Below are positions 1 to 42,363 of a stretch of DNA of 42,363 nucleotides, piece by piece. How positions within the stretch are numbered: the first letter of the stretch is position 1; every line of letters begins with the position of its first letter. The stretch comes from Bacteroidota bacterium (GTDB taxonomy: Bacteria; Bacteroidota; Bacteroidia; Flavobacteriales_D; Sanyastnellaceae): NCBI GenBank assembly GCA_027593035.1, contig JAQCJQ010000009.1, positions 1-42,363 on the forward strand, given 5' to 3'. The notes beneath the pieces were generated by a model that was given only the letters and a program-made list of their open reading frames with translations, had not been told where the DNA came from and made no database searches. Made by a program: the position numbers and the translations under genes.

Positions 1-282
1 AATAAGCGCATGACTAGAAGAAAGAGGGATAGAACTACCGAATTTCCTTTGGGGATCAATGAGTTCTGTTGTGGGAGAATAACGTTCTTAACATTAGTTT
101 GTGAATTACTTGGCTTTTGACCAATTTTACGCGTAATATTGTTACAATGTTATATGGATATATAGATTCGATTGTTGCTTGGTTTGACCGCTCTATGGGT
201 TGGTTCTTCACCAATGGTCACAAAGCCAATCTCCGCAATGAAGGAGAATATTTCGGTTGATTGACCGAAGTATAACGTTCGT
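1..282. other. Non-coding left edge
   Basis: No convincing gene is visible here; short open frames lack family resemblance. The stretch is AT-rich and holds several inverted repeats: TTACGCGTAA at 127-136, ATTGT-T-ACAAT at 138-148, and TTCGGT/ACCGAA with a 6-nt loop at 252-269. The last lies about 14 nt past the stop of the minus-strand aldehyde dehydrogenase gene and could help end that transcript, but it has no U-run. The other two might be operators for a gene left of the window. This is inference. Confidence 0.4.
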
Positions 283-1749
283 TCAGGGCATTTCGATTGA
301 GGAAAGGGATATGCAAACGTTTTGAGGTTCTGTGAAGAACTGCAAAGCGCTCCACCCACCTTCTCGCCCAACACCTGATGCTTTCACGCCGCCAAAAGGG
401 GTCCTCAAGTCGCGGACGAGCCAGCAGTTGACCCACGCAATTCCACTTTCAACCTCGGCTGCAACCCGGTGAGCTTTTCCGAGATCTTGCGTCCAGATCG
501 TACAGGCAAGCCCATAGTCACTGGAATTCGCCAACTGTATAGCTTCACTTTCTGCATGGAAACGCTGCAAAGTGATGACGGGTCCAAAGACTTCTTCCTG
601 ATTGATTTTGCAAGAAGGACCGGCGTTTTCAAAAATGGTTGGCTGGATGAAATAGCCGTTTGCACAACGCTCATTCGGGGCGTCGGCCAAACCTCCGCCA
701 CAGAGCAAAGTAGCGCCCTCTGAGTGCGCGGCCTGAATGTGCCCTAAGACCTTGTCTCGATGCGACGCGGAGACCACAGCTCCCATTTTGGTTGCAGGAT
801 CCAACGGGTCGCCGGGCTGCATGCGCTGCACTTTGGCAACGAGGGCGTCTCGGAATCGGTCGTAAATCGAATCTTCAATCAGAATTCGCGACGAACACAG
901 GCAAATCTGTCCCTGGTTTGCAAAGGAGGAGCGGATGGTAGTCTGCAAGGCTTTATCAAAATCACAATCAGCGAAAATGATGGCGGGATTCTTGCCGCCG
1001 AGCTCGAGGCTCATTTTCTTGAACATCGGTCCTGCAGTGCGGGCAATGTGGGCTCCAGTGACTGTTCCGCCAGTGAATGAAATGGCTTTGATGCGGGGAT
1101 GTTCCACAATGGCTTGCCCCACTTCGGGACCGAGGCCGTGAACAATGTTGAGGACACCGGGAGGGAAGCCGGCTTGCAATACCCATTGTGAAAGCATCCA
1201 AGCGGTCACAGGAGTGATTTCAGATGGTTTGGCGATCACACAGTTTCCGGCGGCCAAAGCGGGTGCGATTTTCCATGTGAACAGATAAAGCGGAAGATTC
1301 CACGGCGAAATGCATCCCACCACCCCAATGGACTTTCTGTGGGTATAGTTGATGTGGGTATGGCCAGCGGGAATGTGCGCTTCAGAAGAGAATTGCTCAA
1401 TGGCACTGGCGAAGAATGCAAGATTTTGTTCTGCACGAGGAATATCGACACTTTGAGCGAGTCTGATGGGCTTGCCGTTGTCTTGTGATTCTGCTTGTGC
1501 AAGCGTTTCGCTGTGTTGATTTACGAGAGCGGCCAAGTTTCTTAAACACGCAGCACGACGTTCTATGGGCGTGGCGCTCCAGCTGGGAAAAGCCTGAGCC
1601 GCAGCGGCGTATGCGTCTTCAACATCGGCTGCATTCGAACGAGGCAACCGCCCGGTAACCTGTCCCGTAGCCGGTTCAATTTGATCCAACCACTGCCCAT
1701 CTTGAGCGGGTTTCAATTGCGCTCCAATCAAGTTCAATAATTCCAGCAT
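283..1749 (-). CDS. NAD(P)-dependent aldehyde dehydrogenase, ALDH8/2-aminomuconic-semialdehyde type
   Basis: The 488-residue protein has the full ALDH fold: SPWNLP near 148, catalytic Glu249 in LELGGKNP and catalytic Cys283 in NQGQICLC. The NQGxICLC block and the C-terminal NCWLVRDLRTPFGG stretch are characteristic of the ALDH8 branch, which includes 2-aminomuconic and 2-hydroxymuconic semialdehyde dehydrogenases. These oxidise a semialdehyde to a carboxylate in tryptophan (kynurenine) or aromatic catabolism. No other pathway gene is in the window, so the substrate is unproven. I start at ATG 1749 rather than the TTG at 1773 because a TATCTTGC element lies 4 nt upstream of the ATG. The gene is divergent from tRNA-Gln and appears monocistronic here. 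A general aldehyde-detoxifying role remains possible. Confidence 0.85.
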   Translation of the reverse strand: MLELLNLIGAQLKPAQDGQWLDQIEPATGQVTGRLPRSNAADVEDAYAAAAQAFPSWSATPIERRAACLRNLAALVNQHSETLAQAESQDNGKPIRLAQSVDIPRAEQNLAFFASAIEQFSSEAHIPAGHTHINYTHRKSIGVVGCISPWNLPLYLFTWKIAPALAAGNCVIAKPSEITPVTAWMLSQWVLQAGFPPGVLNIVHGLGPEVGQAIVEHPRIKAISFTGGTVTGAHIARTAGPMFKKMSLELGGKNPAIIFADCDFDKALQTTIRSSFANQGQICLCSSRILIEDSIYDRFRDALVAKVQRMQPGDPLDPATKMGAVVSASHRDKVLGHIQAAHSEGATLLCGGGLADAPNERCANGYFIQPTIFENAGPSCKINQEEVFGPVITLQRFHAESEAIQLANSSDYGLACTIWTQDLGKAHRVAAEVESGIAWVNCWLVRDLRTPFGGVKASGVGREGGWSALQFFTEPQNVCISLSSIEMP

Positions 1750-1753
1750 GCCA

Positions 1754-1761
1754 GCAAGATA
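1754..1761 (-). promoter_or_regulatory. -7 element (TATCTTGC) of the aldehyde dehydrogenase gene
   Basis: TATCTTGC on the minus strand matches the Bacteroidota -7 consensus TAnnTTTG in six of eight positions counting the Ns. It ends 4 nt before ATG 1749, so the transcript would be nearly leaderless. No clear -33 TTG was seen. Confidence 0.35.
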
Positions 1762-1803
1762 AACGAAGTGCAACGTTTGGCTTTTTCTTAAGGGAAACCT
1801 TTT

Positions 1804-1811
1804 TATCTTTG
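1804..1811 (+). promoter_or_regulatory. -7 element (TATCTTTG) of the tRNA-Gln gene
   Basis: TATCTTTG is a perfect TAnnTTTG element about 36 nt upstream of the tRNA. A TTTG at 1776-1779 could be the -33 box, though its 24-nt spacing is long. Confidence 0.6.
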
Positions 1812-1847
1812 CCGTCGCTTTTGACCCTTTTTTGGTTCAAAGTGCAT

Positions 1848-1918
1848 TCCCCGATGGTGTAATGGTAACACACCGGTTTTTGGTGCCGTTATTCCAGGTT
1901 CGAGTCCTGGTCGGGGAA
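1848..1918 (+). tRNA. tRNA-Gln (anticodon TTG)
   Basis: A complete cloverleaf can be folded by eye. The acceptor stem is TCCCCGA (1848-1854) with TCGGGGA (1911-1917) and discriminator A1918. The D stem is GTGT/ACAC around a loop containing TGG. The anticodon arm carries TTG at 1880-1882, with one apparent mismatch at the base of the stem. The T arm is CCAGG-TTCGAGT-CCTGG (1894-1910). The CCA end is not encoded. TTG reads CAA and, by wobble, CAG. It is followed 11 nt later by a terminator hairpin. Confidence 0.95.
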
Positions 1919-1929
1919 CGCGAAGAAAT

Positions 1930-1956
1930 CCTCAGCCTTTGGTTGGGGGTTTTTTT
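1930..1956 (+). terminator. Intrinsic terminator of tRNA-Gln
   Basis: CCTCAGCC (1930-1937) pairs with GGTTGGGG (1941-1948) through a TTT loop, with two G-U pairs, and is followed by seven T residues (1950-1956). This is a typical factor-independent terminator shortly after the tRNA. Confidence 0.8.
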
Positions 1957-1980
1957 GTGCAAATTTTTGAGAGAAGCCGC

Positions 1981-3210
1981 TCACTCGCCGACCGTTAAAG
2001 CGTCGATTTGCTCCTGGAGCGAAAGGATGGTTTGCTGCATGGAAGCGACGGTGTTCAGCAAGGAGTCCAGCGTACTGCCAACGGCAGTCTCCCCAATGAA
2101 GACTTCTCCCGCAATCTCTGCAGCTCCTTGCAGGCGAAGGGTGCCATCTGTCTGAACGTCGAGGGCATTGGACCGCAAGTCGTCGCTTGTTCCATTTCCA
2201 ATGGCGAACAGAACATCGGTTTGCTCGACTAAATTGAACTGACCCAATACGACAGCGTTTTCCTGATCAGCAATGGTCTCATTTCCAAAGGCCGCCGATG
2301 CGGTTGCCGTTGCGATGGTCGATCGCCCGGTAGCTCGGCTGTATAGTCCCGTTGCGGTGGTTCCATAACCTCCTGCATGACTGGCGTACCCATCTGCAAC
2401 GGTCTCGTATCCTTCTGCGTGAGCCAAATCGCCCGATGCGATGGTGAATTGTCCTTCAGCATGGGCGGCTGTGCCGCTGACTTCTGTTTGACGGCCTTCA
2501 GCATGGCCATACAGCCCCAAAGCACTGGTTTGAAAACCTTCTGCGTGGGCCGCGGTAGATCCAGCGAGGGTCCCGTAGCCTTCTGAATGGCTATAATTCG
2601 ATGTCGCGTCCGTGTTGTAGCCTTCAGCGTGGGCGGCAAGAGCGCTGGCTTGCGAAAGCATGCCTTCGGCGTGCGATGCGGTTCCGCTGGCCGTGGTACC
2701 CTCACCTTCGGCGCTCGAGCAAGTGGCGCTGGCCGAAGTCTGTCGATTTTGAGCATTGGAATACGCCCCTGTTGCGCTCGTATTGGTTCCTGAGGCATGC
2801 GCATACGTCCCGGTGGCCACGATGTTGTATCCCTGAGCAAAACGCTGCATCACCCGCATGGATCCATTGCTCCAAGTCCAAAGACTGGACGGCGTTCCCC
2901 AAAGTGAATCCTGAACAGAGATCAGACCCAAAGAGTCTCGAGCGGCGGCGGCGTTGGATGAGCCCGTGCCACCGAACGCGATGGGGATGATGCCTTCGGG
3001 ATCAAAAGATTCCCCGTAGTATGGCAAGAATTCGAGCAAATCACTGACATCGATCAAGCCGTCGTTGTTGCTATCTGGATTGTATGGAAGTCCAGCATAA
3101 TTGGCGTCTTGTCCGAATCCGTCCAATGCTATGAAGCATAAAATGAGGGCAATTGCTGCGCAGTGAACAACATTCAAACGCACAGAATAAAGGAAAGTTG
3201 AGAAACGCAT
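1981..3210 (-). CDS. Secreted phage-tail-like SHAEG-repeat protein with dockerin-like motif
   Basis: The 409-residue protein starts with a signal peptide (about 1-34). It then has an EF-hand/dockerin-like calcium motif, DSNNDGLIDVSDLLEFL (46-62), and a tail-fibre-like segment AFGGTGSSNAAAARDSLGL (78-96). About twelve 14-residue repeats with the core HAEG follow (about 138-310), as in the YadA-head/Hep-Hag and phage tail SHAEG families. After them comes IGNGTSDDLRSNA (337-349), which follows such repeats in phage tail proteins, and a C-terminal coiled coil (about 378-405). A trimeric beta-helical fibre is expected. No T9SS tail is visible, so its anchoring is unknown. I chose ATG 3210 because it starts the signal peptide and a TACCTTG element lies just upstream. 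An adhesive or structural surface role is inferred. Confidence 0.7.
   Translation of the reverse strand: MRFSTFLYSVRLNVVHCAAIALILCFIALDGFGQDANYAGLPYNPDSNNDGLIDVSDLLEFLPYYGESFDPEGIIPIAFGGTGSSNAAAARDSLGLISVQDSLWGTPSSLWTWSNGSMRVMQRFAQGYNIVATGTYAHASGTNTSATGAYSNAQNRQTSASATCSSAEGEGTTASGTASHAEGMLSQASALAAHAEGYNTDATSNYSHSEGYGTLAGSTAAHAEGFQTSALGLYGHAEGRQTEVSGTAAHAEGQFTIASGDLAHAEGYETVADGYASHAGGYGTTATGLYSRATGRSTIATATASAAFGNETIADQENAVVLGQFNLVEQTDVLFAIGNGTSDDLRSNALDVQTDGTLRLQGAAEIAGEVFIGETAVGSTLDSLLNTVASMQQTILSLQEQIDALTVGE
2281..2799 (-). repeat. Degenerate 42-bp tandem repeats coding for SHAEG units
   Basis: The repeats encode 14-residue units with the pattern HAEGxxTxAxGxxA. The protein-level period is clear while the DNA copies have diverged, which indicates old repeats kept by selection on protein structure. 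Confidence 0.75.
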
Positions 3211-3300
3211 GGCAAGGGTGTTTACGGAACCACAAGGTACAAAAAGCAGCATGGTGCTGCGATTGGGATACTGGATTGCCGAATCAATCAAGCGAGACCA

Positions 3301-5232
3301 TCAATCAACAATCAACCAAGGAATGACTTGATTGTCGTGATTGAAACGAATCCGAACGAAGTACGTCCCGGCCGGCAACGAGCTTCCGTCCAGTGTGATG
3401 CGCTGTCCTGCGTTGGATGGCATCAGCCGAGTCACGGCGGGCAGCACAGCGGAGCCATCTGTCTGAAAAATGTCGATGGTGACTTCTCCTGGACGCTGAC
3501 TAGACCAACTCAATTCGGCCATGCCATTGGATGGGTTGGGATAAAGTCTAAGGTCAGAAATAGCCCGGTTGTGCTCCTTCCAATCACTTGCAGAAACGAC
3601 CTGTTCTTGCTCTGTTTGGACCACGAAATAATCACCATCTGAGCCTGTCTGCTCCATTTGTTCCGGGCAAGTGACCCCATCAAAGGTGATGGTCTGCACA
3701 AAGACCCCCAGGTTGCCTGAACAGTCTTCGGCTGAATGGGTCCTTTCAAGAACAAAGGCGCCACCATCCAGGGAATCTCCAGACACCAAAGTTTCAGCAA
3801 AAGCGAAGGTCAAAGGATCGGCGCAGGAGTCTGTGAAGTCGGGGACACATGGCAACGGAATGTCCGGTGTGAGGCCTGTAATCGATGTACACAAAAAGAT
3901 ATCAGTAGCACAATCTCCCGTCCAAACCGGGGGCACGGTGTCCATCCGATTGAAGAATTGTATGATTTCGGTCAATTGTCCACAATCAGAATTCAGCGCG
4001 GAATAAAAGTGTGCAGTGGATTCTGACCCACAGGCCACCGGATGCGCCCCATCTGCACTCAAGTCAATGACGACATCCCCTGTCATGCCCATTACAGGCA
4101 CTCCGAGCACCTGGCCTTCCCAAGCAAACCAACCGCCGAGCCCCAAGGCACACGTGCTGCTGTTTGCGCCAACGCCCAACTGGAAACGTTTGTTTTCGTT
4201 GAACGGCATGTGGTTCAGTTGCAAGTAGGAATTGAGGTATCCGTCCTTGCCAATCAAGAAGCTCTGGTCTGCTTTCAATCGATAGACCAACACTTCGTCT
4301 GGGTTGAGGTCACATCCATACGCTGGGACGAGGCCATGCGCTTCATCGGCACTCAGCCAAGTGCTGGCGGGTTGGGCGTCTTCAAAAGTCAAATGAACAG
4401 ACCACTTGAGATTGGGGTTTTCCGAATTGACGACTTCTCCAGACAAGGTGGCGAAGCCATTGTTGAAGCGCGTGAGGATCAAGGGATAGTTTTCGATGAA
4501 ATAATCGCTTTCTGAAAGCCCGAGAGCGGTCAATCCAAAAATGCGAATGGCGCCATCCGTTCCGCTACCATCACCAGTGAATCCGGCGTTCATGATGATC
4601 TCCTCGCGCATGTCAGCGGTGAATACAGCGTGAGGCAACGTATCTCCAGAGCAACTCCCGACAGCAAGAGTATTGCCTGCAATTGTCATCGGCAGTTCAT
4701 CAACACAAGTCACAGTTCCACCGTTTAGAGCGGAAATAAAAACGGGTTCGCATCCACCACAGCCTGTCGGATTTCCATCGCAATCAAAATTGGGATTGGG
4801 ATAAATGCATGCTGTAAAATCAGTGATTGCAGCGGCAGAGTCAAAATTGCACGCGGTAAAATCCGAGCAGCCAAAACAAGAATAGTCACAAGCGTCGCCA
4901 TTGGCGATGGTCGCGCTGTCGTCGAAATTGCAGGCGGATGCATCCATGCATCCAGCGCAAGTCAGGTAATTGCAAACGCCATTGTTGGGGTAGAGAGCGT
5001 TCGGATTGAAGTTACAAGCCACCGAATCCATGCATCCCACGAGGCAGGAAAGGTATTCGCAGGATCCGTCATCCGCAGTTGCAGAAACATCAAAATTGCA
5101 GGCATTTTCATCCGTGCATCCATCTAAAATCGCCAAAGAATAAAATGCCTCAACACGGTCGAATCCAAAGGATTCAATCATCGAGAGGACACCAAGGGTT
5201 AGCAACAGAATACTGCGCAACGGAATTATCAT
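3301..5232 (-). CDS. Secreted T9SS-cargo protein with four ACNF cysteine repeats
   Basis: This 643-residue protein begins with a hydrophobic signal segment (about 4-20). Four cysteine-rich repeats follow at about 38-60, 66-89, 94-117 and 121-144, each with a G-C-x-D-x-x-A-C-N-F core and a later cysteine. Such repeats are common in surface proteins of marine Bacteroidota. A middle region (about 165-420) has no family I recognise. An HYR-like beta-sandwich segment starts near VPPVW. The last 83 residues, opening with LRLYPNPSNG, are a type A T9SS sorting domain, so export through the outer membrane and cleavage of this tail are expected. I chose ATG 5232; a TTG directly precedes it. Function is unknown, and adhesion or polymer binding is only a guess. 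It lies 90 nt upstream of the SHAEG protein on the same strand. Confidence 0.75.
   Translation of the reverse strand: MIIPLRSILLLTLGVLSMIESFGFDRVEAFYSLAILDGCTDENACNFDVSATADDGSCEYLSCLVGCMDSVACNFNPNALYPNNGVCNYLTCAGCMDASACNFDDSATIANGDACDYSCFGCSDFTACNFDSAAAITDFTACIYPNPNFDCDGNPTGCGGCEPVFISALNGGTVTCVDELPMTIAGNTLAVGSCSGDTLPHAVFTADMREEIIMNAGFTGDGSGTDGAIRIFGLTALGLSESDYFIENYPLILTRFNNGFATLSGEVVNSENPNLKWSVHLTFEDAQPASTWLSADEAHGLVPAYGCDLNPDEVLVYRLKADQSFLIGKDGYLNSYLQLNHMPFNENKRFQLGVGANSSTCALGLGGWFAWEGQVLGVPVMGMTGDVVIDLSADGAHPVACGSESTAHFYSALNSDCGQLTEIIQFFNRMDTVPPVWTGDCATDIFLCTSITGLTPDIPLPCVPDFTDSCADPLTFAFAETLVSGDSLDGGAFVLERTHSAEDCSGNLGVFVQTITFDGVTCPEQMEQTGSDGDYFVVQTEQEQVVSASDWKEHNRAISDLRLYPNPSNGMAELSWSSQRPGEVTIDIFQTDGSAVLPAVTRLMPSNAGQRITLDGSSLPAGTYFVRIRFNHDNQVIPWLIVD
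4801..5121 (-). repeat. Four tandem ACNF-type cysteine repeats (coding)
   Basis: Four copies of roughly 28 codons each, with conserved Cys-x-Asp-x-x-Ala-Cys-Asn-Phe spacing. DNA identity between copies is modest. Confidence 0.7.
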
Positions 5233-5247
5233 CAAGCGAATTTTGGC

Positions 5248-5263
5248 TCAGGTCAAAACCTGA
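5248..5263. other. Short perfect inverted repeat upstream of the ACNF-repeat gene
   Basis: TCAGGT and ACCTGA flank a CAAA loop, 16 nt upstream of ATG 5232. It could be a 5'-UTR hairpin or an operator. No clear -7 element was found for this gene, so the role is open. Confidence 0.3.
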
Positions 5264-5351
5264 ATATCCAAGGTCCGATTTTTTCCAGGAAGAATCAAGA
5301 CAAAAAGCAATAATTTAATGGTGAATCAAATTTTTGTATCGCTGAAAAACC

Positions 5352-8162
5352 TTAATTGGCGACAATGTTGATGATGCGACCAAGGACAACAATGATTTTT
5401 CGAATGGTCTTGCCTTCAATTTGTTTGGCGGTCCGCTCGTCGGCCAGCGCCATGGATTCCACGTCTTCTTTCGTTGCCGTGGTTGGTGCTTCCATTTGAA
5501 AGCGGACTTTTCCGTTGAAAGAGACGGGATACATGACGTGATCGCTGGTCAACCATTGCGCGTCCCATGCGGGCCAATCGGAAGACACAGCGAGTCCGAT
5601 ACCGCCAGCCTTTTGATGCAATTCCTCCGCCAAATGAGGCGCTACAGGGCTGACTAGAATGGCCAATGTTTGGAGGAGAGAGGCTGAATGGCATTCGGCC
5701 TCTGTCAATTCATTGACTCCGATCATCAGTGCGCTGATCACCGTATTGAAGGCGTGACGATCCAAGTCTTCGGTGACCTTCCGAACCGTTTTGTGGTAAG
5801 CTCGCAACGCCTCTTCCGATGGGTCTTCTTCCGTGACATCGTCATACAAGCGCGTGAGCTTGCGAAGAAAGTTGTGAACTCCACTGATGCCTTGTGTGTC
5901 CCAGGGTTTATGCTGAGTCAATGGCCCAAGGAACATTTCATAGCAACGCAAGGTGTCAGCGCCATACCGCTCGATGAGATCATCGGGAGTTTGGACATTG
6001 AATTTGGACTTGGACATTTTCTCGACCTCGAATCCACAGGAATAGGTGCCATCCTCATTCAATAGGAACTCAGCATTGGCATATTCACTTCGCCAGTTTC
6101 TGAAACCTTCCAGGTCCAACTTGTCGGCTTGAACGAGGTTGATGTCCACATGCAGACGCTGGGTCTTGTGTTCCTTTCGCTGATCGGCTGTCACGAAGGT
6201 TTGTGTGCCTTGTATGCGATAAACAAAGCTCGAACGTCCCAGAATCATGCCCTGATTGATCATCTGTTTGAACGGCTCATCGAAGCCAATGTGCCCACGG
6301 TCAAATAGGAATTTCGTCCAAAATCGCGAATACAAGAGGTGGCCTGTGGTGTGTTCAGCGCCGCCTACATACAAATCCACTTGCCCCCAGTAATCCGATT
6401 TTTCTCGACTGCAAAATGTGTCGTGGTTCTGAGGATCCATGTAGCGCAAGAAGTACCAACTGGAGCCTGCCCAACCTGGCATGGTGTTGTACTCCATGCG
6501 GTCTCCTTGGAAGACATTCCAATCGCTTTTATGTGCTCGCGCTAAAGGAGGCTCTCCTTCCGAAGTTGGCAAGTATGCATCAATAGGAGGCAGCGTGACT
6601 TGCTGGTCCATAATGAGTTTGGGAACGTCGTTTTCGTAATAAATCGGGAACGGCTCTCCCCAGTAGCGTTGTCGGCTGAACACAGCATCCCGAATTCTGA
6701 AGTTGACTTCTCCTTGTCCCTTGCCCAATGCTTCAAGCAAGGCGATGGCTTTTGGAATGGCGTCGCTGGCATGAAATCCGTTCAAGGAGTCCGAATTGCA
6801 GAGCACGGCCTTCTTATCGGTGCAGACGGCCTCTTGCGCTTGGTGACCGAGGAAAATCGAGGGGATGGGCAAGTTGAAATGTTGCGCAAACTTCCAATCC
6901 CGCTCATCTCCAGAGGGAACAGCCATGACGGCCCCCGTGCCGTATCCCGCTAGCACATAATCAGCAATCCAAATGGGCACTTTCGCTCCCGTGATCGGAT
7001 GCAGGGCAAATCCGCCTGTGTCGCATCCGGAAATGTCCTTGTCTCCTCCGGCTTGTCGGTCCCGTTCAGATTTGCGCGCAGCGGTCTCTTGGTACGCTTT
7101 CACTGATTTTGCTTGACCCGCAGTGGTGATGACCTCGACAAGCGGATGTTCTGGAGCGAGGACCATGAAACTGACACCGTAGATCGTGTCAGGTCGGGTT
7201 GTGAACACTTCGATGGTGCTCCCCTCATGCCCTTGGACGCCAAAAGATACAGAAGCGCCTTCGCTCCGACCAATCCAATTCCGTTGCGCTTCTTTGATGC
7301 TATCCGTCCAATTCAGGCCATCCAAATCAGCCACCAATCGATCGGCATACGCCGTGATGCGCATAATCCATTGGCGCATGCGCTTGCGAACAACGGGATG
7401 CCCGCCACGTTCACTCAAACCATCTTTGACCTCGTCATTGGCGAGTACTGTTCCCAACTCGGGACACCAGTTCACCTCACTATCGGCGAGATAGGCCAAT
7501 CGAAATTGCATTAAGATGGCGGCTTTGTCCTGATCGCTGCAGGCATTCCAGAGGGCTGGTGTTAGCGTGCCCGAAAAATCAGCGCCCCAACGTTCTAGAA
7601 CATCGGCGGGCAGCGCATCCCACCAATTGGAAGAGCAAGCGAGGCTTAGTGCATTCCATTGATTTCCTTCAATGGCTTCAATCAACTCATCGATCGGACG
7701 AGCACAGGCTTTTTCTTCGTCATACCAAGAAGCAAAGAGCTGGCCGAAAATCCATTGCGTCCAACGGTAATATGCCGGATCACTGGTCCGAACCTCCCGT
7801 TCCCAATCGTAGCAGAACCCCAATTGACCCAATTGCTCTCGGTAGCGGGCGATGTTAGTTTCTGTGGTAACCGCAGGATGTTGTCCCGTTTGGATGGCGT
7901 ATTGCTCAGCGGGCAATCCAAAGCTGTCATATCCCATCGGATGGAGTACGTTGAAACCACGCAACCTCTTGTAACGCGCGAAAATATCACTGGCTATGTA
8001 GCCCAAAGGATGTCCGACATGCAAGCCCGCTCCCGAAGGATAGGGAAACATATCCAACACGTAGTATTTCGGGCGGTCACCCGTTTCGGTAACTCGATAG
8101 GCCGCTTCGCGGTCCCATGTTGCTTGCCAGCGTTTCTCGATTGAGCGAAAGTCGTAATCCAT
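5352..8162 (-). CDS. leuS: Leucine--tRNA ligase
   Basis: This cytosolic class I aminoacyl-tRNA synthetase charges tRNA-Leu. The 936-residue protein has the HIGH-type motif HVGH near residue 47, the LeuRS editing (CP1) region, and the KMSKS loop in EKMSKSKFN toward the C-terminal third. The anticodon-binding and C-terminal domains follow. ATG 8162 gives the family-typical start MDYDFRSIEKRWQ; an upstream TTG at 8183 would add seven residues and overlaps the promoter. A perfect TACCTTTG element lies 18 nt upstream. The gene is divergent from the polysaccharide deacetylase gene. Length and motifs are complete, so it should be functional. Confidence 0.97.
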   Translation of the reverse strand: MDYDFRSIEKRWQATWDREAAYRVTETGDRPKYYVLDMFPYPSGAGLHVGHPLGYIASDIFARYKRLRGFNVLHPMGYDSFGLPAEQYAIQTGQHPAVTTETNIARYREQLGQLGFCYDWEREVRTSDPAYYRWTQWIFGQLFASWYDEEKACARPIDELIEAIEGNQWNALSLACSSNWWDALPADVLERWGADFSGTLTPALWNACSDQDKAAILMQFRLAYLADSEVNWCPELGTVLANDEVKDGLSERGGHPVVRKRMRQWIMRITAYADRLVADLDGLNWTDSIKEAQRNWIGRSEGASVSFGVQGHEGSTIEVFTTRPDTIYGVSFMVLAPEHPLVEVITTAGQAKSVKAYQETAARKSERDRQAGGDKDISGCDTGGFALHPITGAKVPIWIADYVLAGYGTGAVMAVPSGDERDWKFAQHFNLPIPSIFLGHQAQEAVCTDKKAVLCNSDSLNGFHASDAIPKAIALLEALGKGQGEVNFRIRDAVFSRQRYWGEPFPIYYENDVPKLIMDQQVTLPPIDAYLPTSEGEPPLARAHKSDWNVFQGDRMEYNTMPGWAGSSWYFLRYMDPQNHDTFCSREKSDYWGQVDLYVGGAEHTTGHLLYSRFWTKFLFDRGHIGFDEPFKQMINQGMILGRSSFVYRIQGTQTFVTADQRKEHKTQRLHVDINLVQADKLDLEGFRNWRSEYANAEFLLNEDGTYSCGFEVEKMSKSKFNVQTPDDLIERYGADTLRCYEMFLGPLTQHKPWDTQGISGVHNFLRKLTRLYDDVTEEDPSEEALRAYHKTVRKVTEDLDRHAFNTVISALMIGVNELTEAECHSASLLQTLAILVSPVAPHLAEELHQKAGGIGLAVSSDWPAWDAQWLTSDHVMYPVSFNGKVRFQMEAPTTATKEDVESMALADERTAKQIEGKTIRKIIVVLGRIINIVAN

Positions 8163-8180
8163 CTTCGTAATCTGATTGGA

Positions 8181-8188
8181 CAAAGGTA
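8181..8188 (-). promoter_or_regulatory. -7 element (TACCTTTG) of leuS
   Basis: Perfect TAnnTTTG on the minus strand, 18 nt before ATG 8162. TTTC lies 17 nt upstream of it as a possible weak -33 box. It sits back to back with the deacetylase promoter. Confidence 0.65.
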
Positions 8189-8223
8189 GTTGGATGCGAC
8201 AAGGTGAAAGCCCCCTGTATGGA

Positions 8224-8231
8224 TATCTTTG
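8224..8231 (+). promoter_or_regulatory. -7 element (TATCTTTG) of the deacetylase gene
   Basis: Perfect TAnnTTTG that ends 4 nt before GTG 8236. It decides the start: an ATG at 8194 lies upstream of this element and would not be on the transcript. No good -33 box was seen. Confidence 0.5.
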
Positions 8232-8235
8232 CGCA

Positions 8236-8880
8236 GTGTATTTGCGTCAGACTCCCCCTTTATTGAAGGCGTTAGCCTCCCAACTCACTTGGAATGGCCC
8301 AACGCAGGTACAGGGCGTGCCGGCTGTTTACCTGACGTTTGATGATGGGCCACATCCGGAAATCACCCGGGAAGTGATGCGGATTCTAGCAGAGTTCAAT
8401 GCTCCAGCTACGTTTTTTTGCGTCGGAGAAAATGTGGATCGTTATCCTGAGGTCTTGGACGAATTGAAAGCAGCTGGCCATGAGATCGGCAACCATACCC
8501 AGCGGCACGAATCCGGATGGGGCACAGGACAGATGGCTTATTTGCGGAGTTTTTTGGAGTGCCAGCAACGGGTGAATAGCCCCTGGTTTCGGCCACCTTA
8601 TGGCCGCATTACACGAGCGCAAGCAGAGGCACTTCAGCCGCATACGCAAATCGTAATGTGGGATGTGTTGAGCGCAGATTTCGACGATAAGAACACACCG
8701 GAGTCGTGTCTGGATCGGTTGCTGGTCAAAACAAGACCTGGAGCAATCGTAGTTTTTCACGACTCACCCCGAGCATCAGAACGCCTGTTGTCCATTCTTT
8801 GGCCGTATCTCAACTGGCTGAAAAAACAAGGTTATCGCTGCGCGTTATTGCCTTCAGAAAAAACAGAATCGAACGCTTAG
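8236..8880 (+). CDS. Polysaccharide deacetylase family protein (CE4)
   Basis: This 214-residue metal-dependent deacetylase has the five CE4 motifs: TFDDGPHP, GNHTQRH, RPPYGR, a MWDVLSADFD block and VFHDSP. Members remove N- or O-acetyl groups from cell-wall or surface polysaccharides; the substrate here is unknown. No signal peptide is visible. I chose GTG 8236, giving MYLRQTPPLLKALA, because relatives in Flavobacteriia begin similarly and because the -7 element TATCTTTG ends 4 nt upstream. ATG 8194 would add 14 residues but lies before that element, and the AAAGG ahead of it is part of the leuS promoter. Its stop codon overlaps the stop of the convergent DUF349 gene by two bases. Confidence 0.85.
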   Translation: MYLRQTPPLLKALASQLTWNGPTQVQGVPAVYLTFDDGPHPEITREVMRILAEFNAPATFFCVGENVDRYPEVLDELKAAGHEIGNHTQRHESGWGTGQMAYLRSFLECQQRVNSPWFRPPYGRITRAQAEALQPHTQIVMWDVLSADFDDKNTPESCLDRLLVKTRPGAIVVFHDSPRASERLLSILWPYLNWLKKQGYRCALLPSEKTESNA

Positions 8881-10604
8881 GACGGCGTGTCTTCAGATTT
8901 TGTCTCCTGCTGTGAAGCCTGACGCAACAAGACCAATTTCGTCTTGATCTCCTCCATTTCGCGCTTATCCGCCTCCATGGATTTCTCGTATTGCTCGCGA
9001 ATGGCTTCTGCTCCTTTTCCGGTAAAGCGCTCAAGGTTTTCTTCTGTTTGCGTCACCCGAGACTTCAACCGATCCATTTTTTCGCGCAAGATGTTCTGCT
9101 CTCGACGCACATCTTGTGGGCTCGAACTCACCAAATGATCCGCACGTTGCTTGTAGGTTTCCACAGCCCGCTCAGAACGCTGCGCGCTCAGAGAATCGTA
9201 TGAAGCGTCCATGGCTGCACGGTAGCGTTCCATCACGCTGTCCATGGCTTTGCGCGGGACGAAGCCCACTTTGTTCCAACGGGATGAAAAATCTTTCAAA
9301 GAATCGAGATCGGCTTTTCGATCCCCGCTCAATTTAAACGACTCAAGTTCTTTGAGCAGGGCTTCCTTGGCTTCAAGGTTGGCCTTCTCCTCCGCATCGC
9401 GGCCGGCAAATTCAGCCTTTCGTGCGGTAAAGAATTGGTCTTGTATTTTCCGGAATCGCCGAAATAATCGCTGTTCTTCGCTGGTAGGGCAGGGACCGAC
9501 ATCTTTCCACGCTTTTTGTAGCGCCATCATCTTCGGTACAGCCGTTTTCCAATCGGTGCTTTCTGCGGTGGCTTCAGCTTGCTCCAAAAGACTTTGCTTT
9601 TCCTGCTTGTTTTGCTTCCCTACACTCTTCTGAGCGTCGTAAAAAAGCTGTTTCTTTTGAAAGAATACATCCGCCAGTTCACGGAATTTCCCCCAAAGCG
9701 CCTCATTCTGATCTTTGCCAGCGAATCCCGTTGTTTTCCAGGCTGTTTGTAGAGCGATAATCTTGGTCGTCGCCGCCTGCCATCCGGCATGGTTGGCCTC
9801 GACCTCTTCTGCTACCACCTCTCTCAATTGCTCAATGAGACTTTCCTTGGCTTCAGCGTGTGCCGTGAAGGAAGCTCGAAGTTCATCAAAATGTGATTTG
9901 ACCTCCTCAAAAATCGGTCGGATGATGCCGAAAAACTGATCGGACAATTCCTGGTAATTTTCACGGGGTGAGGGCCCAACGTCCAGCCATTGCTTTTGAA
10001 TAGCTCGCGCTTGCTTTTCTCGTTCACGGATACCCTCGATGCTTTCCAATGCCTTAGCATCGGCCAAAAGTGCTTCTTTCTTCTTCAAGTTGACCTTCAG
10101 GTCGTGCTCCTTTAGCTCCTTGTAGATGTTGATGTTGTAAAAGAACTCATCCCGAAGACGGTAGTATTGATCGTGAACGATCTTGAACTGATCTCCAGGA
10201 ACATCACCAACGGCATCCCATTCGACACGCACCCCATTGAAAACGGCAAAAGCGGCACCAATGTTTTCCTCTTCCTGAATGGTCTGGCGAAGCTGTTCCA
10301 GCATGGCCAGCTTCTTTTCAAGATTCGCCTTTTGTGATTCAGCAACCTGCTTTCTCCAGAGTTTTTCGCGCTCTTTGAACGTGGTAATCAGTTCTTCGAA
10401 CGCTTGTTCTTCAGGGCTGGCTTCGTATTCAAAAACAGCATCGGGCTCTTTTTCACTGGTGGCCCATGCTTCTCGTTGCTGGCGCACTTCATCAGTCGTT
10501 AGCGCACGGAATTCATCCATAGCAGAACGAACATCTTGACGAATGGCTTCCAAGTCATCTTGCAAAAGCAAGGCTTGGATACGGGTAAGGATCTCGGACC
10601 TCAT
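8877..10604 (-). CDS. DUF349 domain protein
   Basis: This 575-residue, highly charged, helix-rich protein contains several DUF349 units. They are recognisable by repeated patterns such as W-x-x-V-G followed by Pro and then an aromatic F/Y-F/Y pair (for example near KQWLDVGPSP and KAWKDVGPCP). A long C-terminal coiled coil follows. Such proteins are universal in Bacteroidota, but no molecular function is established. It is predicted cytosolic, with no signal or membrane segment. ATG 10604 is preceded by GATATTTG, one mismatch from TAnnTTTG. It is divergent from recX and convergent, with overlapping stops, to the deacetylase gene. Confidence 0.85.
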   Translation of the reverse strand: MRSEILTRIQALLLQDDLEAIRQDVRSAMDEFRALTTDEVRQQREAWATSEKEPDAVFEYEASPEEQAFEELITTFKEREKLWRKQVAESQKANLEKKLAMLEQLRQTIQEEENIGAAFAVFNGVRVEWDAVGDVPGDQFKIVHDQYYRLRDEFFYNINIYKELKEHDLKVNLKKKEALLADAKALESIEGIREREKQARAIQKQWLDVGPSPRENYQELSDQFFGIIRPIFEEVKSHFDELRASFTAHAEAKESLIEQLREVVAEEVEANHAGWQAATTKIIALQTAWKTTGFAGKDQNEALWGKFRELADVFFQKKQLFYDAQKSVGKQNKQEKQSLLEQAEATAESTDWKTAVPKMMALQKAWKDVGPCPTSEEQRLFRRFRKIQDQFFTARKAEFAGRDAEEKANLEAKEALLKELESFKLSGDRKADLDSLKDFSSRWNKVGFVPRKAMDSVMERYRAAMDASYDSLSAQRSERAVETYKQRADHLVSSSPQDVRREQNILREKMDRLKSRVTQTEENLERFTGKGAEAIREQYEKSMEADKREMEEIKTKLVLLRQASQQETKSEDTPS

Positions 10605-10630
10605 CGGTCAGGGTTTAAAATTTCTAGCGG

Positions 10631-10638
10631 CAAATATC
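10631..10638 (-). promoter_or_regulatory. -7-like element (GATATTTG) of the DUF349 gene
   Basis: One mismatch to TAnnTTTG. A CTTG with 17-nt spacing upstream is a fair -33 candidate. Confidence 0.4.
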
Positions 10639-10660
10639 GGTCAAAGCCTTGTTTTCAAGC

Positions 10661-10667
10661 TACTTTG
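10661..10667 (+). promoter_or_regulatory. -7-like element (TACTTTG) of the recX-prfB-fumC run
   Basis: TACTTTG is TAnnTTTG with one spacer base missing. The same variant is seen before acpP. It lies 22 nt before ATG 10690. Confidence 0.35.
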
Positions 10668-10689
10668 GGCCAAATAGAAATGGATTGTG

Positions 10690-11127
10690 ATGGAGGAATG
10701 GTTGGATCGTTTAAGGAAATGGTGCTCCATTCAAGAGCGCTGCACTTTGGAAGCGCGCAGGAAAATTCTTCAATGGGGAGGGACTGAAGTGCAAGCAGAA
10801 CAGGCGATTAGCCAGATGCAAGACGAGAATTTCATTGCTGAGGATCGCTTCATTGAAGCCTATGTCAGGGGCCATGTGGAATACAAGATGTGGGGCCCTC
10901 ACAAGGTCATTGCAGGCCTCCGTTCCAAGGGGATATCGACGTCTGAAGCCCAAAGAGCTATGGATCGTGTACCTCGGAAGGTGATTCTTGACGGCCTGAA
11001 CCACTTAGCGCAGCGGCGAGCTTCTGAATTGGAGACTCACCGCGAACGGGTGATCCGATTTTTAATGAGCAAGGGATACAATCTTCAGGACATCTTGGAT
11101 TCCCTCGCGGCATTGACCTCGCGCTGA
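10690..11127 (+). CDS. recX: RecX family regulatory protein
   Basis: This 145-residue helical protein carries the RecX three-helix repeats. Examples are the EARRKILQWGG start of the first unit, the DENFIAEDRFIEAYVR block, and a K-x-W-G-P-H-K-V-I-x-x-L-R-S-K-G-I block. RecX binds RecA filaments and usually inhibits recombination. recA itself is not in the window. ATG 10690 is chosen over the GTG directly before it. prfB and fumC follow on the same strand with 15- and 21-nt gaps, suggesting co-transcription. Confidence 0.88.
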   Translation: MEEWLDRLRKWCSIQERCTLEARRKILQWGGTEVQAEQAISQMQDENFIAEDRFIEAYVRGHVEYKMWGPHKVIAGLRSKGISTSEAQRAMDRVPRKVILDGLNHLAQRRASELETHRERVIRFLMSKGYNLQDILDSLAALTSR

Positions 11128-11142
11128 TTACTTTTGTCGTGT

Positions 11143-12246
11143 ATGATATCGACTGATCAACTAAACAGCTTACGCAAACGCGTAGAAGATTTGCGGGTGT
11201 ATTTGGAGATTGACTCCAAATTGCTTGAAATCGCGGAAGAGGAAAAACGCACGCAGGATCCAGATTTTTGGACCAATTCGAAAGAAGCTGAGGCTGTAAT
11301 GCGCCGTTTGCGCACCCTCAAAACGTGGACAGAAGGCCATGCGGCATGTTCGTCATCCGTGGAGGATGTGGTCGTGCTGTACGAATTTGTAAAGGCAGGC
11401 GAGGCGGAAGCTTCCGAGGTGGATGAGGCTTTGAAATTGGCGGTTTCTTCGATTGAAGACATGGAGTTTAAAAACATGCTCAGCGCGGAAGAGGACAACC
11501 TCAATGCCGTGATGCAAATCACATCAGGAGCCGGAGGAACGGAGAGCTGCGATTGGGCTTCGATGCTCATGCGGATGTACCGGATGTATGGGGAAAAAGC
11601 CGGTTTTAAAGTAAAAGAATTGGACTTCCAAGAAGGCGATGTCGCCGGGATCAAGCAGGTCACTTTGGAATTCGAAGGACCGTTTGCTTTTGGCATGTTG
11701 AAAGGAGAAAATGGAGTCCATCGATTGGTGCGCATCAGCCCTTTTGATAGCCAGGCGAGGCGGCACACTTCGTTCGTGTCCGTTTATGTGTATCCGCTAG
11801 TGGATGACACCATCGAAATTGAAGTGAGTCCAGCGGATATTACGTGGGAAACGTTCCGATCAGGGGGTGCAGGCGGTCAGAACGTGAACAAAGTCGAGAC
11901 GGGTGTTCGGGTGCGTCACGCGCCAACAGGCATCGTGATTGACAACACAGAAACGCGATCACAGCTTGGAAACAAGGAGAAGGCCATGCAGCTCCTGAAA
12001 TCGCAGCTCTACGAAATGGAATTGGCCAAACGCCATGAGGCGCGCGCTGAGATTGAAGCGGGGAAAAAGAAAATTGAGTGGGGCTCACAGATTCGCTCCT
12101 ATGTCATGCAGCCATATAAAATGGTCAAGGATGTCCGGACCAGCCACGAGACGTCCAATGTTGATGCCGTGATGAATGGAGAAATTGAAGGATTTTTGAA
12201 AGCTTTTTTGATGCAAGCCGGTTCGGGAGCAAAAGCTTCTGCATAA
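11143..12246 (+). CDS. prfB: Peptide chain release factor 2
   Basis: RF2 ends translation at UGA and UAA. The 367-residue protein shows the stop-recognition tripeptide SPF (199-201) that distinguishes RF2 from RF1, and the catalytic GGQ (244-246) in SGGAGGQNVNK. It reads in a single frame. At the place where most bacterial prfB genes have the autoregulatory CUU-UGA-C frameshift (after the conserved YL, residues 20-21) this gene reads Tyr-Leu-Glu-Ile-Asp with no stop. ATG 11143 gives the family-like start MISTDQLNSL; a TTG three codons upstream is less likely. It sits between recX and fumC. Confidence 0.95.
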   Translation: MISTDQLNSLRKRVEDLRVYLEIDSKLLEIAEEEKRTQDPDFWTNSKEAEAVMRRLRTLKTWTEGHAACSSSVEDVVVLYEFVKAGEAEASEVDEALKLAVSSIEDMEFKNMLSAEEDNLNAVMQITSGAGGTESCDWASMLMRMYRMYGEKAGFKVKELDFQEGDVAGIKQVTLEFEGPFAFGMLKGENGVHRLVRISPFDSQARRHTSFVSVYVYPLVDDTIEIEVSPADITWETFRSGGAGGQNVNKVETGVRVRHAPTGIVIDNTETRSQLGNKEKAMQLLKSQLYEMELAKRHEARAEIEAGKKKIEWGSQIRSYVMQPYKMVKDVRTSHETSNVDAVMNGEIEGFLKAFLMQAGSGAKASA

Positions 12247-12267
12247 AGGCCCCAATGTGAAAATACC

Positions 12268-13665
12268 ATGGATGAATTTCGAATTGAGAAGGACACGATT
12301 GGAGAAGTAAAGGTTCCGATGGAAGCGCTCTGGGGACCTCAAACGGAGCGATCACGGAACAATTTCAAGATTGGTCCATCGGCCTCCATGCCCATGGAAA
12401 TTGTGAGGGCTTTTGCCTTTTTGAAAAAAGCAGCGGCACGAACGAACGCGGAGTTGGGGGGGCTTGCCACTGAAAAGAGTGACCTCATTGCGACCGTCTG
12501 CGACGAAGTCATCGCGGGACAATGGGACGATCAATTTCCTCTTGTTGTATGGCAGACGGGTTCGGGGACGCAGTCCAACATGAACGTCAACGAGGTAATC
12601 GCGAACCGATCGCATGTTTTGCAGGGAGGCATTTTGGGACAGGGAACGCGCACGGTCCATCCCAATGACGACGTGAACAAGTCGCAATCCTCCAATGACA
12701 CGTATCCAACGGCCATGCACATTGCGGCCTACAAGATGGTGGTTGAAACAACCTTGCCAGGGGTTCAAAAGCTGCGGGATGCACTGCATAACAAGGCCCA
12801 AGCTTTTAGCAGCGTGGTGAAGATTGGGCGGACACACCTCATGGACGCGACCCCTTTGACGTTGGGACAAGAATTTGGAGGGTACGTGGCTCAATTGGAT
12901 TACGGAATGCGCGCCTTGCGCAATACCCTCCCCCATTTGTCAGAATTGGCCTTAGGAGGCACAGCGGTGGGCACAGGAATCAATACCCCAGCGGGATATG
13001 ACGTGCGCGTTGCGGAACACATCGCGCAGCTCACAGGACACCCGTTCGTAACGGCTCCTAACAAGTTTGAGTCGCTGGCGGCACACGATGCGATCGTCGA
13101 GACGCATGGCGCTTTGAAGCAATTGGCTGTCTCGCTGAATAAAATTGCCCATGACATCCGAATGATGGCTTCGGGACCACGGTCTGGCATCGGTGAGTTG
13201 CTCATCCCTGCCAATGAGCCCGGATCATCCATCATGCCCGGCAAAGTGAACCCGACGCAATGCGAGGCATTGACCATGGTTTGTGCCCAAGTCATTGGGA
13301 ATGACGTGGCCATCACGTTTGGCGGTGCTCAAGGGCACTACGAGCTCAACGTATTCAAGCCCATGATGGCGCGCAATGTGCTGGAATCAGCCCGCCTCCT
13401 TGGAGACGCGTGTGCTTCATTCAGCGCGCATTGTGTCGAGGGCATTGTCCCCAACCACCAACGCATCGAGGAGTTGGTCCAAGGAAGTCTGATGCTTGTG
13501 ACGGCCTTGAACACGAAAATCGGCTATTACAAGGCAGCGGAGATTGCGAACAAGGCGCACGAAGAAGGAACCACCTTGCGCGAGGCGGCCTTGGCGACAG
13601 GCTACTTAACGGCAGAGGAATACGATGCGTGGGTCATTCCTTCTGAAATGACAGGCCGGAGTTAA
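12268..13665 (+). CDS. fumC: Class II fumarate hydratase
   Basis: This 465-residue protein is the iron-independent fumarase that interconverts fumarate and (S)-malate in the TCA cycle. The superfamily signature [11 protein letters not shown] is present, as are the substrate-binding [12 protein letters not shown] block and a histidine in [11 protein letters not shown]. Length and start ([17 protein letters not shown]) are standard for FumC. Aspartase is the main alternative, but the GxGTQxNMNVNE and whole-length pattern fit fumarase better. It follows prfB by 21 nt and converges on manC with a 14-nt gap and no terminator. Confidence 0.94.
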
Positions 13666-13679
13666 TTCACCACCCGGGC

Positions 13680-14789
13680 CTACCCCTTTTTGGTCTTCAT
13701 GCTCATGACCAGCTGTTTGATCCATTGCTCTTCCGATTTAGGACAAATGAGCAGGGCATCTTCGGTGTCGACAAGGATGAAATTATCCAAACCACGCAGC
13801 GCAACGAGTTTTTTCTGACCCGAACTTCGGGCATTGGAAACGACGACATTGTCTTTAGAATCGACAGCGATCAGCTCAACGCCTGAGGTGCCATTGCCTT
13901 CCGGGTCAAGGCTGAGTTTTTCGTGCAGCGACCCCCAAGTCCCTAAATCACTCCATCCGAAGTCGGACAAAACAACCGAAACATTAGGAGCTTTCTCCAT
14001 GATTCCATAGTCGATGGAGATGTTTTCGCAATCCCCATAAATGGAAGCAATGGCCGCTTTTTCATGGGGCGTATTGAACGCTCCTGCATGCTCGACAAAC
14101 AACTCCTGTATCCCAGGAAGGTGCTGTTCGAACGCTTGGGTAATGTTGGCGAGACTCCAAATGAAGATGCCCGAATTCCAATAGAAATCACCCGAAGCCA
14201 AAAACTGCTCCGCCAAATCCAATTGTGGTTTTTCGGTGAAGGTCCTGACGGCTCGAATCTTTGGATCCAAGGCCTCGGTCGCATCTTCGAATTGGATGTA
14301 TCCATAGCCCGTGTCCGGTCGCGAAGGGAGAACTCCTAAAGTGACCAGGTTGTCTGTGGACGCGGTGTGCTCAATTCCAAGTTGAACGATGTCCAAAAAA
14401 CTCGATTCATCCAAGATGAGATGGTCCGAAGGAGCGACAATGATGTTGGCTTCGTGAGCCCTTTCTCCAGCCTTGGCTGCGACCCAATGATTCGCATAAG
14501 CGATGCAAGGAGCGGTGTTCCGCATGAACGGTTCGCACAAAATATTCTCTGCAGGGATTTGAGTCAAATGCTGACCAACGAGGTCGCGGTAACGCTCTTG
14601 TGTGACCACCAGAATGTTCTCGGCAGGAATCATGCGGTTGAGTCGGTCAAAAGTCATCTGAATGAGCGATTTCCCGGTGCCAAGAATGTCCAGAAATTGT
14701 TTGGGCTGCGTTTCACGACTCATCGGCCAGAAACGGCTGCCAATGCCGCCAGCCATGATTACGGCGTATGTTGAATTTGAGCGGGTCAT
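13680..14789 (-). CDS. manC: Mannose-1-phosphate guanylyltransferase
   Basis: This 369-residue enzyme makes GDP-mannose from GTP and mannose-1-phosphate for surface glycans. The nucleotidyltransferase loop GGIGSRFWPMSR (14-25) with PKQFL, the FTEKP motif and the WNSGIFIW block identify it. It lacks the C-terminal isomerase domain of bifunctional enzymes. ATG 14789 starts three bases after the stop of a small lipoprotein gene, so the two form an operon read from the TATTTTTG promoter at 14965-14972. Other sugar-1-phosphate guanylyltransferases are possible but less likely. Confidence 0.92.
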   Translation of the reverse strand: MTRSNSTYAVIMAGGIGSRFWPMSRETQPKQFLDILGTGKSLIQMTFDRLNRMIPAENILVVTQERYRDLVGQHLTQIPAENILCEPFMRNTAPCIAYANHWVAAKAGERAHEANIIVAPSDHLILDESSFLDIVQLGIEHTASTDNLVTLGVLPSRPDTGYGYIQFEDATEALDPKIRAVRTFTEKPQLDLAEQFLASGDFYWNSGIFIWSLANITQAFEQHLPGIQELFVEHAGAFNTPHEKAAIASIYGDCENISIDYGIMEKAPNVSVVLSDFGWSDLGTWGSLHEKLSLDPEGNGTSGVELIAVDSKDNVVVSNARSSGQKKLVALRGLDNFILVDTEDALLICPKSEEQWIKQLVMSMKTKKG

Positions 14790-14792
14790 GTC

Positions 14793-14957
14793 TCAGGGGT
14801 GGGTTTGCGCAAGCACTTCAGGAGCCGATGCCTCAATAGAGGACCATTGGGGACAGTTGCAGTTGCGGTGAGCTCTGTTGGATTGACAAGAGGAAACCCC
14901 CAAAGTCAATAACCATCCAAATGCTAGCGCCGTGCGAAGCGACATAATTCGTGCCAT
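14793..14957 (-). CDS. Small lipoprotein upstream of manC
   Basis: This 54-residue reading frame encodes a hydrophobic segment (about 8-20) ending in the lipobox LGVSSC, so Cys24 would be lipidated. A short mature part contains NCNCPQW. ATG 14957 starts 7 nt after the perfect -7 element TATTTTTG; ATG 14945 (50 residues) is the alternative. Three bases separate its stop from manC, which supports a translated operon. I know of similar tiny Cys-Pro lipoproteins in Bacteroidota but no function. The signal sequence, promoter and tight spacing together argue it is real. Confidence 0.6.
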   Translation of the reverse strand: MARIMSLRTALAFGWLLTLGVSSCQSNRAHRNCNCPQWSSIEASAPEVLAQTHP

Positions 14958-14964
14958 GCGACGA

Positions 14965-14972
14965 CAAAAATA
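14965..14972 (-). promoter_or_regulatory. -7 element (TATTTTTG) of the lipoprotein-manC operon
   Basis: Perfect TAnnTTTG on the minus strand, ending 7 nt before ATG 14957. A TTC 15 nt upstream is only a weak -33 candidate. Confidence 0.55.
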
Positions 14973-15002
14973 CATCGAAAAGCATGCGAAGCAGGGTCGC
15001 TG

Positions 15003-15761
15003 ATGAAACCTTACCTTCGTGCCATGCGCTGGTTGTTTCACATCGGAAGGTACATGCAGCTCTTGTCAGCGAGCTTTAGACGACCTGAAAAGGGCCGCGT
15101 CTTTCGCCGCCTGTTCATTCGTGAGCTCGACGCCATTGGAACACAATCCATTGGCATTGTGGCTTTGCTGAGTCTTTTCATGGGTGCCGTAATCTGTCTC
15201 CAAACCGCCCACCAGATTGGCGGTTGGATTCCTGTGTACACGATTGGATTCACGGTTCGTCAAACCATGATTTTGGAGTTTTCCCCGACGCTAATCCCTG
15301 TGATTTTAGCGGGTAAAGTGGGGTCGAACATCGCCTCGCAAATAGGTACAATGCGGGTAACGGAGCAGATCGACGCCCTGGAAATCATGGGGGTGAACAG
15401 TGCAGGATACCTGATTCTGCCAAAAATCCTTGCGGGCCTTTGTATCGTCCCCTTTCTCGTCATTTTGAGCATGTTCATGGGCATCGGTGCCGGAGCTTGG
15501 GTGGGTGTGGCCACAGGAGTGAGTTCCCTCGCAGATTTTGAATACGGAATGCAGGTGGACTTCCATGTTTTCGATGTGATCTATGCATTGACCAAGACCG
15601 TAGCGTTTGGCTTTATCCTAACGAGCGTGTCCGCTTACCACGGATACTATGCTGCTGGAGGAGCGCTAGAAGTTGGCCGGTCAAGCACCCGAGCGGTGGT
15701 TTGGAGCGTTGTCATCATCATGGTGGCCAACTTAATTTTGACTCAAATGCTACTCAATTGA
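15003..15761 (+). CDS. MlaE-family ABC transporter permease
   Basis: This 252-residue inner-membrane protein has the MlaE family pattern: an amphipathic N-terminus, a first membrane helix with GIVALLSLFMGAVICLQT, and the conserved cytoplasmic loop GSNIASQIGTMRVTEQIDALEIMG, followed by further helices. MlaE-type permeases work with an MlaF-type ATPase and an MCE-domain protein in phospholipid transport between the inner and outer membranes. The ATPase gene follows after 7 nt. No MCE gene follows here, although it often does in related operons. I saw no clear promoter on this strand between 14973 and 15002. Confidence 0.9.
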   Translation: MKPYLRAMRWLFHIGRYMQLLSASFRRPEKGRVFRRLFIRELDAIGTQSIGIVALLSLFMGAVICLQTAHQIGGWIPVYTIGFTVRQTMILEFSPTLIPVILAGKVGSNIASQIGTMRVTEQIDALEIMGVNSAGYLILPKILAGLCIVPFLVILSMFMGIGAGAWVGVATGVSSLADFEYGMQVDFHVFDVIYALTKTVAFGFILTSVSAYHGYYAAGGALEVGRSSTRAVVWSVVIIMVANLILTQMLLN

Positions 15762-15768
15762 TCGCGCT

Positions 15769-16527
15769 TTGATTGAATTGCATCACATATCCAAGTCTTT
15801 CGGTGAGCACGAAGTCCTCAAGGACGTAGGGGCCACGTTTGAGCGTGGACAGGTCAATTTTGTCATTGGACGTAGCGGAAGCGGTAAAAGTGTGATGACC
15901 AAATGCACAGTGGGTTTGATTGAACCCGACCAAGGTCACGTTTCTTTTGATGGCAGAAATTTCACAGCCCTTTCTCGCAGAGATCGGAAGGAAATTCGTC
16001 AAGAAATCGGAATGCTCTTTCAAGGGTCTGCCTTGTTTGACAGCATGACTGTTCTGGAGAATGTCAGCTTCCCACTGAAGATGTTTAGCAACATGTCTGA
16101 TCCGGAGATTTCCAAGCGGGCCCTGGAGTGTTTGGATCGCGTTGAGTTGGCGGATGCCGGGAGTCGATTCCCGGCGGAATGCAGCGGCGGAATGCAAAAG
16201 CGAGTCGGCATCGCCCGGGCCATTGCCATGAACCCCAAGTACTTATTTTGCGATGAGCCGAATTCGGGATTGGACCCGCAAACGGCCATCGTCATTGATC
16301 AATTGATTATGGAAATCACACGGGAGTACAACATGACGACCGTGGTGATTTCGCACGATATGAACAGCGTAATGGAAGCGAGCGACACCATTCATTTTGT
16401 TCATGAAGGGCGAATTTTGTGGAGAGGTGATCGAGCGGGATTGCTCGCTGGTGGAGTTCCGGAGTTGGAGGAGTTTGTCTTTGCGTCGGAATTGATGCGT
16501 CGAATTCGAAAGGCGGGAGAAATCTGA
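15769..16527 (+). CDS. MlaF-type ABC transporter ATP-binding protein
   Basis: This 252-residue ATPase has Walker A GRSGSGKS (34-41), the ABC signature with CSGGMQKR, Walker B ending LFCDEPNSGLDP, and the switch histidine in VISHD. It resembles MlaF/Ttg2A partners of MlaE permeases. The start is TTG 15769, giving MIELHHISKSFG, the normal start of such ATPases. An in-frame TGA at 15739 and no ATG between leave no better upstream choice. The TTG lies 7 nt after the permease stop, so translation may depend on ribosomes finishing that gene. Confidence 0.92.
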   Translation: MIELHHISKSFGEHEVLKDVGATFERGQVNFVIGRSGSGKSVMTKCTVGLIEPDQGHVSFDGRNFTALSRRDRKEIRQEIGMLFQGSALFDSMTVLENVSFPLKMFSNMSDPEISKRALECLDRVELADAGSRFPAECSGGMQKRVGIARAIAMNPKYLFCDEPNSGLDPQTAIVIDQLIMEITREYNMTTVVISHDMNSVMEASDTIHFVHEGRILWRGDRAGLLAGGVPELEEFVFASELMRRIRKAGEI

Positions 16528-16552
16528 TGGCACGGTCATATAAAACTGCCCG

Positions 16553-17236
16553 ATGATGAGCAAATCGGAATCGTCACAAGTCCCCTTGGAGTTCATCCGC
16601 TTGAGCGAGGATGAAATGTTGGAGCGGGCCAATTCAGCTCTAGAGCGGATGCAAACTCGAAGGTCTGTGCGACACTTCGATCCTGCGCCTGTTCCATTGG
16701 AGGTGCTACGGCGTTGCATTGCTGCTGCTGGGACAGCACCTTCAGGCGCTCACAAGCAGCCCTGGACGTTCTGTTTGGTGACCAATCCAGAGGTAAAGCG
16801 ATGCATTCGCGTCGCTGCGGAGAAAGAAGAGTACGAGAATTACCATGGCCGGATGTCGGAGCGTTGGTTGGAGGACCTCAAAGCATTTGATACCAATCAC
16901 CTCAAGCCGCATTTGGAAGATGCGCCCGCGCTCATTGTCGTTTTTCGGCAGGCCTGGACACCTTCGGAAGGGGAAGCGGGGGGGAAGCGTCAAAATTATT
17001 ATGTGCAAGAGTCCGTGGGGATCGCTTGTGGCATGTTCATCAGTGCTTTGCACGAATCTGGACTGGTCTCATTGACGCACACCCCGTCACCGATGGATTT
17101 TTTGTCGGAAATTTTGCACCGTCCCTCCAATGAACGGGCTTATCTTTTGATTCCAGTAGGCTATCCTGTTTCAGATTGTAGCATTCCGGACATCAATAGG
17201 AAGCCTCTGGAAGAAATAATGGTGGAATTTCACTGA
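16553..17236 (+). CDS. Nitroreductase-fold flavoprotein, iodotyrosine-deiodinase-like
   Basis: This 227-residue FMN protein matches the iodotyrosine deiodinase (IYD) branch of the nitroreductase superfamily rather than ordinary nitroreductases. RRS at 36-38 is the FMN-phosphate loop, AGTAPSGAHKQPWTF (59-73) is the IYD signature, and LIPVGYP sits near the end. By my alignment to human IYD, the three lid residues that grip the zwitterion of iodotyrosine (Glu157, Tyr161, Lys182) correspond to Glu93, Tyr97 and Lys118 with the same spacing. IYD reductively removes halide from halotyrosines; bacterial homologues exist, but their natural role is unclear. No signal peptide is seen. It follows mlaF by 25 nt. 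Its electron donor is not evident. Confidence 0.8.
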   Translation: MMSKSESSQVPLEFIRLSEDEMLERANSALERMQTRRSVRHFDPAPVPLEVLRRCIAAAGTAPSGAHKQPWTFCLVTNPEVKRCIRVAAEKEEYENYHGRMSERWLEDLKAFDTNHLKPHLEDAPALIVVFRQAWTPSEGEAGGKRQNYYVQESVGIACGMFISALHESGLVSLTHTPSPMDFLSEILHRPSNERAYLLIPVGYPVSDCSIPDINRKPLEEIMVEFH

Positions 17237-17307
17237 TTCATCGATGAATTTTCAACGATATCGAGAAAAGATACGTGAAACGTTAGATGGTTCAAATTGT
17301 AATTGGT

Positions 17308-17314
17308 TACTTTG
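17308..17314 (+). promoter_or_regulatory. -7-like element (TACTTTG) of acpP-fabF
   Basis: TACTTTG lies 22 nt before ATG 17337, in the 100-nt gap after the deiodinase-like gene. It is one base shorter than TAnnTTTG and is the same variant, at the same distance, as before recX. Confidence 0.45.
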
Positions 17315-17336
17315 CGCCCCGAAAAACAGCTAAGCT

Positions 17337-17573
17337 ATGTCTGATATTCAAGAAAAAGTAACGGCGATTATCGTCGATAAGTTGGGTGTTGATGCAGGAG
17401 AGGTCAACTTGGAAGCAAGTTTCACCAATGACCTTGGAGCCGACTCCTTGGACACGGTTGAACTCATTATGGAATTTGAGAAAGAGTTCAATATTGCCAT
17501 CCCAGATGACCAAGCTGAGAAGATCAGCACGGTTGGACAGGCGGTGGAATACATCTCTGCGACCGTTAAATAA
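17337..17573 (+). CDS. acpP: Acyl carrier protein
   Basis: This 78-residue acidic helical protein carries growing fatty-acyl chains on a 4'-phosphopantetheine arm attached to Ser37 in the motif [10 protein letters not shown]. Length, acidity and the [16 protein letters not shown] helix are standard. It is followed 12 nt later by fabF, the usual Bacteroidota order acpP-fabF-rnc, so these genes are probably one operon from the promoter near 17308. Confidence 0.97.
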
Positions 17574-17585
17574 ACCGGGCTCTAC

Positions 17586-18845
17586 ATGGAGCTCAAAAGG
17601 GTAGTCGTTACAGGTCTAGGGGCGGTTACGCCTTTGGGAAATGATGTGCAATCGTTTTGGCAAGGTTTGGTCAATGGCAAGAGTGGTGCCGCTGATATTA
17701 CCAAGTTTGATGCCACCAACTTCAAGACGCGGTTTGCCTGCGAAGTGAAGGGGTTTGACGTTTCTCAATTTCTCGATCGCAAAGAAGCTCGAAAAATGGA
17801 CTTGTTCGCTCAGTATGCCATTGCATGCTCGGACGAGGCATTGGCCGATGCAGGACTTGCAGGAGAGAATCCACCTCTCGATCAAGACCGAGTAGGAGTC
17901 ATCTGGGGTTCTGGAATTGGAGGTTTTCAAACCTTCATGAATGAAGCGTTGAACTTTCATGCGAATGACGGCATTCCACGCTTCAGTCCGTTCTTCATCC
18001 CCATGATGATCTCGGACATTGCCGCTGGTCACATCAGCATTCGGCATGGATTCCGAGGCCCGAATTTCTGCACGGTATCTGCTTGTGCGAGTGGTACGAA
18101 CGCTATGATTGATGCGTTCAATTACATCCGGTTGGGGAAGGCTGAAATCATGGTGACAGGCGGCTCAGAAGCGGCGGTTACTGAAGGCGGCATTGGTGGG
18201 TTCAACGCCTTGAAGGCGCTTTCCACGCGCAATGACGATCCTGCCAAAGCCTCCCGACCTTTTGATGCCACGCGAGACGGGTTTGTACTTGGAGAGGGTG
18301 GCGGAGCCATCATCTTGGAGGAGTATGAGCATGCCATCGCGCGCGGGGCTCAGATTTATTGCGAAATGGTCGGTGGTGGAATGAGCGCGGATGCGCACCA
18401 CATTACGGCCCCACATCCACAGGGTTTGGGCGCATTGAATGTGATGAAGGCCGCGTTGGATGATGCTGAAATGTCACCATCCGATGTGGACTATGTGAAT
18501 GTTCACGGCACATCAACGCCTTTGGGAGATATCGCTGAAACTTTGGCAATTCAAGGAGTTTTTGGAGACCACGCGTATGATTTGAACATCAGTTCAACAA
18601 AATCGATGACGGGTCACCTCTTGGGTGCTGCGGGTGCGATCGAAGGAATCGCGTGCATTTTGGCCATCAAATACGGCATCATTCCTCCCACCATCAACTT
18701 TGAGTTCCCTGATGAAGGGCTGGACCAAAAACTCGACTTCACATTGAATGAAGCGAAGCATCGAAAGGTGCGTGCCGCGCTGTCCAATACCTTTGGTTTC
18801 GGAGGCCACAATGCCTCTGTTTTATTCAAAGCGTATCAAGCTTAA
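17586..18845 (+). CDS. fabF: Beta-ketoacyl-ACP synthase II
   Basis: This 419-residue condensing enzyme elongates acyl-ACP with malonyl-ACP. The Cys-His-His triad is present: Cys167 in VSACASGTN, His307 in VHGTSTPLGD and His344 in MTGHLLGAAG, with the conserved lysine in SSTKSMTGH. The C-terminal NTFGFGGHNAS block is typical. Adjacent acpP supports FabF over FabB. rnc begins three bases after its stop. Confidence 0.96.
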   Translation: MELKRVVVTGLGAVTPLGNDVQSFWQGLVNGKSGAADITKFDATNFKTRFACEVKGFDVSQFLDRKEARKMDLFAQYAIACSDEALADAGLAGENPPLDQDRVGVIWGSGIGGFQTFMNEALNFHANDGIPRFSPFFIPMMISDIAAGHISIRHGFRGPNFCTVSACASGTNAMIDAFNYIRLGKAEIMVTGGSEAAVTEGGIGGFNALKALSTRNDDPAKASRPFDATRDGFVLGEGGGAIILEEYEHAIARGAQIYCEMVGGGMSADAHHITAPHPQGLGALNVMKAALDDAEMSPSDVDYVNVHGTSTPLGDIAETLAIQGVFGDHAYDLNISSTKSMTGHLLGAAGAIEGIACILAIKYGIIPPTINFEFPDEGLDQKLDFTLNEAKHRKVRAALSNTFGFGGHNASVLFKAYQA

Positions 18846-18848
18846 TGG

Positions 18849-19718
18849 ATGATCGATAGGCCGTCCAATGCTTTGAGTCGATTGATTTTTCGAAAGAAAT
18901 CACCTCAAACCATTCGGCAATTGGTTCGCTTAGAATTTGGCGTGCGTATCCGTAAAAGAGAATATTACGATGAGGCGTTGACACATTCTTCGATGCTGGA
19001 TGGTGACACAACGGGTTTGCGAAGCAATGAACGCTTGGAATTCCTTGGAGACACGGCTCTTGACCTCGTTGTCGCGAGTTTTTTGTATCAATCATTTCCC
19101 GACGAGCAAGAAGGCGGATTGACACAGCGCAAGTCCAAGATGGTCAACAGGGAAACATTGAATTTGGTTGGAACCAACATGGAGCTAAGACGCTTCATTC
19201 GTACCAAAATGCGCAAAACGGATGTGCATTCCACTGTGGTGGGCAATGCGCTGGAAGCACTCATCGGTGCGATTTATTTGGATCACGGCTATCAAAAGAC
19301 CAGTCGAGCCGTTATGCGCATGCTCAAGCGGCATGGTGCCGATGACAAAGTCCATGAAACGGTGGATTTCAAATCAAAATTGCATCATTGGGCGCAGAGA
19401 GAGAAGGCCTCTCTTTCATTTGAAGTTGTACGTGAATACCACGTCAAAGGCAAAACACGGTATGACGTGGAGGCCCTGATTGAAGGGGTTAAACGGGGCT
19501 CAGGCACCGGGAGTTCGAAGAAATCAGCGGAACAGCGGTCCGCTCGTGGTGCGTGGCGCACGGTCTTCGAGTCATCGAAATCACCGAGTCAAGGAGAGGA
19601 ACTCGATCCGTCGGAGCGCCCGGACGTGCCAGAAACGAAAAGCGCCCGCAAATCTGGACGCTCGAACAATCGCCGTCGCCGTTCGCCAAATTCCAGTGAA
19701 TCTTCTCAAAAACAGTAG
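18849..19718 (+). CDS. rnc: Ribonuclease III
   Basis: This endonuclease cuts double-stranded RNA in rRNA processing and mRNA turnover. The RNase III signature NERLEFLGDTALDLVV holds the metal-binding acidic residues, and GNALEALIGAIYLD holds the second acidic cluster. A double-stranded-RNA-binding domain follows, with GSGTGSSKKSAEQRSA near its end. At 289 residues it is longer than the usual 225-250 because of a basic, Ser/Arg-rich, probably disordered tail of about 60 residues. It sits in the acpP-fabF-rnc order. Confidence 0.95.
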   Translation: MIDRPSNALSRLIFRKKSPQTIRQLVRLEFGVRIRKREYYDEALTHSSMLDGDTTGLRSNERLEFLGDTALDLVVASFLYQSFPDEQEGGLTQRKSKMVNRETLNLVGTNMELRRFIRTKMRKTDVHSTVVGNALEALIGAIYLDHGYQKTSRAVMRMLKRHGADDKVHETVDFKSKLHHWAQREKASLSFEVVREYHVKGKTRYDVEALIEGVKRGSGTGSSKKSAEQRSARGAWRTVFESSKSPSQGEELDPSERPDVPETKSARKSGRSNNRRRRSPNSSESSQKQ

Positions 19719-19748
19719 GGTTGATTGAGGGAAGTGCTGGCCTCGCGG

Positions 19749-19756
19749 TATATTCG
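19749..19756 (+). promoter_or_regulatory. -7 element (TATATTCG) before the rnc-pyk interval gene
   Basis: Matches the TAnnTTCG form seen elsewhere in the window and ends 5 nt before ATG 19762, implying a leaderless transcript if used. Confidence 0.45.
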
Positions 19757-19761
19757 CGGCA

Positions 19762-20232
19762 ATGCAATGGCTAGAATCAGATTTTGCGGATGCATGCGAT
19801 TTTGAGTTGATCGGCATTGGAAGCCATCTACCTCCACATCGATTGGCGTGGGAGTTGAATGGTTTGCTGGGTTGGCAGTTGGAATTCTTTAAGGTTTTGA
19901 ATGTTCCTCAACGAAAGGAATCGACCGAACACGTGGTTTACCGCTTTGTGGACGAGTCCCATTCAACGGCTTTTTCTGTAGCATTGATTGATAACCGAAC
20001 TCCAGCGGGAGTGCTTGCGCGTTTTCAGGGAGCTGCTCAATTGGATTACTTGCTGCAGATTGGCGAAGGAGAATTGCGTGGAGAGGATTGCATGGCAAAG
20101 CTCAAAAGCTGTTCCGGAATTGTGTATGCACAGATGTTGGATCCGTTGCATTCAGGAGCGATGGAACACCTTGCGTTGCTGGACTTGGCTGAAACGAACA
20201 GCCTGCATTTGGAAGGAAAGGAAGTAAAATGA
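19762..20232 (+). CDS. IPExxxVDY-like family protein
   Basis: This 156-residue protein lies between rnc and pyk, the standard place of the Bacteroidota IPExxxVDY family, whose function is unknown. The N-terminal FELIGIGSHLPPHRLAWELN block fits the family (an acidic start, then L-I-G-I and H/Y-R-L-A-x-x-L-N). The name-giving motif is degenerate: FQGAAQLDY stands where IPExxxVDY is expected. No signal peptide or membrane segment is seen. Its stop overlaps the pyk start as ATGA, so the two are translationally coupled. Assignment rests on position and partial pattern. Confidence 0.65.
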   Translation: MQWLESDFADACDFELIGIGSHLPPHRLAWELNGLLGWQLEFFKVLNVPQRKESTEHVVYRFVDESHSTAFSVALIDNRTPAGVLARFQGAAQLDYLLQIGEGELRGEDCMAKLKSCSGIVYAQMLDPLHSGAMEHLALLDLAETNSLHLEGKEVK

Positions 20233-21647
20233 AACGAACGAAAATAGTAGCGACCATGGGTCCAGCCTCTTCATCAGAAGAGGTTTTGACGGAATTGATT
20301 CTGGCAGGAATGAACGTCGCGAGATTGAATTTTTCTCACGGGGCCTATGACGTGCATGGAGCGACGGTTCAAGCAATTCGTGCTGTTGATGAAAGGTTGG
20401 GGACACATACAGCCTTGCTGGCAGATTTGCAGGGTCCCAAACTTCGCGTGGGTGACATTGAAGGCGGCGCGATGGATTTGGTGGTCGGCGAGACGGTGAC
20501 CATTCGCATGGGTGATGGCAAGGGTTCGGGAAATGAGGTGTTCACGAACTACATGGAATTTGCTCGAGATGTGCAGGCAGGCGAGCCCGTCTTGCTCGAT
20601 GATGGAAAACTCCGAATGCATGTTCTGGAAACCAACGGCAAGGATGCGGTGAGGTGTGAAGTCATTCATGGGGGTGTTTTGAAGCCAAGAAAAGGAATCA
20701 ACCTGCCCTCCACGGTCATTTCCCTCCCCTGTATCACCCCGAAGGATGCGCTGGATTTGCAATTTGCATTGGAGCAAGATGTCGATTGGATCGGTTTGTC
20801 TTTTGTTCGCAAAGCCTCGGACATTCACGAATTGCGGGATTTGATTGTGAAGTCTGGAAAGCACGCGCGCATTGTTGCTAAAATTGAGAAGCCAGAGGCT
20901 CTTGAGGACTTGGATGCTATTCTGGAAGCGACGGATGCGGTAATGGTTGCTCGTGGTGATCTCGGAGTGGAGATACCAATGCAAGACGTGCCCATGGTGC
21001 AAAAGGATATCATTCGGCGTTGCATGGCCATTGGAAGGCCCGTCATTGTAGCCACTCAGATGATGGAGTCCATGATTGAAAATGCAGTTCCAACAAGGGC
21101 GGAAGTCAACGATGTGGCCAACGCTGTTTTGGATGGTGCTGATGCCGTGATGTTGAGCGCTGAGACGTCCGTTGGGAACTATCCTGTACAAGCTGTTTCA
21201 GCCATGACGTTGATCCTCGAATCCATTGAGGTTCACGATAGCATGTACTACTACGAAAGGCCACCGCTCAGTCAATCGGATGCCCGGTTTGTGAGTGATA
21301 GCATGTGCTACAATGCTTGTCGTTTGGCAAAACGAGTGGATGCTAAAGCCATTGTAGCTATGACTTTTAGCGGGTATACGGCGGTGCAAGTTTCAAGCCA
21401 GCGCCCGAAAGCACGCATCTACATGTTCACGGCGAACAAGAAGATTTTGGGCCAAATGGCATTGGTTTGGGGAGTGACAGCCTATCCCTATCAGAAGATG
21501 GTGAGTACAGACCATACCATTGCCGACATCAAGTTTGAATTGACCAAGCTTGGACAAGTTCACACCGGGGACATGGTGGTCCATTTGGCGAGCATGCCGA
21601 TTGCCGAAGCAGGCATGACGAACATGGTGAAATTGAGTCAAGTATAA
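20229..21647 (+). CDS. pyk: Pyruvate kinase
   Basis: This 472-residue enzyme transfers phosphate from phosphoenolpyruvate to ADP, the last step of glycolysis. The N-terminal KRTKIVATMGPASS, the active-site block with IVAKIEKPEALEDLD, and the metal-site MVARGDLGVEI are all present, as are the B domain and the C-terminal allosteric domain. It overlaps the upstream gene by four bases (ATGA). Length is standard, and it appears intact. Confidence 0.97.
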   Translation: MKRTKIVATMGPASSSEEVLTELILAGMNVARLNFSHGAYDVHGATVQAIRAVDERLGTHTALLADLQGPKLRVGDIEGGAMDLVVGETVTIRMGDGKGSGNEVFTNYMEFARDVQAGEPVLLDDGKLRMHVLETNGKDAVRCEVIHGGVLKPRKGINLPSTVISLPCITPKDALDLQFALEQDVDWIGLSFVRKASDIHELRDLIVKSGKHARIVAKIEKPEALEDLDAILEATDAVMVARGDLGVEIPMQDVPMVQKDIIRRCMAIGRPVIVATQMMESMIENAVPTRAEVNDVANAVLDGADAVMLSAETSVGNYPVQAVSAMTLILESIEVHDSMYYYERPPLSQSDARFVSDSMCYNACRLAKRVDAKAIVAMTFSGYTAVQVSSQRPKARIYMFTANKKILGQMALVWGVTAYPYQKMVSTDHTIADIKFELTKLGQVHTGDMVVHLASMPIAEAGMTNMVKLSQV

Positions 21648-21665
21648 GCGACGGCCTTCATTCGT

Positions 21666-21692
21666 TTGGCAGCTTTTGACGTGTTATCTTCG
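21666..21692 (+). promoter_or_regulatory. Promoter of ileS (TTG-N16-TATCTTCG)
   Basis: TTG at 21666-21668 and TATCTTCG at 21685-21692 are spaced by 16 nt, close to the Flavobacterium consensus TTG-N17-TAnnTTTG. It is the best-spaced promoter in the window. A hairpin begins 4 nt downstream. Confidence 0.65.
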
Positions 21693-21695
21693 CGG

Positions 21696-21711
21696 CACCT
21701 GAAGGCAGGTG
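21696..21711 (+). promoter_or_regulatory. 5'-end hairpin of the ileS leader
   Basis: CACCTG (21696-21701) and CAGGTG (21706-21711) pair perfectly around an AAGG loop. Given the -7 element at 21685-21692, this hairpin would sit at or next to the 5' end of the mRNA. It could stabilise the transcript or act in regulation. It is too small to be a T-box, and no tRNA-specifier structure is evident. Confidence 0.4.
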
Positions 21712-21730
21712 TTATTGAATAGTGCATCCC

Positions 21731-23437
21731 ATGTCGAAGTCTCTCCATCCGAATTCTTTCCCCGAACGTGGCAGTTTGAACTTGCCTGCAATTGCTCACG
21801 ACATTTTGGGCCAGTGGGAGCGTGAAAACACCTTTCAGAAAAGCATCGATTCTCGACCCGAAGATCGACCCTATGTTTTCTTTGAAGGCCCCCCTTCGGC
21901 CAACGGAAAACCGGGTATTCACCATGTCATGGCACGCGCCATCAAGGACATATTTTGCCGCTTTCACACGCTCAAAGGGTACCGCGTTGAGCGCAAAGCG
22001 GGATGGGACACGCACGGGCTTCCGGTGGAGCTGGGAGTTGAGAAGGAGCTGGGCATCACCAAAGAAGACATCGGAGTCAAACTTTCCGTCGAAGAATACA
22101 ACGAAGCCTGCCGCGAAGCGGTGATGCGGTACACCGATATATGGAACGATCTGACGCTGAAAATGGGGTACTGGGTGGACATGGAATCGCCCTATGTGAC
22201 CTATGAAAACAAATACATTGAGAGTGTTTGGTGGCTGATCAAGCAACTCAATGACAAAGGCCTGCTGTATAAAGGTTATACCGTACAACCGTATAGCCCT
22301 GCAGCAGGAACGGGTCTGAGTACCCACGAATTGAATCAACCGGGCGCGTACCGCGATGTCAAAGACACGACGGTGGTCGCTCAGTTCAGAGCGTTGCCTG
22401 AATCGGCGGATCGTATACGACAACGCATCGCTCCCGAGAAGGCAAACGATTGCGCGAACCTACCTGTTGACTTTTTGGCGTGGACGACCACGCCCTGGAC
22501 GCTGCCTTCCAATACGGCCTTGACCGTAGGATCGAACATCCAGTACGTTCTGGTTTCAACGACCAACCGCTATACCGAAACCAAAGGGTTGGTGATCTTG
22601 GCGGAGGCGTTGTTAGCCAAACAATTTGGAGGGAAAAACGCGCCAGAACACGAGGTTTTGGCCCGGTTTGAAGGCCAAGAACTGTGCGGCGCTCGCTACG
22701 AACCGCTATTTGATTGGGCAGAACCCATGGACGGCATAGCGGGGGCTTACCAGATCATTCCTGGAGACTTCGTGACCACAGAAGACGGCACGGGGATTGT
22801 TCATACGGCACCGACATTTGGTGCTGATGACGCCCGCGTGGCCAAAGCTGCCGGCGTACCTCCAATGCTCGTCGATGACGGCACAGGACACGGTGTGCCG
22901 CTGGTGGATATGCAAGGCCGCTTTCGCGAGGGCATTGGGCCGTTAGCAGGACGGTATGTCAAACAGGAATTTTACCCGGATGGAACGGCGCCTGAACGGT
23001 CTGTGGATGTGGAAATTGCCATTCTTCTGAAAGAGCGGGGCCAGGCATTTTTCGTCGAGAAGTACGAGCACAATTATCCGCATTGCTGGAGAACGGACAA
23101 GCCAATTTTGTACTACCCGATGGACAGTTGGTTTATCCGGTCCACGGCTGCCAAAGAGCGGATGCAAGAGTTGAATGACACGATCCGGTGGAAGCCGGCA
23201 AGCACGGGTTCTGGTCGCTTCGGCAAGTGGTTGGAGAACTTGAATGATTGGAACCTCAGTCGATCACGATTCTGGGGAATTCCCATTCCAATTTGGAGCA
23301 CAGAGGATGGGTTGGAGCAGGTGTGCATCGGCTCGATTGAAGAACTCAAAGCGCGTTGTGACGAAAGTGTTTCCGCGGGCTTGATGGAGGTCAATCCCTT
23401 GGCTGAGTTTGTAGCGGGGGACTTCTCCAAGCTTTAA
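21731..23437 (+). CDS. ileS: Isoleucine--tRNA ligase, N-terminal part (interrupted by in-frame UAA)
   Basis: This 568-residue N-terminal part of IleRS has the HIGH-type motif (GIHH at 62-65), the editing domain with WTTTPWTLPSN, and the catalytic block LSRSRFWGIPIPIW. It ends at TAA 23435-23437 after GDFSKL. The rest of the protein continues in the same frame from about 23450. Eight codons, including the stop, separate GDFS from LHKH, the same number as I recall in flavobacterial IleRS, so nothing appears lost. The local residues do not match the family, however; two compensating one-base indels would give KLKSNAFY, which fits better. Sequencing error, a real nonsense mutation, readthrough or a split enzyme are all possible. 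ATG 21731 is preferred to GTG 21722. Confidence 0.85.
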   Translation: MSKSLHPNSFPERGSLNLPAIAHDILGQWERENTFQKSIDSRPEDRPYVFFEGPPSANGKPGIHHVMARAIKDIFCRFHTLKGYRVERKAGWDTHGLPVELGVEKELGITKEDIGVKLSVEEYNEACREAVMRYTDIWNDLTLKMGYWVDMESPYVTYENKYIESVWWLIKQLNDKGLLYKGYTVQPYSPAAGTGLSTHELNQPGAYRDVKDTTVVAQFRALPESADRIRQRIAPEKANDCANLPVDFLAWTTTPWTLPSNTALTVGSNIQYVLVSTTNRYTETKGLVILAEALLAKQFGGKNAPEHEVLARFEGQELCGARYEPLFDWAEPMDGIAGAYQIIPGDFVTTEDGTGIVHTAPTFGADDARVAKAAGVPPMLVDDGTGHGVPLVDMQGRFREGIGPLAGRYVKQEFYPDGTAPERSVDVEIAILLKERGQAFFVEKYEHNYPHCWRTDKPILYYPMDSWFIRSTAAKERMQELNDTIRWKPASTGSGRFGKWLENLNDWNLSRSRFWGIPIPIWSTEDGLEQVCIGSIEELKARCDESVSAGLMEVNPLAEFVAGDFSKL

Positions 23438-23452
23438 AAGCAATGCCTTTTA

Positions 23453-25147
23453 TTGCACAAGCACGCTGTCGATATGGTTGTTCTCAAGAGTTCGGATGGA
23501 CGGCCAATGCGCCGGGAATCGGATTTGATTGACGTGTGGTTTGACAGCGGATCCATGCCCTATGCACAGTGGCATTATCCTTTTGAAAACAAAGAAAAAA
23601 TTGACCAAGGAACCGCGTTTCCAGCGGACTTCATTGCCGAAGGGGTTGACCAGACCCGTGGGTGGTTTTTCACACTGCACGCCATCGCCACCATGGTCTT
23701 TGATTCGGTCGCCTACAAAAGTGTGATTAGCAATGGATTGGTGTTGGACAAAAACGGCCTAAAAATGTCCAAGCGTCTGGGCAACGGAGTCGATCCATTT
23801 GCGACACTCGAGCAATACGGGCCGGATGCGACGCGTTGGTATATGATTTCGAATGCGCAGCCTTGGGACAATTTGAAATTCGATGAAAACGGCATTGGTG
23901 AAGTGCAGAGGAAATTCTTCGGGACCTTGCACAACACCTACAATTTCTTGGTGCTGTACGCTAACATCGATGGTTACAATGGATCCGAGGATGCCATTGT
24001 GTATGAACAACGTCCGGAAATTGACCGCTGGGTGCTTTCCCGACTGCATTCAATGATTGCCGAGGTGGATCAGGCCTACCAGGACCTTGAGCCCACCAAA
24101 GCGGCCCGGGCGATTCAATCATTTACCATTGACGAATTGTCCAATTGGCATGTGCGCTTGTCGCGTCGCCGGTTCTGGAAGGGTGAGTTGACAGAGGATA
24201 AGATGAGTGCTTATCAGACGCTGGTGGAGTGCTTGCAAACCGTCGCCATTTTGGGGTCTCCAATTGCACCGTTCTATCTAGATCGTCTGTTCCGTGATTT
24301 GCAAGAAGGACTTGGACAGGCGAGCGACATGGAATCCGTCCACCTTGCAACATTCCCAGCGGTTAAAACGGCTTGGATTGATTTGGAATTGGAGGCGCGC
24401 ATGGCGCTTGCGCAGCAACTTTCATCCCAGGTGCTATCGCTTCGAAAGCGCGAGAAACTGCGAGTTCGACAACCGCTACGTAGGATATTGGTCCCCGTTC
24501 TAAACGAAGATATGGAGCGCAGAATGCGGGCTGTTGAACCGCTCATTTTGAGTGAGGTGAATGTCAAAGAATTGCAAATTCTTCGGGATGGAGCGGAATC
24601 AGATGTCACCATTGTGAAACGCATCAAAGCAGACTTCAAGCAGTTAGGACCTCGTTTTGGCCAACGAATGAAAGCGTTGGCAGCAGCCGTAGGGACCATG
24701 GATGCAGAAGCAATCCAGCAGTTAGAATCCAACGGAAGCATTGATGTGCACCCTGCGGATGGCTTGGGGCCCGCAGAAGTGCTTTTGTCGGATGTGGAAA
24801 TTGCGACAGAGGACATTCCGGGATGGCTGGTTTCGAGTGCTGCTGGTGTGACCGTGGCATTGGACATTGTATTGGATGACGTCTTGCGCTCAGAAGGCAC
24901 TGCTCGGGAGTTGGTCAACCGCATTCAAACGATGCGCAAAGAGTCAGGCTTCGAGGTGACCGATCGCATTGAAGTGCAGTTGAAAGCGGAAAAGGCCATC
25001 CAACAGGCGATTGCATCGAATATGGATTATATTCGGGCCGAGACGTTGGCCGATGAGATCCACTGGAGTGAAGTGGACTCAAAGGAGGAGGTGATTTTAG
25101 ATGATGGTCAATCCATTTGGATGACCTTGAAAAAAGTGAACAGATAA
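23453..25147 (+). CDS. ileS: Isoleucine--tRNA ligase, C-terminal part (downstream of in-frame UAA)
   Basis: This 564-residue remainder of IleRS is in the same frame as the upstream part. It begins LHKHAVDMVVL and contains RESDLIDVWFDSGSMPYAQW, the KMSKS loop as KMSKR (about 104-108), the anticodon-binding domain, and a C-terminal region typical of Bacteroidota IleRS. All catalytic elements missing from the upstream part are here, so the gene is complete except for one stop. If translated separately it could start at TTG 23453 or ATG 23474; I see no clear ribosome-binding site for either. No second ileS is in the window, and the enzyme is essential, so some way of making active enzyme must exist in the living cell. 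Confidence 0.85.
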   Translation: MHKHAVDMVVLKSSDGRPMRRESDLIDVWFDSGSMPYAQWHYPFENKEKIDQGTAFPADFIAEGVDQTRGWFFTLHAIATMVFDSVAYKSVISNGLVLDKNGLKMSKRLGNGVDPFATLEQYGPDATRWYMISNAQPWDNLKFDENGIGEVQRKFFGTLHNTYNFLVLYANIDGYNGSEDAIVYEQRPEIDRWVLSRLHSMIAEVDQAYQDLEPTKAARAIQSFTIDELSNWHVRLSRRRFWKGELTEDKMSAYQTLVECLQTVAILGSPIAPFYLDRLFRDLQEGLGQASDMESVHLATFPAVKTAWIDLELEARMALAQQLSSQVLSLRKREKLRVRQPLRRILVPVLNEDMERRMRAVEPLILSEVNVKELQILRDGAESDVTIVKRIKADFKQLGPRFGQRMKALAAAVGTMDAEAIQQLESNGSIDVHPADGLGPAEVLLSDVEIATEDIPGWLVSSAAGVTVALDIVLDDVLRSEGTARELVNRIQTMRKESGFEVTDRIEVQLKAEKAIQQAIASNMDYIRAETLADEIHWSEVDSKEEVILDDGQSIWMTLKKVNR

Positions 25148-25154
25148 TACCGTC

Positions 25155-25526
25155 ATGGCAGAAACACGCTACACGGACAAAGACCTCCAGGAATTTGAGG
25201 CTTTGATTCAAGAGAAATTGAACGTTGCACGAGAGAATTACGGTGAGTTGAAACGAGCGCTGTCCCACGAGGATGACAACACGACAGACGATACGTCGCC
25301 CACTTTCAAAATGATGGAGGACGGTTCGGAGACGATGAGTCGGGAAGAGACCGCTCAATTGGCATCACGACAGGAAAAGTTCATCCGAAATCTGGAGAAC
25401 GCTTTGCTCCGCATTAAAAACAAGACCTTCGGCATCTGCCGAGTGACGGGAAAGCTGATTCCAAAGGCGCGTCTTCGTTTGGTTCCCCATGCTACCATGT
25501 CCATTGAAGCGAAGAACCAGCAATAA
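25155..25526 (+). CDS. TraR/DksA-family protein with a reduced zinc-finger region
   Basis: This 123-residue acidic helical protein matches the Bacteroidota DksA/TraR-like family. It has a coiled-coil N-terminal half, the DDTSPTFKMMEDG and LASRQEKFIRNLE blocks, and a C-terminal FGICRVTGKLIPKARLR segment. In DksA this end is a C4 zinc finger; here only one cysteine of the pattern remains (FGIC), so zinc binding is unlikely. DksA proteins bind RNA polymerase with ppGpp, and whether this family does is not known to me. It lies 7 nt after ileS and 3 nt before lspA, a common order in the phylum. Confidence 0.85.
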   Translation: MAETRYTDKDLQEFEALIQEKLNVARENYGELKRALSHEDDNTTDDTSPTFKMMEDGSETMSREETAQLASRQEKFIRNLENALLRIKNKTFGICRVTGKLIPKARLRLVPHATMSIEAKNQQ

Positions 25527-25529
25527 ACG

Positions 25530-26192
25530 TTGACACGCTTTCAATCATTGGGAGGATGGTTTTTGGCCATTGTGTTGCCATTGTTGGTGACCGATCAGTT
25601 GATCAAGGTTTGGATTAAATTGTCTTTTTCTGTTGGAGAACAAAGTCCACTCATCCCGGGTCTGATTGAGCTGCAATTCATTGAAAACGAGGGGATGGCA
25701 TTTGGTTGGGCGCTTCCAGGCATGGCCGGAAAACTGCTGTTGACCTCATTTCGTTTGGTCGCGGCTGTCGGGTTGGGTTTCTATTTCAACAAACTGCTGA
25801 AAGAAAGAGCGCACAGGGGATTGTTGGCGTGCATCTCGCTCATATGGGCCGGTGCGATTGGCAACATCATTGACAGCGCTGTATATGGCGTGTTGTTCTC
25901 GCGAAGTTCTTGGGGCTTGGTAGCCCAATTCCTGTCAGAAGAGGGAGGCTATGCACCGATTTTGATGGGCAATGTGGTGGACATGTTCCATTTCACTGCT
26001 CGGTGGCCGGCTTGGTGGCCCATTGATGGTATGCGTTCCCATGAGATTTTCCCGCCCATCTGGAATTTAGCGGATGCCGCTATATCAATTGGTGTGATTA
26101 CGCTGCTGATTGCTCAGCGAAGGTTTTTTGCGGACGCATCGGAGAATGTGGTTTCAGAGCCTGCGACCTCGTCTGAGGGAGCGGAGGCTTAA
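25530..26192 (+). CDS. lspA: Lipoprotein signal peptidase (signal peptidase II)
   Basis: This 220-residue inner-membrane aspartyl protease cleaves prolipoprotein signal peptides before the lipidated cysteine. Membrane segments are visible, and the catalytic aspartates are expected in GNVVD (Asp151) and NLAD (Asp182); ENEGMAFGW and GNIID are also family blocks. It is longer than E. coli LspA (about 165 residues), with an insertion before the second motif, as in other Bacteroidota. The start is TTG 25530, three bases after the DksA-like stop, giving MTRFQSLGGW. It would process the lipoproteins encoded in this window. Its stop shares the palindrome TTAA with the stop of convergent ispG. Confidence 0.93.
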   Translation: MTRFQSLGGWFLAIVLPLLVTDQLIKVWIKLSFSVGEQSPLIPGLIELQFIENEGMAFGWALPGMAGKLLLTSFRLVAAVGLGFYFNKLLKERAHRGLLACISLIWAGAIGNIIDSAVYGVLFSRSSWGLVAQFLSEEGGYAPILMGNVVDMFHFTARWPAWWPIDGMRSHEIFPPIWNLADAAISIGVITLLIAQRRFFADASENVVSEPATSSEGAEA

Positions 26193-28123
26193 TGTGAGGC
26201 GATCACGGGCTCAACCCAATCGCCATGCGCTCGAATCAATTCAACGAGTGCATCGACCGCCTCAGCCTCCGGTACATTGCGTTGAATGACCTCCTTTTCC
26301 TTGTACAGTGTGATCTTGCCAGGTCCTGTGCCAACGTAGCCATAATCGGCATCGGCCATTTCTCCAGGACCATTGACGATGCAACCCATGATGCCAATCT
26401 TCACTCCCTTCAAATGCGAGGTGACTTTCCGAATTTTCGCCGTGGTCTCTTGAAGGTCAAAAAGCGTCCTTCCGCAACTTGGACAGCTGATGTACTCTGT
26501 TTTTGAAATGCGAGTCCGTGTCGCTTGAAGAATTCCAAATGCCGTAGAGTTTCGCCATTGCAAGGGAACGTCTGTGCCGCCCAACCAAAGGCCATCACCG
26601 AAGCCGTCCAACAGCGGACCTCCTAGATCGGTGGCTGCATGCAGTTGGTAGGTTTCGGGCTCGGTTGCCTCAGGCTGCCGATGTAATATCACGGGAACAG
26701 TACACTGAACCTCGTCCAATCGCATGCACATTGCACGCAATGAAGCCATCGCATGGGCGTGCGTTGTCGTCAGCACCAACACCACGTTGTTTTGAAACTT
26801 CACCCATTCAATGAAGGCATCCGTGAGGTGATCTCGCTCGACTTTCACAAAGTGTATATCGGCTTCAATGGCCGCAATTGATGGTGCGCTTGCCCAGGTT
26901 TGCGCATCCCACAAAGGATAGTGGCGAGTACCGCCAGCAAAAGCCGGGGCATTTTGAATGACGCCGAGCGTCCCGGGCAATTCAAAACCAACGGTTTGAT
27001 CTCCAGCATAGATAAAATCGCAAGCGAAATCATCCAGGTTCCATTTGTCCAATGGCACAGAATACCGGTACCCACATCCGAACAATCTTGCGGGCGTGAT
27101 GGGTTGATTGCTCAGATCATGGACCACAACAGGGACGTGTCGATGACCGATGTTGGCCACTTCATGGGTCAATCTCCTTTGGTAGGAGAACGGGTCAAAA
27201 CTGAGCGGTACGGAGGGAATGTCCTCGAGGTCGAGCCGGCCATGATAACGCTCAACCAACTTACGAGCAACGGGCAATTCAGCCTCGGGCGCTTCCGTCA
27301 ACGAAACGCGCACGGTATCACCTAAGCCGTCTTCCAGCAAAACTCCTATGCCCACAGCGCTTTTGATGCGACCGTCTTCGCCGTCCCCCGCCTCTGTCAC
27401 TCCCAAGTGCAACGGATAATCCATGCCTTCCTTGTCCATGTGAGCGACCAGCACTTGTGGGTTGGAAGCTTTCATTGAAATGACCACGTCGTGGTAGTTG
27501 TGCAAGCGACAGATTCGCAAAAACTCCATCGCACTTTCGACCATGCCCATGGGCGTATCGCCATAACGACCGAGAATGCGGTCGGATAAAGAGCCATGGT
27601 TCGTGCCGATGCGCATCGCCCGTCCAAGCGCCTTGCACTTGATGACCAGCGGAGTGAAACGCGCTTCAATGCGTTTCAACTCATCGGCATACGTGGCATC
27701 GGAATAGGTGAGTTCTTCAAATTTTTTCTTGTCGGCGTAGTTGCCCGGATTGACCCGGATTTTTTCGACATAGTCGGCAGCGACTTCTGCGGCATTGGGC
27801 GTGAAATGGATGTCTGCAACCAGCGGGACATCATGCCCCAATTCCCGGAGCGCCTGGGCAATCTCATTTAGCGCTTCCGCCTCTTTTTTGGAAGGCGCGG
27901 TGATGCGCACGAGCTCACACCCCGCCTCGATCATGCGCACACTTTCAGCCACAGTCAACGGCACATCCATGGTGTCCGCAGTGGTCATGGACTGAATTCG
28001 AATGGGCGCATTGCCACCCATGCTCAACGACCCAATCAGCATTTCGCGCGATGTTCTTCGGCGGTAATTGAAGAGGTTCGCCCCAAAATCTGTAGTTTCC
28101 TGAGAATGCGTGCTGTTTTCCAT
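26189..28123 (-). CDS. ispG: 4-hydroxy-3-methylbut-2-enyl diphosphate synthase, long form
   Basis: IspG (GcpE) makes HMBPP from methylerythritol cyclodiphosphate in the MEP isoprenoid pathway, using a [4Fe-4S] cluster. The TIM-barrel start (NAPIRIQSMTTADTMD) and the cluster ligands Cys547, Cys550 (CPSC), Cys581 and Glu588 (GCIVNGPGE) are present. At 644 residues it is the long, three-domain form found in Bacteroidota, Chlamydiae and plants, not the roughly 370-residue E. coli form. ATG 28123 follows a TAATTTAG element by 18 nt. It is divergent from recO and overlaps lspA by four bases at the stops. Confidence 0.96.
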   Translation of the reverse strand: MENSTHSQETTDFGANLFNYRRRTSREMLIGSLSMGGNAPIRIQSMTTADTMDVPLTVAESVRMIEAGCELVRITAPSKKEAEALNEIAQALRELGHDVPLVADIHFTPNAAEVAADYVEKIRVNPGNYADKKKFEELTYSDATYADELKRIEARFTPLVIKCKALGRAMRIGTNHGSLSDRILGRYGDTPMGMVESAMEFLRICRLHNYHDVVISMKASNPQVLVAHMDKEGMDYPLHLGVTEAGDGEDGRIKSAVGIGVLLEDGLGDTVRVSLTEAPEAELPVARKLVERYHGRLDLEDIPSVPLSFDPFSYQRRLTHEVANIGHRHVPVVVHDLSNQPITPARLFGCGYRYSVPLDKWNLDDFACDFIYAGDQTVGFELPGTLGVIQNAPAFAGGTRHYPLWDAQTWASAPSIAAIEADIHFVKVERDHLTDAFIEWVKFQNNVVLVLTTTHAHAMASLRAMCMRLDEVQCTVPVILHRQPEATEPETYQLHAATDLGGPLLDGFGDGLWLGGTDVPLQWRNSTAFGILQATRTRISKTEYISCPSCGRTLFDLQETTAKIRKVTSHLKGVKIGIMGCIVNGPGEMADADYGYVGTGPGKITLYKEKEVIQRNVPEAEAVDALVELIRAHGDWVEPVIASH

Positions 28124-28141
28124 GGACGAGAACTGAGTTGG

Positions 28142-28149
28142 CTAAATTA
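28142..28149 (-). promoter_or_regulatory. -7-like element (TAATTTAG) of ispG
   Basis: One mismatch from TAnnTTTG, in the divergent ispG/recO interval, 18 nt from the ATG. Confidence 0.35.
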
Positions 28150-28206
28150 ACCCCTCAAGAGGTTGGTTTGTTGACCTGATGGCGTTCGTTTGCGTCCGCT
28201 TGCCCC

Positions 28207-28214
28207 TAACTTTC
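28207..28214 (+). promoter_or_regulatory. -7-like element (TAACTTTC) of recO
   Basis: One mismatch from TAnnTTTG. It ends 4 nt before ATG 28219, again implying a leaderless mRNA. Confidence 0.4.
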
Positions 28215-28218
28215 CATC

Positions 28219-28950
28219 ATGGGTTCCATTTCAATTGACCAAGACCGGGTCATTGTGTTATCGTCGACACCGCACGGTGACCAAACCCGAATCATTCGCG
28301 TTTTGAGTCGTGAGCTGGGAGTGGTTCCATTGTGGGTTCGATTGGGAACTGGAAAAAAACGTCAGGCCGGTCTTTGGCATTCGGGGGCTCTGTTGGATGT
28401 CAGCGGATTGAAACGAAAAGGATCGGATGGTTTGTTTCGATACGCAGAAGCGCATCGGGCCGTGATGTTTGAACAATTGATTTCGGATGTGCGCAGAAGT
28501 TCGGTAGCCTTTTTCCTTGCGGAAGTGGTGCTCAAAACGTTGCCCGAGGAATCGGCGCACCCAGAAGTATTTGACCTGTTTTGGCACACCTTGGAACGGC
28601 TGGAGACCATCCCACAGACGGGATGGATGCATGTCCAGTTTTTAGGTCAGTTGATCGCGCTATTGGGATTGGCTCCAACGCCAGAACCCTTGGAATTGAA
28701 GGGATTGGATTTGCAAACAGGCGAATGGATCGATGGGGTTTACGAAGACGATGATCACCTGGGCCCTCAATTGGCCGCCTTGTTTGTTCATTGGACCACA
28801 CCGGAGGCCACCATGGATTCGCCGCAGAAATTGAGTCCAACCCAGCGCCGTCATCTGGTGTTGGGACAGGTGCGATATTTGCAACATCATTTGAGCGGCC
28901 CAAAGACCATACAGAGCTACGATGTCTTGGAATCCATATTTTCGGTTTAA
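28219..28950 (+). CDS. recO: DNA repair protein RecO
   Basis: This 243-residue protein has the RecO N-terminal OB-fold (RVIVLSSTPHGDQTRIIRVLSRE) and a helical C-terminal domain with GLAPTPEPLELKGLDLQTGEW. RecO helps RecR load RecA on SSB-coated DNA during gap repair. The four zinc cysteines of some RecO proteins are absent, as is usual in this phylum. Its 3' end overlaps the likely promoter of the TonB-dependent receptor gene. Confidence 0.9.
   Translation: MGSISIDQDRVIVLSSTPHGDQTRIIRVLSRELGVVPLWVRLGTGKKRQAGLWHSGALLDVSGLKRKGSDGLFRYAEAHRAVMFEQLISDVRRSSVAFFLAEVVLKTLPEESAHPEVFDLFWHTLERLETIPQTGWMHVQFLGQLIALLGLAPTPEPLELKGLDLQTGEWIDGVYEDDDHLGPQLAALFVHWTTPEATMDSPQKLSPTQRRHLVLGQVRYLQHHLSGPKTIQSYDVLESIFSV
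28937..28944 (+). promoter_or_regulatory. -7 element (TATTTTCG) of the TonB-dependent receptor gene
   Basis: TAnnTTCG match inside the last codons of recO, 10 nt before ATG 28955. Confidence 0.35.
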
Positions 28951-28954
28951 CCCT

Positions 28955-31561
28955 ATGCTTCTTGGCTCAATTCTTGCTAATCGGTTGGCCATGCGCAGAC
29001 GCAGACGGCCAATTCTACAAGTCAAAGGAAGAACGATTGTCTCTTTGCTCACTTTCGTGCTGCTTGGGTTGAGCGCTGCGCAGGGACAGTCGGATTCCAG
29101 CGGGATTGAAACGCAGAAAAATGAAGTCCGGCTGAACAGCCTACCGAAGGCTACCGAGAACACACCTCGCATTATCATGCCGGCGAATCGGGATGTGTTG
29201 AAGGAAAGCAACCAAATTCAAACGGTGGGTTCCGATGGCTTGACGCCCATTCCCTTTGCTGTGGTATTCAACAAGAATTCAGGACAAAGCGTGATGACTG
29301 ATGTCACTGGAAATGCGACCGTATCCCGTTCAGCGATGATGGATACGCTGGTCTTTCGAAGCATCGGATTCATGGACATGGTCGTGTATCCAGGGGACCC
29401 CATTCCTCAGAAAATCCGAATGGTCGAAGATCTGATCAGTTTGGAAACGGCAGAAGTGGTGAGCCAAGGATTGGTGCATGCGCAAGACGCGTCGCTGTCC
29501 ATGCAGGTGGACCGAATGGCCAGTATAGAGCGTCCAGTGGTTCCTTTGGAAGTTCCTCAGAATTCAGCGGAGCTCCTTTGGGCGACCGGTTCTGTCATGG
29601 TTCAACAAAGCCAGCAAGGAGGAGGCTCGCCCATTTTGAGAGGGTTTGAGGCCAATCGGATCTTACTGGTGGTGGACGGCGTTCGAATGAACAATGCCAT
29701 TTACCGGAGTGGTCACTTGCAAAATGCGATCACCATTGATGCCCAGGTGTTGGAGCGGACGGATGTTTTGCTCGGCCCGAACAGCATCTTGTTTGGCAGT
29801 GACGCCTTGGGCGGTGTGATCCATTACCACACCCGGACGCCAAAACTGGGCGTTAAGGACTTCGGTGTCCGGAGCTCAGCGGCGTATCGTACTCCAAATT
29901 CCAGTTGGTCTGGTCACGTTGACGTGGAAATTTCGCGTCCAGGTTGGGCCAGCTTGACCAGTGTTAGCCGATCGGTTTACGGCGATTTGCGGATGGGTCG
30001 CTGGAGACAGCATGGCGATGCTACGTGGGGATTGGATTCGCTTTATGCGGTGCGAGTGAATGGGGTGGATTCGATGTTCGTCAACGCATCCCCCGATATC
30101 CAAAAAGGCTCGGGGTACCAGCAGACCGACTGGCTGCAGAAATTCCGAATCCAAGCGGGCACGGGTGTAGTGGATTTGAATTTCCAGTACAGCACCAGTT
30201 CCAATGTGCCGCGTTACGATGTTTCAAGCGATTGGAGCAATGAACAATTGAAATGGGCGGAGTGGAATTATGGCCCGCAAAGACGCGCTCTGGGCTCCGC
30301 GAAATATGCTCGCCAACTGCAGCAATGGAATGTGGCTTGGGAATCTCAAGTGGCCATTCAACGCATAGAGGAATCGCGCATCAAACGACGTTTTGGGGAC
30401 GATTGGCGGGAGACGCAAACGGAGACAGTTCAGGTATTGAATGGTTACAGCACTTTCAATAAGCGGTGGTATTCTGGCTTGAACGTGACGGCGGGTTTGA
30501 GCGCTTCTTGGGATGCGGTGACTTCGGTGGCGAAACAAGTCCATGTGCTGGACGCCGACAGCGTTCAAGACGCCCTCACACGCTATCCCAATGGTGGCAG
30601 CGGAATGCGCACGCAAGGAGTTTTTGCAACGGCCCAGTGGCCATGGCGGCAACATCGACTTGCAGCGGGTGTCCGCTGGAGCCAGTCCCAATTGAACGCT
30701 CAATTCAATCCCAATGCCAGCTATGCGCTCCCGTTCGACGCATTGAACATGAACAATGGCGCATTGACCGGTGGGATTTCAGGCCAATGGACCAGCAATG
30801 GCCCATGGACCGCCATGACCTCTTTGTCCACGGGCTTCCGACATCCCAACGTCGATGACGTGGGGAAGGTCCGTGAAAAAGGGGGGTTTGTTTTGCTTCC
30901 CAATGATTCCTTGAAGCCAGAATACCTGACCAGTTTGGAGCAGGGTGTGACGTGGAATCTTCAAAATCGAAACGTCCTGACGTGCTCATTGACCGGATTT
31001 GCGAGTTTCTTGGATCATGCGATTGTGCCTCAAAATGCCACGCTGGAGGATGCCTCCATGTTTTGGATTGACGGCGATTCAGCCCAAGTTCAAACACATG
31101 TGAATGCCGACCAAGCCACCATTATCGGAGGGCGTTTTGAAATCAAATCGCAAGTGACTGAACAATGTGGATTCGAAGCTGCCGTCAATTGGACGCGCGG
31201 CAGGCAGGTTGCCAAAGGTGATGAGACGACGCGCCCGATGGCGCACATTCCACCGGTTTTTGGAAGATTGGCCTTGGATTATGAGCGCCGTTGGCTGACG
31301 TTAGAGGGCAATGTATTGTTCAGCGCGAAGAAGCCGATCGCAGATTTTGGAGATTATGCCACGGACAATTTGGATTTGATGCTGCCATCAGGGGCGCCTT
31401 CTTGGTGGACTTTCAATGTTGAAAGTGAAGTGCAACTGCACCCTGCTTTGAAGTTGCGAATGGGATTGCGGAATGTCTTTGACATGCATTACCGCGTTTT
31501 CGCTAGCGGAATCAGCGCGGCGGGCCGCGGGTTCTACACGTCGTTGCATGCTTCGTTCTAA
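28955..31561 (+). CDS. TonB-dependent outer-membrane receptor
   Basis: This is a protein of about 868 residues: N-terminal signal sequence (ending near SAAQGQ), a carboxypeptidase-regulatory-like beta domain (PIPFAVVFNKNSGQS to FRSIGFMDMVV), a TonB plug domain (SPILRGFEANRILLVVDGVR and LLGPNSILFGSDALGGVI), and a 22-strand barrel ending in an aromatic Phe. The plug resembles siderophore, heme and vitamin receptors (FepA/HemR-like) rather than SusC glycan porins, and no SusD gene is adjacent. The ligand is unknown. The start could be ATG 28955 (10 nt after a -7 element) or ATG 28991, which gives a neater signal peptide (MRRRRRPIL...). A still earlier ATG at 28922 overlaps recO. Confidence 0.9.
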   Translation: MLLGSILANRLAMRRRRRPILQVKGRTIVSLLTFVLLGLSAAQGQSDSSGIETQKNEVRLNSLPKATENTPRIIMPANRDVLKESNQIQTVGSDGLTPIPFAVVFNKNSGQSVMTDVTGNATVSRSAMMDTLVFRSIGFMDMVVYPGDPIPQKIRMVEDLISLETAEVVSQGLVHAQDASLSMQVDRMASIERPVVPLEVPQNSAELLWATGSVMVQQSQQGGGSPILRGFEANRILLVVDGVRMNNAIYRSGHLQNAITIDAQVLERTDVLLGPNSILFGSDALGGVIHYHTRTPKLGVKDFGVRSSAAYRTPNSSWSGHVDVEISRPGWASLTSVSRSVYGDLRMGRWRQHGDATWGLDSLYAVRVNGVDSMFVNASPDIQKGSGYQQTDWLQKFRIQAGTGVVDLNFQYSTSSNVPRYDVSSDWSNEQLKWAEWNYGPQRRALGSAKYARQLQQWNVAWESQVAIQRIEESRIKRRFGDDWRETQTETVQVLNGYSTFNKRWYSGLNVTAGLSASWDAVTSVAKQVHVLDADSVQDALTRYPNGGSGMRTQGVFATAQWPWRQHRLAAGVRWSQSQLNAQFNPNASYALPFDALNMNNGALTGGISGQWTSNGPWTAMTSLSTGFRHPNVDDVGKVREKGGFVLLPNDSLKPEYLTSLEQGVTWNLQNRNVLTCSLTGFASFLDHAIVPQNATLEDASMFWIDGDSAQVQTHVNADQATIIGGRFEIKSQVTEQCGFEAAVNWTRGRQVAKGDETTRPMAHIPPVFGRLALDYERRWLTLEGNVLFSAKKPIADFGDYATDNLDLMLPSGAPSWWTFNVESEVQLHPALKLRMGLRNVFDMHYRVFASGISAAGRGFYTSLHASF

Positions 31562-31572
31562 CGGGCAATCGC

Positions 31573-31580
31573 TACCTTCG
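31573..31580 (+). promoter_or_regulatory. -7 element (TACCTTCG) of holB
   Basis: TAnnTTCG match ending 4 nt before ATG 31585. It sits in a small palindrome GCTAC-CTTC-GTAGC (31571-31584). Confidence 0.45.
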
Positions 31581-31584
31581 TAGC

Positions 31585-32712
31585 ATGCGTTTTGCAGAGG
31601 TCATTGGTCACACAGAAATAGGGGCGCGGTTGCGCAATGGAGCGCAATCCAATCGGGTGGCGCATGCGCAGTTATTCGATGGGCCGGAAGGGTCTGGCAC
31701 CCTGGCTCTAGCGCTGGCTTACGCGAGGTTCTTGCATTGCACGGAACGCACAGAGGCGGACTCCTGCGGTCAATGTTCATCGTGTCGCTCCTATGATTCC
31801 TTGCAACATCCGGATTTGCATTGGTCGTTTCCATTTTTCAAGAAGGACGGTGGCGAGCATGCGACATCCCAGCCCTTTCAGGCGGCCTGGCGACTGCGGA
31901 TGTTAACGGGTCCTTACTTCGGTCAATCGGAATGGTTGGACGTCATTGGGGCCGATAAGAAACAGCTGTTCATCAGTGTTCAAGAGGCGTTGGAAATCAA
32001 CCGGAAACTCGGCTTGAAGTCATTTCAAGGAGGGTGGAAAGTGTTGATTTGCTGGTTGCCAGAAACGATGCGTGTGGATACGGCCAACAAGATGCTCAAG
32101 CTCATTGAAGAGCCGACGGATCGCACAGTGATGCTTTTTGTTAGCGAGCACTTTGACCAACTGCTGGCGACCATTCGATCAAGGGTTCAAACGATTCGCG
32201 TGCCTCGATTGTCGGATGCAGAGGCCGCCTCTGGTTTAGTCAATCAATTTGATGTGGATGCGGCTTTGGCTGCACAATGGGTGCAAGTAGTTGAGGGCAA
32301 TGTCGCCGCGGCATTGCGCCTGCAACAGAGTGAGGGGTCAGGCGCTGATTATGGCTTGTTTGTGCGATGGATGCGCGCTTGCTATGGCCAAGATTCTCCG
32401 GCCATGGTGGAGTTGGCTGAGGAAGTATCGAAAATGGGACGGGAGGTGATGAAACGCTTCTTCATTTATTCCATGCACATGGTCCGACAGTGCATTGTGG
32501 GCAATTACGGGGCCATGGAGTTGGTGCGATTGACGGATGAGGAACGCGGTTTTGCAGAAAAATTTGCCCCCTTCATTCACCACGACAATGTGCTCAGACT
32601 CCAATCATTGCTCGAAAAAGCGCACCGGGACATTGCGGGAAATGTCAATGGTCGTTTGGTGTTTCTAGATTTGAGTGTACAAGTCAACATGTTGCTGCGG
32701 AAGACGGCCTAA
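31585..32712 (+). CDS. holB: DNA polymerase III delta-prime subunit
   Basis: This 375-residue clamp-loader subunit of the AAA+ family begins with a typical MRFAEVIGHTEIGARLRNG. It has a degenerate P-loop (GPEGSGTLALA, Thr in place of the Lys), zinc-module cysteines CGQCSSC, and the sensor-1-like LIEEPTDRTVMLFVS block. The lost P-loop lysine fits delta-prime, which does not hydrolyse ATP, rather than DnaX. ricT follows after 22 nt. Confidence 0.9.
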   Translation: MRFAEVIGHTEIGARLRNGAQSNRVAHAQLFDGPEGSGTLALALAYARFLHCTERTEADSCGQCSSCRSYDSLQHPDLHWSFPFFKKDGGEHATSQPFQAAWRLRMLTGPYFGQSEWLDVIGADKKQLFISVQEALEINRKLGLKSFQGGWKVLICWLPETMRVDTANKMLKLIEEPTDRTVMLFVSEHFDQLLATIRSRVQTIRVPRLSDAEAASGLVNQFDVDAALAAQWVQVVEGNVAAALRLQQSEGSGADYGLFVRWMRACYGQDSPAMVELAEEVSKMGREVMKRFFIYSMHMVRQCIVGNYGAMELVRLTDEERGFAEKFAPFIHHDNVLRLQSLLEKAHRDIAGNVNGRLVFLDLSVQVNMLLRKTA

Positions 32713-32719
32713 GCAAACG

Positions 32720-32727
32720 TATCTTCG
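32720..32727 (+). promoter_or_regulatory. -7 element (TATCTTCG) of ricT-gldH
   Basis: Identical to the ileS -7 box and ending 7 nt before ATG 32735. This position favours ATG 32735 over an upstream start within holB. Confidence 0.5.
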
Positions 32728-32734
32728 CTATACT

Positions 32735-34078
32735 ATGAGCTGTAGCAATTGCAAAAAAGGTGAGGACGGAAATCCGCGAGGATGTAAGAGCAATGGAAAT
32801 TGCGGAACGGGTGGTTGTGGACCCATGACGGTATTTGATTGGTTGGAAGGTGTGGCGCTTCCAACGGGGCAGTCTGCTTTCGACGTCGTCGAAGTGCGCT
32901 TCAAGGCCAATCGCAAAGGATTCTTTCGACGATCTGGCGGGTTGGATGTGCAAGTGGGTGATGTCATCGCTGTAGAATCTGATCGGGGCCATGACATTGG
33001 TGTAGTCAGCTTGCGCGGAGAATTGGTCCGTGCTCAGATGAACGCCAAAAAAGTCCGGGACGATCATGAACTGAGCAAAGTCCTGCGCAAAGCAACCCAA
33101 GAAGACATTGACTTGTGGCAAAATGCCCGGATGCGTGAAGGAGAGACCATGACGAAAAGTCGTGAGATCATTCAGCGTTTGGGATTGCGGATGAAATTGT
33201 CTGATGTTGAGTTTCAAGGTGACGGCAAAAAGGTCACTTACTATTACATCTCAGATGACCGGGTTGATTTTCGGGATCTGGTGCGTGAATTGGCCGGAGC
33301 CTTTGCTGTTCGCGTCGAAATGCGACAAATTGGAGCACGGCAAGAAGCTGGGCGCGTTGGAGGCATTGGCGTGTGTGGAAGGGAGTTGTGTTGTGCAAGT
33401 TGGTTGACCGACTTCCGCAGCGTGAGCACTTCCGCAGCGCGCTACCAGCAGATGTCATTGAACCCCCAAAAATTGGCGGGTCAATGCGGAAAGCTAAAGT
33501 GTTGTCTGAATTTTGAGTTGGACCAGTATGTGGAATCGGTCAAAGAATTCCCTTCTCCCAATGCCAAAATTAAAATGAAGGAAGGCCGTGCAGTCGTCTT
33601 CAAAATGGACATTTTCAAGAAGCTCGTTTATTTGCTTCACCTCGATGCTCCGGCAGCTGGTCCTGTGCCGGTTTCGCTGGAAGACATGAAGGAATTGATG
33701 GCGATGAATGAACGCGGAGAATATCCCCATTCCTTGTCAGAATTTGCACTGCAAGAGGAGCCCGATGAGGTGGATGCGGTGTATTCCAATGTAGTTGGTC
33801 AGGACAGCTTGACTCGATTTGACGAACAACGCCAGAAGCGAAGAAAAAAAGGAGGCCGACCAGGATCCGGAGGCAATTCGAATCGTTCGGGAGGTCGAAA
33901 TAACCGAGGACGAAGCAAGGATGGTCCGAAGGCTGCTGCCGCATCGCCGGGAGGTCGATCCGGAGATGCCAAACCGGCATCGAATGCAGAAAGCGGACAA
34001 AACCGAGGTCGGGGACGCTCCAGAGGGAAGGGCGGTCCAACCCCGAGTTCGGAGAACAACCAGAAAAAGGAAGGATGA
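32735..34078 (+). CDS. ricT: RicT/PSP1 (YaaT-like) domain protein
   Basis: This 447-residue protein has a PSP1 domain with the conserved RicT cysteine pairs in CGRELCCASW and CGKLKCCLNFE. In Bacillus, RicT works with RicA and RicF as a [4Fe-4S] complex that aids RNase Y-dependent RNA processing; the role in Bacteroidota is not established. The N-terminus adds five cysteines (3, 6, 17, 23, 28), possibly another metal site. The last 65 or so residues are basic, Gly/Arg/Ser-rich and probably disordered. ATG 32735 gives MSCSNCKKGE, the usual start in the phylum. Its stop overlaps the gldH start as ATGA. Confidence 0.9.
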   Translation: MSCSNCKKGEDGNPRGCKSNGNCGTGGCGPMTVFDWLEGVALPTGQSAFDVVEVRFKANRKGFFRRSGGLDVQVGDVIAVESDRGHDIGVVSLRGELVRAQMNAKKVRDDHELSKVLRKATQEDIDLWQNARMREGETMTKSREIIQRLGLRMKLSDVEFQGDGKKVTYYYISDDRVDFRDLVRELAGAFAVRVEMRQIGARQEAGRVGGIGVCGRELCCASWLTDFRSVSTSAARYQQMSLNPQKLAGQCGKLKCCLNFELDQYVESVKEFPSPNAKIKMKEGRAVVFKMDIFKKLVYLLHLDAPAAGPVPVSLEDMKELMAMNERGEYPHSLSEFALQEEPDEVDAVYSNVVGQDSLTRFDEQRQKRRKKGGRPGSGGNSNRSGGRNNRGRSKDGPKAAAASPGGRSGDAKPASNAESGQNRGRGRSRGKGGPTPSSENNQKKEG

Positions 34079-34554
34079 CAGGACGCGTCCACATGATCGG
34101 ATGGTGTGTGATTCTTTCGTTTCAATGGGCCGCTTGTGGAAGTGATGCTGCATTTTCTGGCCATGAGGCATTGCCTTCGACTGGATGGCTATCGTCTGAA
34201 TCAGCTTCGTTTGAATGGCAAGTTCGCGACACGATGACCCAGCATGATTTCTTCATTGATTTGCGGCACGACCAAACATATCCGTTTAGCAACATCTACC
34301 TTTTTGTGGACTTCACATTTCCCAATGGAAAGTCGTTACGCGACACCGTGGCCTGCACGTTGGCTGATGATCGCGGCCGTTGGTTAGGCTCTGGCTGGGG
34401 AAATTTGGTCGATCACCGCATTGGCTTCAAACGCAATACGTCATTCCCGATTCCGGGCGATTATTCCATCGAAATTGTGCACGGAATGCGTCAGAATCCA
34501 TTGCTGGGTATGCGGGATGTGGGCTTTCGTTTGGAAGCTTCGAATCCCAAGTGA
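34075..34554 (+). CDS. gldH: Gliding motility lipoprotein GldH
   Basis: This 159-residue protein has a signal sequence with a lipobox ending at Cys21 (WAACG). GldH-family features follow: an ISSR-like beta region with HDFFIDLRHDQTYPFSNIYLFVDF and a C-terminal GMRDVGFRLE. GldH is needed for gliding in Flavobacterium johnsoniae, but it also occurs in non-gliding Bacteroidota, so motility cannot be inferred. Position directly after ricT is conserved. It is expected on the periplasmic face of a membrane. It converges on the rhodanese gene with a 13-nt gap and no terminator. Confidence 0.88.
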   Translation: MTGRVHMIGWCVILSFQWAACGSDAAFSGHEALPSTGWLSSESASFEWQVRDTMTQHDFFIDLRHDQTYPFSNIYLFVDFTFPNGKSLRDTVACTLADDRGRWLGSGWGNLVDHRIGFKRNTSFPIPGDYSIEIVHGMRQNPLLGMRDVGFRLEASNPK

Positions 34555-34567
34555 CCGCAATTAGATT

Positions 34568-35017
34568 TCAGTGAGGGAGGGCAATGGGCCCGTCAAAGGC
34601 TACAGGCTTGCCAGCCTCCAACCACGCTTCCATTCCTCCAATCAAATCGATGATGTGTGGATGTCCGATGATGCGCAACTCCTCTGTAATAACCCCGCTG
34701 CGCCCGCCGGCTTCACAATACACCATCACGGGTCGATCCGTTGGAAGTTGCTTCAAAGGCTCCAGTCGGTGGTCCCAATCAAATGAAATGTAACCAGCTT
34801 GTTCCAAGTGTCCCTGAGCCCACTCTTCATCCGATCGCACATCAAGGAGAAGGGCATTGGGGTAAAGTGCTTGCAGGGAATCCAAGTGTAAAATGGAGAT
34901 TTCACTGACTTGTGGATGGTCTGTGTTGTTTCCCGTTTGTGCCGTCGTGCTTGAACCGCAATGGGACAGCAAAACAATCGCGCAAATCAGGGCCGTTGTG
35001 ATAGAAAGATGCTTCAT
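34568..35017 (-). CDS. Rhodanese-domain lipoprotein
   Basis: This 149-residue protein has a signal sequence with a lipobox cysteine at 20 (LLSHCGSS), then a single rhodanese domain. LLLDVRSDEEWAQGHLEQAGYI is the first conserved part and VYCEAGGRS holds the catalytic Cys101. The domain can carry a persulfide sulfur; a periplasmic lipoprotein form suggests a sulfur or redox role in the envelope, substrate unknown. ATG 35017 is chosen because it starts the signal peptide and lies 5 nt after the -7 element TATCTTTC; the open frame extends 51 codons further upstream but without such a start. Confidence 0.85.
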   Translation of the reverse strand: MKHLSITTALICAIVLLSHCGSSTTAQTGNNTDHPQVSEISILHLDSLQALYPNALLLDVRSDEEWAQGHLEQAGYISFDWDHRLEPLKQLPTDRPVMVYCEAGGRSGVITEELRIIGHPHIIDLIGGMEAWLEAGKPVAFDGPIALPH

Positions 35018-35022
35018 CTGGC

Positions 35023-35030
35023 GAAAGATA
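35023..35030 (-). promoter_or_regulatory. -7 element (TATCTTTC) of the rhodanese gene
   Basis: One mismatch from TAnnTTTG on the minus strand, ending 5 nt before ATG 35017. Confidence 0.45.
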
Positions 35031-35074
35031 AGCTTGTGACGGACTGGCTTGTGAACTTGGGTGCACAGAAGTGC

Positions 35075-35104
35075 TTTGGGAGGCGGACTTTTATGGTAAA
35101 TTGC
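35075..35104 (+). promoter_or_regulatory. Promoter of the M43 protease gene (TTTG-N18-TAAATTGC)
   Basis: TTTG at 35075-35078 and TAAATTGC at 35097-35104 have near-consensus spacing for a flavobacterial promoter. The start ATG 35123 is 18 nt downstream. Confidence 0.4.
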
Positions 35105-35122
35105 AACCGCAAGTATGAAACC

Positions 35123-37273
35123 ATGATGGATATAAAAGGTGCAATAGCACACGATTACCGAGCGCTTCAATTATTTATATTGGGGTTGAGCGCACTCTTC
35201 TTTGCTCCTTTATGGGGCCAATCAGATGATCTCCCATCCGGAGCCTCCTCCACCGCAGAGGTGAAGTTTTGTGGCCAATGGCAGATGACCGAGGCCTTTT
35301 TTGAGGCTCATCCTGAGCTCCGAGGACAGGCGGAACGGGATGCTGAAAGGCTCGAACAGGAGACCGCAGAATTCCAAGACTTCAACCGCGATGAACTCAT
35401 CATCATCCCCGTTGTCTTCCACGTCATTCATTACAATGGGCCGGAAAATATCAGCGAGGAACAAGTGCACAGCGCGATCACGGTCATGAACCGCGACTTT
35501 AGAAAGTTGAACGAAGATGTCACGGATGTCATTGATGAGTTCGCCGATATCGCGAATGATGTTGAAGTCGAATTTCGCTTGGCGCAGCGGGACCCAGATG
35601 GCAATTGTCATATTGGGATCAACCGCTTATTGAGCCCACTGACCTATGATGGCGGAGGCGAGGTGAAAGACTTGATCCAATGGCCACGCAACAACTACCT
35701 GAACATTTGGGTAGTAGAAAATGCGGCAGGAGCAGCGGGTTACAGCTTGTATCCGAGTTCAGTCAGTGGCAACCAAGGAGCGGGCAATGACGGCATCGTC
35801 GTGGCACACGATTACACGGGAAACATCGGGACCAGCAGCAATTATCGTTCACGAACATTGACGCATGAAGCCGGACATTGGATGAATCTGCGTCACACAT
35901 GGGGCAATAGCAACAACCCGGGTGAAGCGGAGAATTGCGACAACGACGACAACGTAGATGACACCCCGCTAACAAGTGGATGGACGTCTTGCAATGTGGA
36001 TGGAGAGACCTGCGGTTCCCTGGACAACGTCCAGAATTACATGGAATACTCTTATTGCGGTCGGATGTTCTCAGAGGGCCAGGGCGAGCGGATGCGCGCT
36101 GCGATGTATAGCAATGTCGCCCAACGAAATCAGTTGTGGACTCCTCAGAATTTGGAGGATACGGGCGTTTTGGAAGGGCCAATCCTTTGCGAAGCCCGTT
36201 TTTCGGCATCGCGCCAAACCATTTGCGCTGGGGATTCGATTCAGTTTTTCGACAACAGCTACCATGGCGTGACAAATTGGAGCTGGTCTTTTGGCGATGG
36301 CCAAACGGCAGATGGGGAAAACCCGTGGAACCAATTCATGGCGCCTGGTTTGTATGATGTCATGTTGACTGCTTCAAGCGGTTCGGATGAAGTCAGCCTA
36401 ACCATGGCATCCTACATTCAAGTGCTGCCATCGGGAGCGTTGCCTTTGCCTTTTGCGGATGATTTCGAAGAAGCCGAGCTCTCTGCTGACTGGTTCATGG
36501 TGGATGTGGGAGCAGACGGAGATGGATGGGAATTGACATCGGCCGCTGCCGTTTCCGGCAGCCAGTCCATGAAAATTCAAAACTGGTCCAATTTCTTGGA
36601 GTTCAATGCAGACCAATTGGTGAGCAGCTCGATGGACATGTCTGAAGCGCAAGAAATCCACATTTCTTACAAATGGGCCTACTGCTTCAAAGGCACCAAT
36701 GAAGACGAAGATGACACGGATGATCGACTCAAAATTTACGCGTCACCGAACTGTGGAGAGACTTGGAGTTTGCGTCGCATGCACCGCGGGTATACAGATT
36801 TACCATCCGCACCGCCGCACCCCTTTTCATTCACTCCATCTGGTCCAGATGAATGGAATTCCTACACGCTTGTCCTTCCTTACGAGCAATTTTTCACCGA
36901 GAACTTCCGGATGATGTTTGAGTTTGAGAGTCGACTTGGAAACAACATCTTCCTGGATGACGTCAACATCCAGATATTCACGGCTTCAGATTTATTGGAG
37001 CGAGAGCGGCTTCAAGGGATTCCTCTTGAAGTGTATCCAAACCCTAGTGCGGGGCAAGCGTGGCTTGAGTTTCAAACGTGGATGGTACATGAAGATGTCA
37101 CCATTGAATTGCTTGACATGACGGGACGCCTCATTGAGAATGTGTATGCCGGCCAATTGGCTCCGGGCATGCAGCGTTTGTCTCTAGGGAGCTCCAATCC
37201 TCGAGCCGGTACCTACATCGTTGCGGTCAAATTGGATGGCATTCCGAGCACAAAGCGGGTCATCTTCGAATGA
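35123..37273 (+). CDS. Secreted M43 (pappalysin/cytophagalysin) metalloprotease with PKD domain and T9SS tail
   Basis: This 716-residue protein has a signal sequence (about 12-33), a propeptide with a possible cysteine switch (FCGQW near 50), and an M43 catalytic domain. The zinc motif HEAGHWMNLRH gives ligands His248, His252 and His258 with catalytic Glu249, and the Met-turn is NYMEYSYCGRM. A PKD domain (near WSWSFGDG), a jelly-roll-like carbohydrate/adhesion-type domain, and a C-terminal T9SS type A sorting domain starting LEVYPNPSAGQA follow. Paired cysteines suit an extracellular enzyme. It should be exported through T9SS and digest external protein or prune surface proteins. ATG 35123 (or 35126) starts the signal sequence; the frame is open further upstream across the rhodanese gene. 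Confidence 0.92.
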   Translation: MMDIKGAIAHDYRALQLFILGLSALFFAPLWGQSDDLPSGASSTAEVKFCGQWQMTEAFFEAHPELRGQAERDAERLEQETAEFQDFNRDELIIIPVVFHVIHYNGPENISEEQVHSAITVMNRDFRKLNEDVTDVIDEFADIANDVEVEFRLAQRDPDGNCHIGINRLLSPLTYDGGGEVKDLIQWPRNNYLNIWVVENAAGAAGYSLYPSSVSGNQGAGNDGIVVAHDYTGNIGTSSNYRSRTLTHEAGHWMNLRHTWGNSNNPGEAENCDNDDNVDDTPLTSGWTSCNVDGETCGSLDNVQNYMEYSYCGRMFSEGQGERMRAAMYSNVAQRNQLWTPQNLEDTGVLEGPILCEARFSASRQTICAGDSIQFFDNSYHGVTNWSWSFGDGQTADGENPWNQFMAPGLYDVMLTASSGSDEVSLTMASYIQVLPSGALPLPFADDFEEAELSADWFMVDVGADGDGWELTSAAAVSGSQSMKIQNWSNFLEFNADQLVSSSMDMSEAQEIHISYKWAYCFKGTNEDEDDTDDRLKIYASPNCGETWSLRRMHRGYTDLPSAPPHPFSFTPSGPDEWNSYTLVLPYEQFFTENFRMMFEFESRLGNNIFLDDVNIQIFTASDLLERERLQGIPLEVYPNPSAGQAWLEFQTWMVHEDVTIELLDMTGRLIENVYAGQLAPGMQRLSLGSSNPRAGTYIVAVKLDGIPSTKRVIFE

Positions 37274-37311
37274 CCCTTCCAAGGGTGGCGACATCGAAAT
37301 TGAGCGAAACG

Positions 37312-37348
37312 AAACGACCGCGAGGGACTATGTCCACCGCGGTCGTTT
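37312..37348. terminator. Bidirectional terminator between the M43 gene and the convergent secreted-protein gene
   Basis: An 11-bp stem (37312-37322 with 37338-37348, core CGACCGCG/CGCGGTCG) is capped by a second 4-bp stem GGAC/GTCC (37325-37328 with 37332-37335). T-rich sequence follows on the plus strand (TTTTGTTTT) and an A-rich flank gives Us on the minus strand. It lies between two converging genes. Confidence 0.8.
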
Positions 37349-37382
37349 TGTTTTCCATTCACTGAACGGGACTGGAAATGGA

Positions 37383-37808
37383 TTAGCTTTTCGAGCCCAT
37401 CAGCACCGTAACGCAGCCTTCGTGCATGATCGCGGTTTCCGATGACGGAACTTGAACTTTCACTTGCAGCTGCTGTGTGGTTTCCACTTTGAAGTCAACG
37501 TGGTTTTCATTGGGTTCTCCTTTGCGGCTGTCAAAAAGGTTTTTGCCTCTGCCATCAAAGATTTCATAGGTCACGTTACCGAGCACGGGATGGCTGCAAA
37601 CAACCAAGCGGTAGTCTTGGCCAGCGAGAAATGTCAACATCAATTCAGCTTCATCACCGGGAATGAGGATTGCACTGTTGTAGTTGTCGTTTTGGATGTA
37701 GCCATCCAACGCGGTCATACAGTTTTTCTTGGTAAAAGCGCGGCATTGCGCTTGCGCAGTTGTTGCCAAGAGGCCAAAGGCCATAAGGAGGATAAGGGTA
37801 TGCTTCAT
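37383..37808 (-). CDS. Secreted protein of unknown function
   Basis: This 141-residue protein has a clear signal peptide (1 to about 21, ending TAQAQ). A predicted beta-rich domain follows with four cysteines, a GYIQNDNYNSAILIPGDEAELMLTF segment, and a VTYEIFDGRGKNLFDSRKG segment, loosely like pre-peptidase or PPC-type beta sandwiches. No T9SS tail is present, so it is probably periplasmic. I do not recognise the family. ATG 37808 starts the signal peptide, and the gene lies 14 nt after the stop of the lipoprotein gene, suggesting one transcript. Confidence 0.65.
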   Translation of the reverse strand: MKHTLILLMAFGLLATTAQAQCRAFTKKNCMTALDGYIQNDNYNSAILIPGDEAELMLTFLAGQDYRLVVCSHPVLGNVTYEIFDGRGKNLFDSRKGEPNENHVDFKVETTQQLQVKVQVPSSETAIMHEGCVTVLMGSKS

Positions 37809-37822
37809 CTTACTTCGGAACA

Positions 37823-38740
37823 TTATTGGATGCATGCGTTCCGCACAGAGGCGACGGAAGCGGCAATGGCTTGAATGGTGGCATCGTCAGCCGAATACGA
37901 AGGACCTCCGCCAATGACGAACGATCCGGATTCTTCTCGATTGGTGGTGCTCTCACCTTCTTCTGACTTCACTTGAGCGAAGGCGGCTTCTATGGGCGCC
38001 ATGGCATTGAGCAATCCGGTGAGCTCATCGGTTTGTTCGTAGCTACGGCACAAGCGCATCACATCATCTAAGGTGAGCTTTTGCTCAGCAATGCGTTGCT
38101 TCAACTCCACAGGAGCTTCCTCTAAATGACGGGTGGCCAAGTACATGCCTTCGATCCAGCCGGATGCAACCACCAAGCCAGCAAGGTGTTCTTGGCCATT
38201 GAATTTGAGCCGCTCGTTGAGATCATAAAAAGTCTCCGATACAATGCGAATGAGCTCCTGGCGATCGTTTCGATTGTCTTCAACTGAACTCATCACGTCA
38301 TCACTCAAGACGTCGTTCACACCCAAAGCCGAGCTCAGGGACTGAATGGCTTCGAGGTAATCAATGCTGATGGAGTTTTCCTCGAAAATGGTAGCGTAGC
38401 TCAGGTCGGCTCCGTAGATCCCCAAGTTGATCGCTTGGCGGTCACTGGTGGTGTATTGATCAGATTGTCCTGCGGGATTCAAAGCGTCCGCATGGAATTG
38501 CGCTCCACTGCGCTTGATCAATGAAGCTGTTTCCATCGGAGATGGCGCTGCATGAAAAATCTTAGTGAGTGCGGTTTGTCGTGTGGTGACGGACATGCCT
38601 TCAGAACCCATGGCGGATTCTTGTGCGACTTGGTCTTCGCCTCCTTGGTTACTTTCGGCGGATTCTCCGCATCCTGTTATGAGCAGGAGACCCAGTCCGA
38701 GGACTGCAATCGAGGTTTGAGTTCGTTGAATGAAACGCAT
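37823..38740 (-). CDS. Lipoprotein of unknown function
   Basis: This 305-residue protein has a signal sequence with lipobox LITGC (Cys24), an acidic Gln/Ser-rich linker, and then a mostly helical domain from about residue 55 (MGSEGMSVTTRQ onward) with few cysteines. I recognise no domain. It follows polA by 107 nt on the same strand and precedes the small secreted protein by 14 nt. No TAnnTTTG element is evident upstream of ATG 38740; the 107-nt gap holds only a weak GAACT/AGTTC hairpin. Confidence 0.7.
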   Translation of the reverse strand: MRFIQRTQTSIAVLGLGLLLITGCGESAESNQGGEDQVAQESAMGSEGMSVTTRQTALTKIFHAAPSPMETASLIKRSGAQFHADALNPAGQSDQYTTSDRQAINLGIYGADLSYATIFEENSISIDYLEAIQSLSSALGVNDVLSDDVMSSVEDNRNDRQELIRIVSETFYDLNERLKFNGQEHLAGLVVASGWIEGMYLATRHLEEAPVELKQRIAEQKLTLDDVMRLCRSYEQTDELTGLLNAMAPIEAAFAQVKSEEGESTTNREESGSFVIGGGPSYSADDATIQAIAASVASVRNACIQ

Positions 38741-38847
38741 GATATTATAGCTGGATATTGAAGCACAATTTGCCTCGCACCAGGGTCGTATACGGCAGTG
38801 AACTCAAAAAGTTCCACACACTGAGATGTTCAGGAAGAAAACGGCAA

Positions 38848-41703
38848 TCAATGCGCCTCCAACCAGTCCTTTCCTGTGGACATGTCCACAACCAATGGAA
38901 CGTTGAGTTCAACGGCTTGGACCATGGATGCCCGGACCAGTTTCTCGACGGCTTCGACCTCTTCGACGAGCACGTCGAAGACCAATTCATCATGAACCTG
39001 CATGATCATCTTCGATTTCAATTGGGCCGATTTGAGCGCTTTGTCCACGCTGACCATGGCTACCTTGATGATGTCAGCTGCGGAGCCTTGAATGGGCGCA
39101 TTGACCGCATTGCGCTCAGCAAAGGCGCGCACGGTGGCATTGTTGGATTGAATGTCCGGTAAATAGCGGCGACGGCCCATGACCGTCTCGGCATAACCCT
39201 TTTCCCGCACGCTATCAACGCATCGCGCGGTGAATTGTTTGAGGTCTTTGAATTGTTCGAAATAGGCGTCAATGATTTCCTTGGCTTCTCTTCGGGGAAT
39301 GCCCAAGTTTTGTGCCAAACCGAAGGCTCCTTGGCCATACAAAATACCGAAGTTGACGGCTTTTGCTTTGCTGCGCATGGCGCGATCAACTTCTTCGACC
39401 GGTACATCGAAGACCTTGGCTGCAGTCGCGGTGTGAATGTCCAAACCTTGGATGAACGCTTCTACGAGTCCTTGATCTTGGGACAAAGCTGCCGCAATTC
39501 TCAATTCGACCTGGCTGTAATCGGCGGCAAGGAGCACGTGCTGGTCACTCGCAGGAATGAATGCCTTCCGGATGGCGCGACCCTCTGGTGTGCGAATCGG
39601 AATGTTTTGAAGATTCGGATCTTTCGAACTCAATCGACCGGTTGCGGCAACGGTTTGTTGGTAGTTGGTATGGACGCGGCCAGTATCCGAATGGACCAAT
39701 TTTGGCAACGGCTCAACATAGGTAGTTAGCAATTTTTTGAGTTTCCGATACAAGAGAATGTCGCCGACAATGGGGTGGGCGTCTTGGAGTTTCGATAACA
39801 CTTCTTCCCCAGTAGGGTATTGCCCTGTTTTGGTCTTTTTGACCTGAGCCGGAATGCTCAATTTTTCAAATAAGATGTTACCGAGTTGCTTGGGACTATC
39901 GATGTTGAAGGCTTCACCGGCAACTTCATGGATGTTGGTGGTGAGCTGTTCCAGTCGCTCGGCGAGCTCAATGCTATATGCTTGGAGCTCCCCCACATCG
40001 ATGTTCACGCCTTCCAACTCCATGTCGGCTAGAATCCGGACAAGGGGCATTTCAACAGATTCGAACAACTCTGTAGCGGCGACTTCGTGCATTTGGGGGA
40101 TGAAGCGTTCCCTCAATTGCCAGGTGATATCCACGTCTTCGCAGGCGTAATCTGTGATGGCGGCGACGTCCAGGTCTGCCATGGTTCGCTGGTCCTTTCC
40201 TGCTTTGCCGATGAGGTCCGTAATCGGGACCGTTGTGTAATTCAATTCCACTTCCGCTAGGCGATCCCATTTGGGGTGACGTTCTGGTTGGATGAGGTAA
40301 TGCGCGACCATGGTGTCGAACAACTTGTTTTGAATGCGCACGCCCCGACGAGCAAGCATTTTGTAATCGAATTTGAAATGATGCGCGACCACTTCTTTCG
40401 TGGAGTCTGAAAAAACAGCTTCAAACGCCTCAAGCAGGGTCGTTTCCGTCCAATCTTGACTGGATACCGGTACCCAAAAGGCCTCCCCGGATTTCACGCA
40501 GAACGACATGCCCACCAAATCGGCGTCCATGGTATTGAGTCCAGAAGTCTCCGTATCAAAGGCATAAACGGCTGATCTTTGGAGGCGCTCTATCAATGCA
40601 TTAAGCTCAGCGCGATCTTGCACCAAGGTGTAGGCATGGGGAACATTTTGAAGAGAGTTGCCATCAGGGGAAGCAACGGACTCCGCAGCGAAATGCTCTG
40701 AAGCGTTCGGTCCAGAGGCGCCTGCAGGCGTTCCGAACAAATCGAGTTGTGCCCCTTCTGCATCGATGGTTTTCGCAACGGCGACGGCGGCGGGCTTGGT
40801 CGATTCGCTCGCGGTCGATTCTCCTAAGATGCGTTTGGCCAAGGTCCGAAACTCCAATTCTTCCAAAGTCTCTCTCAATTCAGTTGGCTTGGGGTTTTCC
40901 ATCACCATGGCATCCAATTCAATTTCCATGGGGATGTCCAGGCAGATGGTTGCCAATTCCTTGGAGAGAAAAGCCTGTTCTCGATTCTCTTCAACCCGTT
41001 CTTTCAACTTGCCTTTGAGTTCATGGCTGTGTTCCATGATGCTTTCCATGCTACCATATTGGAGGAGCAATTTTGAGGCTGTTTTCGCACCAACACCAGG
41101 CACGCCGGGAATGTTGTCAGCACTATCGCCCATGAGTCCGAGAAGATCAATGACTTGCTTGGGATGATCAACACCGAATTTCTCGCAAATTTCAGGGGGC
41201 CCCCAAACTTCAGCGGGCCCTCCACCTTTTGCCGGTCGGAACATGCGCACCTTTTCCGTGACGAGCTGTCCAAAATCTTTGTCTGGCGTCATCATGTAGA
41301 CATCAAAGCCGGCCAATTCTGCCTTTTGAGCGATGAAGCCGATGATGTCGTCAGCCTCAAAACCCACCTTGCGGATTTGCGGGATATTGAGCCCTTCCAA
41401 TACCTGGAGAATCCAGGGAACCGAACGTATGATGTCTTCCGGGGTTTCGTCCCGATTGGCTTTGTATTCCGGGTATTGAACGTTTCGAAAGGATCCGCCT
41501 GGCGAATCGAAGACTACGGCGAGGTGGGTTGGTTTTTCGTTTCGAATGATTTCCAAAACCGCGTTTGTGAACCCAAAAATAGCGCTGGTATTCAGCCCTT
41601 TGGAGTTGATCCTTGGGTTTTTGATGAATGCGTAATACGCCCGAAAAATTATGGCGTAGGCATCAATGAGGAAGAGCTTTTTGTCCGAGCTAGCTGTGAT
41701 CAT
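38848..41703 (-). CDS. polA: DNA polymerase I
   Basis: This 951-residue polymerase acts in Okazaki-fragment maturation and repair. It has all three parts: the 5'-3' exonuclease (1 to about 290, with FEADDIIG and GDSADNIPGVPGVG), a 3'-5' proofreading domain, and the polymerase domain with DYSQVELRIAAALS, KAVNFGILYGQGAFGL and the catalytic QVHDELVFD. Proofreading appears intact: Asp383 and Glu385 in AFDTETSGLN, Asp446 in FKFDYKML, and the YACEDVD block. An Ala/Ser-rich linker (about 295-350) joins the first two domains. ATG 41703 is preceded by a TAACTTCG element and a 5'-leader hairpin. Confidence 0.97.
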   Translation of the reverse strand: MITASSDKKLFLIDAYAIIFRAYYAFIKNPRINSKGLNTSAIFGFTNAVLEIIRNEKPTHLAVVFDSPGGSFRNVQYPEYKANRDETPEDIIRSVPWILQVLEGLNIPQIRKVGFEADDIIGFIAQKAELAGFDVYMMTPDKDFGQLVTEKVRMFRPAKGGGPAEVWGPPEICEKFGVDHPKQVIDLLGLMGDSADNIPGVPGVGAKTASKLLLQYGSMESIMEHSHELKGKLKERVEENREQAFLSKELATICLDIPMEIELDAMVMENPKPTELRETLEELEFRTLAKRILGESTASESTKPAAVAVAKTIDAEGAQLDLFGTPAGASGPNASEHFAAESVASPDGNSLQNVPHAYTLVQDRAELNALIERLQRSAVYAFDTETSGLNTMDADLVGMSFCVKSGEAFWVPVSSQDWTETTLLEAFEAVFSDSTKEVVAHHFKFDYKMLARRGVRIQNKLFDTMVAHYLIQPERHPKWDRLAEVELNYTTVPITDLIGKAGKDQRTMADLDVAAITDYACEDVDITWQLRERFIPQMHEVAATELFESVEMPLVRILADMELEGVNIDVGELQAYSIELAERLEQLTTNIHEVAGEAFNIDSPKQLGNILFEKLSIPAQVKKTKTGQYPTGEEVLSKLQDAHPIVGDILLYRKLKKLLTTYVEPLPKLVHSDTGRVHTNYQQTVAATGRLSSKDPNLQNIPIRTPEGRAIRKAFIPASDQHVLLAADYSQVELRIAAALSQDQGLVEAFIQGLDIHTATAAKVFDVPVEEVDRAMRSKAKAVNFGILYGQGAFGLAQNLGIPRREAKEIIDAYFEQFKDLKQFTARCVDSVREKGYAETVMGRRRYLPDIQSNNATVRAFAERNAVNAPIQGSAADIIKVAMVSVDKALKSAQLKSKMIMQVHDELVFDVLVEEVEAVEKLVRASMVQAVELNVPLVVDMSTGKDWLEAH

Positions 41704-41710
41704 GTGGTCA

Positions 41711-41731
41711 GAACATCTTGAATGGATGTTC
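41711..41731 (-). promoter_or_regulatory. 5'-leader hairpin of polA
   Basis: GAACATC and GATGTTC form a perfect 7-bp stem with a 7-nt loop. The hairpin lies directly between the -7 element (41735-41742) and ATG 41703, so it would begin at the 5' end of the mRNA, as at ileS. Confidence 0.4.
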
Positions 41732-41734
41732 CTT

Positions 41735-41742
41735 CGAAGTTA
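41735..41742 (-). promoter_or_regulatory. -7 element (TAACTTCG) of polA
   Basis: TAnnTTCG match on the minus strand, 31 nt before the ATG. No clear -33 box was seen. Confidence 0.5.
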
Positions 41743-41773
41743 CCTCAGATGTTGGAATTCTGGAGGCGAAGAG

Positions 41774-42283
41774 TCAAGCTTTTGGTTGCTTGTAAATGGG
41801 GACCGTTGAGCAAGGCTCGCCATACATGATGGACTTGGCTACAGGTTGTAATTTTCGAATGACTTGCCCCAAGGCATGGGGCCCGCCCGCTTCTGAGCAG
41901 CCCTTGATGACGATTCGAGCACCAGCGTACGATGCGGGATCCATCGAATCAATGTTGGCCAGCAGAATTTGAGCGTTGACGTCTGCGGGATTTCCAATCC
42001 AAACCACAGCATGGAGCAGGGTCAATTGTGACGTCACGAGCATCCAAGCCCAGTCGGGAATGACGGCGTCGGTGGAACAAAAAAGAGCCACAGTGCGCCC
42101 CTTAAAGTCAGATTTGTGAAGCGCTTTGAGCGCATCTCGGAACGGTTTTTCCCGGAGAATCAATCCTTGCCAGAGGTAATCATGGAGGTCGAATGGCAGA
42201 ATGACGCCTTTGGGCAACAAGTCCCCCAAGTCAAGCGACACGAGCCCGCTTTCATCGACACGGTTGCGAATTTCCTCTTCCAT
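41774..42283 (-). CDS. DUF2480 family protein
   Basis: This 169-residue protein matches the Bacteroidota-specific DUF2480 family: an opening EIRNRVDESGLVSLDL, LPFDLHDYLWQGLILREKPFRDALK, and the strongly conserved VALFCSTDAVIPDWAWMLV. Two further cysteines lie near the C-terminus. No signal peptide or membrane helix is seen and no function is known. It starts at ATG 42283, 8 nt after the stop of another minus-strand gene, so it is probably in an operon with it. Confidence 0.85.
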   Translation of the reverse strand: MEEEIRNRVDESGLVSLDLGDLLPKGVILPFDLHDYLWQGLILREKPFRDALKALHKSDFKGRTVALFCSTDAVIPDWAWMLVTSQLTLLHAVVWIGNPADVNAQILLANIDSMDPASYAGARIVIKGCSEAGGPHALGQVIRKLQPVAKSIMYGEPCSTVPIYKQPKA

Positions 42284-42291
42284 GAGTCAGC

Positions 42292-42363
42292 TTATCCCGC
42301 GTTTTGAGCGGATGCAAGTCGATTGTTTTTCTGCTCCATCATGAGGACGGCGGTCTCGATGAT
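42292..42363 (-). CDS. C-terminal end of a gene cut by the window edge
   Basis: A minus-strand frame enters at the right edge and ends with TAA at 42292-42294, encoding IIETAVLMMEQKNNRLASAQ plus three residues. The 8-nt distance to DUF2480 supports a real gene in the same operon. The 23 residues are too few to name it. Confidence 0.5.
   Translation of the reverse strand: MIETAVLMMEQKNNRLASAQNAG

Follow-up and report, generated by a model that had tools for sequence, protein, structure and literature searches.

The window, as we call the whole stretch of 42,363 nucleotides that was analysed, carries an ileS gene interrupted by an in-frame TAA. Comparison with relatives revealed that a block of seven codons has been replaced as a unit, and not the stop codon alone, to an extent far beyond chance. 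This block is probably a local assembly or consensus error and not a real feature of the organism, which from its named matches we infer to be a member of the Flavobacteriales.

The interrupted ileS gene

The ileS frame extends from GTG 21722 to the TAA at 25145-25147, with ATG 21731 the likely true start. The sequence-only reading had described two open reading frames in one frame, 21722-23437 and 23453-25147, split by TAA 23435-23437, and this description was confirmed. The features of the gene are as follows.

21722..23437, plus strand: 5' part of ileS, 571 codons, up to the in-frame TAA; catalytic core with GIHH signature, and editing insert (PF00133 profile 2-268 of 414, TIGR00392 profile 5-500)
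23432..23452, plus strand: replaced block of 7 codons (571-577), reading L-stop-KQCLL, from comparison with 111 relatives
23435..23437, plus strand: in-frame TAA, codon 572 (Asn in 111/111 relatives), from the alignment of relatives
23453..25147, plus strand: 3' part of ileS, 564 codons from TTG; remaining catalytic core with KMSKR, anticodon-binding domain and DUF5915 (PF00133 profile 281-412, PF08264, PF19302; TIGR00392 profile 512-854)
23474..23476, plus strand: in-frame ATG, codon 585, the earliest possible ATG restart; Met in 0/110 relatives aligned there

On the Pfam profile of the class I core, PF00133, the break falls after position 268 and before position 281. Pyruvate kinase is encoded upstream of ileS, and downstream lie a 123-aa ORF (no Pfam match at E 1e-8), signal peptidase II and gcpE. 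The window is collinear nearly throughout with a related genome, G019 (81.4% DNA identity over 38.8 kb and 78.4% over 2.8 kb), and the whole ileS gene shares 93% amino acid identity with that of G019. A second class I synthetase gene of the window, of LeuRS type (5352-8183, 943 aa), is intact; ileS alone of the two is broken.

The split gene retains the class I synthetase core and the anticodon-binding domain expected of an IleRS2 (PF00133, PF08264). TIGR00392, the ileS family, was the best match of each half taken alone, at 559 and 378 bits, both below the whole-protein cut-off of 621. Among solved chains, the window IleRS matched 8c8u-8c8w and 8c9d best (8c8w, 777 bits), while 8c9f and 1ffy scored 277 and 270 bits. 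It is nearer to the solved IleRS2 than to IleRS1, with the types of the entries inferred from PMC10485003 and from general knowledge; the entries 8c8u-8c8w and 8c9d appear to be the Priestia megaterium IleRS2 structures described there. Like IleRS2, the window protein has the GIHH signature, KMSKR, the anticodon domain and a C-terminal DUF5915; unlike IleRS2, which is encoded in a single uninterrupted frame, it has an in-frame TAA at codon 572 inside a replaced 7-codon block, absent in 111/111 relatives.

The class I signature of the window gene, at 21914-21925, is GIHH and not HXGH. Among 112 aligned loci, window included, 95 have GIHH and 17 GVHH. The non-canonical GXHH motif is tied in PMC10485003 to mupirocin hyper-resistance of IleRS2. 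The motif is already described; here the GIHH-bearing ileS is the sole housekeeping IleRS.

Comparison of the block with relatives

The comparison set comprised 116 loci: that of the window, 35 from a genome search and 80 named ones (80 of 593 matched stretches). All but the fragments L034-L037 span the site, giving 112 loci and 111 relatives, among which the named and the other genomes may contain the same assembly twice. The comparison with close relatives that the sequence-only reading had called for was thereby made, and none of the 111 has a stop in the block, nor is a stop at the site shared within the genus or the order. Its count of eight codons from GDFS to LHKH held for the window and for 111/111 relatives, in all of which the block has the same length, free of gaps. 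Its view that nothing else was lost did not hold. Where the three closest intact relatives agree, 6/6 block residues are changed in the window, against 25/1001 elsewhere (Fisher p 5e-10). The window reads SKL-stop-KQCLLL, G019 (93% identity) STSNYNVFDL, and G015 and G008 (89%) SKSNYDVFDL. Asn 572, Tyr 573 and Asp 577, invariant in 111/111 relatives, are a stop, Lys and Leu in the window, and codon 576 is I, F, V or L in the 111 relatives.

The residues at the stop had been noted earlier as unlike the family; a profile built from the 111 relatives gave the in-frame reading -21.7 bits. A reading shifted by one base, KLKSNAFY, had been proposed as fitting much better. It does score above the in-frame reading, at -12.2 bits, but falls far short of the relatives (15.3 to 28.6 bits, values slightly flattered because each relative is included in the profile), without recovering the invariant N, Y and D.

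At the nucleotide level, an ungapped pairing of the 21 bases with any of the four closest relatives gives 5/21 matches, and a pairing shifted by one base gives 9 to 12 (12/21 for G019), which is better than for shuffled sequences (p 0.022 for G019, p 0.013 summed over the four). In a MAFFT alignment with G019 and G015, the region is bordered on either side by a single 1-base gap specific to the window, the two gaps lying about 30 bases apart, and opposite one-base slips at the two edges of the block are possible. The similarity in the shifted register suggests altered native rather than foreign sequence, which mutation or error would both give. The sequence-only reading had offered two homopolymer errors or a recent pair of compensating indels; the absence of the stop from every relative and the shifted pairing agree with an artefact or a recent lesion, but two homopolymer errors alone are insufficient, as the shift leaves 9 to 12 of the 21 bases different from those of the four closest relatives.

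The alignment of relatives revealed no other internal stop in the window ileS. Elsewhere, one TGA was found in G016 and one in a G010 fragment; neither falls inside the L016 and L037 alignments, and both are taken to sit at the ends of the genes. Three named loci, L107, L109 and L110, also have stops, at codons 4, 1138 and 1139, which are positions at the ends of the alignments. The same species was not seen among the 80 listed of 593 named contig matches, a list that may omit near records and in which the best identity was 67%.

A source for the block was sought widely. No copy was found in the window's own genome at up to 3 mismatches (34-mer) or up to 2 (20-mer), nor in 21 same-genus genomes at up to 3 mismatches (24-mer). 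Direct and inverted donors within 300-base flanks were no better than shuffles (p 0.29 and 0.79), and a hairpin at the block was not significant (z 0.19). Of 163 phage records matched at E up to 10, none covers 80% of the query, and the 8 listed of the 163 have E 0.6. Six plasmid records (E 2 to 6) included no convincing match, and the exact letters of the block occurred 0 times among viral contigs. A simple chimeric join of related species was also considered and is not supported: exact runs of at least 20 bases shared with 27 same-genus loci flank the site, and none covers it.

Selection, copy number and assembly quality

Changes unique to the window were counted at sites where G019, G015 and G008 agree. 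On the window branch, synonymous and nonsynonymous changes numbered 83/12 in the 5' flank of the block, 74/19 in the 3' flank and 2/10 in the block (17 sites); on the sister branch they numbered 78/25 and 71/17 in the flanks and 0/2 in the block (7 sites). Both ileS flanks were under ordinary purifying selection for nearly all of the window branch. Such constraint is consistent with an error or with a lesion of very recent origin, and would not conflict with a working split gene either. The signs of a pseudogene were absent: the flanks reveal no relaxed selection (83/12, 74/19) and the gene contains no further stop.

The draft assembly that contains the window (G000) comprises 172 contigs and 2,223,789 bases, with 93.56% completeness and 2.77% contamination. 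The earlier statement that no other ileS is visible was upheld by a search of the genome: tblastn at E up to 1e-5 found no second ileS in the 2.22 Mb of this 93.56% complete assembly. The only other match to IleRS, on contig 158 and 24% identical, was rejected as a second copy, being a valine--tRNA ligase (1097 bits to NF004349, cut-off 704). An ileS match is present in all 21 other same-genus genomes, with no second copy besides contig-split pieces, and in 40/40 genomes of a wider set that includes the window's own. In 4/21 same-genus assemblies (G009, G010, G012 and G014) the matches are spread over two contigs; thus the gene is often broken in drafts of this group. None of these contig breaks lies at the window's stop site. 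In G009 (C106/C107; L127, L128) a contig ends in ileS shortly downstream of the stop position, and the site itself is normal.

For an estimate of assembly quality elsewhere, ORFs of at least 120 aa were compared between 496 kb of G000 (the window and 40 contig pieces) and 330 kb of G019. Raw disruption flags fell on 21/80 ORFs in G000 and 28/84 in G019, mostly overlapping antisense ORFs. After ORFs overlapping a longer one by more than 30% were dropped and stops within 15 residues of an alignment end ignored, 55 ORFs remained each way, with two flagged in G000 and two, on one contig, in G019. The G000 flags were ileS and an ORF with a stop at residue 22 beside a Met. We read the latter as an upstream extension of the start, which would leave ileS as the only convincingly disrupted gene among the 55. 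In the other direction, the counterpart in G019 contig 7 (L149, about 5520-6983, 79.5% identity) of a 491-aa ORF on G000 contig 53 (L167) contains an internal stop and is possibly a disrupted gene. Window-specific gaps in the 42-kb alignment, inspected outside the first 283 bases and the poorly aligned, partly coding 3.1-3.7 kb, were 1 base long at 1956, 37295, 38842 and 40768 and 3 bases long at 34020; they lie outside genes or sum to steps of three. That the assembly is clean where tested makes a widespread error process less likely but leaves room for a single faulty spot.

Origin of the interrupted frame

The block occurs in no relative examined and has normal length and sharp boundaries; the gene around it is single-copy. 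A true null of a single-copy ileS should be lethal, and the absence of a second ileS from the assembly makes this expectation apply here. Because the altered block is tight, unique to one assembly and in a single-copy essential gene, error is the best reading. The ileS of the organism would then be intact, and the 21 bases of the block (23432-23452, perhaps beginning a few bases before 23432) would be a consensus error in a fragmented draft, arising for example from a poorly covered or wrongly closed stretch. This supposes that IleRS is essential here and that the reads would not support the block. Counting against error are the otherwise clean 55-ORF comparison with G019, whose one other flag was read as a start extension, the preserved net length, which random damage keeps only part of the time, and the lack of a run shared with same-genus loci across the site, as a simple chimeric join would leave.

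It is also conceivable, though unlikely, that the block is real and records a very recent clustered mutation in the sampled DNA, one event scrambling about 21-31 bases, such as opposite one-base slips with extra changes or a template switch. Carriers would be inviable on this copy alone or reliant on a second ileS in unassembled genome, and at 93.56% completeness a second copy could be missing. The shifted pairing that beats shuffles and the 1-base gap at each edge, about 30 bases apart in the G019 and G015 alignment, are what such an event would leave. Against it, no donor was found within 300 bases or elsewhere at the mismatches allowed, no hairpin was significant, the 21 same-genus genomes hold no second ileS and the gene has no other stop. 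Among the 8 listed of 33 titles on template switching, none concerns this gene.

The sequence-only reading had also raised a two-chain enzyme, readthrough and RF2-like recoding; with a stop in the block in 0/111 relatives, none of these has comparative support. A natural two-chain IleRS, in which chain 1 ends at the TAA and associates with a chain 2 begun at TTG 23453 or ATG 23474, is very improbable. Each half is intact and evolves under purifying selection, and the break coincides with a gap of some 22 residues in 8c8w, the solved chain nearest to the window protein. In a model of the G019 orthologue (mean pLDDT 74.9, pTM 0.59, good for local secondary structure only) the site is predicted with modest confidence to be coil with short helical turns. 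Two further points in favour are post hoc: the block is A+T-rich (15/21 bases, reached by 2% of 21-base windows in the gene), and relatives lack the ATG at 23474. However, the catalytic core is divided by the split, a chain begun at ATG 23474 would lose LHKHAVD, of which L, H, K and D are invariant in 22/22 aligned relatives, and a natural split synthetase would be expected to share its split with relatives, of which 0/111 do, including three at 89-93% identity. We give very little credence to a lineage-specific and very young form of such a split, in which one local event would have exchanged a peripheral linker for an A+T-rich stretch that carries a stop, with restart at TTG 23453 or the new ATG 23474. 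In Aquifex aeolicus, the LeuRS split reportedly falls between the editing insert and KMSKS. That LeuRS consists of two subunits, as cited in PMC9976931 and PMC3436685. The window gene would resemble it as a class I synthetase in two chains if its split were natural, but no relative of the window ileS is split, and the two window halves are putative chains whose association would be hypothetical.

Production of one chain by UAA readthrough, or by two programmed frameshifts, +1 at CUU-UAA and a later one in reverse, is barely credible. Readthrough would preserve normal length, and CUU-UAA-A formally resembles a +1 slip site. The prfB (RF2) gene has a +1 frameshift site, CUU then the stop codon UGA, with a Shine-Dalgarno-like element spaced about 3 bases from the slip codon. 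The window likewise has CUU then a stop codon, but the stop is UAA and not UGA, the G-run (GGGGG, 23416-23420) is 11 bases before CUU with no Shine-Dalgarno-like element just before the slip codon, a second, opposite shift would be needed, and the site is conserved in no relative. Neither product would contain N, Y or D, and both have scores well under those of all relatives. Readthrough, recoding or two-chain production is not known for IleRS, and a literature search on IleRS premature stops and readthrough found nothing on the subject.

In draft genomes, an interrupted conserved gene can owe its stop to a short replaced block that goes beyond homopolymer logic, and a profile of relatives reveals such a block at once. 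If the stop in the window ileS were real, a single-copy synthetase would need to be made by readthrough, by recoding or as two chains.
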